This document shows, in pieces, positions 1-64,000 of a DNA stretch of 64,000 nt. The DNA is from Saccharopolyspora sp. SCSIO 74807 (GTDB lineage Bacteria; Actinomycetota; Actinomycetes; Mycobacteriales; Pseudonocardiaceae). Each line of letters starts with the position of its first letter. The first letter of the stretch is position 1. The notes beneath the pieces are model-generated. The model ran no database searches. It was not told the origin of the DNA and worked only from the letters and a program-made list of their open reading frames with translations. Made by a program: the position numbers and the translations under genes. The DNA lies in the NCBI RefSeq assembly GCF_037023755.1, contig NZ_CP146100.1:2982001-3046000 (forward strand). The letters are read 5' to 3'.

Positions 1-120
1 ATCACACTGAAACGACCCCTTGAAGTCAGGGGAGCGCTGATCTCCGACAAGCCCTGTGTGATCACTGGCACAGTCCGGTGCCGGGAACAAATCCGGGAAA
101 AGGAGCGGTTGGAACCGGCG

Positions 121-1227
121 ATGAGCACCTCGGCGAACTCCGACCGCGCACCGGCCAACGGCTCCGGCGCACCCGACGAGCCGGACCCGATCCGCGGGCG
201 CGCGCACGGACGTTCGGCCGTTCCGCTTTCGATCCTCGACCTCGCGCCGGTCGGCGCGGCGACCACGCCGGGCGATGCGCTGGCGACCACGACCGAACTC
301 GCCAAGTCCGCCGAGAGCTGGGGATTCCACCGGCTGTGGGTGGCCGAGCACCACGGGATGCCCGGCATCGCCAGCTCCTCCCCGTCGGTCGTGATCGCGC
401 ACTTGGCTTCGGCGACCAGCACGCTGCGGCTCGGTTCCGGCGGCGTGATGCTGCCCAACCACGCGCCGCTGGTCGTCGCCGAGCAGTTCGGCACCCTCCA
501 AGCGCTCCACCCTGGCCGCATCGACCTGGGCATCGGGCGCGCACCCGGCACCGACCAGGGCACCGCCCGCGCACTGCGCCGCACCAGCGGGCCGCTGTCG
601 GCGGACGACTTCCCGCAGCAGCTCGGGGAGCTGATGGCGTTCATGGGCGACGGTTTCCCCGCCGATCACCCCTACGTGGAGGTGCAGTCGGTGCCGCACG
701 GCCAGGCGCCGCCGGTGTGGCTGCTGGGTTCCAGCGGGTTCAGCGCGCAGGTCGCCGGAGCGCTCGGCTTGCCGTTCGCGTTCGCGCACCACTTCAGCGC
801 CCGCAACACGATCCCGGCGATGGAGCTCTACCGCGAGTCCTTCCAGCCCTCGGCGGTGCTGGACGAGCCGTACGCGCTGATCGGCGTGCAGACCATCGCC
901 GCGGACACCGACGAGGAAGCGCTGGACCTGACCCGGCCGATCGCGCTGAACATGCTCCGGCTGCGCCGCGGCAGCCCCGGCCCGATCCCGAGTCCCGAGG
1001 AAGCGCGCGAATACCCGTACTCCGAGGTGGAGCAAAGCTTCGTGGACAGCTGGCTGGCCGACGCCGTCTACGGCTCGCCGCAGCGCGTGCGCACCGAACT
1101 GGAGGAGCTGCGCGAACGCACCGGGGCGAACGAGCTCATGCTCACCGCGAACATGTACGACCGGGAGTCCAAGCTGCACTCCTACGAGTTGATCGCCCGC
1201 GAATACGGGCTGCCCGGCGTGGCCTGA
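121..1227 (+). CDS. LLM-class flavin-dependent oxidoreductase (luciferase-like)
   Basis: A 368-residue protein of the bacterial luciferase-like monooxygenase family, cytosolic, expected to use FMN/F420-type reduced flavin; the substrate cannot be read from sequence. After a polar N-terminal tail of about 35 residues the barrel starts at [11 protein letters not shown]. Family hallmarks follow: [40 protein letters not shown], and a C-terminal [14 protein letters not shown] segment. The length and these blocks match the MsnO8-type subgroup. ATG at 121 is preferred: AGGAG lies at 101-105, rather far upstream, so a TTG at 109 is possible, but the domain begins well after both. It stands alone, with no obvious operon partner. 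Family call is firm, reaction unknown. Confidence 0.9.
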
Positions 1228-1360
1228 ACAGCGCCTCGAGCTGCGCAGCGTGGTCGGCGCCACTATCCCACCAGGTCACGCGCAGGCGTGGGAAAGCTGT
1301 GGCGTACGGTCGGACTGCTCGAAACGAAGCTGGCGAGCCGGCGGCGGGATTGAGGGGTCT

Positions 1361-1753
1361 GTGGTGAAGCCTGGCGTGCTGGTCGCGTACCGGGTCATGG
1401 CGTACGTGACCGCGGTGCTGCTGATCTTGCTGTGCGCGACGATGGTGCTGAAGTACCTGTGGCCGGAGGGGTCGGCGACCCAGCTCTTCGGTGACACCTG
1501 GACCACGACCATCGGTATCGGCCACGGCTACCTCTACATCATCTACTTGTTCGTCGCGCTGGTGACCACGGTGCAGCTGCGGATTCCCTACGGGCGGATG
1601 CTGCTGGTGCTGCTGGCCGGCACCATCCCGTTCGGCGCGTTCTTCGCCGAGCGCAAAGTGGTGCTGTGGCACCGGTTGCGCACCAGCGGTGAGCCGCTTC
1701 CGTTCGAGCGATCGAGCAGCGCGGCGGCTGCATCGGGGTCGACGAACTCATGA
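1361..1753 (+). CDS. DUF3817 family small integral membrane protein
   Basis: About 130 residues with three hydrophobic segments (VMAYVTAVLLILLCATMVL; GHGYLYIIYLFVALVTTV; MLLVLLAGTIPFGAFFAE), the layout of DUF3817 membrane proteins. The motif GIGHGYLYIIY between the first two helices is typical. The function of the family is not established. The start is one of two consecutive GTG codons (1361 or 1364) behind a TGAGGGG ribosome-binding site; the longer reading from 1250 has no family similarity. Its stop overlaps the ATG of ctaB (ATGA), so the two are very probably co-translated. A role linked to heme/respiratory membrane biology is inference from this coupling only. Confidence 0.8.
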   Translation: MVKPGVLVAYRVMAYVTAVLLILLCATMVLKYLWPEGSATQLFGDTWTTTIGIGHGYLYIIYLFVALVTTVQLRIPYGRMLLVLLAGTIPFGAFFAERKVVLWHRLRTSGEPLPFERSSSAAAASGSTNS

Positions 1754-2688
1754 CCTCAGTTCCCGAACGAGTCACCGACGAACCCACCACCTCCGCGGAG
1801 CCGAAGCGGCGCGGCGTGCTGGCGGCGTACCTGGCGCTGACCAAGCCGCGGGTCATCGAGCTGCTGCTGGTGACCACCATCCCGGCGATGTTCCTGGCCG
1901 AGCGCGGCATTCCCTCGCCGTGGCTGGTGCTGGTCACGCTGGCGGGCGGTGCCATGTCCGCGGGCAGCGCGAACGCGCTGAACTGCGTGGCCGACTCGGA
2001 CATCGACGCGGTCATGCACCGCACCCGCAGCCGCCCGCTGGTCAGCTACGAGGTGCCGCGCAAGCACGCGCTGATCTTCGGGATCGTGCTGGGCGCTGCG
2101 TCGTTCGGCATCCTCGCGCTGGGCGCGAACCTGCTGGCCGCGGTGCTGTCGCTGGCGGCGATCCTGTTCTACGTCTTCGTCTACACGCTGGTGCTCAAGC
2201 GCCGCACCTCGCAGAACATCGTGTGGGGCGGGGCAGCGGGCTGCATGCCCGTGGTGATCGGCTGGGCCGCGGTGGCGGGCAAGGTCGAGTGGCCCGCGCT
2301 GGTGATGTTCGGGGTGGTGTTCCTGTGGACACCGCCGCACTTCTGGTCGCTGGCGATGAAGTACCGCGACGACTACGCCAGCGCCGGGGTGCCGATGCTG
2401 CCGGTGGTGGCCACCCCGCGGCAGGTCTCGGCGCGGATCTTGGTCTACAGCTACGCCACGGTGGCCTGCACGCTGCTGCTGGTGCCCGCGACGAGCTGGA
2501 TCTACGTCGCTTTCGCGGTGCTGGCGGGTACGGCGTTCCTGGTCGTGGCGCAGCGGCTGCACGGCGCGGTGCGGCGCAACGGGGTCGCCAATCCGATGGC
2601 GCTGTTCCACCTGTCGAACTCGTACCTGACGGTGCTTTCGGTGGCCATCGCGGTGGATGCGGCGGTCGGCCTGCCCAGCTTGGGCTGA
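1750..2688 (+). CDS. ctaB: Protoheme IX farnesyltransferase (heme O synthase)
   Basis: A 312-residue polytopic UbiA-superfamily prenyltransferase that converts heme B to heme O by adding a farnesyl group, upstream of heme A synthesis for aa3-type cytochrome oxidase. Visible signatures: TKPRVIELLLVTTIPAM near residue 33; the first Asp-rich motif NCVADSDIDAVMHRTRSRPL at about 77-96; and the second conserved loop DDYASAGVPMLP near 207. About nine hydrophobic helices are present and the length is standard. The start ATG overlaps the stop of the DUF3817 gene. The gene ends only 9 bp from the convergent toxin remnant. High confidence. Confidence 0.96.
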   Translation: MTSVPERVTDEPTTSAEPKRRGVLAAYLALTKPRVIELLLVTTIPAMFLAERGIPSPWLVLVTLAGGAMSAGSANALNCVADSDIDAVMHRTRSRPLVSYEVPRKHALIFGIVLGAASFGILALGANLLAAVLSLAAILFYVFVYTLVLKRRTSQNIVWGGAAGCMPVVIGWAAVAGKVEWPALVMFGVVFLWTPPHFWSLAMKYRDDYASAGVPMLPVVATPRQVSARILVYSYATVACTLLLVPATSWIYVAFAVLAGTAFLVVAQRLHGAVRRNGVANPMALFHLSNSYLTVLSVAIAVDAAVGLPSLG

Positions 2689-2697
2689 GGCGCCCGA

Positions 2698-3037
2698 TCA
2701 CAGGTCGAGATGGCGTCGCAGCGCGGCGTCGAGTGCTTCGAGTGATTTGCGGGGCAGCGCGCCTATCCGGCTCCGGATCCGCGTGAAGGAGACCGCGCGC
2801 AGTTGTTCGGCCTGGGATTTGGAGTCGTTGTCCAGACCGCACTCGGTCGCCCTTAGCAGCACTTGGAACGGCAGCACGCGGGAGATGTTCGAGGTCACTG
2901 GAACCACGGTGACGACCCCGCGGCCGAGCCGCTGGATGCTGCGGTTCGCGGCGTCGTGCTCACGACGACAGCGGGAAGGGTCTTGTTCGCTTCCGAGGCT
3001 CCAGCTCGCCCCAGAAGATCTCACCGCGCCGCTTCGC
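2698..3037 (-). pseudogene. Decayed MazF/PemK-type toxin (frameshifted, start lost)
   Basis: The minus strand encodes a recognisable MazF-family toxin scattered over three frames. RRGEIFWGELEP is read first, GSE in a second frame, NKTLPAVVVS in the third, then the second frame resumes with HDAANRSIQRLGRGVVTVVP and runs to a normal C terminus ending ALRRHLDL. The first frame hits a stop just after the N-terminal block. At the position where this family normally starts (overlapping the antitoxin stop) there is no ATG, GTG or TTG in frame (GCGAAG at 3032-3037). Several small indels are needed, so loss of the ribonuclease function is more likely than a single sequencing error. It lies downstream of, and overlaps, the antitoxin gene. 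Confidence 0.8.
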
Positions 3038-3251
3038 TGATTCCGTCGGCGGTCGTGGAGTCCCAGATCCCGGTATCGCCGGACTCGTCCCACTCCTGCC
3101 ATGCCGCTGCGTAAGCGTCTTCCAGGTCGGCGCTACGCAGTAGTTCGACGAGCTGGTGGAGCACCGCGGATCGGGAGTTGACGCCAGCCTGTTCGGCGTA
3201 GGAGCCGATGAACGCGACATCGTCCTCCGACAAGCTCGCACTCACCTTCAT
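3021..3251 (-). CDS. Ribbon-helix-helix type antitoxin (MazE-like partner)
   Basis: A 76-residue acidic protein, MKVSASLSEDDVAFIGSYAE at the N terminus, matching the RHH antitoxins that pair with actinobacterial MazF/PemK toxins; the C-terminal DAYAAAWQEWDESGD block is the usual toxin-neutralising tail. It would bind the operon promoter as a dimer and neutralise the toxin. Here the toxin reading frame just downstream is broken while the antitoxin is intact from start to stop. Start ATG is 10 bp after the end of the convergently placed upstream gene's territory, with little promoter space. Function as an orphan antitoxin, or cross-talk with other TA pairs, is open. Confidence 0.82.
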   Translation of the reverse strand: MKVSASLSEDDVAFIGSYAEQAGVNSRSAVLHQLVELLRSADLEDAYAAAWQEWDESGDTGIWDSTTADGISEAAR

Positions 3252-3261
3252 ACTTGTGACG

Positions 3262-3690
3262 CTACTGGCTTTGCCACCGATTTCGCACCGTATTGAGCAA
3301 TGCGGCCAGCAGCACTGCGCCCCATGTGACGATCAGCGCCGTGCCCAGTCCGGCGAGGTAGTCGCCGTCGACCAGGCCGGGGTTGTGGTTCGTGGCGTAC
3401 GCGCGCCACAGGAACGGCACGGCGATCGCCACCAGCACGGCGCTCACGACCAGCCCGGCGGCGACCGGAGCCCGCAGCGGGCTCGGCAGCAGCCTGGACA
3501 GCGCCCACCCGGCCGCCGCTGCCACCGGCATCAGCAACAGGTCGGTGAGCACCGGACCCGCTAGCAGCCATCCGGCCGTAGCGGTCGTGATCGACGGCTC
3601 GGCGAGCAACTGGTCGTACAGGAACCACCCGCCCCAACCGATCATCGTCAGCCCACCGAGGGCGAGGACGACTCGCAACACGACGATCAC
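3262..3690 (-). CDS. Small polytopic membrane protein next to molybdoenzyme
   Basis: A 142-residue protein with four clear hydrophobic stretches (VVLRVVLALGGLTMIGWGGWF; ATAGWLLAGPVLTDLLLMPV; VAAGLVVSAVLVAIAVPFLW; YLAGLGTALIVTWGAVLLAA). No family is recognised with confidence. The GTG start at 3690 overlaps the stop of the molybdoenzyme gene (GTGA), so they are translationally coupled. It is plausibly a membrane partner of that enzyme, but no heme- or cofactor-binding motif is visible. The function is inferred from position only. Confidence 0.72.
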   Translation of the reverse strand: MIVVLRVVLALGGLTMIGWGGWFLYDQLLAEPSITTATAGWLLAGPVLTDLLLMPVAAAAGWALSRLLPSPLRAPVAAGLVVSAVLVAIAVPFLWRAYATNHNPGLVDGDYLAGLGTALIVTWGAVLLAALLNTVRNRWQSQ

Positions 3691-4790
3691 AGGACCTCCA
3701 CTCGCCGCAGCCACTTCGTCTGCATCACGCCCGGCCGGTTGGGAGCGATCAAGCGGCACGGGAAGCCGTGATCGGGGTGCAGCGGTTCGCCGCCGAGCCG
3801 CAACGCCAGCAATGTCAGCGGGTCGGCGGCGTGCGTAGGCGCGACCACGCTCGACGAGTACGGCCCGGCGGCTTCCAGCGACGACACGCGCACCTGCGCG
3901 TCCGCGGGGGCGCCGACCGCGCGCAGCACGTCGGCGAGCCGCACTCCGCTCCAGACCGCCTGCTGGCTCCAGCCCTCCACGCAAGCGATCGGCAGCTCTG
4001 CCGTGAACTGCGTAAATGACTCCAGTTCAGGGAGGCTGAAGGTACGCACCCCGCGCGGGCCGCGGACTTCCAGCCGCCAGCCGGTGTCCTGCGCGGAGTC
4101 GAGCACCCCGGCCGCGGCGGCGGTCCGGTTCACCGGCAGGCCCTGCGCTCCGAGCCGGGAGCGAGTGCCCAGCACCGCCACCTCGCGTAACCAGGGCACC
4201 GTCATCCCCGCGGTGACCGTGACCGCGGTGCCGACCGACAGCGCTGTCACCCCCAGAAAGCCCCTCCGGCTCACGAGCCGGCCCGGGCCGCGTTGCGCGG
4301 CGGGCTCGCGCGGCTCGCCCAGCGCCCGCCGGAACACCGGGATCTTCACCGCCGCGTGCAGCAGCAGCGACCCCACGGCGATCCAGCCCACGGCGAAGTG
4401 CACCTGCGGGAAGTAGAAGTTCCACGGGTAGTTCTGCGCGATGTTGAACAGGCCGGTCAGCAGCTCGAACGAAGCCGAAGTCACCAGCACCAGCAGCGAC
4501 AGCCGCTCCAGCAGGTGCGGCAGCGAACGCACCACCGGGCGCTCGAACAACTTCGGCGCCACGCTCCACAGCTTCGCGGCCAGCAGCGGGATCGCCGCGA
4601 TTCCGCTGATCACGTGCACGCCCTGGGTGACGCGGTATAGGTTGACCGGCCGCGACGGCCAGTGGAACCAGCCCGGCGGGTGCTGGATCCCGTGGCTGAT
4701 CAGGCCGGTGATCATGCACAGGCCGAAGGTCACCGCCAGCCACATCCCCAGGTGGCCCGCGGTGACCGGTTCCCGTCCCGCTCTCGTCAT
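3687..4790 (-). CDS. Cytochrome b-like / sulfite oxidase-type molybdopterin oxidoreductase
   Basis: A 367-residue fusion. Residues ~12-150 hold four hydrophobic helices with spaced histidines (GVHVISGIAA, QVHFAVGWIAVG), resembling a cytochrome b561/thiosulfate-reductase cytochrome. SRRGFLGVTALS (174-185) looks like an internal twin-arginine signal. The C-terminal half is an oxidoreductase molybdopterin-binding domain of the YedY/sulfite oxidase type: the Mo-ligand cysteine sits in IACVEGWSQQAVWSGVRL, and the C terminus HGFPCRLIAPNRPGVMQTKW is diagnostic. The enzyme should sit on the outer face of the membrane with the cytochrome passing electrons; the substrate is unknown. ATG 4790 is preceded by GGAAGG. 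The 36 upstream residues of the longer reading are rejected. Confidence 0.87.
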   Translation of the reverse strand: MTRAGREPVTAGHLGMWLAVTFGLCMITGLISHGIQHPPGWFHWPSRPVNLYRVTQGVHVISGIAAIPLLAAKLWSVAPKLFERPVVRSLPHLLERLSLLVLVTSASFELLTGLFNIAQNYPWNFYFPQVHFAVGWIAVGSLLLHAAVKIPVFRRALGEPREPAAQRGPGRLVSRRGFLGVTALSVGTAVTVTAGMTVPWLREVAVLGTRSRLGAQGLPVNRTAAAAGVLDSAQDTGWRLEVRGPRGVRTFSLPELESFTQFTAELPIACVEGWSQQAVWSGVRLADVLRAVGAPADAQVRVSSLEAAGPYSSSVVAPTHAADPLTLLALRLGGEPLHPDHGFPCRLIAPNRPGVMQTKWLRRVEVL

Positions 4791-4926
4791 GGCACCTTCC
4801 GCGATATCGGCCCGGCAGTTTCGGGCTCTCCTGGTTGTTCGGAGACCTCGCGGATGGCGATTGCGACAGAACGGCGTGTTCGCGGCTGGTGTCCACATCG
4901 GACGGACGGCGCGCTCGGGACGCCGA

Positions 4927-5580
4927 TCACCGCATGACGCGCGCCATGTCCCGCACGGCCCGGGTGGTGCCCTTCACCGAGCCGGTCACCTTGGACCGGG
5001 TTCCGGCGGTGCGGGGGCGGTAGTCGATCGGCAGCTCGGCGACCCGCCAGCCCGCCTGCTGCGCGCGGAGCAGCAGCTCCAGCGGATAGCCGAACGCACG
5101 GTCCTGCACGCCCAGGTCCAGCAGCTCCTGCCGCCGGGCGCAGCGCACCGGGCCGATGTCGTGCACCGGCAGACCCCGGCGGCGCAACAGCCCGGCGAGC
5201 ACGGCGTTGCCCGCTTGCGCGTGCCACGGCCAGGCTCCGCGGGTGGTCGGGACGCGGCGGCCCACGGACAGGTCGGCGGTGCCGGAACGCACGCGCTCCA
5301 CCAGCTCGGGCAGCACCGCCGCGTCCATCGAGCCGTCCGCGTCCAGGAAGCACACGATCTCCGCATCGGCCGCTTCCAGGCCCGTGTGCACCGCGGCGCC
5401 GTAGCCGCGCCGCGTCTCGTGCAGGACTTGCGCGCCGTGGTCCGCGGCGACTTCGGGCGATCCGTCGGCGGAGCCGTTGTCCACCACGATCGCCCGGTAG
5501 TCGCCGGGAATCGCGGCCAGCACGCCGGGCAGCGCGGCGGCCTCGTCCAGGCAGGGCAGGATCACGTTCACGGAACTCAT
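4927..5580 (-). CDS. Family 2 glycosyltransferase
   Basis: A 217-residue GT-A fold glycosyltransferase. Near the N terminus are VNVILPCLDEAAALPGVLA and VDNGSADGSPEVA; the metal-binding DXD motif is FLDADGSMD, and RRGYGAAVHTGL precedes it. This is the dolichol-phosphate-mannose synthase-like group, without C-terminal membrane helices. It is cytosolic; donor and acceptor are unknown. ATG 5580 is chosen; a TTG at 5589 is possible. No good Shine-Dalgarno is present, but TAGCTT stands about 8 nt upstream, so a leaderless message is possible. It precedes the molybdoenzyme gene by 136 bp on the same strand; similar GT2/molybdoenzyme neighbourhoods occur in actinomycetes. Confidence 0.88.
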   Translation of the reverse strand: MSSVNVILPCLDEAAALPGVLAAIPGDYRAIVVDNGSADGSPEVAADHGAQVLHETRRGYGAAVHTGLEAADAEIVCFLDADGSMDAAVLPELVERVRSGTADLSVGRRVPTTRGAWPWHAQAGNAVLAGLLRRRGLPVHDIGPVRCARRQELLDLGVQDRAFGYPLELLLRAQQAGWRVAELPIDYRPRTAGTRSKVTGSVKGTTRAVRDMARVMR

Positions 5581-5737
5581 GCCGACCAAGCTAGAGCCAT
5601 CGGCGATCGTGAGTTACCGCGGGACGGTCCAGCCACCTTCGAGCGCGGCGCGGCGTGGCCCGCTGCGTCGCGTCGCGAGCGGCTGCCTGCCTCGTCCGAT
5701 CGGCGTCGGCGCGGCCCGTTTCCGCAGGTGAGCGTGC

Positions 5738-6361
5738 TCATCGCAGCACCGGGAACACCGGGCTGCCCGCGCGCCCGGTGGCGACGTCGATGAAGTTCAC
5801 CGGGTCCGCGATGCCCGCGAGCAGCGCGACGGTGTCCCGAACCGGGGCACCGGCCATCGGCCCCGGCACGTCCAGCTCCAGCGCGGCGGCCATGTCGAAG
5901 TAGTGCACGACCGCCTCCATCAGCGCCAGCCGCAGCGCTTCGCCGATCTGCACGGTTCCGTGCCCGCCGTAGTCGAAGTTCCGGCTCAGGTCCCGGGCGC
6001 GCATGTCCGCGAGCACTTCGGGCGCCACGGTGGCGAACTGCTCGACCAAGTCGCCCATCGACCGGTCCTCGGTGCTGCGCACCGCGGCGTCGCGGATCGA
6101 ATCGGCTCCGGTCTCGGCGATGCCGCCCGGTTGTTGGAGGTGACGCAGCAGCGATGCCGCGTCCGGGAAGCTCGGAGCCGCCGACGCGGTCTCGCTGCGG
6201 ATCACCGCTGCGAGCGTCGCAGGCGCGTCGGCGTAGTGCGCGTAGACGTGCCGCACGTTCCAGCCGTCGAGCCTCGTCGGCGTGTCCCACCGAGCGTCCG
6301 GCAACGACTTGCCCAGTTCCGCCCAGCCGCGCCACGCCTGGCCCAACGCATCCAGGATCAT
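5738..6361 (-). CDS. Maleylpyruvate isomerase-family, mycothiol-dependent-type protein
   Basis: 207 residues with the N-terminal mycothiol maleylpyruvate isomerase/DinB four-helix fold. The family start reads WDTPTRLDGWNVRHVYAHYAD and a further metal-ligand region reads MEAVVHYFDMAAAL. The three expected histidines (HVYAH, VHYF) are present, so metal binding is likely intact. Members act with mycothiol, or are detoxification enzymes of unknown substrate. The start is ATG 6361, directly behind a strong GGGGGAA site; two upstream in-frame ATGs lack such a site. It is a single-gene unit between the glycosyltransferase and SDR genes. Confidence 0.84.
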   Translation of the reverse strand: MILDALGQAWRGWAELGKSLPDARWDTPTRLDGWNVRHVYAHYADAPATLAAVIRSETASAAPSFPDAASLLRHLQQPGGIAETGADSIRDAAVRSTEDRSMGDLVEQFATVAPEVLADMRARDLSRNFDYGGHGTVQIGEALRLALMEAVVHYFDMAAALELDVPGPMAGAPVRDTVALLAGIADPVNFIDVATGRAGSPVFPVLR

Positions 6362-6536
6362 GGTTCCCCCATTCCGTCCCGCCGTCATTGGAGCACGTCC
6401 GCGGCTTCGGCCGGGTGCGATTCGGTGGGAGAACCGGTGGCGAGCCACTGCACGGTCCCGGCGGCGCGCAATGCGCACGGGGGCTTTCGGGGCTCGCCGT
6501 TGCTCGGCGAGCCCCGCGGCAGCAAGCCCGAAGCGG

Positions 6537-7325
6537 TCAGGCCAGCGACGGCGCCACGCCGCCGTCGACGCGCAGTGCCGCGCCGCTGCTGGCCGAGCCC
6601 GCTTCGGAACCCGCGTACAGCACCAGGTTCGCGACCTCTTCCGGCCGGATCAGGCGGCCCAGCAGCGAACTCGGCCGCTCCTGCGCGATGAACCGCCGCT
6701 CGGCCTCCTCGAACGGCACGTCCGAGCCGATCCGGCTGCGGATGAACTCCTCCACGCCCGGAGTCAGCGTCGGGCCGGGCAGCACGCTGTTCACGGTGAC
6801 GCCGCTGCCCGCGACCTCTTGCGCCATGCCGCGTGCGACGGACAGCTGGGCGGTCTTGGTCATCCCGTAGTGCACCATCTCGGTCGGGATGAAGATCGAC
6901 GACTCGCTGCTGATGAAGATCACCCGGCCCCAGCCGCGCTGCACCATCCGCGGCGTGTAGTGCCGCGCGAGCCGCACCCCGGACAGCACGTTGACCTCGA
7001 AGAACCGGCTCCACTCCGCATCGCTGATCTCGAAGACGGGCTCGGCGCCGAAGATCCCGGCGTTGTTCACCAGCACGTCCACGTCGGGCAGCTCGGAGAT
7101 CAGCGAGTCGGCGCCTTCCGCGGTACCGATGTCGGCGGCGATGCCCCGCACGGTGCCGCCGGTCTCCGCGCGGATCGTCGCCACGGTGTCGTCGACCCGT
7201 TGCTCGGAACGCCCGTTGACCACGACCTCGGCGCCCGCGCGGGCGAAGGTGGTGGCGATGGCTTGGCCGATGCCGCTGGTCGAGCCGGTGACCAGCGCGG
7301 TGCGCCCGGTCATGTCGGTGTTCAT
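6537..7325 (-). CDS. SDR family oxidoreductase
   Basis: A 262-residue classical short-chain dehydrogenase/reductase. The nucleotide-binding motif is TGSTSGIGQAIA, the structural motif NNAGIF, and the catalytic Ser-Tyr-Lys set lies in ISSESSIFIPTEMVHYGMTK. The C-terminal LRVDGGVAPSLA is the usual family end. Cofactor preference is unclear; the VVVNGRSEQR segment after the glycine motif would allow NADP. The substrate is unknown. Start ATG 7325 follows AGGAAAG; the 20 upstream residues of the longer reading are not SDR-like. It is close to no obvious pathway genes. Confidence 0.92.
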   Translation of the reverse strand: MNTDMTGRTALVTGSTSGIGQAIATTFARAGAEVVVNGRSEQRVDDTVATIRAETGGTVRGIAADIGTAEGADSLISELPDVDVLVNNAGIFGAEPVFEISDAEWSRFFEVNVLSGVRLARHYTPRMVQRGWGRVIFISSESSIFIPTEMVHYGMTKTAQLSVARGMAQEVAGSGVTVNSVLPGPTLTPGVEEFIRSRIGSDVPFEEAERRFIAQERPSSLLGRLIRPEEVANLVLYAGSEAGSASSGAALRVDGGVAPSLA

Positions 7326-7508
7326 CGCTGCTCGCTTTCCTGGTGGCTGCTCGTCCGGCGGGGCTGCCGGAGACACCTTCGCCATACCCCGTGCTGAGTC
7401 CGGTGCATCGCGCGGTCGTGCATCCGGCAGTGCCGGTTCCGCAACGAGCAGCGAGCCGGACCACCGCTTTGTTCCGCGATGTGTCCGGGCGCACGGCCCG
7501 CGGGTCGC

Positions 7509-8114
7509 TCAGCCGGGCTTCTGCCAGGTCAGCGAGTAGCGCCACAGCAGGTGCCTGCGGAACCGGCTGCCCGGCAGCAGGTGTTCGGCCGCCCGCCGCA
7601 CCTGGCCCCAGCTCATGTCCGGGTCCCGCACCGGCATTCCCGGTGCGTCGCCGCAGCCGCCGTGGCGCCGCGCGCGCACTTGGTGAGCGGGCAGACCTGC
7701 GAGCGCGGCCGCCCAGTCCAGCGGGGTCCGGTTGCGCGCGAGGCCCACGATCACGAGCCGACCGCCGGGGGCGAGCAGCCGCACCATGCTGCCGACGGCC
7801 GCGGCGAACTCCATGTGGTGGATCGCCGCGACGCTGCTGATGAAGTCGTACCCGGCGGCTCTGGACTCGTCGTGGAACTCCAGGAAATCGGCTTCCACGA
7901 AGGAAAGCCCGGGGGAGTCGGCGCGCTCCCGCGCCGCGCCGATCATGCCCGGGTCGCGGTCGATCCCGGTGACCCGCTGCGCGCGTCCCGCCAGCTCGCG
8001 CGCGAGCCTGCCGTCACCGCAGCCGACGTCCAGCGCTTCCGCGCAGCCTTCGGGCACTTCGTCGAGCACCAGCGGGTAGTAGTGCACGTTGTGGTTCCAC
8101 TGATCAACCGCCAC
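7509..8114 (-). CDS. Class I SAM-dependent methyltransferase
   Basis: A 201-residue Rossmann-fold methyltransferase. Motif I is LDVGCGDGRLARELAG (about residues 27-42), followed by GIDRDPGMI and the acidic SFVEADFLEF. The C-terminal region SWGQVRRAAEHLLPGSRFRR is common in small ubiE-like actinobacterial proteins. The substrate is unknown. GTG 8114 has no Shine-Dalgarno, but a TAGCTT box stands 6 nt upstream of it, consistent with a leaderless transcript. Monocistronic by appearance. Confidence 0.88.
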   Translation of the reverse strand: MAVDQWNHNVHYYPLVLDEVPEGCAEALDVGCGDGRLARELAGRAQRVTGIDRDPGMIGAARERADSPGLSFVEADFLEFHDESRAAGYDFISSVAAIHHMEFAAAVGSMVRLLAPGGRLVIVGLARNRTPLDWAAALAGLPAHQVRARRHGGCGDAPGMPVRDPDMSWGQVRRAAEHLLPGSRFRRHLLWRYSLTWQKPG

Positions 8115-8206
8115 GGGCCCAAGCTACCGAGCCGAATGTGACCGTGGTGTTGCCGAACGCACTCGTTCGCGCAAGGCGAATCCGAGTCTTCGCCCCGGAG
8201 CGAAAA

Positions 8207-8241
8207 GCGGGGGCACGCCCGGGCGCTGGGCGTGCCCCCGC
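8207..8241 (-). terminator. Rho-independent terminator of metE
   Basis: A perfect 14-bp GC-rich stem (8207-8220 against 8228-8241) with a 7-nt loop. On the minus strand it is followed directly by TTTT. It lies 63 bp downstream of the metE stop. Confidence 0.85.
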
Positions 8242-8303
8242 CGAAACGCCGGGGACGCGAGGCGGCGGTGGGAAGGGAAACCGCCCGCGCCACCGGCGAT
8301 GGA

Positions 8304-10592
8304 TCAGCTCAACGCCGGACGCACGGCTTCGGTTGCGCTGACCACGTTCTGCAACGCCGTCTCCACCTCGGCGTAGCCGCGGGTCTTGAGCCCGCAGTCC
8401 GGGTTCACCCACAGCCGCTCGGCGGGCACCGCCGACAGCGCCGCCCGCAGCAGGTCGGAGACCTCGCCGGATTCCGGCACGCGCGGTGAGTGGATGTCGT
8501 AGACACCGGGCCCGACGCCGCGGCCGAACCCGACCTCGTTGAGGTCGTCCAGCACCTCCATCCGCGAACGGGCCGCTTCGATGCTGGTCACATCCGCGTC
8601 CAGGGCCACGATCGCGTTGATCACGTCACCGAACTCGGAGTAGCACAGGTGCGTGTGGATCTGGGTCGAATCCGAGATGCCGGAGGTGGCCAGCCGGAAC
8701 GACTCCACCGCCCAGTCCAGGTACTCCTCGTGCTGCGCCGACCGCAGCGGCAGCAGCTCGCGCAACGCGGGCTCGTCGACCTGGATGGCCCGGATCCCGG
8801 CGTTCTCCAAGTCCTTGACCTCGTCCCGGACCGCGAGCCCCACCTGCCGGGCGGTCTTGGCCAGCGGCTGGTCGTCGCGCACGAACGACCACGCGAGGAT
8901 GGTGACCGGGCCGGTCAGCATGCCCTTCACCGGCTTCTCGGTGAGCTGCTGGGCGTACTTCGCCCAGTCCACCGTGATCGGCGCGGGCCGGGACACGTCG
9001 CCGAACAGGATCGGCGGGCGCACGCAGCGGGAGCCGTAGGACTGCACCCAGCCGTTCTGCGTGCTGACGAATCCCTCCATGTGCTCGGAGAAGTACTGCA
9101 CCATGTCGTTGCGCTCGGGCTCGCCGTGCACCAGCACGTCCAGGCCCAGTTCCTCCTGCAGCCGGATGACCCGCTCGATCTCGTCGCGCATCCGCTGCTT
9201 GTAGGTGGCCTGGTCGATGTTGCCCTTCTGCAGCGCGGCACGGGCCTTGCGGACGTCGGTGGTCTGCGGGAACGAGCCGATCGTGGTGGTCGGCAGCGGT
9301 GGCAGCCGCAGCGATTTCTGTTGCGCCGCACGGCGGTTCTCGTAGGCGCCGCGGCGCGCGTGCTCGGGTTTGAGCGAGTCCAGCCGTGCCTGCACCCGGT
9401 TGTTGCGCACGCGGTCGGCGTTGGCCCGGTCGGCGATCACCTGGCGCGCGGCGATCAGCTGCTCGCCGACCGCGTCGCGGCCCTCGTGCAGTGCCCGGCC
9501 GAGCACCACGACCTCGTCGACCTTCTGCGCCGCGAACGCCAGCCACGACTTGACCTGCGGGTCGATGCCGGTCTCCGCCTCGACGTCGTAGGGCGAGTGC
9601 AGCAGCGAGCAGGACGTGCTGACCGCGACCGAACCGGCCACGCCGAGCAGCGTCGCCGCCGTGGTCAGCGCCTTGTCCAGGTCGGTGCGCCAGATGTTGC
9701 GGCCGTCGACCAGGCCGGCGACCAGCGTCTTGTCCCGCAGCCCCTGGACAGCGGGCAGTTTGTCCACAGTGGAGGAACCGGCGATCAGGTCGACGCCCAG
9801 CGCCTCCACCTCGGCGGCGGCGAGCACGCCCAGCGCGTCGCCGAGATCGCCGAAGTAGGAGGACACGAAGATCTTCGGCCGCTCCCGCAGCTCGCCGAGC
9901 TTGCGGTAGGCGGCGCGCAACGCGTCCAGCTCGGCCTGCGAGCGATCCGCGACGAACGCGGGCTCGTCCAGCTGCACCCACTCCACACCGGCGCGGTGCA
10001 GCTCACCGAGCAGCTCGGTGTACGCGGTGAGCAGGTCGTCGAGCCGGTCCAGCGGGCGGAACGATTCCGGCGCGCCCTCCTCCGGCTTCGACAGCAGCAG
10101 GAACGTCAGCGGTCCGACCAGCACCGGACGGGTCTGCACGCCGAGTTCAGCCGCCTCGTTGTACTGGTCGACGGGAGTCTGGTCGGACAGCGCGAACGCC
10201 GTGTCCGGGCCGATCTCCGGCACCAGGTAGTGGTAGTTGGTGTCGAACCACTTCGTCATCTCCAGCGGCGGTGTCGATTCCACGCCGCGTGCCAACGCGA
10301 AGTAGGTGTCCAGCGGGCTCAGGCCCAGCTCCCGGAAGCGGCGCGGGACCGCGCCGAACGTGACGGCGGTGTCGAGCACCTGGTCGTAGTACGAGAACGT
10401 GTTGCCGGGCACCGAATCCAGCCCGGCGTCGCGCAGCGATCGCCAGGTGTCGGTGCGCAGGGTGCGTGCGACTTCGCGCAGTTCCGGCTCGGAGATCCGG
10501 GACTTCCAGTAGTTCTCCAGCGCACGCTTGAGTTCCCGGTTCGGGCCGATCCGGGGGTAGCCGAGTACGGTGGAGCCGATCTTGCTGGCCAA
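8304..10592 (-). CDS. metE: Cobalamin-independent methionine synthase
   Basis: A 762-residue 5-methyltetrahydropteroyltriglutamate-homocysteine methyltransferase, the last step of methionine synthesis in the cytosol. The N-terminal domain opens with [20 protein letters not shown]; the C-terminal catalytic domain shows [17 protein letters not shown], the region [26 protein letters not shown], the zinc-site segment [10 protein letters not shown] and the second zinc-site cysteine in [11 protein letters not shown]. Length is normal for MetE. The start is taken as TTG at 10592, just behind GAGGAGAG, where the family N terminus begins; the longer reading crosses the riboswitch. A B12 riboswitch upstream implies repression when cobalamin is available, i.e. 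a B12-dependent MetH probably exists elsewhere in the genome. Confidence 0.97.
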
Positions 10593-10721
10593 CGCTCTCT
10601 CCTCGCGAGCTCGACGGCAGGTTCGCCGAGGTCGCGCCGGGACCGGCACACGCCACCGCGTGCGGTTCCTCCACCGGTCCTCCCACGGGACCTCGGGCTC
10701 GCGTGCGCATCGCGGCGCACG

Positions 10722-10955
10722 CACCGGCGGCAGGTCTTCGGACTCGCGGGCGTTCCTCCGGCGGGTGCCGGGTCTTCCTACTGACCGTCGGCTTCCCGAG
10801 CGCGTGCTCAGTGCTGTGACCGGCCGGAACCGGTGACGGCGTTCGTTCCCACTCACCGCTGCGGGGCAGTCCCGGATTCGCACCGGGTTCCCTCTTGCCT
10901 CGCCCGCCGCGTGCCTGCTCGGGCCGGTGCGGGCGAACCACCAGCACGTCGGAGG
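10722..10955 (-). promoter_or_regulatory. Cobalamin (B12) riboswitch upstream of metE
   Basis: On the minus strand the leader reads through the conserved cobalamin aptamer elements in order: GAGGGAACCCGGTGCGAATC at about 10875-10894, then GGGACTGCCCCGCAGCGG (10856-10873), and near the 3' end the B12 box AGTCCGAAGACCTGCC (10729-10744). Arrangement and spacing fit the class. The 5' boundary near 10955 is approximate. It sits about 130 nt upstream of the metE start, the classic position for shutting off the B12-independent enzyme. Confidence 0.93.
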
Positions 10956-11279
10956 TTACCCAGTTCTGCTCGGAAGACAAGGCCCGCGAACTCCGACATC
11001 GCGTCCACTGCATGGGAAAGCGCGATAGGTGACCTGGGATTTCGACCGATCTCGCGCAATTCGCGGGAGAAACCGGATCGGAGACGCGGATCACGTCCGA
11101 ACGGCTGCGAAGCGGGGTCGCCGACCGTGCGGTGAGCGGGCGCGGCGGGGTCGAAGATCGCGGATCTGTCGATCGGCTTGCCGTTCTATACCGGCTCTGC
11201 AACGCCGCCCGCGTCGGTCCCACGGTCGGCGGAGCTGCCCGTTACCCTGCTCCGTGCAGCTCAGCAATGTGGTGAACAG

Positions 11280-11353
11280 GCCCTCGTAGCTCAGTCGGAC
11301 AGAGCAAAGGACTTCTAATCCTTAGGTCGCAGGTTCGAGTCCTGCCGGGGGCG
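11280..11353 (+). tRNA. tRNA-Arg (anticodon TCT)
   Basis: A 74-nt cloverleaf: acceptor GCCCTCG pairs with CGGGGGC (one G-U), the D-arm is GCTC-AGTCGGAC-AGAGC, the anticodon stem AAGGA/TCCTT encloses loop CTTCTAA (anticodon TCT), and the T-arm is GCAGG-TTCGAGT-CCTGC. No CCA is encoded. It decodes AGA, a rare codon in this GC-rich genome. Confidence 0.95.
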
Positions 11354-11652
11354 CTTTTCCCTGGTCGAGAGTTCGAACCACAGCATCTCAAGATCAATTG
11401 AGCGTACCTTAACCCACGTTCCGCGGAGGTGCCGAACGCCTCTCGGGCCGACTTCGTGGCGCGTACTCTCCGCAACTCCGCCGCGTCCGTACGTGTACAA
11501 ATTGATCACTTTCGGTGTCGAACCTGATCACGTTTCGTGCTGATTGATCGTGGCTGCCGACGCTTGATCCGGCCGGTCCTGCTCAGTTGCGCGGTTCGCG
11601 TGCGTCGGCACCCGAAAACCGCAGGTCAGGACATGTCCGTTAGGCTCGGCGC
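11354..11652 (+). other. Non-coding interval after tRNA-Arg
   Basis: About 300 bp with no supported gene. Short readings on the minus strand here run through the tRNA itself. The second half (about 11495-11550) is locally AT-richer and may carry the promoter of the CtaG-like gene. No integrase, att repeat or remnant could be identified. Confidence 0.5.
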
Positions 11653-13665
11653 GTGGCTTCTGAGACGGTTCCGGCCGGACGGCGCAGATCGAGTGCGGTG
11701 GGAGTGCTGGTCGGCACGGCGGGACTCCTGGCCGCGGTGGTGGCGATCGCGCTGACCGCGTTGTCCGCGAGCGACGCCTACGCCGCCTACGGCCTGCCGG
11801 ACCCCGGCGCGGTCACCAGGTTCGGGCTGCCTGTGGCGCGGGTGCTGGCCGAATCCGGCGCGGTGGTGTGCATCGGTTCGCTGCTGCTGGCCTCGTTCGG
11901 CATCCCGGCGCGGCGATCCGGGCCGTTGACGGCCGACGGCTACGCGGCGGTGCGGGCAGCAGGCTGGGCGGCCGCGCTGTGGTGCGTCGGCGCTGTGTTG
12001 CTGGTGCCGTTCACCGCCGCGGACGCCACCGGACGTCCGGTGAGCGAGGTGCTCGACAGCACCGTGCTGTTCGGCCTCGTGGACGCGTTGGAAGAGGCCA
12101 AGTCATGGCTGATCACCGCGGTGATCGCGCTCGTGCTCGCCGTCGCCTGCCGGATCGTGCTGTCGTGGGGCTGGACGGTCGCGCTTTTCGCGCTGTCGCT
12201 GGCCGGGATGCTGCCGCTGATCGCCACCGGGCACTCCGCCAGCGGCGGTGCGCACGACATCGCCACGAACAGCCTGCTGTTCCACCTGTACTCCGCGACG
12301 ATCTGGGTCGGCGGGCTGATCGCCGTGCTCGCGCACCTGGCGCGCAAGGGCGCGCACGCGGGACTGGTGGCGCGGCGGTTCTCCAAGATCGCGCTGGTGT
12401 GCTGGATCGTCATGGCGGTCTCCGGCGTGCTCAACTCCTACGTGCGGGTGCCGCCGGAGCAGTTGTTCACGACCACCTACGGGGCGTTGGTCGTGGTCAA
12501 GGTGCTGTGCCTGGCGCTGCTCGGTGTCATCGCGTACTTCCAGCGGGAACGCGCGGTCAAGCGGATCGAGGAAGGTGCCGGGCGCAACGCGCTGCTGCGG
12601 CTGGGCGCGGTCGAGGTCCTCGCGATGTTCGCGACCATCGGTGTCGCCGTCGCGCTCGGACGTACGCCGCCGCCCGCGGAGCTCGGCCCGCTGCCCTCGC
12701 GGGTGGAGCTGCTGGTCGGGTACCCGATCGAACCGCCGACCGTGCTGCGGCTGCTGTTCGACTTCCGCTTCGACCTGGTCTTCGGGACGTTCTCGATCGC
12801 GTTGGCCGCGCTGTACGTGTGGGGCGTGGTCAAGCTGCGGCGGCGCGGCGACCGGTGGCCGGTGGGGCGCACCGCGGCGTGGCTGCTCGGGTGCGCGTCG
12901 ATCCTGATCGCCACCTCGGCGGGCATCGGCCGGTACGCACCCGCCATGTTCAGCGTCCACATGGGACAGCACATGGTGCTGTCGATGCTCTCGCCGGTGC
13001 TGCTGGTGCTGGCCGGGCCGACGTCGTTGGCGCTGCGGGTGCTCAAGCCGGCCTCGAAGGACCAGCCGCCGGGGCCGCGGGAGTGGTTGCTGGCCTTCCT
13101 GCATTCGCCGCTCACGCGGCTGCTGACCAACCCGCTGGTGGCGTTGGCGCTGTTCGTGGGGTCGTTCTGGGCGCTGTACTTCTCCGGGTTGTTCGACGCG
13201 GCGCTGTACGAGCATTGGGCGCACCTGGCGATGAACGCGCACTTCCTGCTGGTGGGCTACGTCTTCTACTGGCCGGTGATCGGCATCGATCCGGCGCCGC
13301 GGCAGCTGCCGCCGCTGGTGAAGGTCGGGCTGGTGTTCGCTTCGATGCCGTTCCACGCGTTCTTCGGCATCACGCTGATGATGTCCAAGACGGTGATCGG
13401 CTCGGACTTCTACCGCGGGCTGGCGCTGCCTTGGGTGCCGGACCTGCTGGCGGATCAGAACCTCGGCGGGGGCCTCGCGTGGGCGTCCGGAGAAGTGCCG
13501 TTGGTCGTGGTGATGCTGGCGCTGCTGATCCAGTGGTCGCGCGCGGACGATCGGGCCGCACGGCGGATCGACCGCAAGGCCGATGCGGACGGGGACGCGG
13601 ACCTCAAGGCGTACAACGAAATGCTGCGCCGCCTGTCGGAGGGCGACACGTCCGGCAGCCGCTGA
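11653..13665 (+). CDS. CopD / cytochrome c oxidase assembly (CtaG-type) fusion membrane protein
   Basis: A 670-residue polytopic membrane protein. The N-terminal half (about residues 1-330) is a copper-resistance CopD-like domain with many helices and the segments GHSASGGAHDIATNSLLFHL and WVGGLIAVLAHLARKGAH. The C-terminal half (about 345-650) is a caa3-type CtaG domain: FSVHMGQHMVLSMLSPVLLV, EHWAHLAMNAHFLLVGYVFY, MPFHAFFGITLMMSK. The histidines in these blocks are likely copper ligands. It should handle copper delivery for the CuB site of cytochrome oxidase. This bifunctional fusion is common in actinobacteria. GTG 11653 is used; no strong Shine-Dalgarno is seen. Confidence 0.93.
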   Translation: MASETVPAGRRRSSAVGVLVGTAGLLAAVVAIALTALSASDAYAAYGLPDPGAVTRFGLPVARVLAESGAVVCIGSLLLASFGIPARRSGPLTADGYAAVRAAGWAAALWCVGAVLLVPFTAADATGRPVSEVLDSTVLFGLVDALEEAKSWLITAVIALVLAVACRIVLSWGWTVALFALSLAGMLPLIATGHSASGGAHDIATNSLLFHLYSATIWVGGLIAVLAHLARKGAHAGLVARRFSKIALVCWIVMAVSGVLNSYVRVPPEQLFTTTYGALVVVKVLCLALLGVIAYFQRERAVKRIEEGAGRNALLRLGAVEVLAMFATIGVAVALGRTPPPAELGPLPSRVELLVGYPIEPPTVLRLLFDFRFDLVFGTFSIALAALYVWGVVKLRRRGDRWPVGRTAAWLLGCASILIATSAGIGRYAPAMFSVHMGQHMVLSMLSPVLLVLAGPTSLALRVLKPASKDQPPGPREWLLAFLHSPLTRLLTNPLVALALFVGSFWALYFSGLFDAALYEHWAHLAMNAHFLLVGYVFYWPVIGIDPAPRQLPPLVKVGLVFASMPFHAFFGITLMMSKTVIGSDFYRGLALPWVPDLLADQNLGGGLAWASGEVPLVVVMLALLIQWSRADDRAARRIDRKADADGDADLKAYNEMLRRLSEGDTSGSR

Positions 13666-13814
13666 GTTGTCCACAACAGCCGCGTCCGTCCACAGATCGT
13701 GAAATCGAGGTGGCGGCGCGTGATCGGCGCACCGCAAGCTGGATTCAGGCCGAGATCCGGCCCGGCGCTTTCGTCCGAGGGGCGGGCGCCGCACGGGACA
13801 GCGAGGCGGTAGTG

Positions 13815-14246
13815 ATGTTCGAAACCGGTGTGGCGGTCGTGGGAACGGTGCTGACCGAGCCGCGGACCCGCGAGGTGTCCGGCAGCAAGGTCGTCAGCTT
13901 CCGGGTGGGCAGCAGTGCCCGGCGCTTCGACAAGACCACCGAGCAGTGGGTGGACGGTGATCGGCTGGTCGCCACCGTGAACTGCTGGCGGCGGGTGGCG
14001 GACGGAGTGGACGGCGTGGTCGCGAAGAGCGCGCCGGTGGTCGTCTCCGGCCGGTTGCGCACGCGGGAGTACGAGCTGCACGGGCAATGGCGAACCTCGG
14101 TCGAGATCGAGGCGAACGCGGTGGGGCTGGATCTGGCGCGCAGCAACCGTTTTCCGGAGCCGGAGGCGGCGCCCGCGGCGGTCGGCGGCACCGGCGGTTC
14201 GCGCGGATTCGACGCGGGAAAGGTCACCGCGGCCCGTCCCGGCTGA
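13815..14246 (+). CDS. Single-stranded DNA-binding protein-like (OB fold)
   Basis: A 143-residue SSB-family protein: the OB fold begins ETGVAVVGTVLTEPRTREV, then KVVSFRVGSSARRFD, WVDGDRLVATVNCWRRVAD, and VVVSGRLRTREYELHGQWRT. It has a short Gly/Ala/Pro-rich tail but lacks the acidic DDDxPF tip of the main replicative SSB, so it is probably the second, non-essential paralogue (the Rv2478c-type gene). It immediately precedes ettA, the same order as in M. tuberculosis. Start ATG 13815; a GTG at 13812 is in frame and equally possible. Confidence 0.88.
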   Translation: MFETGVAVVGTVLTEPRTREVSGSKVVSFRVGSSARRFDKTTEQWVDGDRLVATVNCWRRVADGVDGVVAKSAPVVVSGRLRTREYELHGQWRTSVEIEANAVGLDLARSNRFPEPEAAPAAVGGTGGSRGFDAGKVTAARPG

Positions 14247-14361
14247 TCTTGCAGCCGGTTGACCAGCGGTGATGATGTTGCCAGGGGTGTTCGTGAGCAG
14301 TCGGTGCACCGCTGTCGGGGCGGCAACCGACGGCGGTGCACGAGACGACACGGGCCGCATC

Positions 14362-14367
14362 TACGAT
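14362..14367 (+). promoter_or_regulatory. Candidate -10 box for leaderless ettA transcript
   Basis: TACGAT lies 7 nt upstream of the ettA ATG, the spacing seen for leaderless actinobacterial messages. No Shine-Dalgarno is present between it and the start. No convincing -35 hexamer was found. Confidence 0.5.
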
Positions 14368-14374
14368 TTGGGGT

Positions 14375-16051
14375 ATGGCCGAGTTCGTTTACACCATGAA
14401 GAAGGTGCGGAAGGCGCACGGGGACAAGGTCATCCTCGAGGAAGCGACCCTCCAGTTCTACCCCGGTGCGAAGATCGGCGTCGTCGGTCCCAACGGCGCC
14501 GGCAAGTCGACCGTGCTCAAGATCATGGCTGGACTCGAGCAGCCGGACAACGGTGAGGCGTTCCTCTCGCCCGGTTTCACGGTCGGCATCATGCAGCAGG
14601 AGCCGCCGCTGAACGAGGAGAAGACCGTCCTCGGCAACGTCGAGGAAGGCGTCGGCGAGATCATCCAGAAGCTGCACCGCTTCAACACGATCGCCGAGCA
14701 GCTCGCCACCGACTACACCGACGAGCTGATGGAGGAGATGGGCCGGCTCCAGGAAGAGCTGGACCACGCCGACGCCTGGGAGATCGACTCCCACCTCGAG
14801 CAGGCGATGGACGCGCTGCGCTGCCCGCCGCCGGACGCCCCGGTCACCCAGCTCTCCGGTGGTGAGCGCCGCCGGGTCGCGTTGTGCAAGCTGCTGCTGA
14901 GCAAGCCGGACCTGTTGCTGCTGGACGAGCCCACCAACCACCTCGACGCCGAGAGCGTGCTGTGGCTGGAGCAGTTCCTGCAGAACTACGAGGGCGCCGT
15001 GCTGGCCGTGACGCACGACAGGTACTTCCTGGACAACGTGGCCGGCTGGATCCTGGAGCTGGACCGCGGCCGGACTTACCCGTACGAGGGCAACTACTCC
15101 ACTTACCTGGAGAAGAAGCAGGAGCGGCTGGCCGTGCAGGGCAAGCGCGACCAGAAGCTGCAGAAGCGCCTCAAGGACGAGCTGGAGTGGGTCCGCTCCA
15201 ACACCAAGGCGCGCCAGAGCAAGTCGCGTTCCCGGCTGGAGCGCTACGAAGAGATGGCCGCCGAGGCGGAGAAGACCCGCAAGCTCGACTTCGAGGAGAT
15301 CCAGATCCCGCCGGGGCCGCGGCTGGGCAACCTGGTCGTGGAGACCGAGCACCTCAAGAAGGGCTTCGGCGACAACCTGCTGATCGACGATCTGTCGTTC
15401 AACCTGCCGCCCAACGGCATCGTCGGGGTCATCGGCCCCAACGGCGTCGGCAAGACGACCCTGTTCAAGACCATCGTCGGGCTCGAGGAGCCGGACGCGG
15501 GCAAGGTCCGGGTCGGCGACACCGTCAAGTTGTCCTACGTCGACCAGAACCGGGCCAGCATCGATCCGCAGAAGAACGTGTGGGAGGTGGTTTCCGAAGG
15601 TCTCGACCACATCCAGGTCGGGCAGGTCGAGATGCCCTCCCGCGCGTACGTGAGCGCGTTCGGCTTCAAAGGCGCCGACCAGCAGAAGCCCGCGGGGGTG
15701 CTCTCCGGCGGTGAGCGCAACCGGCTGAACCTCGCGTTGACCCTCAAAGAGGGCGGCAACCTGATCCTGCTGGACGAGCCGACCAACGACCTCGACGTCG
15801 AAACGCTCGGCTCGTTGGAGAACGCGCTGGAGAACTTCCCGGGCTGCGCCGTGGTGATCTCGCACGACAGGTGGTTCCTGGACCGGGTCGCCACGCACAT
15901 CCTCGCGTGGGAAGGCGACGACGAGAACCCGGCCAAGTGGTTCTGGTTCGAGGGCAACTTCGAGGGCTACGAGAAGAACAAGATCGACAGACTGGGCCAG
16001 GAAGCTGCTCGCCCGCACCGTGTCACCCACCGGAAGTTGACCCGGGGCTGA
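14375..16051 (+). CDS. ettA: Energy-dependent translational throttle protein EttA (ABC-F ATPase)
   Basis: A 558-residue soluble ABC-F protein that binds the ribosomal E site and gates entry into elongation according to ATP/ADP level. Two ATPase domains: Walker A GPNGAGKST near residue 40 and GPNGVGKTT near 354; signature LSGGERRRV and LSGGERNRL; Walker B LLLLDEPTNHLD and LILLDEPTNDLD. The arm segment lies between residues ~95 and 140 and the linker is rich in charged residues (KKQERLAVQGKRDQKLQKRL). The C-terminal HRKLTRG is typical of actinobacterial members. The start at 14375 gives the family N terminus MAEFVYTMKKVRKAHGDK. Very high similarity to the family. Confidence 0.97.
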   Translation: MAEFVYTMKKVRKAHGDKVILEEATLQFYPGAKIGVVGPNGAGKSTVLKIMAGLEQPDNGEAFLSPGFTVGIMQQEPPLNEEKTVLGNVEEGVGEIIQKLHRFNTIAEQLATDYTDELMEEMGRLQEELDHADAWEIDSHLEQAMDALRCPPPDAPVTQLSGGERRRVALCKLLLSKPDLLLLDEPTNHLDAESVLWLEQFLQNYEGAVLAVTHDRYFLDNVAGWILELDRGRTYPYEGNYSTYLEKKQERLAVQGKRDQKLQKRLKDELEWVRSNTKARQSKSRSRLERYEEMAAEAEKTRKLDFEEIQIPPGPRLGNLVVETEHLKKGFGDNLLIDDLSFNLPPNGIVGVIGPNGVGKTTLFKTIVGLEEPDAGKVRVGDTVKLSYVDQNRASIDPQKNVWEVVSEGLDHIQVGQVEMPSRAYVSAFGFKGADQQKPAGVLSGGERNRLNLALTLKEGGNLILLDEPTNDLDVETLGSLENALENFPGCAVVISHDRWFLDRVATHILAWEGDDENPAKWFWFEGNFEGYEKNKIDRLGQEAARPHRVTHRKLTRG

Positions 16052-16064
16052 ACGGGGAGGCGTG

Positions 16065-19000
16065 TTGGCCAGCGTGCACGAGGCTCAGCCGAGCGGTGTG
16101 GCGCACGAGCTGTACGAACCCGCCTGGCAGATGCGGTGGCGGGTACCCGAGCTTGCTCTGATGCTCGGTGATCAGGCCGTCGCGCAGGCCAGACGCCTCG
16201 GTGACCGTTCGTTGCGGCTACGTGCCGAGGCGGTGGCGCTGTTCGCGTCGAACCGCCTCGGGCACGGCGTGGAGGTGACCGGTCGCGCGATCGCGGCCGT
16301 CCGCGACGCCGAGGCGGCCGACGACCACGAGCTCGCCACGGAGCTGCGGATCGAGCTCGCGTGCTGCGCGCGCAGCGCGGGCGGGCACGAGGTCGCGCTG
16401 CGGATCCTGCAACCGGTCGTCGAACGCGAACGGATCGAGCCGACGCTGCGCGCGCACGCCTTGATCGAACTCGCCGCGGCGCTGCCCGGCAAGCAGCAGG
16501 ACGGCGAGCGCGCGGACGCGCTCGACGAAGCCGAACGCCTCTACTCCGCCACCTCCGAGCTCAACCGGGACACCAGCCGGGTGCTGCTGTCCCGGGTGCA
16601 CACCGCGCGGGCCGGGAACCTGCGGCGCAACGGTGACTTCGAGGAGGCGGCGCGGGTCGCCGAGGCCGGGTTGTCGGACCTGGAGCGGCTCGGCGACCCG
16701 GCCGCGGAAAGCGGGGAGCTGCACGCACGCCTGGTGCTGGAGCGCGTGCACTCGTTGCTGGACCTGGGGCGTCGTGGTGCGGCCGTGGAGGCGGCCGCGC
16801 CGGTGGTCCGGGCTCCCGTACGAGCGGCCGCGGCCGGACCTTCCGGCTGGCTGCGGCTTGCGCTGGCCACTCGCGTGCACTTGCCGTCGGGAGAGCTCGC
16901 CGCGGCGGTGCAGCTGCTCAACGACGCGGCGGCGAACGCCGAACGGCACAAGCTGGATTGCTTGCTCAGCGAGTCGCTGAGCATGTCCGCGCAGGTGCAC
17001 GAACGATCCGAGGAGTTCGCCGAGGCGCTCACCTGCCTGCGCCGTGCCTACGCGGCCGACCGCAGGTGGCGTGCCGCGATGCACTCCGCACGGGTGCGGT
17101 TGCTGACGGAGTTTCCCGCGCTGGCCGAGGCGGGTGCCGCGCAAGGACGCGGTGCCAGGACCGCGCACCGGGCCGCCGAAGCACCGGCCCCTCGGCGCGC
17201 GGCGGATGCGCGTGAACAGTCCGATGGCCTTGCCGCTGCGGCGCCGCGGTCGCGGACGCACGCCGCGGAGGATCCCGCGCGCACCGCCGCGGACTCCGCG
17301 CATGCCGAGCACTTCGCCGCGGTGTTCCCCGGCGCAGTAGTGCCGGACGAGACGGCTTCTTCCGGTGGCGCGGGCGCGTCCGCTCCGGAGCGGACCGGCC
17401 GACCCGAGACGGCTGCACATCCGCACGAGCCCGCCGAACCGGAGGAGACGGCGGGACGCCGACGCGCCGACGGCACCGGCAGGAGCCGCGCGCACCGCGC
17501 TGCGGAGCCGCCGGCCGAAACCGAGTCGCCGTCATCGCGCAGACGGGACGCCGCTGAGTACGGTTCGCAGCATTCGACGCCCGCGCCGGAAAGTTTCGTC
17601 TCGCGGTGGGACGAACCGGCATTCGGGCGCGAGAGCGCCGCCTCCGCGGAGTCGGCCACGACGTTCGCGGCCGGACACGAGTTCCCGCAGCCGGAACCGC
17701 CGCAACCCGAGGCACCCGCCGAGCCCGAAGATCCGCTGGACGCGTACCGGCAGCCGGGCGAGGGCAGCGTCCGTGACGCCGCTCGCCGGTTGATGGAGAC
17801 GCTGACCAGCAGGGTCGACGAGGATCGCAAACCGGCCCAGGACCCGCTGCGGCGCAACGCCGCGGACGAACCCTCCACCGGGCGAGGCGCGGACATGCCG
17901 GCTCCGCGGGCCCCGCAGCAACCGGCGACCGGCGGAGGCCGCCGCCGCGCTCCGGAACCGGACGACGAGGCCCCGGCCGGTCACGGCGGGGTGGACGTTC
18001 CGGTCGGCAACGTCACCTCGGCTCCGTTCAGCGAGGACTTCCCGGTCCGCGACTTCGGTTCGCGAGCGGACGATCCGCTGCGAGCCCAGTCCGACTCGGC
18101 GCCGGATTCCGCCCCGTTGAGCGGATTTCCGGCTCCGCGCCGGTACCGGGAGGAAACCGGCGACCCGGCCGCGCAGCAACCGCCGTGGGAAACCGCGCGC
18201 GCCGCGGACCGGTGGGACGAGCAGCCGCCCGCACCGGACGTCACCGCGATCATGCCGGTGATCGCGGTGCCGGAGGACGACGCGGAGCCGCACGGCGATG
18301 CCGTGCAGGTGGGTGCGGTGGAACCGGCAGGCGGTACCGAGCGCCCCGCTGCACCGCAGGCCGAGGACTCCGCCCCGCCGTACTCGGACTCGGCGGCTGA
18401 TCGGCTCGGTGCGCTGGACGAGTTCGCCGAGCCCTCGGACGGCGGCCGCCGTTCGCACGGGCGTTCGCTGGCCGAGATCCGCGAGAGCCTCGCCATGACG
18501 CAGGACCGCGAGAACGAGTCCCGCGGCGGGGCCCGGCACGCTCCCGCAGCTGACGACTACTTGCGTACCGATGCCGAACAGCTCGACGATCCACCGCGCT
18601 CCGGTGGTTCGTGGGCGGATCGCTATCTGAGCGCGTACGCGGGCGAGGACCACCGCGCAACCGGTCGCCGGGCGGCCAGGCACGCCGACCCGGACGAAGC
18701 GGCTGCGCCCGCGGCCTCCGACCCGGGTGCCTCGCCGTGGGATTCGGCGCCGTGGGAGCGCGGAACCGGCGATGCGGGCGACGGGTCGCAGGCTCCTGCC
18801 GACAACCTGCTGCCCGGCCCGGGAGTCCGCGGTCTGGGTGAATCCACCGGCGCGAACGCTGCGGAACCGGCGAGCAGGCACGCCGACCCCTCCTCCGAGC
18901 ACGCGCGGTCCGCGGCGGAACTGCTCGCCAGGCACCGCGGTGCGGAACAACAGGCGCAGGACTCACCGCAAGGAGAAGTCGGCCTCGCGGACCTGCTCGC

Positions 19001-19196
19001 CGAGGCCCTGCTGGCCTACGAGAACGGCAGGCGCGGCGACGAGCACGACGACGGGCAACGCGCGAGCAGGCACTCGGACGCGGACGCGCGATCACCCCAA
19101 GAGTCCACTTCGGACTCCGCTGCGCCCGGTGCACGGCACCGCAGACCCGCGGATTCCCCTTCGCCGCACGATTCTTGGACGTCGCGCGGCTACTGA
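16065..19196 (+). CDS. Large protein: helical (TPR-like) N-terminus with long disordered tail
   Basis: A protein of about 1043 residues. Residues ~1-340 are regular amphipathic helices with TPR-like pattern (LRLRAEAVALFASNRLG, GNLRRNGDFEEAARVAEAGL, ERSEEFAEALTCLRRAYAAD). From ~345 on it is Ala/Glu/Pro/Arg/Ser-rich and almost certainly disordered, except for a short predicted helix near the C terminus, LADLLAEALLAYENGRR. No catalytic motif is seen. It may be a scaffold; the function is unknown. Start: TTG 16065 sits 4 nt after GGGGAGG; GTG 16062 and GTG 16074 are alternatives. It is inserted between ettA and gdh, which are neighbours in M. tuberculosis. It begins 13 bp after ettA, so co-transcription is likely. 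Confidence 0.8.
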   Translation: MASVHEAQPSGVAHELYEPAWQMRWRVPELALMLGDQAVAQARRLGDRSLRLRAEAVALFASNRLGHGVEVTGRAIAAVRDAEAADDHELATELRIELACCARSAGGHEVALRILQPVVERERIEPTLRAHALIELAAALPGKQQDGERADALDEAERLYSATSELNRDTSRVLLSRVHTARAGNLRRNGDFEEAARVAEAGLSDLERLGDPAAESGELHARLVLERVHSLLDLGRRGAAVEAAAPVVRAPVRAAAAGPSGWLRLALATRVHLPSGELAAAVQLLNDAAANAERHKLDCLLSESLSMSAQVHERSEEFAEALTCLRRAYAADRRWRAAMHSARVRLLTEFPALAEAGAAQGRGARTAHRAAEAPAPRRAADAREQSDGLAAAAPRSRTHAAEDPARTAADSAHAEHFAAVFPGAVVPDETASSGGAGASAPERTGRPETAAHPHEPAEPEETAGRRRADGTGRSRAHRAAEPPAETESPSSRRRDAAEYGSQHSTPAPESFVSRWDEPAFGRESAASAESATTFAAGHEFPQPEPPQPEAPAEPEDPLDAYRQPGEGSVRDAARRLMETLTSRVDEDRKPAQDPLRRNAADEPSTGRGADMPAPRAPQQPATGGGRRRAPEPDDEAPAGHGGVDVPVGNVTSAPFSEDFPVRDFGSRADDPLRAQSDSAPDSAPLSGFPAPRRYREETGDPAAQQPPWETARAADRWDEQPPAPDVTAIMPVIAVPEDDAEPHGDAVQVGAVEPAGGTERPAAPQAEDSAPPYSDSAADRLGALDEFAEPSDGGRRSHGRSLAEIRESLAMTQDRENESRGGARHAPAADDYLRTDAEQLDDPPRSGGSWADRYLSAYAGEDHRATGRRAARHADPDEAAAPAASDPGASPWDSAPWERGTGDAGDGSQAPADNLLPGPGVRGLGESTGANAAEPASRHADPSSEHARSAAELLARHRGAEQQAQDSPQGEVGLADLLAEALLAYENGRRGDEHDDGQRASRHSDADARSPQESTSDSAAPGARHRRPADSPSPHDSWTSRGY

Positions 19197-19318
19197 GACG
19201 TTGTGCCGAACGAGCCGGGAGCAACGGTGCTCCCTCCCCGCCGGTGAGCGGTCCAGCGGGCTTAGGGTGGAAACGTCCTGGCACAACGCGGTGCCGTCAA
19301 GCGTGGAGCAGCCTGAAG

Positions 19319-22300
19319 ATGACCTCGAAATCCCGTTCCTCGACCACAGGTCCCGCCCCGGGCTACCCGGGCGCGCCGGAGAACCCGGAAGCCGCCAAGG
19401 CGTGGTTGCTCGACCGCGCCGCGGAAACCGCGGCCGATCTCGGTGAGCTGCTCAGAACCTACTACCGGCACGTGCCCGCCGAGGAGCTCGTCGGCGTCGA
19501 GCCGGACGAGCTGATCGCCGCGCTGCGCTCGCACTACGCCTTGGCCGCGGAGCGTCCCGCGGGCCGCCCGCTGGTGAAGGTGACCAACCCCAGCACCGAC
19601 GAGGACGGCTGGGCGAACCCGGCCACAGTGCTGCAGCTGGTCACCGACGACATGCCGTACCTGGTGGACAGCGTGATCGCCGAGCTGACCCGCAACGGCG
19701 CGCAAACGCAGCGGATCATCCATCCGATCATCGTGGTGCACCGCGACGCCGCCGGCGCGCTGCTGGACGTGCGCCCGCAAGCCGATCCGGGCGCGCCGCC
19801 GCAGGACGCGCTGGCCGAGTCGTGGATGTTCGTCGAAGTCGACCGGATCACCGATCCGAGCCGGTTGGGCGAGCTGGAGCAGGGCCTGCTCACGGTGCTC
19901 AGCGATGTCCGGGAGGTCGTCGAGGACACCGAGCGGATGCTGCAGAAGGCCCGTTCGCTGGCCGACGCGCTGAACGAGCAACCGCCGCCGTTGCCCGCCG
20001 AGCAGGTGCACGACGGCGCGGAGCTGCTGCGCTGGCTCTCGGAGGGGCACTTCACCTTCCTCGGGTACCGGCACAACGAACTCGTCGAGCAGGACGGCGC
20101 GCAGCACCTGCAGCCGGTGCTCGCCTCCGGCCTCGGGGTGCTGCGCAGCGACGACGTCGCCGCCCGCGACCTGACCAGCGGCCCGGACGTGCTGGCGGGC
20201 GCCCGCGCGGGCGAGCTGCTGGTGCTCACCCAGGCCAGCGCACCGTCCACAGTGCACCGTTCGGTGCACCCGTTCTACGTCGGTGTGAAGACTTTCGGCG
20301 CCGACGGCGAAGTCACCGGGGAGCACCGCTTCCTCGGCCTGTTCACCACCACGGCGCTGCACGAGAACGTGCTCGACATCCCGTTCATCGAGCGGCGGGT
20401 GCGCAAAGCCATCCACAGCGCGGGATTCCCGATGGAGTCCTACTCCGGCCAGCGGATGCTGGAGGAGATCCAGAACTACCCGCGCACCGAGCTGTTCTCC
20501 ACGGACCTGGAAACGCTGCGCGACACGGTGATCGGCGTGCTGGCGCTGGCCGAGCGCCGCAAGCTCAAGCCCTTCGTGCGCCGCGATCCCTACGGCCGGT
20601 TCTTCTCCTGCCTGGTCTACCTGCCGCGGGACCGCTACACGACGCGCTCCAGGCTGGCGATGCAGGAGGTGCTGCTCGACGAACTCGGCGGCGAAAGCCT
20701 CGAATACAGCACGCGGGTCGGTGAGTCGACGCTGGCGCGGGTGCACTTCGTGGTGCACACCAGGTCCGGCCCGCAGGCCGAGCCGGACCTGGCACGGATC
20801 CAGGAGCGGCTCTCCGACGCGATCCACACCTGGGAAGACCAGATGGTGGAGGAGCTCGACGTGACCCCGGAGGTCGCGGGACGACCGCGCCGGGTGCGCC
20901 GTTCGGAGGCCGCCAGCGAGGCCGCGCAGCGCTACGCCGCGTCGTTCCCGGAGGCGTACAAGGAGGACTTCGGCGCGGGCGAGGGCCTGCTGGACCTGCG
21001 CCGCCTGGAGTCGCTGTCCGACGAGCGCGACCTGCGCATGTCCTTCTACACGCCGCGCGATGCCACCCCGGGCGAGCGCCGGTTCAAGATCTACGTCGCC
21101 GGTGAGCGGGTGACGTTGTCGCGGGTGCTGCCGGTGCTGCAGAGCATGGGCGTCGAGGTGGTCGACGAGCGCCCGTACGAGGTCGTGCCGGAAACCGGCC
21201 ACCGCTACTGGATCTACGACTTCGGCCTGCGCGTCGAGCCGGGCCTGCTGGAAAGCGGCGGCGCGGAACGCCTCGACACGCTGCGGGAACGCTTCGAGGA
21301 CGCGTTCCGGGCGGCGTGGCTGGGCGACGCCGAGGTGGACCGGTTCAACTCGCTGGTGCTGCGCGCCGGGCTGAGCTGGCGGCAGGCCGCGGTGCTGCGC
21401 GCCTACGGCAAGTACCTGCGCCAGACCGGTGTGGCCTACGGCCAGGAGTTCATCGCCGACGTCATCCTCACCCACCGCGAGATCACGGTGGCGCTGACCG
21501 AGCTGTTCGAGGTGCGCTTCGATCCGAAGCTGGCCACCGACGAGCGGGCGAGCCGCCAGGAGGAGCTGGCGGGCGCGGTGACCTCCCTGATCGACGACGT
21601 CACCAGCCTCAACGCCGACAAGATCCTGCGCAGCTACCTCAGCCTGGTCCGCGCGACGCTGCGCACCAACTACTTCGCGGGCGAAGGCACCCGGCCTTAC
21701 CTGGCAATGAAGCTGGAGCCGAAGGAGATCCCTGGCCTGCCGGAGCCGCGCCCGCAGTACGAGATCTTCGTGTACTCGCCGCGGGTGGAGGGCGTGCACC
21801 TGCGGTTCGGCTCCGTCGCGCGCGGCGGGCTGCGCTGGTCGGACCGCCAGGAGGACTTCCGCACCGAGGTGCTGGGCCTGGTCAAGGCGCAGGCGGTGAA
21901 GAACGCCGTGATCGTGCCGGTCGGCGCGAAGGGCGGGTTCGTGGTCAAGCGGCCACCGCTGCCCACCGGCGATCCGGGCGCGGACCGGGAGGCGGGCCGC
22001 AACGAAGGCATCGCCTGCTACCGCATGTTCATCTCCGGCCTGCTGGACCTGACCGACAACCTCGTCGGCGGCGAGGTCGACCCGCCGCAGGACGTGGTGC
22101 GCCACGACGGCGATGACACCTACCTGGTGGTGGCCGCGGACAAGGGGACGGCGACGTTCTCCGACATCGCCAACGAGGTCGCCGGTTCCTACGGCTTCTG
22201 GCTGGGCGACGCGTTCGCCTCCGGCGGCTCGGTCGGCTACGACCACAAGGCGATGGGCATCACCGCGAAGGGCGCGTGGGAGAGCGTCAAGCGGCACTTC

Positions 22301-24259
22301 CGCGAACTCGACGTGGACACCCAGCGGGACGAGTTCAGCGTCGTGGGCATCGGCGACATGGCCGGTGACGTGTTCGGCAACGGGATGCTGCTGTCCGAGC
22401 ACCTCAAGCTCGTCGCGGCGTTCAACCACATGCACGTGTTCATCGACCCGGATCCGGACCCGGCGAGTTCGTTCGCCGAGCGGCGGCGGTTGTTCGAGCT
22501 GCCGCGCTCCAGCTGGGACGACTACGACCGCGGCAAGATCAGCGAAGGCGGCGGGGTCTGGTCGCGCTCGCTGAAGTCGATCCCGCTGAACGACCGGGTG
22601 CGCACCGCGCTCGGCATCGACGACGCGGTGCGCGAGCTGCCGCCCGCCGAGCTGATCAAGCGGATCCTGCAGGCACCGGCCGATCTGCTGTGGAACGGCG
22701 GCATCGGCACCTACGTCAAGTCCGGCGCCGAGACCCACGCCGACGTCGGCGACAAGGCCAACGACGCGGTCCGGGTGGACGGCGACCAGCTGCGCGTCCG
22801 GGTCGTGGGGGAGGGCGGCAACCTCGGGCTCACCCAGCTCGGCCGCATCGAGTTCGCCCGCGCGGGCGGCATGGTCAACACCGATGCGCTGGACAACTCC
22901 GCCGGGGTGGACTGCTCCGACCACGAGGTCAACATCAAGGTGCTGCTGGACCACCTGGTCGCGGAAGGGCGCCTGGACGGTGCGCAGCGCAACGAGCTGC
23001 TGGCCGAGATGACCGACGAGGTCTCCGATCTGGTGCTGGCCGACAACTACCGGCAGAACGCGGTGCTGGGCGTTTCCCGCCAGCACGCCGCGCAGATGAT
23101 GTCGGTGCACGCGCGGCAGATCAGCGCGCTGGAGGAGAGCGGCAAGCTGGACCGCGAGCTGGAGGCGCTGCCGACCAAGAAGGAGTGCCGGGAGCGGGAA
23201 CGCGGCGGCGCCGGGCTCAGCTCGCCCGAGCTGGCCACGTTGCTCGCGCACGTCAAGCTCTCGCTTAAGGACCAGGTGCTGGCCAGCGACCTGCCGGACG
23301 CGGACGCGTTCAGCAGCAGGCTGCCGGACTACTTCCCGCAGCCGCTGCGCGAGCGCTACGGCGACGCGGTGCCCGCGCACCCGCTGCGCCGCGAGATCAC
23401 CTCGACGCTGCTGGTCAACGAGGTCGTCGACGGCGGTGGCGTGTCGTACGCGTTCCGGCTCAACGAGGAGATCGCGGCCAGCTCCACCGACGCGGTGCGC
23501 GCGTTCGCCGTGGCCACCGACGTCTACGACCTGCCGCAGCTGTGGCGGCGGATCGAAGCGCTGGACAACGTGGTGCCCACCCGGGTCGCCGACGACATGG
23601 TGCTGGAGGTCCGCAGGCTGCTGGACCGCACGTCGCGCTGGCTGCTGCAGAACCGTCCGCAGCCGCTGGCGATCGGCGCCGAGATCAGCCGGTTCCGGCC
23701 GGTGGTCGCCGACCTGTCCGGCAGCGTGCGCGGCCTGCTGTGCGGGCGTGCGGCGACCGGCGCGGACGAGAAGACGCGGCGGCTCATCGACGAGGGCGTT
23801 CCGGCCGACCTGGCCGAACGCATCGGCGTGCTGCTGGACACCTACGCGCTGCTGGACATCACCGAGGTGGCCGAGCTGGCCGAGCGGGACGCCGGGATCA
23901 GCGCGGAACGCAGTCCGCGGGAAAGCGCCGAGCTGTACTACCAGCTCTCCGAGCACCTGGACATCGAGCGGCTGCTGCTGGCGGTCAACGAGCTCGAACG
24001 CGGCAACCGCTGGCACTCGCTGGCCCGGCTGGCGCTGCGCGACGACCTCTACGCCTCGCTACGGGCGCTGACGATCGACGTGCTGCGCACCAGCGACCCC
24101 GAGGAACCGGCCGCGGACAAGATCGCGCAGTGGGAGGCCACCAACGCCTCGCGCATCGGGCGGGCGCGGACCTCGCTGGAGGAGATCAAGCGTTCCGGCG
24201 GCTTGGACCTGGCAACGCTGTCGGTAGCGACTCGACAGCTGCGCAGCATGGTCCGCTGA
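19319..24259 (+). CDS. gdh: Large NAD-specific glutamate dehydrogenase
   Basis: A 1646-residue GDH of the giant (about 180 kDa) class, which deaminates glutamate to 2-oxoglutarate with NAD+. The N-terminal regulatory half includes DDMPYLVDSVIAELTR (~115) and HFTFLGYRHNEL. The catalytic domain has RFGSVARGGLRWSDR near 830, the active-site lysine region VPVGAKGGFVVK near 869, and the nucleotide-binding region VVGEGGNLGLTQLGR near 1165. A C-terminal helical domain completes the protein. In mycobacteria this enzyme is controlled by GarA; here regulation is not visible. ATG 19319 follows GGAG; the 48 upstream residues of the longer reading are not family-like. A terminator follows. Confidence 0.97.
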   Translation: MTSKSRSSTTGPAPGYPGAPENPEAAKAWLLDRAAETAADLGELLRTYYRHVPAEELVGVEPDELIAALRSHYALAAERPAGRPLVKVTNPSTDEDGWANPATVLQLVTDDMPYLVDSVIAELTRNGAQTQRIIHPIIVVHRDAAGALLDVRPQADPGAPPQDALAESWMFVEVDRITDPSRLGELEQGLLTVLSDVREVVEDTERMLQKARSLADALNEQPPPLPAEQVHDGAELLRWLSEGHFTFLGYRHNELVEQDGAQHLQPVLASGLGVLRSDDVAARDLTSGPDVLAGARAGELLVLTQASAPSTVHRSVHPFYVGVKTFGADGEVTGEHRFLGLFTTTALHENVLDIPFIERRVRKAIHSAGFPMESYSGQRMLEEIQNYPRTELFSTDLETLRDTVIGVLALAERRKLKPFVRRDPYGRFFSCLVYLPRDRYTTRSRLAMQEVLLDELGGESLEYSTRVGESTLARVHFVVHTRSGPQAEPDLARIQERLSDAIHTWEDQMVEELDVTPEVAGRPRRVRRSEAASEAAQRYAASFPEAYKEDFGAGEGLLDLRRLESLSDERDLRMSFYTPRDATPGERRFKIYVAGERVTLSRVLPVLQSMGVEVVDERPYEVVPETGHRYWIYDFGLRVEPGLLESGGAERLDTLRERFEDAFRAAWLGDAEVDRFNSLVLRAGLSWRQAAVLRAYGKYLRQTGVAYGQEFIADVILTHREITVALTELFEVRFDPKLATDERASRQEELAGAVTSLIDDVTSLNADKILRSYLSLVRATLRTNYFAGEGTRPYLAMKLEPKEIPGLPEPRPQYEIFVYSPRVEGVHLRFGSVARGGLRWSDRQEDFRTEVLGLVKAQAVKNAVIVPVGAKGGFVVKRPPLPTGDPGADREAGRNEGIACYRMFISGLLDLTDNLVGGEVDPPQDVVRHDGDDTYLVVAADKGTATFSDIANEVAGSYGFWLGDAFASGGSVGYDHKAMGITAKGAWESVKRHFRELDVDTQRDEFSVVGIGDMAGDVFGNGMLLSEHLKLVAAFNHMHVFIDPDPDPASSFAERRRLFELPRSSWDDYDRGKISEGGGVWSRSLKSIPLNDRVRTALGIDDAVRELPPAELIKRILQAPADLLWNGGIGTYVKSGAETHADVGDKANDAVRVDGDQLRVRVVGEGGNLGLTQLGRIEFARAGGMVNTDALDNSAGVDCSDHEVNIKVLLDHLVAEGRLDGAQRNELLAEMTDEVSDLVLADNYRQNAVLGVSRQHAAQMMSVHARQISALEESGKLDRELEALPTKKECRERERGGAGLSSPELATLLAHVKLSLKDQVLASDLPDADAFSSRLPDYFPQPLRERYGDAVPAHPLRREITSTLLVNEVVDGGGVSYAFRLNEEIAASSTDAVRAFAVATDVYDLPQLWRRIEALDNVVPTRVADDMVLEVRRLLDRTSRWLLQNRPQPLAIGAEISRFRPVVADLSGSVRGLLCGRAATGADEKTRRLIDEGVPADLAERIGVLLDTYALLDITEVAELAERDAGISAERSPRESAELYYQLSEHLDIERLLLAVNELERGNRWHSLARLALRDDLYASLRALTIDVLRTSDPEEPAADKIAQWEATNASRIGRARTSLEEIKRSGGLDLATLSVATRQLRSMVR

Positions 24260-24263
24260 GCAG

Positions 24264-24303
24264 CCCGGCCCGGACTCCCTTGGTGGGGTGTTGCCGGGCC
24301 GGG
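24264..24303 (+). terminator. Hairpin terminator after gdh
   Basis: A GC-only 10-bp stem (24264-24273 with 24294-24303) lies immediately after the gdh stop codon. It has no U-tract, as is common in high-GC actinobacteria. Confidence 0.6.
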
Positions 24304-24410
24304 TGTCGGCGACGGGCGCACGGGGTGGGGCTGACCGGCGAGGGCGCCGCACACGGCCGACTACGATCTGGGGCAGCCCCCATTCGCCGACAACGGAAGG
24401 ACGCCGAGTA

Positions 24411-24854
24411 GTGGGCGCATTCGTCTCCGAAGTCCCCCTGCGCTGGTCCGACATGGATGCGTTCGGGCACCTCAACCACGCCAGGACGGTGACCCTGCTG
24501 GAAGAGGCCCGCGCCGAGCTGCTGTTCGGCGAGGCGGGCAGGCAGGGCATGCTCGGCATGGCCGAGGGCATGGTCGTGGCGCGGGTGGTCGTGGATTACC
24601 ACACCCCGGTGTCCTACTCGGCGGGCACGTTGCAGGTGCGCATCTCGGTGCGGGAGCTGAAGGCCGCGTCGTTCGTGCTGGACTACTCCGCGTTCGCGCG
24701 CGGCTCGGAGGCGGTGGCCACCGCGGAGACGGTGCTGGTGCCGTACGACCTCAAGGCGGGCCGCCCGCGCAGGCTCACCGCCGACGAGACGGCGTTCCTC
24801 ACCGAGTGGCAGCTCACCCCGGCCGCGGAGGAAGCGGGACTGCACCGTGCCTGA
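24411..24854 (+). CDS. Acyl-CoA thioesterase (4HBT hotdog fold)
   Basis: A 147-residue hotdog-fold thioesterase that hydrolyses acyl-CoA thioesters. The active-site motif is WSDMDAFGHLNHARTVTLLE (Asp and the GHxNH turn), followed by VVDYHTPVSY and the usual C-terminal strand. The GTG start at 24411 follows GGAAGG; the sequence before it in the long reading is not conserved. TACGAT at 24362-24367 is a plausible -10. The stop overlaps the next gene's GTG by 8 bp, so the two form an operon, matching Rv2475c-Rv2474c downstream of gdh in M. tuberculosis. The acyl substrate is unknown. Confidence 0.9.
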   Translation: MGAFVSEVPLRWSDMDAFGHLNHARTVTLLEEARAELLFGEAGRQGMLGMAEGMVVARVVVDYHTPVSYSAGTLQVRISVRELKAASFVLDYSAFARGSEAVATAETVLVPYDLKAGRPRRLTADETAFLTEWQLTPAAEEAGLHRA

Positions 24855-25488
24855 ACTGCGGATGCCGGACCAGGTGGAGCGCGACGACCTCGGCGCCTTC
24901 GTGGCCCGGTCCGTGCGGCTGGACTCGCAGGCGGTGATCCGGCTGCGCAACCGCGGCGGGACCGGCCGCATCGACGTGTGGTCGGCGACCCCGTTCGACG
25001 CGTTGTGCACGCGCTCGGTCGAGGGCGAGGCCGATCCGGCCGATCTGAGCGTTTCCGGCAACGAGCTGCTGGCCGCGTTGACGGTCGCCGGTGGCCCGAA
25101 GATGGATCCCGGCCCGCCGCGGGACCTGCTGTGGCGGTCCGAGCTGCCGCCGGCTGAGGGCTGGCGCAAGGTCGACGACCTGCCCGCGAAACTGGTCGGC
25201 GAGGTCGCCGACCAGGGCGTCGGGGTGGCGAAGGAGAACGTGGGCCCGAAGGGCACGCCGCCCGCTTCGCTGATGGACCAGGAGGTGTTCACCGTCAGCG
25301 GCGGCGGCTTGGACGTGAAGGTGCCGTTGCGCTGCCTGTTCGTGGTCTCCGGGATGGGTTTCCTGCCGTCCGCGCCGCCGGAGTCGGAGATCGTGCGGGT
25401 CAGCGCCACCGATTCCTGGCTGCGCCTGGACTGCCGCTTCGGCGCCGTGGTCCGCCGCAGGCACGCCTTGCTGCCGCTGCTGATGTGA
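24847..25488 (+). CDS. Conserved actinobacterial protein downstream of thioesterase
   Basis: A 213-residue soluble protein without recognised catalytic motif. It is translationally coupled to the thioesterase (8-bp overlap) and holds the position of Rv2474c. It opens MPELRMPDQVERDDLGAFVARSVRLD and continues with alternating beta-like segments; LRNRGGTGRIDVWSATPFDAL and VVSGMGFLPSAPP are notable. No signal peptide or membrane segment is present. Function is unknown; conservation of the pair suggests a shared role in acyl-CoA handling, which is inference. Confidence 0.8.
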   Translation: MPELRMPDQVERDDLGAFVARSVRLDSQAVIRLRNRGGTGRIDVWSATPFDALCTRSVEGEADPADLSVSGNELLAALTVAGGPKMDPGPPRDLLWRSELPPAEGWRKVDDLPAKLVGEVADQGVGVAKENVGPKGTPPASLMDQEVFTVSGGGLDVKVPLRCLFVVSGMGFLPSAPPESEIVRVSATDSWLRLDCRFGAVVRRRHALLPLLM

Positions 25489-25547
25489 GAAGCTGTTTTT
25501 GATCTTGCGCTCGGCAGGTGTCCGGGTAGCGGAACCGCAGCGGCCGC

Positions 25548-25565
25548 GCCCGTGTCAGAACGGGC
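25548..25565. terminator. Weak hairpin between convergent genes
   Basis: GCCCGT (25548-25553) pairs with ACGGGC (25560-25565), flanked by further GC complementarity, in the 80-bp gap between two convergent genes. It could serve either strand. Confidence 0.4.
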
Positions 25566-25569
25566 CGCG

Positions 25570-26874
25570 TCAGGCCGAGCGGGTGGTGCGGGCCATGAAC
25601 GCGTCGACCGCCGAGCTCACCGCGCCCTCCAGCGGGCCGCGCCGGAAGAACTGCTTCCACAGCACCGCGAACCCGATGGAGAACAGCAGGAACAGTTCCG
25701 GCATGTACATGTTCAGGAACGCCACGAAGCCCACCGGCCGGTGCCCGTCCGGGGGGAACGCGGGGAAGTCCGGGATGCCGGACACGTCCTGGCCCATGCT
25801 CGCGAGATTCGCCAGCGTCTCCGGCACCCCGCTCAGCGGCCAGCCGCCGACGACGACCTGCCAGGCCATCACCAGCGCGTGCAGCGCGTACAGCGTCAAC
25901 GCCATGGAGCCCGCCTTGACCAGCGGGGACACCGCGCGGCCCGCGCGGTCGGCGAGTTCCAGGCAGCCGGCCAGCACGGCGACCGCGACGCCCAGCGAAC
26001 CCAGCAGCTCGAACGACGAGCCGCTGTGCGCGCGGGCGGCCAGCAGGAATTCGGGATGCCCGACCGGGACGGTGCCCTCCATCAGCACGTCCGGCAGGCG
26101 TCCGGCCAGCAGCGCCGAAACGGTGTAGGTCAGCGCCGCCAGGCCCGCACCGCCCAGCGCCAGCCGCAGCCGCACCGCGCCGGAGCGCAGGTCCAGCCTG
26201 CCGACCGCCAGCCCGGCCAGCACCAGCGCCAGGTAGGACGTCGCCGGGTAGAAGTCCAGCAGCAGCAGGTCCAGCACCCCGAGATCACCGATCAGGTGGC
26301 CGGGATCGATCGAGTTCACCGCTTCGACCATCATCGCCACCGGGCTGCCCTCGGTGACCGCGGCCCGCAGCAGGTACGAAACCTGCGGTCCGAGCGCGAC
26401 CATCAGCACCGCCGAGATCGCCAGCCCGCGCGCCCGCATGCCGACGAACGGCAGCGCGAGCAGGAAGTACGCCCCGTAGAAGGGGATGATCACGGTGAGC
26501 AGGAACCCGGTCGCGTCGGTGCAGGTGGCCAGCAGCAGCCCGATCAGCACCAGCAGCACCGCGCGCACCGCGATGCGCTTTCGCGCGTCCCGCAACTGCT
26601 GCCCGGTCAACGGGGTGCGGCGACCCGTCAGCATCGCCAGCGACACCCCGGCGAGGAACGTGAACAACGCCGTCGCGCGGCCGCTGCACGCGCCGGCCAG
26701 CGCGAGCTCCACGGCGCCACCGCTGAACGGCGCACCGAAGTGGATCACGAACATGCCGAAGACGGCGACGAACCGGGCGAGATCCACGCCCAGCAGCCGC
26801 GGGGCGCGGCCGGTTCGGGGGCGCTGAACGCTCGGCTTGGCATCGTTGTGCGGTGCCGGGCTCGCTGCGGTCAT
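25570..26874 (-). CDS. DUF418 / heparan-alpha-glucosaminide N-acetyltransferase-type membrane protein
   Basis: A 434-residue protein with about ten membrane helices. The N-terminal RLLGVDLARFVAVFGMFVIH with a following Gly-Ala/Ser-rich helix is the heparan-alpha-glucosaminide N-acetyltransferase catalytic-type domain (acyltransferase across the membrane); the C-terminal region with GSMALTLYALHALVM and FLLFSIGFAVLWKQFF matches DUF418. The histidine in FVIHFGAP may be the functional one. Bacterial substrates are unknown. ATG 26874 gives a 25-residue polar tail before the first helix. The nearest mycobacterial counterpart in position is Rv2473, but equivalence is uncertain. It is convergent with the thioesterase operon. 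Confidence 0.86.
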   Translation of the reverse strand: MTAASPAPHNDAKPSVQRPRTGRAPRLLGVDLARFVAVFGMFVIHFGAPFSGGAVELALAGACSGRATALFTFLAGVSLAMLTGRRTPLTGQQLRDARKRIAVRAVLLVLIGLLLATCTDATGFLLTVIIPFYGAYFLLALPFVGMRARGLAISAVLMVALGPQVSYLLRAAVTEGSPVAMMVEAVNSIDPGHLIGDLGVLDLLLLDFYPATSYLALVLAGLAVGRLDLRSGAVRLRLALGGAGLAALTYTVSALLAGRLPDVLMEGTVPVGHPEFLLAARAHSGSSFELLGSLGVAVAVLAGCLELADRAGRAVSPLVKAGSMALTLYALHALVMAWQVVVGGWPLSGVPETLANLASMGQDVSGIPDFPAFPPDGHRPVGFVAFLNMYMPELFLLFSIGFAVLWKQFFRRGPLEGAVSSAVDAFMARTTRSA

Positions 26875-27005
26875 GACGTCCTGCTGGAGACGGGAGGCGG
26901 AACTCGGGCGTACGACAACTTACCGGGCGGGTACTTCCGCCCCGGCCCATGGTCAGCAACGTGGAGGCCGCGATCACATCCGGCCTGGCCGGCGGCGTGT
27001 CGCGA

Positions 27006-28238
27006 TCAAACGAGCCAGACCGCGGTGTTGCCCGGCAACCGGTCGCCGTCCAGTTCTCCGCTGGAGAGCAACACCTCTCCCGGAGGCAACGCCACCGGGT
27101 CCGGTGAGGCGTTCAACGCGCAGGTCAGGTTGCCCGGCTGCCTGCGGAACGCGAAGCAGCCCGACGGCGCGCCGAACCAGTCCACGCGGTCTCCCCGCAG
27201 CGCCGAGTGCTCCTTGCGCAGTTCCAAAGCCCGCCGGTACAGCGACAGCGCCGATGCCGGGTTCTCCAGCTGGGCCTCGACGGTGTACTCCACCCACTTC
27301 TCGTCCATCGGCCACCAGCCGGCGGGCGCGGCGGAGAAACCGAACGGCGGCTCGGAGCCTTCCCACGGCATCGGGCTGCGCACCGGCGCGCCCGAAAGCC
27401 GACCGGAGGCGCCGGGTGGCAGCACGAGTTCCTCACCGTTGTCCAACCCGACGACCCCCGGCAGCGCCAACGTGACCAACGCCAACGCGCGCGCTTGAGC
27501 TTGCGCGGTGGCACCGCCGCCGAACCGGGCCACCGGGTGCGTCCGGTCGTCGCTGGTGGCCACCCACACCGGCCGGACCCCGAGGCCCGCCGCCGACGCG
27601 AGCATCCGCGTGATCATCTCCTGCAGCGCGCCCGCGTTGAACGCGGTGCGCCCGAGGCGCAGGTCGATGCCGATGTCCCAGTCCGGCGGTTCGTCGTAGC
27701 GGTCGAACCAGGTTTCGTCGATCAGCACCCCCACCCCGCGGTCGGGGTAGTCCGACAACACCGGCCGCAGTGCCCGCAGCGCCTCCCGCACCGCTTCGCC
27801 TGCGGGCTCGGCGTTACCGGGGACCGCGCTGATGCGCAGGCCGTCGATGCCCCGGTCCAGCCAGAACCGCACCGCGTCCGCGAACTCCGGACGTCCGCTC
27901 AGCGCACCGGCCAGTGAGCGCTGCACCGCCACGTCCACGGCCACTCGCAGCCCGGCGTCGTGCGCCTCCTCGACAAGCAGCTCGAACGACCGCACGTCGC
28001 CCAGCACCGGGTCCACGCTGCGCCCGCGTTCATCGGTGAGCGGCGCCGCCAGCAGCGCGGTCAGCCACAGCGCGTCCACGCCGAGCAGCTCCAGGTACCC
28101 GAGCCGCCCGCGCGCACCGTCGAGATCACCGACGCCGTCCTCGCTGGAATCGGCGAACGAACGCAGATCGACCCGGTAGAAGACCGCATCGTGCCACCAC
28201 GGGGTCAAGACCCCCTGCAGCGGTGCGAACGCATTCAT
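27006..28238 (-). CDS. GH13 alpha-amylase-fold protein, catalytic residues apparently lost
   Basis: A 410-residue protein occupying the place of aglA next to the haemoglobin gene in mycobacteria. The N terminus is clearly GH13: WWHDAVFYRVDLRSFADS, GVGDLDGARGRLGYLELLGVDALWL. The usual loop with the GYDV block is missing. Conserved region I (normally DxxxNH) reads DVAVQRS, and region II, where the nucleophile Asp lies, reads GIDGLRISAVPG with Ser in the Asp position. Region III may keep Glu (VLIDETWFD) and region IV reads ATSDDRTHP. Hydrolysis by the usual mechanism therefore looks impossible. Possibly a carbohydrate-binding or regulatory protein. It starts 19 bp after the globin stop, in the same operon. 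Confidence 0.83.
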   Translation of the reverse strand: MNAFAPLQGVLTPWWHDAVFYRVDLRSFADSSEDGVGDLDGARGRLGYLELLGVDALWLTALLAAPLTDERGRSVDPVLGDVRSFELLVEEAHDAGLRVAVDVAVQRSLAGALSGRPEFADAVRFWLDRGIDGLRISAVPGNAEPAGEAVREALRALRPVLSDYPDRGVGVLIDETWFDRYDEPPDWDIGIDLRLGRTAFNAGALQEMITRMLASAAGLGVRPVWVATSDDRTHPVARFGGGATAQAQARALALVTLALPGVVGLDNGEELVLPPGASGRLSGAPVRSPMPWEGSEPPFGFSAAPAGWWPMDEKWVEYTVEAQLENPASALSLYRRALELRKEHSALRGDRVDWFGAPSGCFAFRRQPGNLTCALNASPDPVALPPGEVLLSSGELDGDRLPGNTAVWLV

Positions 28239-28257
28239 CTCCGGGACAAGCTCTCAT

Positions 28258-28650
28258 TCAGAACCAGGAGTTCATCATGCTGTGCGCTGCCATTTCCAGG
28301 TATTGCCACAGCCGCTCGCGGTGCTCCTGCGCCAGGCCGGCTTCGTCCACCGCGATGCGCATGCAGCGCAACCAGGCGTCGCGCTCGGTCGGTCCGACCT
28401 TGAACGGGGCGTGCCGCATCCGCAGCCTCGGGTGCCCGCGCTGCTCGGAGTAGGTGGTCGGGCCACCCCAGTACTGGATCAGGAACAGCCGCAGCCGCTC
28501 CTCGGCCGGACCGAGGTCCTCCTCCGGGTAGATCGGGCGGAGCAGTTCGTCCTTGGCCACTTCCTCGTAGAACCGCCGCACGATGAAGCGGAAGGTGGGT
28601 TCGCCGCCGACTTGCTCGTAGAAGGTCTCCGGTGCGCTCACGACTCCCAT
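28258..28650 (-). CDS. glbO: Truncated haemoglobin, group II (HbO type)
   Basis: A 130-residue 2-on-2 globin. Expected residues are present: [22 protein letters not shown] (helices A-B, with Tyr at B10), YPEEDL after the C helix (Tyr CD1), FLIQYWGGP, the proximal histidine in RMRHAPFKV, and the group II Trp G8 in ERDAWLRCM. It binds O2/NO and may act in redox or lipid-associated chemistry in mycobacteria. ATG 28650 is used; GTG 28641 also has well-spaced GGGAGG. It sits between mscS-type and GH13-type genes, with short gaps on the same strand (stop of the channel gene 23 bp upstream), so one operon is likely. Confidence 0.93.
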
Positions 28651-28672
28651 CCTCCCCTCCACCTGGTCGATG

Positions 28673-29653
28673 TCATACCTGGGCCGTTGAGTCGTACTGC
28701 GGTCGGCCGTTCGGGTAGGGCGGGTGGATGTCCTCGTCGTCGTAGGCGCGCTTGATCTCGGCGCGCAGCCTGCGCTGCACCGACCACTGGGTGCTCGGCC
28801 GGACCTTGACCGTCAGCCGCAGCGTGATCGTGTCCGAGGTGATCTGGTCCACGCCGAGCATCTCCGGCGGCTCGAGCACGTTCGTGGACAGCGGTTCGCG
28901 CGCGGCCGCCTCGGTCGCGACGTTCGTGGCGACCTCGATCGCCTTCTCCACGTCGCTGGAGTGCGAGACCGGGAAGTCCACCACAGCCACCGCGAAGCCC
29001 TGGCTGGAGTTGCCGACGCGCAGGATCTCGCCGTTGCGCACGTACCAGACCGTGCCGTTGAGGTCGCGCAGCGTGGTGACCCGCAGGCCCACGGCCTCGA
29101 CCGTGCCGAGGGCCTCGCCGAGGTCGACGACGTCACCGACGCCGTACTGGTCCTCGACCATCATGAACATCCCGGACAGGAAGTCCCGCACCAGGTTCTG
29201 CGCGCCGAACGCGACCGCGACACCGACCACCCCGGCCGAGGCCAGGATCGGTCCGAGCTCGATGCCCAGCGACTTCAGGATGTAGACCAGCGCGAGGCCG
29301 AAGATCAGGAACGAGGTCAGCGACTTCAGCACCGAGCCGATCGTGCGGGCGCGCTGCGCCCGCCGCTCGGAAAGCAGCGCCGCACCGGCGGATTCGCTGC
29401 GGCGTTCCTTGAGCGGCTGCAGCAGCTTCGGTGTCTTGCCGCCGTTGCCGCGGGTCAACCGGGAGATCGTCCGGTGCACGAAGTAGCGCAGCACGAGCGC
29501 GACGAGCACGATCAGCAGGATGCTCAGCGGCTTGGCGATCAGCAGGTCCGAGTACATCGCCAGCCACTGGTTGTTCGTCAGGTCGAACACCGTCTGACAC
29601 CAGCTGCCGTCGTCCTGGACGCAGCTGGGTTGGGTCAACAGCGGGGGTGTCAT
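28673..29653 (-). CDS. MscS-family mechanosensitive ion channel
   Basis: A 326-residue small-conductance mechanosensitive channel. Hydrophobic segments include [20 protein letters not shown] and [20 protein letters not shown]; the pore helix is [20 protein letters not shown] with Ala/Gly packing; the following beta domain has [20 protein letters not shown] and [15 protein letters not shown], all typical of MscS. It releases osmolytes on hypo-osmotic shock from the cytoplasmic membrane. ATG 29653 follows GGAGACC. It is first in the apparent operon with glbO and the GH13-like gene. Not part of the remembered mycobacterial order here. Confidence 0.93.
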
Positions 29654-29846
29654 GGGTCGGGGGTCTCCATGCTCGGGGGCTTCGATCGACCTTATGGCTC
29701 GCCGAAGACCGGGCGGAACACCTGCGCGAGTGCCGGCGGAAGCGTTTCGGGGTTTGCGGACGCCCCGCCGTCCACAAACCCGTCGCTGTTCGCCGCCGCG
29801 CGGTGTCGCCCGTGCCTTCTGCGACGTTGTTCCGGGAAGCGACCGC

Positions 29847-31931
29847 TCAGGCGAGGGGGAGCCCGGTGGCCTCCGCTAGGAAGGCGATCTGGTCGGTCGC
29901 GAGCCCCACGGTACGCGACACCGATCGCGCGGAATGTCCCACCTCGGTCTCCCTGCGCAGCAAAACCGGCCGCTGCGCCGGATCCGAACTCGTCGCGTGC
30001 TGCAGCGCCGCGCACATCTTGCGCGCGTGGTTCGGATCCACCCGGGTGTCCGATTCGTAGACGGTCAGCAGCACGGCCGGGTAAGCGGTGCCTTCGGTGA
30101 CCGCGTGGTACGGCGAGTAGGACAGCAGCCAGTCCAGCTCTTCCGGATCCTCGGCCGTGCCGTACTCGTCGTTCCAGGTGCGGCCCAGCAGGAACTTCTC
30201 GTAGCGCACCATGTCCAGCAGCGGCGCGGAGCACACCACCGCGCGGTACAGCTCCGGGCGCTGGGTCAGCGCGGCGCCCACCAGCAGACCGCCGTTGGAG
30301 CCGCCGGTGACCGCCAGTTGACCCGGCGTGGTCCAGCCGGTCTCGATCAGGTGCTCTGCCGCGGCGTGGAAGTCGTCGAAGACGTTCTGCTTGCTCTCCC
30401 GCATCCCGGCCCGGTGCCACTGCTGGCCTTCTTCGCCGCCGCCGCGCAGCGACGGCTCCGCCCACACGCCGCCCGCGGCGACCCAGGACAGGGCGATGGT
30501 GGAGTAGCCGGGCTCCATCGACAGCGAGAAGCCGCCGTAGCCGGTGAGCATCGCCGGGCGCGGGTGGTCCGGTTCGCGGGCGGGCGCCAGCACGAACATC
30601 CGCACCGCGGTGCCGTCCTTGGAGGTGTAGGTGACCTGCGAGGTGTGCACCTCCGGCAGGTCCACCGCGCCCGGAGCGCGTTCGGCGATCCGCGTGCGGC
30701 CCTCGGCCCGCGAGTACACGTGCACGCACGGCGGGGTCGCGAAGTCCGTCCAGCCGATCCACAACCGGTCCGCGTCGCCGTCGGTGTCCTCGTCGAGCGT
30801 GGTGAGCGCGGTGATCTGGCCGGTGCCCGGTAGCGGCACGTCCGCGGTGCGCTCACCGGTGACCGGGTCGTGCAGCGTCAGCTCGGAGACCGCGTGCCTG
30901 GTGCGCAGCACCACCAGCTTCGGGTCGTCGGTGCCGTCGTCGAACCAGCGCACCGCCTCCAGCACCGAGTCCGGTTCCTCCGGGATCAGTTCCGTCCAGT
31001 TCTGCGGCTCCGGTTCTTCCGGGTCGGCCACGCACAGCCGCCAGCGGTCCGCGCCCAGCGTCGTCAGCACGTACAGCCGCCCGTCCCGCTCCACCCAGGC
31101 CGAGACCTCGACGTCCGCGGAGATGTCCACGATCTGCCGAAGCTCGCCCCCGGTGGTCAGATCGGCGATCCACACCGAGTCGCGCGGGGCGGTGCCCGGA
31201 CTCCCTCCGACCAGCAGCCAGCGGCCGTCCCGCGATACGCCGGTGCCGTAGTAGAAGGTGTGGTCCAGGCCGTCGCCGTGGATCAGCTCGTCGTCGTCCG
31301 GGTGCCTGCCGATGAGGTGCCGCCACACCCTGCGGTGAAACTGCTCCTCGCCGTCCGGAACCGCTTCCGGCGGCAGCCTGCGCACGTAGAAGAACTCCGC
31401 GCCGCCGGGCAGCCAGGAGATCGACGAGTAGCGGCACCGGTCGATGGGGCCTTCGAGCTGCTCACCGGTGGTCACGTCCAGCACGTACAGCAGCGATTCT
31501 TCGTCGCCGCCGACCGAGATCTGGTACGCCAGCCGCTCGCCCTCCAAGCTCGGCGACCAGCTGTCCAGCGTCGTCAGCCCGCTCGGGTCGATGGTCGTCA
31601 CGTCCAGCAACGGGCGTTCCGAGCCGTCGCTTTCCCGCAGGTACAGCACCGGGAATTCCTGCCCGGGGTCGCGGCGGGTGAAGAACGCCCGGCCCGCCCG
31701 CCAAACCGGGACGGAGACCGAACCGGCCGAGAGCAGCGAACGCAGCCGCTCGCCGGTTTCGGCGCGGCCGGGAAGCTCCTCCAGCCAGGCGCGAGCCAGC
31801 TCGTCCTGCGATTTGGACCAGGACTCGGTCCGCGGGTCCGCGGGGTCCTCGAGCCACCGGTACGGGTCGGCGACCCGCCTGCCGTGCAGCTCGTCGACGG
31901 TGTCAGCGCGTTCGGCGGGGGGATACGACAT
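29847..31931 (-). CDS. Prolyl oligopeptidase family serine peptidase (S9A)
   Basis: About 694 residues. The N-terminal seven-bladed propeller begins with the family signature VADPYRWLEDPADPRTESW; the C-terminal alpha/beta-hydrolase domain carries GYGGFSLSMEPGYS, the nucleophile in GGSNGGLLVGAALTQRPELY, the acid in YESDTRVDPNHARKM and the catalytic His in TEVGHSARS. Cytosolic by absence of a signal peptide; it cleaves short peptides after proline. ATG 31931 is used; GTG 31952 adds seven residues (VSKVAPP). It is on the same strand as the MscS gene, 193 bp upstream of it. Confidence 0.94.
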   Translation of the reverse strand: MSYPPAERADTVDELHGRRVADPYRWLEDPADPRTESWSKSQDELARAWLEELPGRAETGERLRSLLSAGSVSVPVWRAGRAFFTRRDPGQEFPVLYLRESDGSERPLLDVTTIDPSGLTTLDSWSPSLEGERLAYQISVGGDEESLLYVLDVTTGEQLEGPIDRCRYSSISWLPGGAEFFYVRRLPPEAVPDGEEQFHRRVWRHLIGRHPDDDELIHGDGLDHTFYYGTGVSRDGRWLLVGGSPGTAPRDSVWIADLTTGGELRQIVDISADVEVSAWVERDGRLYVLTTLGADRWRLCVADPEEPEPQNWTELIPEEPDSVLEAVRWFDDGTDDPKLVVLRTRHAVSELTLHDPVTGERTADVPLPGTGQITALTTLDEDTDGDADRLWIGWTDFATPPCVHVYSRAEGRTRIAERAPGAVDLPEVHTSQVTYTSKDGTAVRMFVLAPAREPDHPRPAMLTGYGGFSLSMEPGYSTIALSWVAAGGVWAEPSLRGGGEEGQQWHRAGMRESKQNVFDDFHAAAEHLIETGWTTPGQLAVTGGSNGGLLVGAALTQRPELYRAVVCSAPLLDMVRYEKFLLGRTWNDEYGTAEDPEELDWLLSYSPYHAVTEGTAYPAVLLTVYESDTRVDPNHARKMCAALQHATSSDPAQRPVLLRRETEVGHSARSVSRTVGLATDQIAFLAEATGLPLA

Positions 31932-32219
31932 GGGCGGCGCAACCTTGCTCACGTCCGCCGACGATACGGGTGCGAAGCGTCGCCGCGGCGGCCTCGCCGC
32001 GGTGTCGGGCGAATTCACCCTGAACGATCAACATCTGAAGCAATACGATCGGCGTGGGTACCGGCGGTCGTGCCCGGCGTCCACGGGCGGGCCCGGTGTT
32101 CCCCGGCAGTCGTAGCGATCTCCGCATCGACACCGCGCCGCTAGCACGTGGCGAATCACACGTGCGTTCGGGGCAGCGTCTGTGGTCGACTGGTCCTGCC
32201 GAACGGTGGAGGTGGTCGC

Positions 32220-32849
32220 GTGCCCGACCGAAAACCGACTCCGACGGGCGCAGCCCACGGGCTGGCGCCCCGGACCGGGCTGTGCTCGGTTCCGTCCCGG
32301 ACTGCCGGACCGTCGGGTGATCCTCCCGCGTCGTGGCGCAAGCGGCGGGTGCTGCTGCTGAACACGACCTTCGAGCCGCTGACCGCGCTTCCGCTGCGCC
32401 GGGCCATCGTGCTGCTGGTCTGCGGCAAGGCCGAGGTGGTGCACGGCGACTCCGCGGGGCTGATGCTGCATTCGGCCACCGCCAGCCACCAGGTGCCGTC
32501 CGTGATCCGGTTGAGCAACTTCGTGCGGGTGCCCTACCGCGGCCGGGTGCCGCTCACCCGCTCCGCGCTGATGCACCGCGACGGGCACCGCTGCGTGTAC
32601 TGCGGAGTTCGCGCCGAGACGATCGACCACGTGGTACCGCGCAGCCGGGGTGGCCCGCACGCCTGGGAGAACTGCGTCGCCTGCTGCACCAAGTGCAACC
32701 ACCGCAAAGCGGACAAGACGCTGAGCGAGCTGGGCTGGTCGTTGCCGGTGGCGCCGCGTGCGCCGCGCGGGCGGAACTGGCGGTTGATCGCGGGCCTGAC
32801 GGAGACCGATCCGCAGTGGCTGCCGTACTTGGGTGAGGCCGCGGCGTAG
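32220..32849 (+). CDS. HNH endonuclease family protein
   Basis: A 209-residue protein with a C-terminal HNH nuclease fold. The core begins KRRVLLLNTTFEPLTALPLR; zinc/ββα motifs are RDGHRCVYCGVRAETIDHVV, then PRSRGGPHAWENCVACC and KCNHRKADKTL (four zinc cysteines CxxC...CxxC and the DH/N/H set). The start is GTG 32220, 7 nt after a perfect GGAGG at 32208-32212, giving a 45-residue Pro/Arg-rich N-terminal tail not usual in homologues; GTG 32349 is the minimal alternative. It is the positional counterpart of Rv2469c. Stop is 9 bp from the convergent GVRIS-repeat gene. Housekeeping role unknown. Confidence 0.9.
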   Translation: MPDRKPTPTGAAHGLAPRTGLCSVPSRTAGPSGDPPASWRKRRVLLLNTTFEPLTALPLRRAIVLLVCGKAEVVHGDSAGLMLHSATASHQVPSVIRLSNFVRVPYRGRVPLTRSALMHRDGHRCVYCGVRAETIDHVVPRSRGGPHAWENCVACCTKCNHRKADKTLSELGWSLPVAPRAPRGRNWRLIAGLTETDPQWLPYLGEAAA

Positions 32850-32858
32850 CCGCCGCAC

Positions 32859-34121
32859 TCAGGCCGCCGCACCGGCGAGCTCCGCACCGCCGCTGATCCG
32901 GACCCCGCGGTCCGCGCCGCTGATCCGGACCCCGCGGTTTTCGCCGCTGATGCGGACGCCGCGTTGCGCTTCGCCGGCCCGCAAGCCCGACTGCCCGCTG
33001 ATGCGCACTCCGCGCTCGGTTCCGCTGATCCGGACACCGCGTTGCTCGCCGCTGATCCGCACGCCGGCCGCAGCGCTGATCCGGACGCCATGCTGGCCGC
33101 TGATCCGCACGCCATGCTGCGCACCGCTGATCCGCACGCCGGCTTGCCCGCTGATGCGCACCCCGCGGTCTGCGCCGCTGATCCGCACACCGTGGGCCGC
33201 GCTGGTCCGCACGCCGCTGTGCCCGCTGATCCGGACACCGCGCTGCTCGCCGCTGATCCGCACACCGGCCGCACCGCTGATCCGGACGCCGCTGCTGATG
33301 CGCACGCCGCTGCGCGCCTCGGCCGGGTTCACGCCGGCGCGCTCATCCAGGACACCGTTCCGGCCGCTGATCCGCACTCCGTGCCCGCTGATCCGCACGC
33401 CTTCGCGGCCGCTGATCCGCACGCCGTGCAGCGCCTCGATCCGGCGCCTGCGCTTCTGGCCGCTGATGCGCACGCCCGCGGAGCTGATCCGAACTCCGCT
33501 GCGACCGCTGATCCGGACGCCGCGCTGCCCGCTGATGCGGACGCCACTGCGCGCGTCGACCCGGTTCCCGTCGGTGCCGCTGATGCGCACCCCGGTTCGC
33601 TGGTCAACGACGCTCGCCCGGTGCTCCTGACCGCTGATGCGCACGCCCGCCTGCCCCAGGATGCCGACGCCTGCCTGACCGCTGATGCGCACCCCGCGCT
33701 GCGCACCGCTGATCCGGACGCCGTGCTGGCCGCTGATGCGCACCCCGCGCTCCGCGCTGCTGATGCGCACCCCGCGCTCGATCGCGCTGATGCGGACACC
33801 GCTGCGACCGCTGATTCGGACACCGCGCTGCTCACCGCTGATGCGCACGCCTGCCGCGGCGCTGATTCGGACCCCGGCCCGGCTGCTGATGCGCACGCCC
33901 CGCTCGGCGCCGCTGATGCGGACTCCGCGCTCGATCGCGCTGATGCGGACACCGGCCCGCGCGCTGATCCGCACGCCCCGCTCGGCGCTGATGCGGACAC
34001 CGCGGTCGTCGCCGCTGATCCGAACACCCGACGCCGTGTGCACACCGTGTTCGGCAAGCGGCTGCGAGCTTGTCGAAAGAGTGAGAGTATTACGCTGAGC
34101 GGCGGTTTTGATGATCGACAT
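32859..34121 (-). CDS. GVRIS-repeat protein (about 43 tandem 8-9 residue units)
   Basis: A 420-residue protein with no recognised family. Residues 1-31 (MSIIKTAAQRNTLTL...) form a unique N-terminal segment without hydrophobic signal or membrane helix. The rest is a tandem array starting at residue 32: GVRIS followed by 3-4 variable residues (GEQ-R, AIE-R, GRS, GQA, GQH). Thirty-eight exact GVRIS copies and about five degenerate ones (GVGIL, GVRTS, GLRAG, GVLDE, GVNPA) are present, with three longer spacers. The protein has no Cys, Trp, Tyr or Phe. A perfect AGGAGG sits 6 nt before ATG 34121. It could be a multi-core peptide precursor, or a beta-solenoid/amyloid-type structural protein. Function unknown. 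Confidence 0.82.
   Translation of the reverse strand: MSIIKTAAQRNTLTLSTSSQPLAEHGVHTASGVRISGDDRGVRISAERGVRISARAGVRISAIERGVRISGAERGVRISSRAGVRISAAAGVRISGEQRGVRISGRSGVRISAIERGVRISSAERGVRISGQHGVRISGAQRGVRISGQAGVGILGQAGVRISGQEHRASVVDQRTGVRISGTDGNRVDARSGVRISGQRGVRISGRSGVRISSAGVRISGQKRRRRIEALHGVRISGREGVRISGHGVRISGRNGVLDERAGVNPAEARSGVRISSGVRISGAAGVRISGEQRGVRISGHSGVRTSAAHGVRISGADRGVRISGQAGVRISGAQHGVRISGQHGVRISAAAGVRISGEQRGVRISGTERGVRISGQSGLRAGEAQRGVRISGENRGVRISGADRGVRISGGAELAGAAA
32889..34028 (-). repeat. Coding tandem repeat encoding GVRIS units
   Basis: About forty degenerate copies of a 24-27 bp unit whose core on the minus strand is GGNGTSCGSATCAGC. Larger blocks recur, for example the AIER unit followed by an xAER unit (coded near 33780 and 33935) and the triplet of units AAA/GEQR/Gxx at three places, indicating segmental duplication beyond single-unit slippage. 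The variable bases fall on third codon positions in the GVRIS frame. Because of the repeats all three nearby frames on either strand stay open for long stretches. Confidence 0.9.
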
Positions 34122-34532
34122 GGTGTGCCTCCTGCGCTTGAATAGCCGAGTTATGGGCAAGTGATCAAATATGCAAGGCCCATACAGGTGAAAAACTAGA
34201 AGCGCGCAAGGGCTCGAACAAGCCGCCAACTCGCCGTCCACTGCAACCTTCTGGATGGGCTCCATTCGGCCGCGATCATTAGTCTGAAAGAGTTACCTTA
34301 CGTGAGACATAACACGGTTGACTAGTGACGTTCAGTAGTTCAACTCCTGCTCACGCCCGTTGTGAACACTCGCTGTAGCTGAACTTTTGGCCACTGAATA
34401 CATAAAGTGATAACGGCTGGAGGCGGTGCCGATCGCGGCCGGAGCGGTCAGCGGCGAACAACGGCGCGGCCGCCGCGACAAGCCCGCATGGACCCGTCCC
34501 ATCGGACGAGGTGATCGGCTACCGTACGGCTC
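34122..34532. other. AT-richer divergent intergenic region
   Basis: A 411-bp spacer between the GVRIS gene (leftward) and a small membrane protein gene (rightward). The stretch from about 34135 to 34420 is visibly AT-richer than anything else in the window. Leftward, TTGATC and TATTCA spaced by 18 nt lie just upstream of the AGGAGG site and are a possible promoter. An inverted GTTCAG/CTGAAC pair lies near 34330 and 34380. No ORF is supported here. Confidence 0.5.
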
Positions 34533-34772
34533 GTGACTGTCGTGGAGACCTTGCTCGTCCTGGTGGCGATCCCAGCGGCCGTGTACGGCCTCGCCACGCT
34601 GATCGCGCTGTGGCCGAAGCTGACCCGCAACCGCTACCGCGCCGGCCAGGACTGGAACTTCGACCCGGTCTTCTGGGTCGCCGACCCGGCGAGCACGAGC
34701 ACTGCGCCGGAAGGCGCCGCTTCCGCGCGGGCTGCCAGCACCGATCGGGGAGGCGCACATGGGAACTGGTGA
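34533..34772 (+). CDS. Small single-pass membrane protein
   Basis: A 79-residue protein with one N-terminal membrane helix (VETLLVLVAIPAAVYGLATLIAL), then WPKLTRNRYRAGQDWNFDPVFWVADP and a low-complexity tail. It overlaps the next gene by 14 bp and is probably co-translated with it. The GTG start is preceded by TACCGT 8 nt upstream, suggesting a leaderless mRNA; no Shine-Dalgarno is present. Similar short proteins precede DUF5130 genes in actinobacteria. Function unknown. Confidence 0.75.
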   Translation: MTVVETLLVLVAIPAAVYGLATLIALWPKLTRNRYRAGQDWNFDPVFWVADPASTSTAPEGAASARAASTDRGGAHGNW

Positions 34773-35268
34773 GATCGCTACGCCCGGGCACGGCCCGGAC
34801 GGGCAACCGTCGGAATCCGAACTCGCCACCGGCGAGGTGCTGACCGCCACCGGACGACTGTCGATCGCCCGCCGGGTCGAACCGCAGCGGCCGAAGCTGC
34901 CGTTCAGCCCGGCGCAGCTCGCCCGGATCGACGAGGCCCTGACGCTGTCCAGCCGCAGCACCGGGCTGGAGTTCGCGATCTACCTCGGCGACCTGGGCGA
35001 GGACACCCGGGAGTTCGCGGGCGGGCTGCACGCCAACCTCGGTGCGCGGGCCGCGGAAGGGGTGCTGGTCGCGGTGTCGCCGCAGCAGCGGCGCGTGGAG
35101 ATCGTCACCGGCGAGGAGTCCAAGCGCCGGGTGCCGGACCGCAGCTGCCAGCTCGCCCTGATGAGCATGGTCGCGTCGTTCAAGGAAGGCGAACTGCTCG
35201 AAGGACTCATCAGCGCGTTGCGGATGCTGTCCGACGCCGCAGGAACGCAGCACTCCGCGGCGCACTGA
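34759..35268 (+). CDS. DUF5130 family protein (TPM-like)
   Basis: 169 residues. The C-terminal two thirds (LTLSSRSTGLEFAIYLGDLGEDTREFAGGLHANL...GVLVAVSPQQRRVEIVTGEES) resembles the TPM-type fold of DUF5130. No signal peptide or membrane segment is evident, so it probably acts with the small membrane protein upstream. It is the positional counterpart of Rv2468c. ATG 34759 follows GGGAGGCGC. A strong bidirectional terminator follows. Function unknown. Confidence 0.83.
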   Translation: MGTGEIATPGHGPDGQPSESELATGEVLTATGRLSIARRVEPQRPKLPFSPAQLARIDEALTLSSRSTGLEFAIYLGDLGEDTREFAGGLHANLGARAAEGVLVAVSPQQRRVEIVTGEESKRRVPDRSCQLALMSMVASFKEGELLEGLISALRMLSDAAGTQHSAAH

Positions 35269-35370
35269 TCGCTTCCCGGCGAATCCCGTCGGGATCGTGG
35301 CGGTTGCGTACCCGGTCGGCCGCCGGGGACGACCGGGGATCGCGGCGTAGACGAGCACCAATGGAGCACG

Positions 35371-35402
35371 AGAAGGGCGGGCCTGATCAGGCCCGCCCTT
35401 CT
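35371..35402. terminator. Bidirectional terminator
   Basis: A perfect 32-nt palindrome made of AGAAGGGCGGGCCTGA and its complement, located between the ends of the DUF5130 gene (+) and pepN (-). It should terminate both. Confidence 0.9.
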
Positions 35403-35418
35403 GGCATCCGGAGACCGG

Positions 35419-37998
<2,580 letters not shown>

Positions 37999-38335
37999 CG
38001 GATCACCTCGTCGCTCGTAGGGTCGGTCGGTCTCCGGCGCGCCGTGGCCGCGCCGGTTCACAGGGGATGCCGGGAATCCAATCACGTCGGAATGCCGTCC
38101 GGCCGCCGGACGCCTGGACGACTCGTCCCGGCGTGTCGGCGAACCGCCTCCACCGCTGGACTTTCGCTGGGCATGCGCGCGGAATCCGGGAAAACCGGGA
38201 GATTCCCACCCGATCGGCGCGCTGCGGGAAGATCGGGGGGCGGCGGGGAGTTGCTAGGAGCAGCGGGCCGTGAAATCCGCCCGCGCCTACCGACAAGCGC
38301 CCGTGATGGCACGGAGCACAGTGGAGGGTGAATCC
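37999..38335. other. Divergent promoter region pepN / Rv2466c-like
   Basis: A 337-bp spacer between two divergently transcribed genes. It must hold both promoters, but no convincing -35/-10 pair or operator could be picked out by eye. No ORF is supported. Confidence 0.4.
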
Positions 38336-38950
38336 ATGAGCGTCGCCGAACGCCCCAAGGTCGACTTCTACTTCGACCCGGCCTGCCCGTTCGCGTGGGT
38401 CTCGTCGCGCTGGATCCTCGAGGTGGACGAGGTCCGCGACATCGACCTGCACTTCCGGGTGATGAGCCTGGCCGTGCTCAACGAGGGCCGCGACCTGCCC
38501 GAGGAATACCAGGATTTGATGGCCAAGGCGTGGAAGCCGGTGCGCGTCGCCATCGCCGCCGCCCAGCAGCACGGCGACGAGGTGCTCGGCCCGCTCTACA
38601 CCGCCATGGGCACCCGGATCCACGAACGGGAGATCAAGGACTACGACCAGGTCATCAAGGAGTCCTTGGACGAGGTCGGGCTGCCCGGCTCGCTGGCCGA
38701 GGCCGCGAACGGCACCGACTACGACGAAGCGGTCCGCGCCAGCCACCACGAGGGCATGGACCCGGTGGGCGACGACGTGGGCACGCCCACCCTGCACGTG
38801 GACGGGGTGGCGTTCTTCGGCCCGATCACCACGCGGATCCCGCGCGGTGAACAGGCGGGCGAGCTGTTCGACGGCGCGTACAAGCTCGCGTCCTACCCCT
38901 ACTTCTTCGAGCTCAAGCGCACCCGCACGGAGTCGCCGCAGTTCGACTGA
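38336..38950 (+). CDS. Mycothiol-dependent nitroreductase-like DsbA-fold protein (Rv2466c family)
   Basis: A 204-residue thioredoxin-fold protein with the helical insertion of the DsbA type. The active-site segment is [20 protein letters not shown]; the family member Rv2466c has CPWC here, so this protein keeps the N-terminal cysteine but has Ala in the second position (CPFA). The cis-Pro loop [17 protein letters not shown] and the C terminus [14 protein letters not shown] match the family closely. The family uses mycothiol/mycoredoxin electrons and reduces nitro-drugs. ATG 38336 follows GGAGGG. It is followed 1 bp after the stop by a hydrolase gene, hence likely an operon. Confidence 0.92.
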
Positions 38951-38951
38951 G

Positions 38952-39683
38952 GTGCCCGCCGAGGAGGTCCTGATCACGCGGCCGAGCGGGCGTGCGGCCG
39001 GGACGCTGCTGTGCCTGCCCGGCACGATGTCCGCCCCGGCCATCTTCGACGGACTGGCCGACCGGACCGGCGCGGACGTCGTGATCGCCCCGTGGCTGGC
39101 GTGGCCGGGACCGCACGACATCGCAACGCTCGGTGCCCGGGTCGCCGAGCTGGTGGTCGAGCACGCGCCGGTGGTGCTCGTCGGGCACTCCACCGGTGGC
39201 GTGATCGCATTGCGCGCCGCCCTGCACCGGATGCGTGGCTTGGCCGGTTTGGTGCTCAGCGACACCGGGGCGAACATGCGCGGGCACGGCGACGTGGACG
39301 CCATCATCGAGCACGTCCGCGCCGCCTGGGGCCCGGAGTTGTGGCGCGCCGTCGCGCAGCGCGGGGTGCACCTCCCGGTGCCGGAGCGCATCGCGGATGC
39401 GCTGGAAACCTACCCGGCGACCTTGCGCCGCTCCGCCGTGATCGATGCGTTGACCAGTCAGCGCGACACCGACCTGGCGCCGTTGCTCGGCGAGTTGGAC
39501 CTGCCTGCCCTGGTCGTGCACGGGCGCTACGACCGCGCCCGCGAGCTCCGGCACGCGACCGAACTCGCCGAGCTGCTCGGCGCGCCCGCCCCGGTGGTGC
39601 TGGAGTGCGGGCACACGCCTGCCGCGGAGTGCCCGGAGTCGTTCGCGGCGCAGGTCCGCCGGTTCCTGGCGAACCTCGACTGA
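38952..39683 (+). CDS. Alpha/beta hydrolase
   Basis: A 243-residue alpha/beta-hydrolase. The oxyanion/strand region is [16 protein letters not shown], the nucleophile elbow is [17 protein letters not shown], the acid is probably Asp in [12 protein letters not shown], and the histidine is in [15 protein letters not shown]. The substrate is not known. GTG 38952 lies 1 bp after the previous stop, which suggests coupled translation. No signal peptide is present. Confidence 0.87.
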
Positions 39684-39765
39684 TGGCGGTCGAGGTCTGT
39701 GCACCCGTTCGCGGTTGTGCCAGTCTCGGTGTGCTGTTGCCGGTGTCACATATCGGGAGGAACGC

Positions 39766-41193
39766 ATGGCGACCCCTACGGCAGTCCGGACCGAGCACGT
39801 GATCGACGGCGCGTACGTCGCCGGTTCCGGCGAGCGCATCGACGTGGTCGACCCGGCGACCGAGCAGGTGGTCGGCTCCGTCCCGGCAGGAACCGCCGCG
39901 GACGTGGACGCTGCGGTCGCGGCGGCGCGGGCGGCGTTCGACGGCTGGGCAGCGCGCCCGGTGGCGGAGCGCTCGGCGCTGGTGCGTGCGATTTCCGAAG
40001 GCATCGCCCGGCGCCGCGACGAGATCGCCGCGACGGTGACCGCCGAGATGGGCTCCCCGATCGGTTTCGCCACCCAGGTGCACGCGAGCGTGCCGGTCGC
40101 GACGTCCGCGGGCATCGCCGACGTGCTGGACCAGGGCTTCGACTGGACCGAGGAGCACGGCAACTCGCTGATCGTGCGCGAGCCGGTCGGCGTCGTCGGC
40201 GCGATCACGCCGTGGAACTACCCGCTGCACCAGATCGTGGCGAAGGTCGCGGCGGCGCTGGCCGCGGGCTGCACGGTGGTGCTCAAACCCAGCGAGCTCG
40301 CCCCGCTGACCGCTTCGATCTTCGCCGAGATCGCCGCGGAGGCGGGCGTCCCGGCGGGCGTGTTCAACCTGGTGCACGGCACCGGCCCGGTGGTGGGCGA
40401 GGCCATCGCGGGCCACCCGGACGTCGACATGGTCTCGTTCACCGGCTCGACCCGCGCCGGACGCCGGGTTTCCGAGGTGGCAGCGGGCACCGTCAAGCGG
40501 GTCGCGCTGGAACTCGGCGGCAAGTCGGCGAACGTGGTGCTCGACGACGCGGACCTGGCCAAGGCGGTGAAGCTCGGCGTCGCCGGTTGCTTCCCGAACG
40601 GCGGGCAGAGCTGCAACGCGCTGTCCCGGATGCTGGTGCCGGAATCCCGGCACGACGAAGCGGTGGAACTCGCGGTGGCCGCGGTCGCGAAGTACTCCGT
40701 CGGCGATCCGACCGACGAGCGGACCCGCATCGGTCCGATGGCTTCGGACGTGCAGCGCGACCGCGTCGTCGACTACATCCGCAGCGGTGTGGCCGAGGGG
40801 GCTTCGGTGGTCACCGGTGGCCCGGAAGCTCCGGACGGGCTCGATCGGGGCTACTACGTGCGCCCGACGGTGTTCACCGGGGTGCGCCCGGACATGACCA
40901 TCGCGCGCGAGGAGATCTTCGGCCCGGTGCTGTCGATCCTGCCGTACCGGGACGATGACGAGGCGGTCGCGATCGCCAACGACTCCGAGTACGGGCTCTC
41001 CGGCGCGGTTTTCGGCTCCGACGAGCGCGCGCTGGCGGTGGCCCGCCGGATCCGCACCGGCCAGGTCGCGGTCAACGGCGGGGCGTTCAACCCGAACGCG
41101 CCGTTCGGCGGCTACAAGCAGTCCGGCAACGGGCGCGAGTTCGGCAAGTTCGGGCTGGAGGAGTTCCTGGAGGTCAAGTCGATCCAGCGGTGA
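39766..41193 (+). CDS. Aldehyde dehydrogenase family protein
   Basis: A 475-residue NAD(P)-dependent aldehyde dehydrogenase. The Rossmann motif and substrate path are [20 protein letters not shown] and [16 protein letters not shown]; the catalytic Glu is in [14 protein letters not shown] and the catalytic Cys in [14 protein letters not shown]. The second glutamate region [13 protein letters not shown] and the C-terminal [14 protein letters not shown] are standard. The substrate is unknown. ATG 39766 follows a strong GGGAGG. Not in the remembered mycobacterial order. Confidence 0.95.
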
Positions 41194-41327
41194 AGGCCGG
41201 GTCATCCGCATTCGGCCCGCGGTAGCGGCGGCAGCGCAGCGACGTCGTCGCCCGCGCCGTCGACTTCGTCCGAAGTGGACTTCGAGCCGCGTGCAGCCCG
41301 GAAATGGTCCGAAGTGGACACCGTTGC

Positions 41328-42128
41328 TCAGGCCGCGAGCGCTCTGCGCAATGCCCGGCCGGTGGTCTCCGCCGGGTAAGGGGAGGCCCGTAGTGCCTCG
41401 GTCTCGCTGATCGCGGCGGTGCGGAAGGAAGCGCACAGCCCCGCCAGGGCTGCGAGCTCGGCGCGCTGGCCGCGGACGAACTCCGCATCGACCGGGTTTC
41501 CGTGCCCGGGCACGACGATCTCCGGTCGTAGCTGCAGCAGCGCAGCTAGCGCGGCAGGCCAGCTTTCCGGGAAAGCGTCCTCGAAGTCCGGTGGCGCACC
41601 CTGTTCGACCAGGTCGCCTGCGAAGACCACGCCGGCGTCCGGCACCTGCGCGACCAGGTCGTGGTCGGTGTGCCCGGCGCCGAGGTGGTGAAGCTGCACG
41701 ATCCGGTCGCCGAGGTCGATCTCCGCGCGGTCGTGCACCAGCCGATCCGGTTGCGCCACGTTGGTGCGCGACAGTGCGGTGGCCAGTTCGTGGCGCCCCT
41801 CGGCGCGGTAGTGCTCGACCCATTCCGCGCGCTGCCGTTCGGCGTGCTCGTCCAGGTAGCGCGGGCAATTCGCGTGCGCCCGCACGGGCGCGGGCAGGAA
41901 CGCCGCGGTACCGAAGTAATGGTCGAAGTGACCGTGCGTCAGCACCACCTCCCACGGCTGCGACGTCACCTCGCGAACCGCCGCGGCCAGTTCCGCGCCT
42001 TGCTCGCGATCGCCCCGGGTGTCCACGACCAGCGCCCGAGCCGAACCGAACACCAGTCCCGTGCTCAGGTCGAGCTCGGAGTGCCTGCGCACGAACACCC
42101 GGTCGGCCACCTCTCGCCACTGTTCCAC
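41328..42128 (-). CDS. MBL-fold metallo-hydrolase
   Basis: A 266-residue metallo-beta-lactamase-fold protein. Metal ligands: LTHGHFDHYFG (HxHxDH), His in HLGAGHTDHDLV, Asp in VVFAGDLVEQGAPPD, and His in EIVVPGHGNPVDAE. Two metals are expected. No signal peptide is seen, so it is cytosolic; the substrate is unknown. The start codon is ATG 42128. It diverges from rpiB, 77 bp away. Confidence 0.93.
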   Translation of the reverse strand: MEQWREVADRVFVRRHSELDLSTGLVFGSARALVVDTRGDREQGAELAAAVREVTSQPWEVVLTHGHFDHYFGTAAFLPAPVRAHANCPRYLDEHAERQRAEWVEHYRAEGRHELATALSRTNVAQPDRLVHDRAEIDLGDRIVQLHHLGAGHTDHDLVAQVPDAGVVFAGDLVEQGAPPDFEDAFPESWPAALAALLQLRPEIVVPGHGNPVDAEFVRGQRAELAALAGLCASFRTAAISETEALRASPYPAETTGRALRRALAA

Positions 42129-42205
42129 GTCCCCAGGATGCCGTCGCCGACCGGCGTCGCGGCAGGGGTGCGAAGCCGCCGCGCGGTGTTTGGCACACTG
42201 CCTGC

Positions 42206-42676
42206 GTGCGCGTCTACCTTGGATCTGACCACGCAGGATTTGAACTCAAGAACCACCTGGCCAAGTGGCTGGGCGAGCGCGGTCACGAAGTGACCGACGT
42301 CGGCCCGGCGGTCTACGACGCCCAGGACGACTACCCGCCGTTCTGCGTCGAAGCCGCCCGCCGCGTCGTGGCCGACGAGGGCAGCCTCGGGCTGGTCATC
42401 GGCGGTTCCGGCAACGGCGAGCAGATCTCGGCCAACAAGGTTCCCGGCGCCCGCGCGGCGCTGACCTGGAACGTCGAGACCGCGAAACTGGCTCGCCAGC
42501 ACAACAACGCACTGCTGGCGGGCATCGGTGCGCGGATGCACTCGGTCGAGGAGATCGAGGAGATCGTCGAGGCGTTCCTGGGCACCGAGTTCGAAAGCGG
42601 CCGCCACCAGCGCCGCATCGACCTGCTCGCCGACTACGAGCGGACCGGGAACCCGCCGGCGCTTCCCGCGGAGTGA
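42206..42676 (+). CDS. rpiB: Ribose-5-phosphate isomerase B
   Basis: A 156-residue RpiB/LacAB-family isomerase converting ribose-5-phosphate to ribulose-5-phosphate in the non-oxidative pentose phosphate pathway. Family features: VYLGSDHAGFELKNHL at the N terminus, GLVIGGSGNGEQISANKVPG, the loop with the catalytic acid, and GARMHSVEEIEEIV. Here the base is of the mycobacterial type (Glu in SGNGEQ rather than the enteric Cys). GTG 42206 has CACACT 7 nt upstream and no Shine-Dalgarno, so it may be leaderless. Counterpart of Rv2465c; a small membrane protein follows 2 bp later. Confidence 0.95.
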   Translation: MRVYLGSDHAGFELKNHLAKWLGERGHEVTDVGPAVYDAQDDYPPFCVEAARRVVADEGSLGLVIGGSGNGEQISANKVPGARAALTWNVETAKLARQHNNALLAGIGARMHSVEEIEEIVEAFLGTEFESGRHQRRIDLLADYERTGNPPALPAE

Positions 42677-42678
42677 CC

Positions 42679-43017
42679 ATGCCCGAAGCACGCCCGGTCG
42701 CGTTGTGGACACCGCTGGTCGCCTTCGGCGCCACCGCGGCCGGGGTGCTCGTCCTCTTCTTCGCCCAAACCGCGCTCTCGCCCGTGCTGCTGGGCGGTCC
42801 GGGCGCTACCTGCACCGCCCCGGATTGCGTGCTCGGCGTCGGGCTGTGGCTGATCGTCGGCGGTTTTCTGGCGCTGTGCCTGGCATTCCTCGCGGGAATG
42901 GTGGTGGCCTTCTGGCGCCGCGGTACGACCGGCGTGGTCCGCCGCGGCCTGATCGTGGCCGCTTGCTGCGTCGCCGCCTACCTGGCCGAGTCCGTCGTGC
43001 TGTGGGTGTTGTTCTGA
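42679..43017 (+). CDS. Small polytopic membrane protein after rpiB
   Basis: 112 residues with three hydrophobic segments (PLVAFGATAAGVLVLFFAQT; GLWLIVGGFLALCLAFLAGM; GLIVAACCVAAYLAESVVLW). An extracytoplasmic or loop pair of Cys (ATCTAPDCVLG) between the first two helices could form a disulfide. No recognised family. ATG 42679 is 2 bp after the rpiB stop, so they are co-translated. Confidence 0.72.
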   Translation: MPEARPVALWTPLVAFGATAAGVLVLFFAQTALSPVLLGGPGATCTAPDCVLGVGLWLIVGGFLALCLAFLAGMVVAFWRRGTTGVVRRGLIVAACCVAAYLAESVVLWVLF

Positions 43018-43127
43018 GCGCCTGTCTCGGGCCTGCGCTCGGCTCGGGTGTCGGCTTTTTCGAGCGGTGTCAGCCGCTTCCGCCACGTGCACAACGTAAC
43101 CACCGCTGAAGGACAGGCACTGACGCG

Positions 43128-43931
43128 ATGCCCGAAGGTCACACGTTGCACCGGCTCGCGCGGCTGCACGATGCGCGGTTCGGCGGGCACCGGGTGCGAG
43201 TGCTCAGCCCGCAGGGCCGATTCGCCGCCAGTGCGTCCGAAGTGGACGGTTCGGTGCTGGAGCGCGCCGAGGCGCACGGCAAGCACCTCTTCCACTGCTA
43301 CGGCCCCGGAATCGTGCACGTGCACCTCGGGTTGTACGGGAAGTTCACCGAAATCCCGCTGCCGCCGGAACAGCCGCGCGGCCAAGTTCGGATGCGGATC
43401 GTCGGCCCGGATTGCGCGACGGATCTGCGCGGCCCCACGGCCTGCGAACTGATCACGCCGGAGGAAGTCGCGGCGCTGCGCGCCCGCCTCGGCCCGGACC
43501 CGTTGCGCGCGGACGCCGAACCGGACCGCGCGTGGCAGCGGATCGAGCGCTCCCGCACGCCGATCGCCGCGTTGCTGCTGGATCAGAAGGTCATCGCGGG
43601 CGCGGGCAACGTCTACCGCGCCGAAGTCCTGTTCCGGCACGGCATCGCGCCCTACACGCCCGGCCGGGAATTGGGCGCGCGGCGGTGGAAGCTCGTCTGG
43701 CACGACCTGGTCGAGCTGATGGCCGGCGGCGTGCGGACCGGGCGGATCGACACGGTCCGGCCGGAGCACGAGCCGGAGGCGATGGGGCGCCCGCCGCGGC
43801 AGGACCGGCACGGTGGCGAGGTCTACGTCTACCGGCGAGCCGGTGCGCCTTGCCTGATCTGTGCGACACCGGTGGTCACCGCGGACCTCTCCGGCCGCAA
43901 CCTCTACTGGTGCCCCACCTGCCAGGCCTGA
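43128..43931 (+). CDS. nei: Fpg/Nei family DNA glycosylase (endonuclease VIII type)
   Basis: A 267-residue base-excision-repair glycosylase/AP lyase. The N terminus MPEGHTLHRLARLH has the catalytic Pro2-Glu3; Pro-Glu-Gly-His (PEGHT) rather than PELPE is typical of Nei. The helix-two-turn-helix region includes LLLDQKVIAGAGNVYRAEVLF, and the C-terminal zinc finger is CLICATPVVTADLSGRNLYW followed by CPTC. It removes oxidised pyrimidines. The start ATG is fixed by the enzyme mechanism. Counterpart of Rv2464c. Confidence 0.95.
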   Translation: MPEGHTLHRLARLHDARFGGHRVRVLSPQGRFAASASEVDGSVLERAEAHGKHLFHCYGPGIVHVHLGLYGKFTEIPLPPEQPRGQVRMRIVGPDCATDLRGPTACELITPEEVAALRARLGPDPLRADAEPDRAWQRIERSRTPIAALLLDQKVIAGAGNVYRAEVLFRHGIAPYTPGRELGARRWKLVWHDLVELMAGGVRTGRIDTVRPEHEPEAMGRPPRQDRHGGEVYVYRRAGAPCLICATPVVTADLSGRNLYWCPTCQA

Positions 43932-43939
43932 CCGGCGCC

Positions 43940-44683
43940 TCAGAAGTCGAAGCCGTCGAACCCGTCGAAGCCGTCGAAATCTCCGAAGTCGCCGCCGTCG
44001 CCGAAGCCGCCCGGGTCCGCGCCCTCGAACCCGTCGGCTCCTTGGAAACCGTCGGCGTAGGCGGCCTCGGGAACGCCGGACATGCCGCCGAACAGTGCGC
44101 TGGCCAGCATGAACGACCCCGCGCCCCAGGCTCCGGCGACCAGCGCGGGCTTCCACCACGGCTGGCTGTACCAGCCCTCCGGCACCGGACGGCCCGCGAC
44201 TCGGCCGCCCGGGTAGTAGTGCGGCGTCTGCTCGCTCGGCTCCGGCGAGGCCACCTGCCGCTGCCCTTCGACCTCGACGTCGCGGTGCTCGGTCACCTTG
44301 CCCGCACCGTGCCGGTCCGCGAGGTCCGGAAGTTCCGGGCCGGGGTCCATGTCCATCGCGGTGCGCGCCGCGCGCACGTAGTACAGGCCTTCCATCGCCG
44401 TCCGGGTGGTGAGCCTGCACTGCTCGGCGGTGCTCGCCTGGTCGAGCTGGGACACCGCGGCCTGGTGCCGTTCGGCGGCGTCGGCAAGCGCCTGCTTGGC
44501 GGCCTCGTTCGTGCCGACGAGGTTGAGCACCTGCCCGCCCAGCCGCTCGGTCCAGCGCCGGGCGTCGGCCTTGGCGTCGTCGAGCTGGTTGCGCTGGTAC
44601 TCGACGTTCTGCCTGCGCGACCACCACACCGCGACCACGAGGACGACGGCGGCGGCGATGATCAGGATGACTGCGGTGTCCAC
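43940..44683 (-). CDS. Membrane-anchored protein with coiled region and FDG-rich tail
   Basis: A 247-residue protein: an N-terminal membrane helix (AVILIIAAAVVLVVAVWW), a charged helical region of about residues 25-110 (likely coiled), a second hydrophobic stretch near 185-200 (KPALVAGAWGAGSFMLASAL), and a C-terminal tail GDFGDFDGFDGFDGFDF preceded by GFQGADGFEGADPGG. The family is of unknown function in actinobacteria (DUF1542-like annotations exist). The aromatic-acidic repeat tail is unusual. Single gene between nei and the LigT-like gene, convergent with nei. Confidence 0.8.
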   Translation of the reverse strand: MDTAVILIIAAAVVLVVAVWWSRRQNVEYQRNQLDDAKADARRWTERLGGQVLNLVGTNEAAKQALADAAERHQAAVSQLDQASTAEQCRLTTRTAMEGLYYVRAARTAMDMDPGPELPDLADRHGAGKVTEHRDVEVEGQRQVASPEPSEQTPHYYPGGRVAGRPVPEGWYSQPWWKPALVAGAWGAGSFMLASALFGGMSGVPEAAYADGFQGADGFEGADPGGFGDGGDFGDFDGFDGFDGFDF

Positions 44684-44750
44684 GGTGCCTCCGAGCTGGT
44701 CCGGTCGGACAATCCCGAGGCTACTCGCGGCGGGGGAGTGCTCGGGCGGG

Positions 44751-45386
44751 TCAGGCGCCGAGCGGTACCTCGGCCACGGTCTCCCACTCGGAGCAGGAGT
44801 GATCCCGGTTCAGCCGCACCAGCGAGACGGCGCCGGCTTTGGCCGTGGTCGGGTCGACGTCGGTGCCGCTGAGCGTGGCCACGGCGAAGATCGCGGGACC
44901 GTCCGTGGTGGAGTACGCGAGGCTGATGTGCCGGTCTACCTCTTCCGGTTCGCCCGGGAGCTGCTCGGCGCCGACCACTTCCGCGGTCGCCTCGCGCAGC
45001 GCCGCGCGCAGTTCCAGCAGCGTGGTCTGCGGCTCGGCGGGCAGCGACAGCGACTCGGGCAGCACCACGGCGCGGTGGAACGCCAGCGACAGCGGCGCGA
45101 AACCGGTGAGCCGCCTGCGCGCGGTGTCCACCAGCCCGTCCAGCCGTTCCTGCGGCACCTCGTCGGTGAAGCCGACCTCCTGCACCAGGATGTGCATCCA
45201 TTCCAGCGGGACGAGGTCGAAACCCGGCAGGTCCCGCATGGCGTACTGGTACTGGTTCACCAGGTGGCGCAGCCCGGGCTGGTCGGCGAACGGCAGCAGC
45301 CACGCGTAGCTGGTGCGGCCGGAGTGCCATCCCGGCCGCCAGCGGGCGTGGTTGCGGACCTGGTCGGCGTGCGGCAAGTCGGTCAC
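44751..45386 (-). CDS. 2'-5' RNA ligase/2H phosphoesterase-like protein
   Basis: 211 residues with two spaced His-x-x/hydrophobic motifs, WMHILVQEVG and DRHISLAYST, in the positions of the 2H phosphoesterase (LigT) superfamily; the classical HxT/S pattern is imperfect (HIL, HIS). The fold has the N-terminal AWLLPFADQPGLRHLV strand-helix pair. Activity on 2',5'- or cyclic phosphate bonds is inferred. GTG/ATG start at 45386 gives MTDLPHADQV. Close to the MFS gene's end, with a 46-bp gap. Confidence 0.76.
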   Translation of the reverse strand: MTDLPHADQVRNHARWRPGWHSGRTSYAWLLPFADQPGLRHLVNQYQYAMRDLPGFDLVPLEWMHILVQEVGFTDEVPQERLDGLVDTARRRLTGFAPLSLAFHRAVVLPESLSLPAEPQTTLLELRAALREATAEVVGAEQLPGEPEEVDRHISLAYSTTDGPAIFAVATLSGTDVDPTTAKAGAVSLVRLNRDHSCSEWETVAEVPLGA

Positions 45387-45432
45387 CCTTCAAATAGTGC
45401 ACTGGCGCGGGCGGTTGTGGGGCGACCTTGAG

Positions 45433-46986
45433 CTATCTCACGGTCGTGGTGCCCGGGTGGGAATGATCACCGGACGGCGCCGACCGATCGCGCAGCGTGT
45501 CCGCCGCGTCCGCGTTGCGCACCCGCAACGACAGCAGCAATCCCAGCGCACCGAAGGCGATCGAGGCGAGGAACGCCCCGCGGTAGGCCGACATCTGCGC
45601 CTGCACCACCGCCGACGGCACCGAGACATCCACAGTGGACGTGTAGCTTTCGGTCAATGCCACCAGAATCGTCGCACCCACCGCGGTTCCGAGTGCGGTC
45701 GCCACCTGCCTGCTGGCGTTGAACAGCGAGCTGGCCCGGCCCATCGACGCGGCGGAGATCCGCGCGAACGCGGCGGTCTGCAACGGCGTCATCAGCAGTC
45801 CCATGCCGATCCCCAGCCACACCAGCAGCACCGTCAGCAGCCAGTACGGGGTCGCGGTGTCGAGCAGTTGCAGCAGCAGCCCGACACTGATCAACACGGT
45901 GAATCCGATGAGCAGCAGTGGCCGCGGCCCGACTCTTGTGTAGAGGCGGCTGACGAGCTGGGTGGTGGCGAGCATGCTCAGCGCCTGCGGCATCAGCACG
46001 AGGCCGGATCCGAGCGGGCCGAAGCCGCGCAGGTTCTGCAGGTACAGCGGGAGCAGGAACAGCGCGCCGAAGATCGCCCCGGTGGAGCACAGCAGCAGCC
46101 CGTTGCCGGTGCCGAACAGCCGATCGCCGAGCAGGCGCAGGTCCAGCATCGGTTCCGGGGTGCGCAGTTCGCGCGCGACCAGCCCGCTCAGCAGTACCGC
46201 GGCGACGATGAGCGTTCCCCACACCGAAGGCTTTCCCCAGCCGGTCTGGGCGCCTTGATCCAGTCCGACGAGGAGGGTGGCCAGGCCGCTGCCGGCCAGC
46301 ACGAACCCGGGCAGGTCGAATCTGCCGGGCCGGGACTGCTGTTCCTCCTTCAGGAACAGCACCGCCGCGAGCAGCGCGAGCCCGCCCACCGGGACGTTGA
46401 TGAAGAAGATCCATCGCCAGCTCGCGAATTCCACCAGCGCGCCGCCGATCAGCGGTCCGAGCATCGGCGCGATGGTGATCGGCACGGAAAGCACGGCGGA
46501 GGCTTTGGCGCGTTCGTGCGCCGGGAAGGCGCGGAAGAGCATGGCTTGGCCGACGGGCACGAGCATCCCGCCGCCGACGCCTTGCAGGATCCGCGCGCCG
46601 ATCAGCATCCAGATCTCGGTGGCGAGTCCGCAAAGCACGGAGGCGGCGGTGAACACGACGACGGCGAGCTGGAAGGTGCGCTTGCCGCCGTAGCGGTCGG
46701 CGATCCAGCCGGATGCGGGCACGAACACGGCGAGGCTGATCAGGTAGCCGGTGAGCACCCACTGCAGGGTGGCTTCGCCGACGTGGAATTCGCGGCCCAA
46801 CGTCGCCAGCGCGACGTTGAGCACGGTCATGTCCAGGATCTGCATGATCAGGCCGAGCACGAAGGTGATGCCGACCAGCCACTTGTACTCGAGACGTCGC
46901 AAGCTGCGCTCCGTGTTCGCTCCGGCGGTTCCCCCAGGCCGGCCCCTCGCGCGGAGCTCCGACCTCACCCCTCCAGCATGCGCCAC
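45433..46986 (-). CDS. MFS transporter, DHA2 (EmrB/QacA) drug-efflux family
   Basis: A 517-residue protein with 14 hydrophobic segments. The DHA2 signature LIMQILDMTVLNVALATLGR is in the first helix, then TGYLISLAVFVPASGWIADR and the motif-A/C type GARILQGVGGGMLVPVGQAM, all typical of the proton-driven multidrug exporters of 14 TMs. The substrate cannot be deduced. ATG 46986 gives a 30-residue cytosolic extension before the first helix. No regulator lies next to it. Confidence 0.93.
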   Translation of the reverse strand: MAHAGGVRSELRARGRPGGTAGANTERSLRRLEYKWLVGITFVLGLIMQILDMTVLNVALATLGREFHVGEATLQWVLTGYLISLAVFVPASGWIADRYGGKRTFQLAVVVFTAASVLCGLATEIWMLIGARILQGVGGGMLVPVGQAMLFRAFPAHERAKASAVLSVPITIAPMLGPLIGGALVEFASWRWIFFINVPVGGLALLAAVLFLKEEQQSRPGRFDLPGFVLAGSGLATLLVGLDQGAQTGWGKPSVWGTLIVAAVLLSGLVARELRTPEPMLDLRLLGDRLFGTGNGLLLCSTGAIFGALFLLPLYLQNLRGFGPLGSGLVLMPQALSMLATTQLVSRLYTRVGPRPLLLIGFTVLISVGLLLQLLDTATPYWLLTVLLVWLGIGMGLLMTPLQTAAFARISAASMGRASSLFNASRQVATALGTAVGATILVALTESYTSTVDVSVPSAVVQAQMSAYRGAFLASIAFGALGLLLSLRVRNADAADTLRDRSAPSGDHSHPGTTTVR

Positions 46987-47088
46987 CCCAACGACAGCCC
47001 CAACGCGTTTATTTCCCAGCCCCAGGACCGCTCCGAAGCGCCCGGCTCACCAAGCCTTTCGCGCAACAACCACACCACCGGCATAGGT

Positions 47089-47267
47089 GCCGCCGTCCGC
47101 ATCCCGCGCAGACGCCTCCGCCAGCCGAACCGCCCTACTCACCGGCCCCGGCGGGTCTTCGTTCCCCAAGTCCTCACCGACGAGAGCCGCCGTCAAAACC
47201 CCGCGCAGACGTCCCCGTCAGCCGAACCGCCCTACTCACCGGCCCCGGCGGGTCTTTGTCTCCCAAG
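47089..47267. repeat. Tandem duplication, 97-bp period, in non-coding DNA
   Basis: Two 82-bp copies (47089-47170 and 47186-47267) with a 97-bp period, about ten mismatches, separated by 15 bp. The shared core reads AGCCGAACCGCCCTACTC and onward. It lies in the non-coding space (46987-47417) between the MFS gene and tRNA-Gly, which otherwise holds nothing recognisable. No palindromic repeat or spacer pattern, so it is not CRISPR. Confidence 0.8.
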
Positions 47268-47417
47268 CCCCCAGCAACGCCAAGCCACCGCAAGAATCCC
47301 CACGCAACCACCGCACCGTGGGGGCTTACGGGGGCTCGGCCCCCGTATGAATATGCGAAGGAGGACCGGCCCAAGCCCCGACGAGTCGGGGCAGCGGCAC
47401 AGTCCTCCCACCTCCGG

Positions 47418-47488
47418 AGCGGGCGACGGGAATCGAACCCGCGTAGCCAGTTTGGAAGACTGGGGCTCTACCATTGAGCTACGCCCGC
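47418..47488 (-). tRNA. tRNA-Gly (anticodon TCC)
   Basis: A 71-nt cloverleaf on the minus strand: acceptor GCGGGCG pairs with CGCCCGC, D-arm GCTC-AATGGTA-GAGC, anticodon loop CTTCCAA (TCC), and T-arm with GGGTTCGATTCCC. It reads GGA codons. No encoded CCA. Confidence 0.95.
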
Positions 47489-47656
47489 ATGCTCGGTCGG
47501 AACTTCCGTTTTCCGGAGCTTCGCCCGGATTCCGGTGCGTGAACCCGGTTGGTGCGTGAGTCCGGGGTGTTCGCGACCTTGCGTGCCCCACTTTAACCGG
47601 TCGCGATAGGGTCTTTGCAACGCACCCGGGGGTTCCGGGGTGCGTCGCAGGTCGAA

Positions 47657-47730
47657 CGGGGTGTGGCGCAGTTTGGTAGCGCACTCGCTTTGGGTGCGAG
47701 GGGTCGTGGGTTCAAATCCCGCCACCCCGA
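47657..47730 (+). tRNA. tRNA-Pro (anticodon TGG)
   Basis: A 74-nt cloverleaf: acceptor CGGGGTG pairs with CACCCCG, the anticodon stem CTCGC/GCGAG holds loop TTTGGGT (TGG), and the T-arm has GTGGGTTCAAATCCCGC. It starts with C rather than G, as usual for bacterial tRNA-Pro. A terminator follows. No encoded CCA. Confidence 0.95.
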
Positions 47731-47739
47731 CGTTCGAGG

Positions 47740-47769
47740 GAGGCGTGGTCGGTCCGGCCACGCCTCTTT
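47740..47769 (+). terminator. Terminator of tRNA-Pro
   Basis: Stem GAGGCGTGG (47740-47748) pairs with CCACGCCTC (47758-47766) with a 9-nt loop, followed by TTT. Perfect 9-bp pairing and the T-run make this a good intrinsic terminator. Confidence 0.88.
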
Positions 47770-47777
47770 GCCGTCGA

Positions 47778-47794
47778 GATCACGTTGCGTGATC
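47778..47794. promoter_or_regulatory. 17-bp palindrome upstream of small membrane gene
   Basis: GATCACGttgCGTGATC, a perfect inverted repeat of 7-bp arms with 3-nt centre, followed by TTT. It may be an operator for the downstream small gene or a second terminator of the tRNA-Pro transcript. Confidence 0.45.
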
Positions 47795-47801
47795 TTTCCG
47801 G

Positions 47802-48077
47802 GTGACCTGTTCGACAGCTGGTAACGATGCCCGCCGGGCTCTCGATTCCGTTGGCGTGCGCTTTCACGTTGCTGCGTCGAGGGTTCTGCGTCGCGTCCGG
47901 CTGCCCGCCGTGCTGGTCGGCGCGCTGCTGGTGCTGGCGGTCGTGCTGCTGGTGGGGGTGTCGTTGTTCGTCGATGTCCCGGGAGCGCGGCCGGTTCCGC
48001 CGACGGTGGGGATCGGCACGGCGGCCACTCCGACGAACCTGGGTCCGGCGATGGTTCCGGCGTTGGGCGGCCGGTGA
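47802..48077 (+). CDS. Hypothetical small membrane protein
   Basis: A possible 91-residue protein with one long hydrophobic segment (VGALLVLAVVLLVGVSLFVD) and a Pro/Gly/Ala tail. GTG 47802 has no clear ribosome-binding site; an internal GTG (VGVRFHVAAS) is another option. No homology recognised. It lies in the 530-bp gap between tRNA-Pro and tig, the rest of which (48078-48262) probably carries the tig promoter. Real gene status is uncertain. Confidence 0.4.
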   Translation: MTCSTAGNDARRALDSVGVRFHVAASRVLRRVRLPAVLVGALLVLAVVLLVGVSLFVDVPGARPVPPTVGIGTAATPTNLGPAMVPALGGR

Positions 48078-48262
48078 CCCGGCGTGCGCCGGTTTTCGGG
48101 CGGTTCGGCAACCCCCGGCCCGTGCTCGGTCGCCGCGGGCAATAGACTCGGAGGTCAGCCCGGCGTGGCCGGAGCGTGCCCAGTCCCGGGCGGTGCTGCT
48201 GTCCTGGGCGTCGCTCGAGGCGTTCCGCCGGGGTCCGAAGCACGTTCGCACTAGGAGACCAC

Positions 48263-49696
48263 GTGAAGAGCACCGTCGAGCACCTGAGCCCGACGCGCGT
48301 ACGGATCAACGTCGAGGTGCCGTTCGACGAGCTCAAGCCGAACTTCGACCGCGCGTACAAGCAGTTGGCGAACCAGGTCCGGATTCCGGGCTTCCGTCCG
48401 GGCAAGGCACCGGCCCGGGTGCTGGAGAGCAGGGTGGGCCGCGCGCCCGTGCTCGACGAGGTCGTCAACGAGGCGGTCCCGGAGAAGTACCTGGAGGCCG
48501 TGAACGGCAGCGAGGTGCGCACCCTCGGCCGTCCGGAGATCGAGGTCACCAAGATCGAGGACGGCGAGCAGGTCGCGTTCACCGCCGAGGTCGACGTGCG
48601 CCCGGAGATCACCGTGCCCGCTTTCGGCGAGCTGTCGGTGACCGTGGACGACGTCGAGGCGTCCGAGGACGAGGTGCAGCAGCAGCTCGATGAGCTGCGC
48701 GCCCGCTTCGGCACGTTGACCGGCGTGGAGCGTCCGGCGCAGCAGGGCGACTTCGTCAGCATCGACCTCTCGGCCACCGTCGACGGCGAAGAGGTCGAGG
48801 ACGCGCGCACCAGCGGGCTGTCCTACGAGATCGGTTCCGGCCAGCTCATCGACGGCATCGACGACGCGCTGATCGGCGCGTCCGATGGCGACACGAACAC
48901 TTTCACCAGCCATCTGCTGGCGGGCGAGTACGCGGGCAAGGACGCCGAGGTGACGGTCACGCTGAACTCCGTCAAGGAGCGGCACCTGCCGGAGGCCGAC
49001 GACGAGTTCGCGCAGATGGCCAGCGAGTTCGACACCGCGGACGAGCTGATGGCCGACCTGCGCGAGCGGGCGGCCCGGATGAAGCGGATGCAGCAGGGGA
49101 TGCAGGCCAGGGACAAGGTCCTGGACGCGCTGCTGGAGACCGTGGAGGTGCCGCTGCCGGAGAACCTCGTCAACTCCGAGGTCGAGGCCCGCGAGCACGA
49201 CGCGGTGCACCCGTTCGACCACGACGAGGAGAAGTTCGGCGAGTGGCTGGCGCAGCAGGGCCAGACCCGCGAGCAGTTCGACGCCGAGACCCGGCAGGAA
49301 GCCGAGAAGGCGGTCCGCACTCAGCTGGTGCTGGACACGATCGCCGATGCCGAGGACGTGTCGGTTTCGGACAACGAGCTGACCGAGCGGATCATCTATC
49401 AGGCGCAGCGGTTCGGCGTGAGCCCGGACCAGTACGTGCAGCAGGCCCAGCAGTCCGGCCAGCTCGGCGCGATCTACGCCGACGTGCGGCGCAGCAAGGC
49501 GCTGTTCTCGGTGGTCCGGCAGGCGACCGTGCGCGACGAGTCCGGCGGGTCGCTGGATCTGGACGAGTTGTTCGGATCGGAGACCGACGAGTCGGGCCAG
49601 CCCGAGGTCGTGCCGGGTGAGGCCGAGCAGAAGTCGGCCGACGCGGAGGGCGACGGCGAGAACGCGGAGTCCACTGCGGGCGCGAAGTCCGAGTGA
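48263..49696 (+). CDS. tig: Trigger factor
   Basis: A 477-residue ribosome-associated chaperone with prolyl isomerase activity. N-terminal ribosome-binding domain (VKSTVEHLSPTRVRINVEVP; signature GFRPGKAPARVLESRVG), FKBP-like domain near residue 160 (QGDFVSIDLSATVDGEEVED and YEIGSGQLIDGIDDALIG), then the helical C-terminal arm; the acidic tail after ~440 is longer than in many species. It receives nascent chains at the exit tunnel and is followed by clpP1-clpP2-clpX, the typical bacterial order. GTG 48263 follows AGGAGA. A terminator lies downstream. Confidence 0.97.
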   Translation: MKSTVEHLSPTRVRINVEVPFDELKPNFDRAYKQLANQVRIPGFRPGKAPARVLESRVGRAPVLDEVVNEAVPEKYLEAVNGSEVRTLGRPEIEVTKIEDGEQVAFTAEVDVRPEITVPAFGELSVTVDDVEASEDEVQQQLDELRARFGTLTGVERPAQQGDFVSIDLSATVDGEEVEDARTSGLSYEIGSGQLIDGIDDALIGASDGDTNTFTSHLLAGEYAGKDAEVTVTLNSVKERHLPEADDEFAQMASEFDTADELMADLRERAARMKRMQQGMQARDKVLDALLETVEVPLPENLVNSEVEAREHDAVHPFDHDEEKFGEWLAQQGQTREQFDAETRQEAEKAVRTQLVLDTIADAEDVSVSDNELTERIIYQAQRFGVSPDQYVQQAQQSGQLGAIYADVRRSKALFSVVRQATVRDESGGSLDLDELFGSETDESGQPEVVPGEAEQKSADAEGDGENAESTAGAKSE

Positions 49697-49771
49697 GCCT
49701 TTTCCGGCACGGCGATTTCGCTGTGCGCGAAAGGAATCCGCGCTTCGTCATGGCGGAACACAAGCTCTGAG

Positions 49772-49813
49772 CGAACGTGGGCGGTACCGGGAAGCTGGTG
49801 CCGCCCACGTTCG
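49772..49813 (+). terminator. Terminator after tig
   Basis: A 12-bp GC-rich stem, GAACGTGGGCGG (49773-49784) with CCGCCCACGTTC (49801-49812), and a 16-nt loop, about 75 bp downstream of the tig stop and before clpP1. It implies separate regulation of clpP1P2. Confidence 0.75.
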
Positions 49814-49934
49814 TTAGGGTCGGTCGTAAGCGGATCACCGGTAACCGAAAAGTACGGCGTCCCTGGGATTCGGCGGCCGAAAGCCCGCCCGGTCCATTGT
49901 GGAAGCCCCTCATCGTGGAAGAAGGCAGGGAGAC

Positions 49935-50555
49935 GTGACGCAGCACCTGACTGTTCCGGCGTCGTCGGACTCGACGCCGCACATGCGGTCGACGAACGGG
50001 CTCTCGCTCAACGACTCGGTTTACGAGCGGTTGCTGCGGGAGCGGATCATCGTCCTGGGCTCCCAGGTCGAGGATTCCATCGCCAACCAGATCTGCTCGC
50101 AGCTCGTCCTGCTGGCGGCCGAGGACGCGGAGCGGGACATCTCGCTCTACATCAACTCGCCGGGTGGCTCGGTCACCGCCGGGATGGCGATCTACGACAC
50201 GATGCAGTTGATCAAGCCCGATGTGGCGACGGTGGCGATGGGCTTCGCCGCGTCGATGGGCCAGTTCCTGCTCTCCGCGGGCGCCACCGGCAAGCGCTTC
50301 GCGCTGCCGCACTCGCGGATCATGATGCACCAGCCTTCGGCGGGCCTCGGTGGCACGGCTTCGGACATCGCGATCCAGGCCGACGTGTTCACCAAGCACA
50401 AGCGGGAGATGGCGGAGCTGATCGCGCACCACACCGGTCAGGACGTGGAGCGGATCATCGCCGATTCCGACCGGGACCGTTGGTTCACCGCCGACGAGGC
50501 GCGCGACTACGGGTTCGTGGACCACATCGCCACCGCCGCCAACCTGCCGAGCTGA
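49935..50555 (+). CDS. clpP1: ATP-dependent Clp protease proteolytic subunit 1
   Basis: A 206-residue self-compartmentalised serine protease subunit. Catalytic Ser is in [14 protein letters not shown], His in [13 protein letters not shown], Asp in the region [22 protein letters not shown] 49935 is behind AGGGAG (49927-49932); the longer reading from 49899 has no family similarity. In actinobacteria ClpP1 and ClpP2 form a mixed 14-mer and are usually essential. clpP2 follows 34 bp downstream. Regulation by ClgR is known in relatives but no site was identified here. Confidence 0.97.
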
Positions 50556-50589
50556 CCCGCGAACCCACAGCAACGAGGAGTCACCCGTC

Positions 50590-51219
50590 GTGAGCTCATT
50601 CCAGCTTCCGCAGTCCCGGTACGTGCTGCCTTCGTTCGTGGAGCGCACCGCGTACGGGGTGAAGGAGTCGAATCCGTACAACAAGCTGTTCGAGGAACGG
50701 ATCGTGTTCCTCGGCGTCCAGGTCGACGACGCTTCGGCCAACGACGTGATGGCGCAGCTGCTGTACCTGGAGTCGGACGACCCGGACCGGCAGATCGACA
50801 TCTACATCAACTCGCCGGGCGGTTCGTTCACCGCGTTGATGGCGATCTACGACACGATGCAGTACGTCCGCCCCAACATCCGCACGGTGTGCCTGGGGCA
50901 GGCCGCTTCGGCGGCGGCGGTGCTGCTGGCGGCGGGCACCAAGGGCCAGCGCCTGGCGCTGCCGAACGCCCGCATGCTGATCCACCAGCCTTCCACCGAG
51001 GGCATCTACGGCCAGGTCTCGGACTTGGAGATCCAGGCCAACGAGGTGCAGCGGATGCGGGACCTGATGGAGTCGACGCTGGCCACGCACACCGGCAACT
51101 CCAAGGAGCAGATCCGCCAGGACGTGGAGCGGGACAAGATCCTGACCGCGGACCAGGCCCAGCAGTACGGGTTGATCGACGAGATCATGCCGTACCGCAA
51201 GCTGGCCGGCCAGTCCTGA
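50590..51219 (+). CDS. clpP2: ATP-dependent Clp protease proteolytic subunit 2
   Basis: A 209-residue ClpP paralogue with GQAASAAAVLLAAG (catalytic Ser), LIHQPSTEGIYGQVS (catalytic His) and the C-terminal DKILTADQAQQYGLIDEI. It forms hetero-tetradecamers with ClpP1; ClpX/ClpC1 dock on the ClpP2 face. Start is GTG 50590 with GAGGAG upstream. Only 34 bp separate it from clpP1, so they form one transcription unit. Confidence 0.97.
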   Translation: MSSFQLPQSRYVLPSFVERTAYGVKESNPYNKLFEERIVFLGVQVDDASANDVMAQLLYLESDDPDRQIDIYINSPGGSFTALMAIYDTMQYVRPNIRTVCLGQAASAAAVLLAAGTKGQRLALPNARMLIHQPSTEGIYGQVSDLEIQANEVQRMRDLMESTLATHTGNSKEQIRQDVERDKILTADQAQQYGLIDEIMPYRKLAGQS

Positions 51220-51233
51220 ATCGCCGCGTGGAC

Positions 51234-51268
51234 CGCGGCCCGTCCGGGTTCTTCCGGGGCGGGCCGCG
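51234..51268 (+). terminator. Terminator after clpP2
   Basis: Stem CGCGGCCCG (51234-51242) pairs with CGGGCCGCG (51260-51268), followed by ATCTT, 14 bp after the clpP2 stop. It separates clpP1P2 from clpX. Confidence 0.75.
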
Positions 51269-51522
51269 ATCTTCCGGGCGGCGGTGCGCGGCGGAGTTGC
51301 GACGCCGCGCGAACGGTGGTCGCGGGGACGTTCCGCGGGGTGGGATGCTTCGCCGGGCCGTTCGCGACACGCCCGGCACGTGCGGTCCCACCCGCCTCGC
51401 CCGGCGGGTGGCGGACACTGTGAGTCTCCCCGAAGGCGGGGAGCGGCAGGTACCGTCGAAACGAGCACATACGGTCAGGCACGTCACCGGACGGCGTGCC
51501 GGAGGGGACGGGGTCAGCGGTC
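51269..51522 (+). other. clpX upstream region
   Basis: About 250 bp (300 bp between the clpP2 stop and clpX start) with no supported gene. It contains a small hairpin CTCCCC/GGGGAG at 51426-51443 and presumably the clpX promoter. No -10/-35 was convincing. Confidence 0.4.
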
Positions 51523-52803
51523 ATGGCACGTATCGGTGACGGCGGCGACCTGCTGAAGTGCTCCTTCTGCGGGAAGAGCCAGAAGCAGGTGAAGAAACTC
51601 ATCGCCGGCCCCGGCGTGTACATCTGCGATGAGTGCATCGATCTCTGCAACGAGATCATCGAAGAGGAGCTGGCCGAGGCCGGCGAGGTCAAGCTCGACG
51701 AGCTGCCGAAGCCGACGGAGATCCACGAGTTCCTGGACCAGTACGTCATCGGGCAGGACGCGGCGAAGCGGAACCTCTCGGTCGCGGTCTACAACCACTA
51801 CAAGCGCATCCAGGCTGGGGAGCGCACCCGGGACAGCCGCGAGGAGAACGTCGAACTCGCGAAGTCGAACATCCTGATGCTCGGCCCGACCGGCTGCGGC
51901 AAGACCTACCTGGCGCAGACGCTGGCGAAGATGCTCAACGTGCCGTTCGCCATCGCCGACGCGACCGCGCTGACCGAGGCGGGCTACGTCGGCGAAGACG
52001 TCGAGAACATCCTGCTGAAGCTGATCCAAGCCGCCGATTACGACGTCAAGCGCGCCGAGACCGGCATCATCTACATCGACGAGGTAGACAAGATCGCGCG
52101 CAAGAGCGAGAACCCGTCGATCACCCGCGACGTCTCCGGTGAGGGCGTGCAGCAGGCGCTGCTGAAGATCCTGGAGGGCACCACCGCGAGCGTGCCGCCG
52201 CAGGGCGGCCGCAAGCACCCGCACCAGGAGTTCATCCAGATCGACACCACGAACGTGCTGTTCATCGTGGCCGGCGCGTTCGCGGGCCTGGACCAGATCG
52301 TCGAGGAGCGGGTCGGCAAGGCCAGCGTCGGCTTCGGTGCGCAGCTGCGGTCGAAGACCGAGATCGACGCGACCGACCACTTCGCCGATGTGCTGCCCGA
52401 AGACCTCATCAAGTTCGGCCTGATCCCGGAGTTCATCGGCAGGCTGCCCACCGTGGCCAGCGTGACGAACCTGGACAAGCCGTCGCTGGTGCAGATCCTC
52501 ACCGAACCCCGCAACGCGCTGATCAAGCAGTACAAGCGGCTGTTCGAGATGGACAACGTCGAGCTGGAGTTCACCAGGTCGGGGTTGGAGGCCATCGCGG
52601 ATCAGGCGATCCTGCGCGGCACCGGTGCCCGCGGCCTGCGGGCGATCCTGGAAGAGGTGCTGCTGCCGGTGATGTACGACATCCCGAGCCGTTCCGACGT
52701 GGCCAAGGTCGTGATCACCGAGCAGACGGTGCGGGAGAACGTCAATCCGACGATCGTCGCCCGGCAGAACACCCGCCGCGAGCGCCGCGAGAAGTCGGCC
52801 TGA
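51523..52803 (+). CDS. clpX: ATP-dependent Clp protease ATP-binding subunit ClpX
   Basis: A 426-residue AAA+ unfoldase that delivers substrates to ClpP1P2. Zinc-binding domain near the start: [20 protein letters not shown], then CDECIDLC. Walker A GPTGCGKT, Walker [11 protein letters not shown], sensor and pore elements including the ASVGFGAQL segment (the IGF-type ClpP-docking loop). ATG 51523 starts [17 protein letters not shown], the family N terminus. It has its own upstream region after the clpP2 terminator. Confidence 0.97.
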
Positions 52804-52857
52804 TCGGCTGCCCGGTCCTGCCGAAGAACCTCTTCGAACCTCGGTTTCGCGCCGCCC

Positions 52858-52886
52858 GATGCGCACCGCCGCGCGCGGTGCGCATC
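52858..52886. terminator. Terminator between convergent clpX and esterase
   Basis: GATGCGCACCG (52858-52868) pairs perfectly with CGGTGCGCATC (52876-52886), 11-bp stem. It serves clpX (+) and the convergent esterase gene (-). Confidence 0.8.
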
Positions 52887-52887
52887 G

Positions 52888-53775
52888 TCAGCTCTTGCGG
52901 CGCCGCGGCACGTAGCCGCCGATGAAGTCGACGACCTCCGGCAGCGCTTTGCGGTAGTAGCGGCTGTTGTGCCCGCCGGGCGAGGTCGAGGCCACCTCCG
53001 GGTCGGCGCGGGCGATGAACCGGCGGGTGCCTTTGATGAACCGGTCGCGGGTGCCGCACCACACGCCCAGCGGAACGTCCTCGAGCGCGTCGAGGTGGCG
53101 CATGGGGTCGATGGAGGCCCAGTCCTGCTCGTCGGCGAAGGCCCGTCGCCGCGCCATCTCCGGCCAGTTGGTGATCAGCGCCGGGGACACGATCGCCGTC
53201 GCGCGCACCTGGCTGCGCAGCTCGTTGCGGCGGCGGGTGTAGAGCAGCGCGCCGAACCCGCCCATCGAGATGCCCGCCACCGCGAACGGCTGGCCGTCGG
53301 CTCCGCCGAGGCCGCGCTCACCGAGCCAGCGGGGCACTTCCTCCAGCAACATCCACATCGGGTCGTCGCCGAAGCGCTGGTGCCAGTAGCTGTTCCCGCC
53401 GCCGTCGACGGCCAGGAACGCGAACGGCGGCACGGCGCCGCTGGCAACCGCGGAGGTGAGCCAGCTGGGCACGCCACCGGCGGATCTGCGGGCGTCGCCG
53501 TACCGCCCGTGCAGCAGCAGGCACACCGGCAGCCCCTCGCGGTGCACGCCGTCCGGGAACATCGTCACCAGGTCGACCTCGCGGTTGCGAGCCTGCGAGT
53601 GCACGGTCTCGACCAGCACGTTGTCCTGCTTGGCCAGCGGGACCGCCGCCGGTTGCACCTCGGTTCCGCCGGAGTCGGCGCTGAGTCCCAGTCCGGCCGC
53701 GCCGATCCCGAGCAGGCCGGATGTGAGCATGGTGCGACGGCTCGGCATCCTGACCGACCGCGGATTCCCGCGCAT
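52888..53775 (-). CDS. Tat-exported alpha/beta-hydrolase (esterase D/antigen 85-like fold)
   Basis: A 295-residue protein with a twin-arginine signal, SRRTMLTSGLLGIGAAGLGL, near residues 12-31, so it is exported folded. The mature part is an esterase-type hydrolase: VCLLLHGRYGDARR, nucleophile elbow AVAGISMGGFGALLYTRR (Ser), acid probably in GTRDRFI, and His in SPGGHNSRYYRKALP. Similar to feruloyl/S-formylglutathione and mycolyltransferase-like hydrolases; the true substrate is unknown. ATG 53775 is used; ATG at 53748 (MPSRRTML) would give a standard Tat peptide and is equally likely. Confidence 0.87.
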   Translation of the reverse strand: MRGNPRSVRMPSRRTMLTSGLLGIGAAGLGLSADSGGTEVQPAAVPLAKQDNVLVETVHSQARNREVDLVTMFPDGVHREGLPVCLLLHGRYGDARRSAGGVPSWLTSAVASGAVPPFAFLAVDGGGNSYWHQRFGDDPMWMLLEEVPRWLGERGLGGADGQPFAVAGISMGGFGALLYTRRRNELRSQVRATAIVSPALITNWPEMARRRAFADEQDWASIDPMRHLDALEDVPLGVWCGTRDRFIKGTRRFIARADPEVASTSPGGHNSRYYRKALPEVVDFIGGYVPRRRKS

Positions 53776-53856
53776 GACACCTCCGGCTTCGCCTCGCTCT
53801 GAGTGTCCATCGTGCCAATGGCGCGGATCGCTACCGATGCGGCCCCGGCGGTGTCC

Positions 53857-54702
53857 TCAGCGGACCGCGGCCGGTTCCGGTGCGGTGACCCGCTCGGCTC
53901 CGGTGTAGACGTTCATGGAGCTGCCGCGCAGGAAGCCGACCAGCGTCATGCCCTGCTCGGCGGCCAGCTCGACGGCGAGCGAGGACGGCGCGGAGACCGC
54001 GGTGAGCATCGGCACACCCGCCATCGCGGCTTTCTGGACCAGCTCGAACGACGCCCGCCCGGAAACCATGAGCACGCTGGCGCCCAACGGCACGCGCCGT
54101 TGCAGCAGCGCCCAGCCGAGCACTTTGTCGACGGCGTTGTGCCTGCCCACGTCCTCCCGGCACACCAGGAGTTCGCCGTGCGCGTCGAAAAGGGCGGCGC
54201 CGTGCAATCCGCCGGTGCTGTCGAAGACCTGCTGCGCCGCGCGCAGCCGCTCCGGCAGTTCCGCGAGGGTTTCCGGACTGATCCGCAGCGGATCCTCGGC
54301 GGGTGAGTACCGGGTGCTCAGCCGGACCGAGTCCAGCGCGGCCTTGCCGCACACGCCGCAGGACGAGGTGGTGTAGAAGTTCCGCTCCACCGAGGTGTCC
54401 GGCGGGCTCACGCCGGGCGAGAGGCGGACGTCGAGCACGTTGTAGGTGTTGCGCCCGTCCGGACCGGGACTGTCGCAGTAGCGGGCGCTGTGCACGTCGT
54501 CCATGCCGCCGATGACGCTTTCGGTGAGCAGGAAGCCGTGCGCCAGCTCGACGTCGTTGCCGGGGGTGCGCATGGTGACCGTGAGCGCTCGGCCGTCGAT
54601 CCGGATCTCCAGGGGTTCTTCGGCTGCGAGGGTGTCGGGCCGGGTGCGGGCGCCCTGCTCGGTGATCCGCAGCACGGGCCGCCGTACCGTGACACGTCCC
54701 AT
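53857..54702 (-). CDS. fdhD: Formate dehydrogenase accessory sulfurtransferase FdhD
   Basis: A 281-residue protein that transfers sulfur from IscS-type donors to the bis-MGD cofactor of formate dehydrogenases. The active-site CxxC lies in [18 protein letters not shown]; the C-terminal part has [20 protein letters not shown] and [17 protein letters not shown], diagnostic of FdhD. It is expected to activate the FdhF/YdeP-type enzyme encoded at 59061-61382, 4.4 kb away, since both are on the minus strand. The start is ATG 54702. Confidence 0.96.
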
Positions 54703-54914
54703 TGACGACCTCCTGCTCGTGCGACGCCGTTCCCGGCGATTCGACCGTCTCCTATGGTCGCAGGCCCGCGGGTGTGATCGCGCTGCTCGGGTCGCGGTCT
54801 CGCGCGCTGGTCCGTTCGGGCGTGCGGGCGGAGAAATGTGGTCGAAGCCGTGCTGTTCCGTCGTGGTTGATCGCTAGTGTTCGCTCGTAAGGCCCCAGCG
54901 AGCAAGGACCCGAC

Positions 54915-55517
54915 ATGCCCGAGAGCACCGCAACCGCCCGGCAGAACCTCCGATTCGTCGAGTCGGAGGCGCCGATCCGCGAGCCCGTCACCAAGTTCGG
55001 CGGCCAGCCCGTGTGGCTGGACGCGCCTGCCTGGCCGCTTTCGGCCAGCCAGGGGCGCCCGATGCGCTTCCTCGGGCAGATCCGGTTGCCGGGCGAGCAG
55101 GTGCGGCTGGCCTACCTGTTCCTGACCGAGGACTTCAGCGACGATCCGGACGACTTCGTCGACAACACCTTCGAGCCGGAGGGCGGGGAGAACGCGTTGT
55201 TCGCCCAGCCCGGCGAACCCGCGGACTTCTACCAGGTGGCGGGCATCGCGAAGGGGCCGACGTTCGGGCCGGACCACGCGGTGGAACTGACCCCGTTCGA
55301 CGGCGAGACCTCGGTGGACGACTTCGCGAGCCGGCTGTTCGGCGAGCCGCGGTGGTTGCAGGACGAGGAAGCGCCCGACGGGCCGTTCCGCTTCCTGCTG
55401 CAGCTCGACAGCGCCGACGACCTGCCGTTCGAGGTGAACTTCGGCGATGCGGGCGTGGGGTACGGGTTCCTCGACGAGGGCAGTGGGCAGGGGCGGTTCC
55501 TCTGGCAGTGCGGCTGA
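54915..55517 (+). CDS. DUF1963/YwqG-like protein
   Basis: A 200-residue soluble protein with the features of YwqG-type DUF1963: KFGGQPVWLDAPAWPLSASQ, FLGQIRLPGE, LAYLFLTEDF, PFRFLLQLDSADDLPFEVNF and GDAGVGYGFLDEG. Function unknown; the fold is rich in beta strands with two similar halves. ATG 54915 is 18 bp after AAGGACC, with the family N terminus beginning about residue 20. Divergent from fdhD. Confidence 0.8.
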   Translation: MPESTATARQNLRFVESEAPIREPVTKFGGQPVWLDAPAWPLSASQGRPMRFLGQIRLPGEQVRLAYLFLTEDFSDDPDDFVDNTFEPEGGENALFAQPGEPADFYQVAGIAKGPTFGPDHAVELTPFDGETSVDDFASRLFGEPRWLQDEEAPDGPFRFLLQLDSADDLPFEVNFGDAGVGYGFLDEGSGQGRFLWQCG

Positions 55518-55552
55518 GGAGGGGCGGGCTGAGGTGGGGCGGGCTGAGGAGG
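55512..55552 (+). repeat. Short 15-bp tandem repeat at gene 3' end
   Basis: GGCTGAGGAGGGGCG and a near-identical second copy followed by a partial third (15-bp period, 2.7 units). The first copy overlaps the stop codon of the DUF1963-like gene. It is a minisatellite-like stretch without known function. Confidence 0.75.
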
Positions 55553-55584
55553 TCCGGCAGTGCTCGACGCAGGCCGCATGAAGG

Positions 55585-57204
55585 TCACTGCTCGAGCAGC
55601 CGCCCTTCGGCCAGCCGCAGCCACCGATCGGCGCCGATCTCGGCGAGGAACCGTTCGTCGTGGCTGACCACCACGAACGCCCCTCGGTAGGCGTTCAGCG
55701 CGCTTTCCATCCGGCGCACACCGGCCAGGTCGAGGTTGTTGGTCGGCTCGTCCAGCAAGAGCAGCTGCGGCGCCGGTTCGGCGCTGAGCACGCACGCCAA
55801 TGTCGCGCGCAGCCGCTCACCACCGGACAGAGCCCGCACCGGCAGGTGAATCCGGGAGCCCTGGAACAGGAACCGGGCCAGCAGGTGGATGCGCTGCTGC
55901 TCGAGCATCGCTGGCGCGAAGGCGGCCAGGTTCTGCGCCACGGTGCGGTCGACGTCCAGCAGCTCCAGCTTCTGCGACAGGTGAGCGATGCGTCCGTCCA
56001 CCCGTTTGGTGGCGCCGGCGTCCGGTTCCACCTCGCCGCTGATCACGTGCAGCAACGTGGACTTGCCCGCACCGTTCGGGCCGGTGAGGGCGATCCGTTC
56101 GGGTCCGCGGATCGCCAGGTCCAGGCCCTCGCCCGCGAACAGCTCGCGCCCGTCCCGCCGAACCCGCAGGCGTTCTCCGAGGAACACGGTGCGACCGGCG
56201 GGGACGTTTGTGTCCGGCAGGTCGACCGCGATCTGCTGCTCTTCGCGCAAGCCGCGCTCGGCCTCGTCGAGCTTGGCCCGCGCAGCGTCGAGGCGGGCGG
56301 CGTGCACGTCGTCGGCTTTGCCCGCCGACTCCTGGGCGCGCCGCTTCATGGCGCCCGCGACGATCTTGGGCAGGCCCGCGTCGGCGACGTTGCGGGCAGC
56401 GCTCCCGGCGCGTCGCGCGGCGCGTTCGCGGGCCTGCTGCATCTCCCGCTTCTCCCGTTTGACCTGCTGCTCGGCGCTGCGGACGTGCTTTTCGGCGGCC
56501 TGCTGTTCGACGTGCAGCGCCTGCTCGTAGTCGGTGAAGTTGCCGCCGTGGGTGCGCATCTCGCCGCTTTCGAGCTCGGCGGTGCGGTCCATCCGGTCCA
56601 GCAACGCCCGGTCGTGGCTGACCACCAGCAAGCAGCCGGTGAAGTCGTCGAGCACGGCGTGCAGCCGGTGCCGCGCGTCGATGTCGAGGTTGTTGGTCGG
56701 TTCGTCGAGCAGCAGCACTTCGGGTCGCCGCAGCAGCTCGGCGGCCAGTCCGAGGGAGATGATCTGACCGCCGCTGAGGGTGTGCAGGCGCCGGTCGAAC
56801 GGGATGTCCCCGAGGCCGAGGCGATCGAGCTGGGCGCGAGTGCGTTCCTCGATGTCCCAGTCGGTGCCGATGGTGGCGAAGTGCTCCTCGTCGGCGTCCC
56901 CGGACTCGACGGCGGCGAGCGCGCGGAGCACCTCGGCTATACCCAGCACTTCCGCCACGGTGCGAGCCCCGGGGAACGACAGGTGTTGCGGCAGGTGGCC
57001 GAGCGCTCCGCGGACCGACACTGCGCCGCTGCTGGGGCGCAGCTCTCCCGCGATCAGCTTGAGCAGGGTGCTCTTGCCTGCTCCGTTCGCCGCGACGAGG
57101 CCGGTGCGGCCGCCGCCGATGGTGCAGGAGAGGTCTCGGAAAACGGGGGTGTCGTCCGGCCAGGAGAACGACAGGCCGGAGCAGGTGATGAACGCATCGG
57201 ACAT
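55585..57204 (-). CDS. ABC-F family ATP-binding protein (ribosome-associated, resistance-type)
   Basis: A 539-residue cytosolic tandem ABC protein without membrane segments. Walker A 1 is AANGAGKST (Ala in place of Gly-Pro), Walker A 2 GPNGAGKST; signatures LSGGQIISLGLA and LSGGERLRATL; Walker B LLLDEPTNNLD in both halves. The interdomain linker (residues ~255-320) is long, basic and coiled (QQVKREKREMQQARERAARR), the region that reaches the ribosomal PTC in antibiotic-resistance ABC-F proteins. ATG 57204 has GAGGG upstream; the longer reading is rejected. A short leader ORF and hairpin lie upstream (see below), as in several inducible ABC-F genes. The drug is unknown. Confidence 0.9.
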   Translation of the reverse strand: MSDAFITCSGLSFSWPDDTPVFRDLSCTIGGGRTGLVAANGAGKSTLLKLIAGELRPSSGAVSVRGALGHLPQHLSFPGARTVAEVLGIAEVLRALAAVESGDADEEHFATIGTDWDIEERTRAQLDRLGLGDIPFDRRLHTLSGGQIISLGLAAELLRRPEVLLLDEPTNNLDIDARHRLHAVLDDFTGCLLVVSHDRALLDRMDRTAELESGEMRTHGGNFTDYEQALHVEQQAAEKHVRSAEQQVKREKREMQQARERAARRAGSAARNVADAGLPKIVAGAMKRRAQESAGKADDVHAARLDAARAKLDEAERGLREEQQIAVDLPDTNVPAGRTVFLGERLRVRRDGRELFAGEGLDLAIRGPERIALTGPNGAGKSTLLHVISGEVEPDAGATKRVDGRIAHLSQKLELLDVDRTVAQNLAAFAPAMLEQQRIHLLARFLFQGSRIHLPVRALSGGERLRATLACVLSAEPAPQLLLLDEPTNNLDLAGVRRMESALNAYRGAFVVVSHDERFLAEIGADRWLRLAEGRLLEQ

Positions 57205-57393
57205 GCGGAAGCCCTCACGTGTGCAGCGGGCGCGCACCGAGGCGGCCCGGGAACGAGTTCGGAGACGGCGGCGCGACGGCGCGGAGGGCAGGCGGCGGTT
57301 CGTCCGGGCAGCGCTCATCGCGCCAATCCGGACTTCACACAGCGGCGCAGGAAGAATCAGGCCACACACCTGCGCTGGATCGGGCTTTCGCCC

Positions 57394-57423
57394 TCACTCC
57401 GCGATGTCGTCGTTCCCGAGCAT
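57394..57423 (-). CDS. Candidate 9-residue leader peptide upstream of the ABC-F gene
   Basis: A short ORF MLGNDDIAE on the minus strand, ATG 57421-57423, with GGGAG 8 nt upstream. Immediately after its stop is a hairpin GGGC-GAAA-GCCC (57382-57393). The ABC-F start codon is about 190 nt further downstream. A TACTGT box near 57459-57464 could be the -10. The arrangement resembles attenuation leaders of antibiotic-resistance ABC-F genes, but an overlapping 30-residue ORF (MPRTREMRTC...) also exists, so assignment is tentative. Confidence 0.35.
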   Translation of the reverse strand: MLGNDDIAE

Positions 57424-57524
57424 GTCCGCATCTCCCTTGTCCGGGGCATTCCCTTCGCACAGTAGCAACGCGCGCAACGGCATTTTTCGGTGTCGGCGGC
57501 GCGTTCGCCGGGTATCGCTGCGGC

Positions 57525-58091
57525 ATGGCGGAGCAAGAGCTCAGCACCTACCGGCAGAAGCGGGATCTGGAACGCTCCGGTGAGCCCGCTGGTGGTCGTC
57601 CGGGCGACCAGCCGCGCTTCGTGGTGCAGCGGCACGACGCCTCCAGCCTGCACTTCGACTTCCGGCTGGAGGTCTGCGGCGTGCTGAAGTCGTGGGCGGT
57701 GCCGAAGGGGCCGTCCACCGACCCGCGGCAGAAGCGGCTGGCAACGCCGACCGAGGACCACCCGCTGGATTACGCGGATTTCGAAGGCGACATCCCGGAG
57801 GGCTACGGCGCGGGCACCGTCGTCGTCTGGGACACCGGGCCGTACCGCAACCTCACCGAGCGCAAGGGTGAGTCCGTCGGAATGCCCGAGGGGCTGGAGA
57901 ACGGGCACGTGAAGGTCTGGCTGCAGGGCGCGAAGCTCAGCGGTGCCTTCGCGCTCACGCGCATGGGCGGCAGGCAGCAGTGGCTGCTGGTCAAAGTGGA
58001 CGATGAAGGTGCCGACCGGCGCCGCAACCCGGCCAAGACGCAGCCCGAATCGGTGCTTTCCGGCCGCACGAACGAAGATCTGGAGCGCTGA
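57525..58091 (+). CDS. LigD-type 3'-phosphoesterase domain protein
   Basis: A 188-residue stand-alone LigD phosphoesterase (PE) domain that trims 3'-phosphate/ribonucleotide ends in bacterial NHEJ. Family motifs: FVVQRHDASSLHFDFRLEV (His and Asp/Arg active-site residues), LKSWAVPKGPSTDPRQKRL, PLDYADFEGDIPEGYGAG and WDTGPY. The last part NPAKTQPESVLSGRTNEDLER is the usual tail. ATG 57525 is the first conserved Met. The next gene starts in the stop codon (TGATG), so both are made together. No ligase domain is in the window. Confidence 0.93.
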   Translation: MAEQELSTYRQKRDLERSGEPAGGRPGDQPRFVVQRHDASSLHFDFRLEVCGVLKSWAVPKGPSTDPRQKRLATPTEDHPLDYADFEGDIPEGYGAGTVVVWDTGPYRNLTERKGESVGMPEGLENGHVKVWLQGAKLSGAFALTRMGGRQQWLLVKVDDEGADRRRNPAKTQPESVLSGRTNEDLER

Positions 58092-58990
58092 TGGCCCGGA
58101 CCGAGGACGCCGAACGGCTCGAGGTCGATGGCCGCCGGTTCGAGCTCACCCACCCGGACAAGGTGCTGTATCCGGCGGACGGCTGCACCAAGCGGGACGT
58201 GGCCGACTACCTCTGCTCGGTCGCCGCGGCGATGGTCCCGCACATGCGCGGGAAACCGTTGACGCTGCGGCGTTTTCCGGACGGCGTGCAGGCCGGCGGC
58301 TTCTTCCAGAAGGAGGCGTCCGGGCACTTCCCGGATTGGGTGCGGGTGGCGTCGGTGCCGCAGCGCGGCGAACCCGGCTCGGTGCACCACGTGGTTTGCG
58401 ATGACGCGGCGACGTTGGTCTACCTGGCGACTCAGGCCACTCTGGAATTCCACATCGGACTATCCAAAGTGGAGGATTTGGACAAGCCGGTGCTGGTGGT
58501 GCTGGATCTGGACCCGCCACCGGACTGCGAACTCGGCGAACTGCGCAAGGCGGTGCGCGAGATCTGCCGCCGGTTCGACGCAGCGGGGCTGAGCCCGCAC
58601 GTGCAAGCCACCGGCGGCAAAGGCTTCCACGTCGTGGCCCCGCTGACCGGCGAGCAGGGTTTCGACGAGGTCCGCGCCGCCTCCCGCGAACTCGCCGACA
58701 ACGCGGTGCGCGACCATCCCGACAGGTTCACCACCGAACACCGCAAGGACCGCCGCGGCGACCGGATCTTCTTGGACACCAACCGAAACGCCTACGGCCA
58801 GACGATGATCTGCCCGTACTCGCCGCGCGCCCGCGACGGAGCCCCGGCCGCTACACCGCTGGACTCGGGCGAACTTTCCAAAGCCACGCCGCAAGGCCAC
58901 GGGCTGGCGAACATGACTCGCCGCTTGGCCCGCAAAACCGACCCGTGGGCCACCATGCACCGCTCCGCCGCCCACAGCGTCACCGAGTGA
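58091..58990 (+). CDS. LigD-type polymerase (non-homologous end-joining primase-polymerase)
   Basis: A 299-residue stand-alone AEP polymerase domain of LigD. Metal-binding motif VVLDLDPPPDCEL (DxD), the conserved VQATGGKGFHVVAPLTGEQG, and RGDRIFLDTNRNAYGQTMI with the third acid. It starts with THPDKVLYPADGCTKRDVAD, the 5'-phosphate binding part. It fills gaps at breaks, preferring ribonucleotides. Start ATG overlaps the upstream stop, so it is coupled to the PE gene. A separate ligase and Ku are expected elsewhere in the genome. Confidence 0.94.
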   Translation: MARTEDAERLEVDGRRFELTHPDKVLYPADGCTKRDVADYLCSVAAAMVPHMRGKPLTLRRFPDGVQAGGFFQKEASGHFPDWVRVASVPQRGEPGSVHHVVCDDAATLVYLATQATLEFHIGLSKVEDLDKPVLVVLDLDPPPDCELGELRKAVREICRRFDAAGLSPHVQATGGKGFHVVAPLTGEQGFDEVRAASRELADNAVRDHPDRFTTEHRKDRRGDRIFLDTNRNAYGQTMICPYSPRARDGAPAATPLDSGELSKATPQGHGLANMTRRLARKTDPWATMHRSAAHSVTE

Positions 58991-59060
58991 ACGGCCTGTT
59001 CGTCCAATCTATTCGGACGAACGGTCCGTTCACTCCTGGTGAAACGGGGCATGCGGGACG

Positions 59061-61382
<2,322 letters not shown>

Positions 61383-61489
61383 ACCGCCCAGAGTGCTCTC
61401 CCACGCGCGCGAGAGCACGGGTGGGGTGTCTTGGTTCACACGAGTGGCCCAGTTCTGCCGGTGTTGGTGGAAGCGCGTTGCAGCGGGAG

Positions 61490-61573
61490 GCCGGCCGGTG
61501 CGCTCGGGGGCACGCAACGGCCGGCCGGCACCCCGGCCCGGAACCGGGGGAGGCGGAAGTGTCCGGGCCGGGG
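61490..61573 (-). other. Two adjacent GC hairpins upstream of the FdhF-like gene
   Basis: GCCGGCCGG (61490-61498) pairs with CCGGCCGGC (61521-61529), and CCCCGGCCCGG (61531-61541) with CCGGGCCGGGG (61563-61573). They lie in the 307-bp stretch (61383-61689) between the zinc-finger gene and the FdhF-like gene, about 110-190 nt before the latter's start. They have no U-tract. They could be a structured 5' leader or part of a read-through block; nothing else was seen there. Confidence 0.6.
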
Positions 61574-61631
61574 CCGATACGCCACTCGCCGCGTCGGGAG
61601 AAACGAGCGGTGACGTAACCTCGAGAACGGT

Positions 61632-61656
61632 CCCTGCCAGGTAACGGCTGGCAGGG
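61632..61656 (-). terminator. Terminator after zinc-finger gene
   Basis: CCCTGCCAG (61632-61640) pairs with CTGGCAGGG (61648-61656), 7-nt loop, 34 bp after the stop of the small zinc-finger gene (minus strand). Confidence 0.7.
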
Positions 61657-61689
61657 GCCTTCAGCAGTGGCCGATCGCGAACTTCGCGC

Positions 61690-61902
61690 TCATCGGGCCG
61701 AGTTCGTTTTTTCCCGCGCGGCCGTACAGCAATTCGCGCACGTCGGCCAGAGCCACGCCACATCGCTGTTGACGGCTATGACGTTCAAGCCGCACAGCGT
61801 CTTGACCTCGGTGCCGGTGGGGTAATCGCTGCCTTTCGACTTCGCGGCAGTGCTGGCGTGGCGCACCTGCTCAGCAGGCACCCACGCGACGGGATGGGGC
61901 AT
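61690..61902 (-). CDS. Small zinc-finger-like protein, partner of XRE/DUF397 genes
   Basis: A 70-residue protein with putative zinc ligands: VRHAS, KTLCGLNV and WPTCANC. The pattern MPHPVAWVPAEQVRHASTAA ... GTEVKTLCGL ... AWLWPTCANC is a common small actinobacterial protein often found next to XRE-DUF5753 regulators and DUF397 genes. Function unknown. It is divergent from the XRE gene across a 136-bp control region. Confidence 0.8.
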   Translation of the reverse strand: MPHPVAWVPAEQVRHASTAAKSKGSDYPTGTEVKTLCGLNVIAVNSDVAWLWPTCANCCTAAREKTNSAR

Positions 61903-61926
61903 CCACGACCTCCTGCGTCAGACCGT

Positions 61927-61945
61927 GTTGACGATCGTTGTCAAC
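61927..61945. promoter_or_regulatory. Candidate operator in divergent region
   Basis: GTTGACgatcgttGTCAAC, a 19-bp palindrome with 6-bp arms, between the zinc-finger and XRE genes. TTGACG inside it could also be a -35 element. It may be the autoregulatory site of the XRE protein; that is inference. Confidence 0.5.
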
Positions 61946-62038
61946 GATGTGTCTACAGTGTCATCGGTTGACTACGTTGAGCAATTACCCGACCGAGTGA
62001 TCACCGAAAAACCCTTGTGTAGCAATAGGATCTGTTGC

Positions 62039-62887
62039 ATGACTGTCAACACACGGACCCCGAAAGCTCGTGCTGTCGGAAGCGCACTGCGCAAGGCGCG
62101 ACTAGACAACGGGATCAGCCTGCGCGGGTTGGCGACACAACTGGGCAAAGACCCGAGTCAGCTTTCCCGTTGGGAAACCGGGGAACGTGCGCCCAGGCCC
62201 ACCGATGTCGCGCAGATCCTGGCTCATCTCGGGGTGACCGGCTCCGAGTACGACGAGATAGTCGAGGTTTCCGGCGGCACTCACGAACCGCGCTGGCTCG
62301 CGGTGACCCTGCCCGAGCAACGACAGCAGCTCGCCGCGACTCTCGAAGTCGAGCGAGGGGCGACGGGAATCACCGAGGTGTCCCCGCTACTGGTCCCCGG
62401 ACTCCTGCAAACGCGCGAGTACGTGCACGCGATCATGTCGGCTGGTGGCGTGGACGCTGACGAAGTCGCGACACGTTCGGCGATCCGGCTCGGTCGCCGC
62501 GAGACGATCTTCGGCCAGGAGCCCGCGACGTTCACCGGTGTCATCGGTGAAGCAGCTTTGCGTCAGGTCATCGGCGGGCCGAAAGTGATGCTCGACCAGT
62601 TGAAGCACCTGCTGGAGAGCGGCGAACGCAGCAATGTGGAGATTCAGGTGGTCCCGTTCTCGACCGGCTGGCATCCGGCGCTGGAAGGCCTGTTCGCGCT
62701 TTATGAGACGGAGCAAGGGCCGGTCGTGCATCTGGAGAATCGGCGCTCCGGCTTGTTCCTGCATGAGCCCGCAGACGTGCAAACTTACCAGCAGGCGGTC
62801 GCTCGAGTCCGGGCAGTCGCCTTGAGTCCCGATGACTCTTCAGCGTTCGTGCACAGGCTCATCAACGAAATGGAGGGCGCGCGATGA
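62039..62887 (+). CDS. XRE-family regulator with DUF5753 domain
   Basis: A 282-residue DNA-binding protein. The helix-turn-helix is near residues 15-45 (GSALRKARLDNGISLRGLAT, then GKDPSQLSRWETGERAPR). The C-terminal DUF5753 begins about residue 90 and includes TEVSPLLVPGLLQTREYVHA, FTGVIGEAALRQVIGGP, and NVEIQVVPFSTGWHPALEG. This group forms pairs with DUF397 proteins in Streptomyces and relatives, where some act as bacterial developmental or toxin-antitoxin-like switches. ATG 62039 is 8 nt after AGGA. The stop overlaps the DUF397 start (ATGA). Confidence 0.94.
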   Translation: MTVNTRTPKARAVGSALRKARLDNGISLRGLATQLGKDPSQLSRWETGERAPRPTDVAQILAHLGVTGSEYDEIVEVSGGTHEPRWLAVTLPEQRQQLAATLEVERGATGITEVSPLLVPGLLQTREYVHAIMSAGGVDADEVATRSAIRLGRRETIFGQEPATFTGVIGEAALRQVIGGPKVMLDQLKHLLESGERSNVEIQVVPFSTGWHPALEGLFALYETEQGPVVHLENRRSGLFLHEPADVQTYQQAVARVRAVALSPDDSSAFVHRLINEMEGAR

Positions 62888-63081
62888 CAGCGGTCGAGCA
62901 CCCGGTCAACTGGCGGAAGTCGAGCCGGAGTCAAAACACGATCACTTGTGTCGAGGTGGGCCGGTCGGCTCGCGGTGCGGCGGTGCGGGATACGAAGGAT
63001 CGGGCTGCGGGTTACCTGACGGTGGATCGGCGGCAGTGGCGGTCGTTCCTGTCCGCGATCAAGACCGACCGCTTCTCCTGA
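62884..63081 (+). CDS. DUF397 protein
   Basis: A 65-residue protein with the DUF397 core: NWRKSSRSQNTITCVEVGRS, then AAVRDTKDRAAGYLTV and a C-terminal WRSFLSAIK. It is small, soluble and often the second gene after an XRE-DUF5753 regulator, as here (ATGA overlap). Some such pairs act as toxin-antitoxin-like modules; function in this case is not known. Confidence 0.93.
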   Translation: MTAVEHPVNWRKSSRSQNTITCVEVGRSARGAAVRDTKDRAAGYLTVDRRQWRSFLSAIKTDRFS

Positions 63082-63224
63082 CGGCTGCGATGACCTGCGG
63101 CGTTGCCAGCGGAACCGGGGAGCGTCGCAGGCCGCGGGCAGATCGGCCCGGTGTGCGGCCGTCCTTCCGGGAACTGCCGCGAACGGTGGAGGTGAGGGCC
63201 GGGAAAGCCGTCGCGGGCGGTTCG

Positions 63225-63230
63225 TAGAAT
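63225..63230 (+). promoter_or_regulatory. Candidate -10 box for leaderless valS transcript
   Basis: TAGAAT lies 6 nt upstream of the valS GTG, with no ribosome-binding site between them. No clear -35 was seen. Confidence 0.5.
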
Positions 63231-63236
63231 CGGTGT

Positions 63237-64000
63237 GTGACACAGACCAGCGCACCCGCACAGCCCCGTGAACTTCCGTCGAGCTGGAACCCGGCCGACG
63301 TAGAGGCCGAGCTGTACCAGCGCTGGGTAGCCGCCGAGTACTTCACCGCGGACCCGCACAGCGACAAGCCGCCGTTCTCGATCGTCATCCCGCCGCCGAA
63401 CGTCACCGGCAGCCTGCACATCGGCCACGCCTTCGAGCACACCCTGATGGATCTGCTCACCCGCCGCCGCAGGATGCAGGGCTACGAGGCGCTGTGGTTG
63501 CCGGGCATGGACCACGCCAGCATCGCGGTGCAGGCACTGGTCGAGAACCAGCTGCGGGAAGAGGGCATCGACCACCGCGAACTCGGCCGGGAGCGCTTCC
63601 TGGAGCGGGTGTGGCAGTGGAAGGAGCAGCACGGCGGGGCGATCCTGTCGCAGATGTCGCGGCTCGGCGACAGCGTGGACTGGAGCCGGGAGCGGTTCAC
63701 CATGGACGCCGGTCTCTCCCGCGCGGTGCAGACGATCTTCAAGCGGCTCTACGACGACGGCCTGATCTACCGGGCGGAGCGGCTGGTGAACTGGTCGCCC
63801 GCGATGCGCTCGGCGATCTCGGACATCGAGGTGGAGCACCGCGAGGTCGACGGCGAGCTGGTGTCGATGCGCTACGGCTCCGGCGACTCCGAAATCGTCG
63901 TGGCCACCACCCGCGTGGAGACGATGCTCGGCGACACCGCCGTCGCGGTGCACCCGGACGACGAGCGCTACCGGCACCTGGTCGGTACCGAGATCGAGCT
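63237..64000 (+). CDS. valS: Valyl-tRNA synthetase (5' part; runs off the window)
   Basis: The first 254 residues of a class I valyl-tRNA synthetase; no stop before the end of the window. The HIGH motif is [20 protein letters not shown], followed by the valyl family block [20 protein letters not shown] and the editing-domain entry [16 protein letters not shown] and [19 protein letters not shown]. It attaches valine to tRNA-Val in the cytosol and edits threonine. The GTG start has no Shine-Dalgarno; TAGAAT lies 6 nt upstream. The catalytic KMSKS part lies beyond the window. Confidence 0.95.

Follow-up and report, generated by a model that had tools for sequence, protein, structure and literature searches.

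What is a protein for that consists almost entirely of one pentapeptide, repeated dozens of times? Such a protein is encoded in a 64,000-nucleotide stretch of DNA (hereafter the window) from Saccharopolyspora sp. SCSIO 74807, a member of the Pseudonocardiaceae, a family known for antibiotic producers. The gene, a 420-aa open reading frame with orthologues, occupies 32859..34121 on the minus strand, which the first-pass annotation had left unstated, and starts with an ATG at 34121. A ribosome binding site, AGGAGG, is indeed well placed (34128..34133, minus, 6 nt before the ATG), and because it supports 34121, this start is preferred over an upstream ATG that would give a protein of 468 aa. The first core comes after a 31-residue N-terminal leader (34029..34121, minus), as had been noticed before, and this segment is recognisably similar within the genus. 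The array that follows (32889..34028, minus) holds 38 exact GVRIS copies by computation and five degenerate units counted by eye (GVGIL, GVRTS, GVLDE, GVNPA, and GLRAG), mostly 8 or 9 residues apart, in agreement with the earlier count of about 43; a degenerate stretch within it, residues 255-271 (33309..33359, minus), has an AF2 confidence below 50. The C-terminal tail is GAELAGAAA plus the stop codon (32859..32888, minus). The window protein has no Cys, Trp, Phe, or Tyr, as first described, and relatives do have a few, so this is not a general property; it also shows, by inspection, no hydrophobic signal or membrane segment.

Reading frames other than the minus-strand one are also partly open across the array, because the repeat is GC-rich and its units come in multiples of 3; only the minus-strand frame comes with a ribosome site, promoter-like boxes, and conservation of its amino acids. 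The 38 15-mers that encode GVRIS are invariant at the first two codon positions; at the third, the Gly, Val, and Arg codons vary and those for Ile and Ser do not. Because positions 1 and 2 are fixed and position 3 is variable, the repeat is neither chance nor a DNA artefact. The gene is the single match at E ≤ 0.001 in its own genome (6,688,468 bases, one contig), and named relatives come from Saccharopolyspora sp. HNM0986, at 97% in the best segment, and from NFXS83, at 58%. Two other tandem repeats were seen in passing, namely a 97-bp repeat of 1.8 copies with 87% matches at window positions 47089-47267, near tRNA-Gly and tRNA-Pro genes, and an unrelated perfect array of PENRRTGE in another genome of the genus (G004, locus L021, reverse complement from base 1512).

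No acceptable domain model from Pfam, NCBIfam, PHROGs, or PADLOC covers the repeat, consistent with the initial remark that no family with this repeat was known. Sarcoglycan_1 (PF04790) scores the window protein at 33.4 bits versus a cut-off of 32.5; its best stretch consists of repeats only, and members of that family carry a membrane anchor. Because the repeats alone align and no membrane segment is seen by inspection, this match is judged spurious. DUF2345 (PF10106) stays under its cut-off for the window protein (23.6, cut-off 30.7), and one relative, L080, passes the Pfam cut-offs for DUF2345 (4e-32, 111.6 bits; beta-helix-type), DUF3540, and ChapFlgA, the DUF2345 score probably being due to repeat similarity; L080 is also matched by phrog_15773, of unknown function (1.7e-10). 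Weaker beta-helix-type Pfam scores were obtained for L105 and L073, and none for L097 and L150, two of the five relatives scanned. A defence gene was considered and set aside, with no PADLOC match in three proteins. Sequence search of solved structures returned no relative at E 0.01, and a literature search on the repeat gene, judged from listings and abstract openings, found nothing.

The gene lies between an HNH endonuclease-like gene (32148..32849, plus, convergent; HNH_5, 3.8e-11) and a DUF5130 gene (34759..35268, plus, divergent; 3.7e-36); domain matches thus bear out both flanks named by the first-pass annotation, and we used them as syntenic markers. As an aside, the best NCBIfam scores of the HNH neighbour (32148-32849) are with Cas9d and IscB models, at 50 bits, far under their cut-offs. 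The repeat gene is present in all six genomes searched of Saccharopolyspora, its own included, and a profile of six genus members found matches in 88 of 297 family genomes, in 17 of 46 genera (E ≤ 1e-6). From these 17 genera, 40 loci were fetched; in 38 of them, covering all 17, DUF5130 and HNH flank the gene and are both encoded on the other strand, the exceptions being truncated stretches (L074 with no DUF5130 match, L098 with no HNH match). For 30 further genera whose representative had no profile match, the DUF5130-HNH interval was read in one genome each, one of them (L162) belonging to g22, a genus already counted. An array with the same or another core is found in 21 of these 30 intervals, and two more hold short versions: a mini-gene in L164 (1213-1308, plus) of four GVRIN hexamers and 31 aa with a ribosome site, the shortest clean version seen, and a 49-aa gene with three GVRVN cores in L146 (2529-2678, plus), immediately preceded by a perfect copy of the 5' element described below. 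Altogether, the repeat gene is at the DUF5130-HNH locus in 39 of 46 sampled Pseudonocardiaceae genera, including one (L138) with two cores only that looks decayed; it was not found there in seven (g3, g4, g5, g29, g37, g38, and g43), and the stretch fetched for g5 yielded no HNH gene either.

The gene was not found at 20 loci from other families of the order; HNH is near DUF5130 in only 14 of these, and the comparison is exact only there. One of these loci, L196, has three GVRV/GIRV words in one frame, which are taken for chance. The first-pass annotation had read the gene as a lineage insertion. We rejected this on the synteny seen across 39 genera: the gene is no isolated or recent insertion, although it was not found at the 20 loci outside the family. 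Profile matches outside the family occur in 3 of 29 matching genomes (G495, G498, and G555); G495 and G498 were rejected as members, their matches falling in Arg/Ala-rich frames without the core, as were weak GTRVT-profile matches with no array in G009, G042 (two), G317, G349, and a second place in G036 (E 8.8e-8 to 8e-4). A mobile origin was likewise discarded: tblastn of the window protein against 50,697 phage records found nothing, and against 72,556 plasmid records it gave one weak match, to a Halocatena plasmid (43.5% over 20% of the query).

Could the neighbours tell what the protein does? In the window, they include peptidase M1, an Rv2466c-like nitroreductase, a hydrolase, prolyl oligopeptidase, an MscS channel, globin, and alpha-amylase, and seven named neighbour genes were traced in 50 further loci. 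HNH, MscS, and globin are kept in five of the seven genera without the repeat gene, and HNH and globin in a sixth. The neighbours therefore offer no clue to function, since HNH and globin stay in six of seven genera that lack the repeat. Many genera have the prolyl oligopeptidase gene (29847-32018), which lies between HNH and MscS in the window; it was not found in the stretch fetched for any of 19 GTRVT loci, the five of g46 among them (the L148 stretch being only 3 kb), nor in that for the g19 locus. We rejected it as a processing partner because it is not found beside GTRVT arrays while other genera have it. The same surroundings bear on the earlier proposal of a multi-core modified-peptide (RiPP) precursor with a short leader. 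A leader followed by repeated cores, with an N-terminal segment similar within the genus, is what such a precursor would look like; however, ten window neighbours scanned with Pfam, two of them without a match, include no known RiPP enzyme, the recurrent frames of the 40 loci (not annotated individually) coincide with the window gene positions, and HNH and globin persist where the repeat gene is absent. With no linked modifying enzyme seen and a leader that is weakly constrained in five of nine usable groups (see below), we give this proposal only the slightest chance.

The cores themselves are more informative. Counted with the pattern [GSD][VTI]R[IV][STHE] (units outside the pattern are uncounted), 1191 of 1203 cores in 62 members are identical to the main core of their own protein; near-cores with one change number nine in L074 and zero to three in the other members. 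GTRVT is the core in 15 genera, GVRIS in 9, SVRIT in 5, and GTRIT, GVRVT, and GVRIH in 2 each, while GIRVT, GVRIE, GVRIN, and GVRVN are found in one genus each, the core type per genus being judged on 1 to 5 members. The core is thus private to the genus, the same within a genome and differing between genera; a single genome seldom combines I with V or S with T, even though each alternative is used by whole genera. The main core has beta-branched residues at positions 2 (V/T/I) and 4 (I/V) and Arg in the middle in 39 of 39 genera, a uniformity that is partly built in because the search pattern itself requires those residues. A small residue (A, G, or S) follows 767 of the 866 cores whose next core is at least 8 away. 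Core-to-core distances are mostly 9 (394), 8 (312), and 6 (286), with 7 being rare (29, in six genera), and many GTRVT members have a period of 6 with an R, R, small pattern at position 6 (by eye). Copy number ranges from 3 to 60 cores.

Codon usage tells which of these features are under selection. When same-peptide cores of the 62 members are compared in pairs, third codon positions account for 33131 differences, first positions for 2754, and second positions for 1246. In the 9-residue units of six proteins, picked by a loose pattern so that some differ in core, pS of the core is 0.33-0.61 and pN 0-0.10; for spacer residues 7-9 of the same units, pS is 0.31-0.56 and pN 0.13-0.45. Purifying selection clearly acts on the core amino acids, and because cores and spacers are similarly diverged at synonymous sites, the copies are held by selection and are not products of recent duplication. 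Spacers are near neutral in four of the six proteins tested, where their pN/pS is 0.79-1.06; those of L080 (0.59) and L097 (0.28) are not neutral. For the leader, pN/pS is 0.20-0.34 in g13, g17, g22, and g35 and 0.73-1.16 in g1, g26, g46, g2, and one GTRVT group of five genera; g8 and g23 were left out, having almost no synonymous change and hence no trustworthy ratio, which leaves nine usable groups, five of them with weak constraint on the leader. In summary, selection maintains the core with its following small residue, the sameness of the cores in any one genome, and the 5' element, and it leaves copy number free and, in many cases, spacers and leader too.

Such a pattern may come from a multivalent ligand, in which a flexible chain presents each core as a beta-strand to one copy of a partner whose pocket co-evolves with it, the chain acting as scaffold or sponge. 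The short, strict, and beta-strand-like core suits this idea, as do the near-neutral spacers in four of six proteins and the range from 3 to 60 copies. Redundant sites, however, should allow sloppy copies, yet 1191 of the 1203 pattern-matching cores are identical, and no partner candidate stands out beside the gene; we regard a multivalent ligand as unlikely.

The chain ends raise another possibility. In 22 of the 62 members (12 of 37 genera) the chain finishes with LAA, and several of these read DFALAA, EYALAA, or NDFSLAA. LAA also ends the tmRNA tag in all 16 genomes examined; of 393 neighbour proteins from seven gene families (not independent), none ends in it. The window protein itself was rejected as a carrier of an SsrA-like degron: it ends in GAAA, and the tmRNA tag of its own genome ends in EFALAA. 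Because of this GAAA end, Clp protease turnover is a guess that we consider plausible for some members only. In yeast alpha-factor precursors, proteolysis releases many copies of one short peptide, and the repeat protein may similarly be a multi-copy precursor from which many copies of an unmodified, lineage-private signal peptide are freed. Many identical copies amid variable spacers, lineage-specific cores, and a free copy number would fit, and the tmRNA-tag-like C-termini in 12 of 37 genera would feed such a chain to Clp. On the other hand, the leaders show no secretion signal by inspection, position -1 of the core has no single conserved residue (R 277, D 229, and others), and selection on the copies is stricter than an additive pool needs, which makes a signal-peptide precursor quite improbable to us.

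Upstream of the gene, a block conserved between species of the genus (34122..34365, minus, far edge approximate) contains a predicted -35 box TTGTTC (34216..34221, minus), separated by a 17-bp spacer from a predicted -10 box TAGTTT (34193..34198, minus), and a conserved 5' element, TTTTTCACCTGTATGGGCCTTGC (34173..34195, minus). Across the family, a sigma-70-like promoter scoring at least 7 of 10 is present in 60 of 62 members, a descriptive figure since positions were score-maximised with no shuffled control; the promoter spacer is 17 bp in at least 56 members, the -35 box is mostly TTGTTC or TTGTCC, and the -10 box is TAGCTT, TAGTTT, and similar. After the promoter comes the 22-nt element TTTTCACCTRTMYGGRYCTTGC, with at least 14 of 22 seed bases in 61 of 62 members (it was not found in L140), at 71-76 nt from the ATG in 56 members and 54 nt in five, all of g8. 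The exact pattern TTTCACCTRTMYGGNYCTTGC occurs once each in 63 of 79 family genomes and in none of 318 genomes from other families of the order, with 0 matches for a reversed control, and is likewise missing from the 97 other genomes in a class sample; among the 16 family genomes without it, some have the gene with a diverged element (e.g., G026, G038, and G048). The element is single copy in the window's genome at ≤ 3 mismatches, and with this one match we dismissed a regulon. Transcription would start inside the element, with the start predicted near 34186-34189; the element would therefore either form the messenger's 5' end or be an operator that overlaps the start site.

Is it then the RNA or the 5' element which functions, the protein being incidental? 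The high conservation of the 22-nt element at a near-fixed distance from the start codon points that way; selection clearly on the core amino acids points against it, as do 22 aligned 5' leaders with two invariant pairs and no covariation, and the lack of an Rfam match. We see a very slim chance for this explanation.

Our favoured explanation, held tentatively and at somewhat less than an even chance, is a cytosolic stack of beta-strands that must match one another. Each core, [GS]-[VTI]-R-[IV]-polar, usually with the small residue, would form one strand, its Arg facing one way and residues 2 and 4 the other, and the spacers, mostly 1, 3, or 4 residues, would form the turns. We infer that the strands stack, either inside one long chain (beta-solenoid) or between short chains (fibril), and that stacking is homotypic, all strands of a genome carrying the same residues with 3 to 60 strands per chain. 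The gene would be made from a housekeeping-type promoter, and turnover by Clp protease would be plausible in those genera whose chain end resembles the tmRNA tag. The cooperative stack is favoured because additive models (peptide store, sponge) would tolerate some faulty copies, which is an argument and not a measurement; the five degenerate units of the window protein and the nine near-cores of L074 speak against it. At 49 and 31 aa, the versions that have three and four cores could not make a solenoid on their own and would need assembly between chains. Ideas on the binding or activity of the stack are speculative; the Arg ladder may bind a polyanion, an idea weakened because net charge varies, from +49 in the window protein to -10 in L080.

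A beta-solenoid or amyloid-like structural protein was the other reading offered at first, and its beta-strand version fits best. The core pattern and its spacing, taken from sequence only, show the alternating strand residues with variable turns of a beta-solenoid. The beta-helix-type Pfam scores of L080, L105, and L073 and the clustering of core distances at 6, 8, and 9 speak for the stack, whereas the lack of such scores in L097 and L150 and the non-neutral spacers of L097 and L080 speak against it. Structure prediction gave a divided answer: nearly all cores of the window protein are drawn as strands by AF2, but confidence is modest (mean pLDDT 63.7 and 61.7), and Foldseek returned no significant structural match. 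Please note that, according to one published paper, AF2 is prone to inventing beta-solenoids for repeat sequences (PMC11795689).

It is unusual that dozens of pentapeptide copies are under purifying selection while the whole set differs between genera, and neither an adequate domain model nor a paper was found for this gene, which is kept at one locus in 39 of 46 genera. Either the copies must match each other, as in a homotypic stack, or they must match a fast-evolving partner; both ideas are testable with short synthetic arrays. One further step, which is possible and which we put forward with doubt, is a self-recognising polymer with a lineage code, in which each strand has to match its siblings, whole arrays switched code (among GVRIS, SVRIT, GTRVT, and others) as genera diverged, and only same-code chains stack. 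Nearly the whole family would then share a cytosolic beta-polymer that has species barriers, or else a peptide system with private codes of an equivalent kind. The locus is also a natural experiment on the concerted change of tandem repeats under selection.

Among known systems, curli-type amyloid and other beta-solenoid repeats differ in that the proteins scanned have no curli-repeat Pfam match, no secretion signal is seen by inspection, and the repeat is far shorter. Multi-copy precursors, such as yeast alpha-factor and multi-core RiPPs, share the many identical short peptides with variable spacers between them; unlike these, the repeat proteins show no signal peptide on inspection, their cores are not flanked by any single conserved residue, and no linked enzyme was seen. 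The left-handed beta-helix of LpxA, LpxD, and GlmU (Hexapep), whose motif is a small or beta-branched residue followed by an aliphatic one, has a six-residue period, and many GTRVT members repeat every 6; however, the best Hexapep score is 26.6 versus a cut-off of 27 (L105), overlays on left-handed beta-helix hexapeptide structures have an rmsd near 12 Å, and no catalytic parts are seen in the repeat proteins. The VgrG/gp5-type beta-helix (DUF2345, Gp5_trimer_C) differs in its spike or hub domain, which the repeat proteins do not have, and in that the exact cores here are genus-private, whereas the likeness lies in the short tandem beta-strand repeats, for which L080 reaches the 111.6 bits given above.
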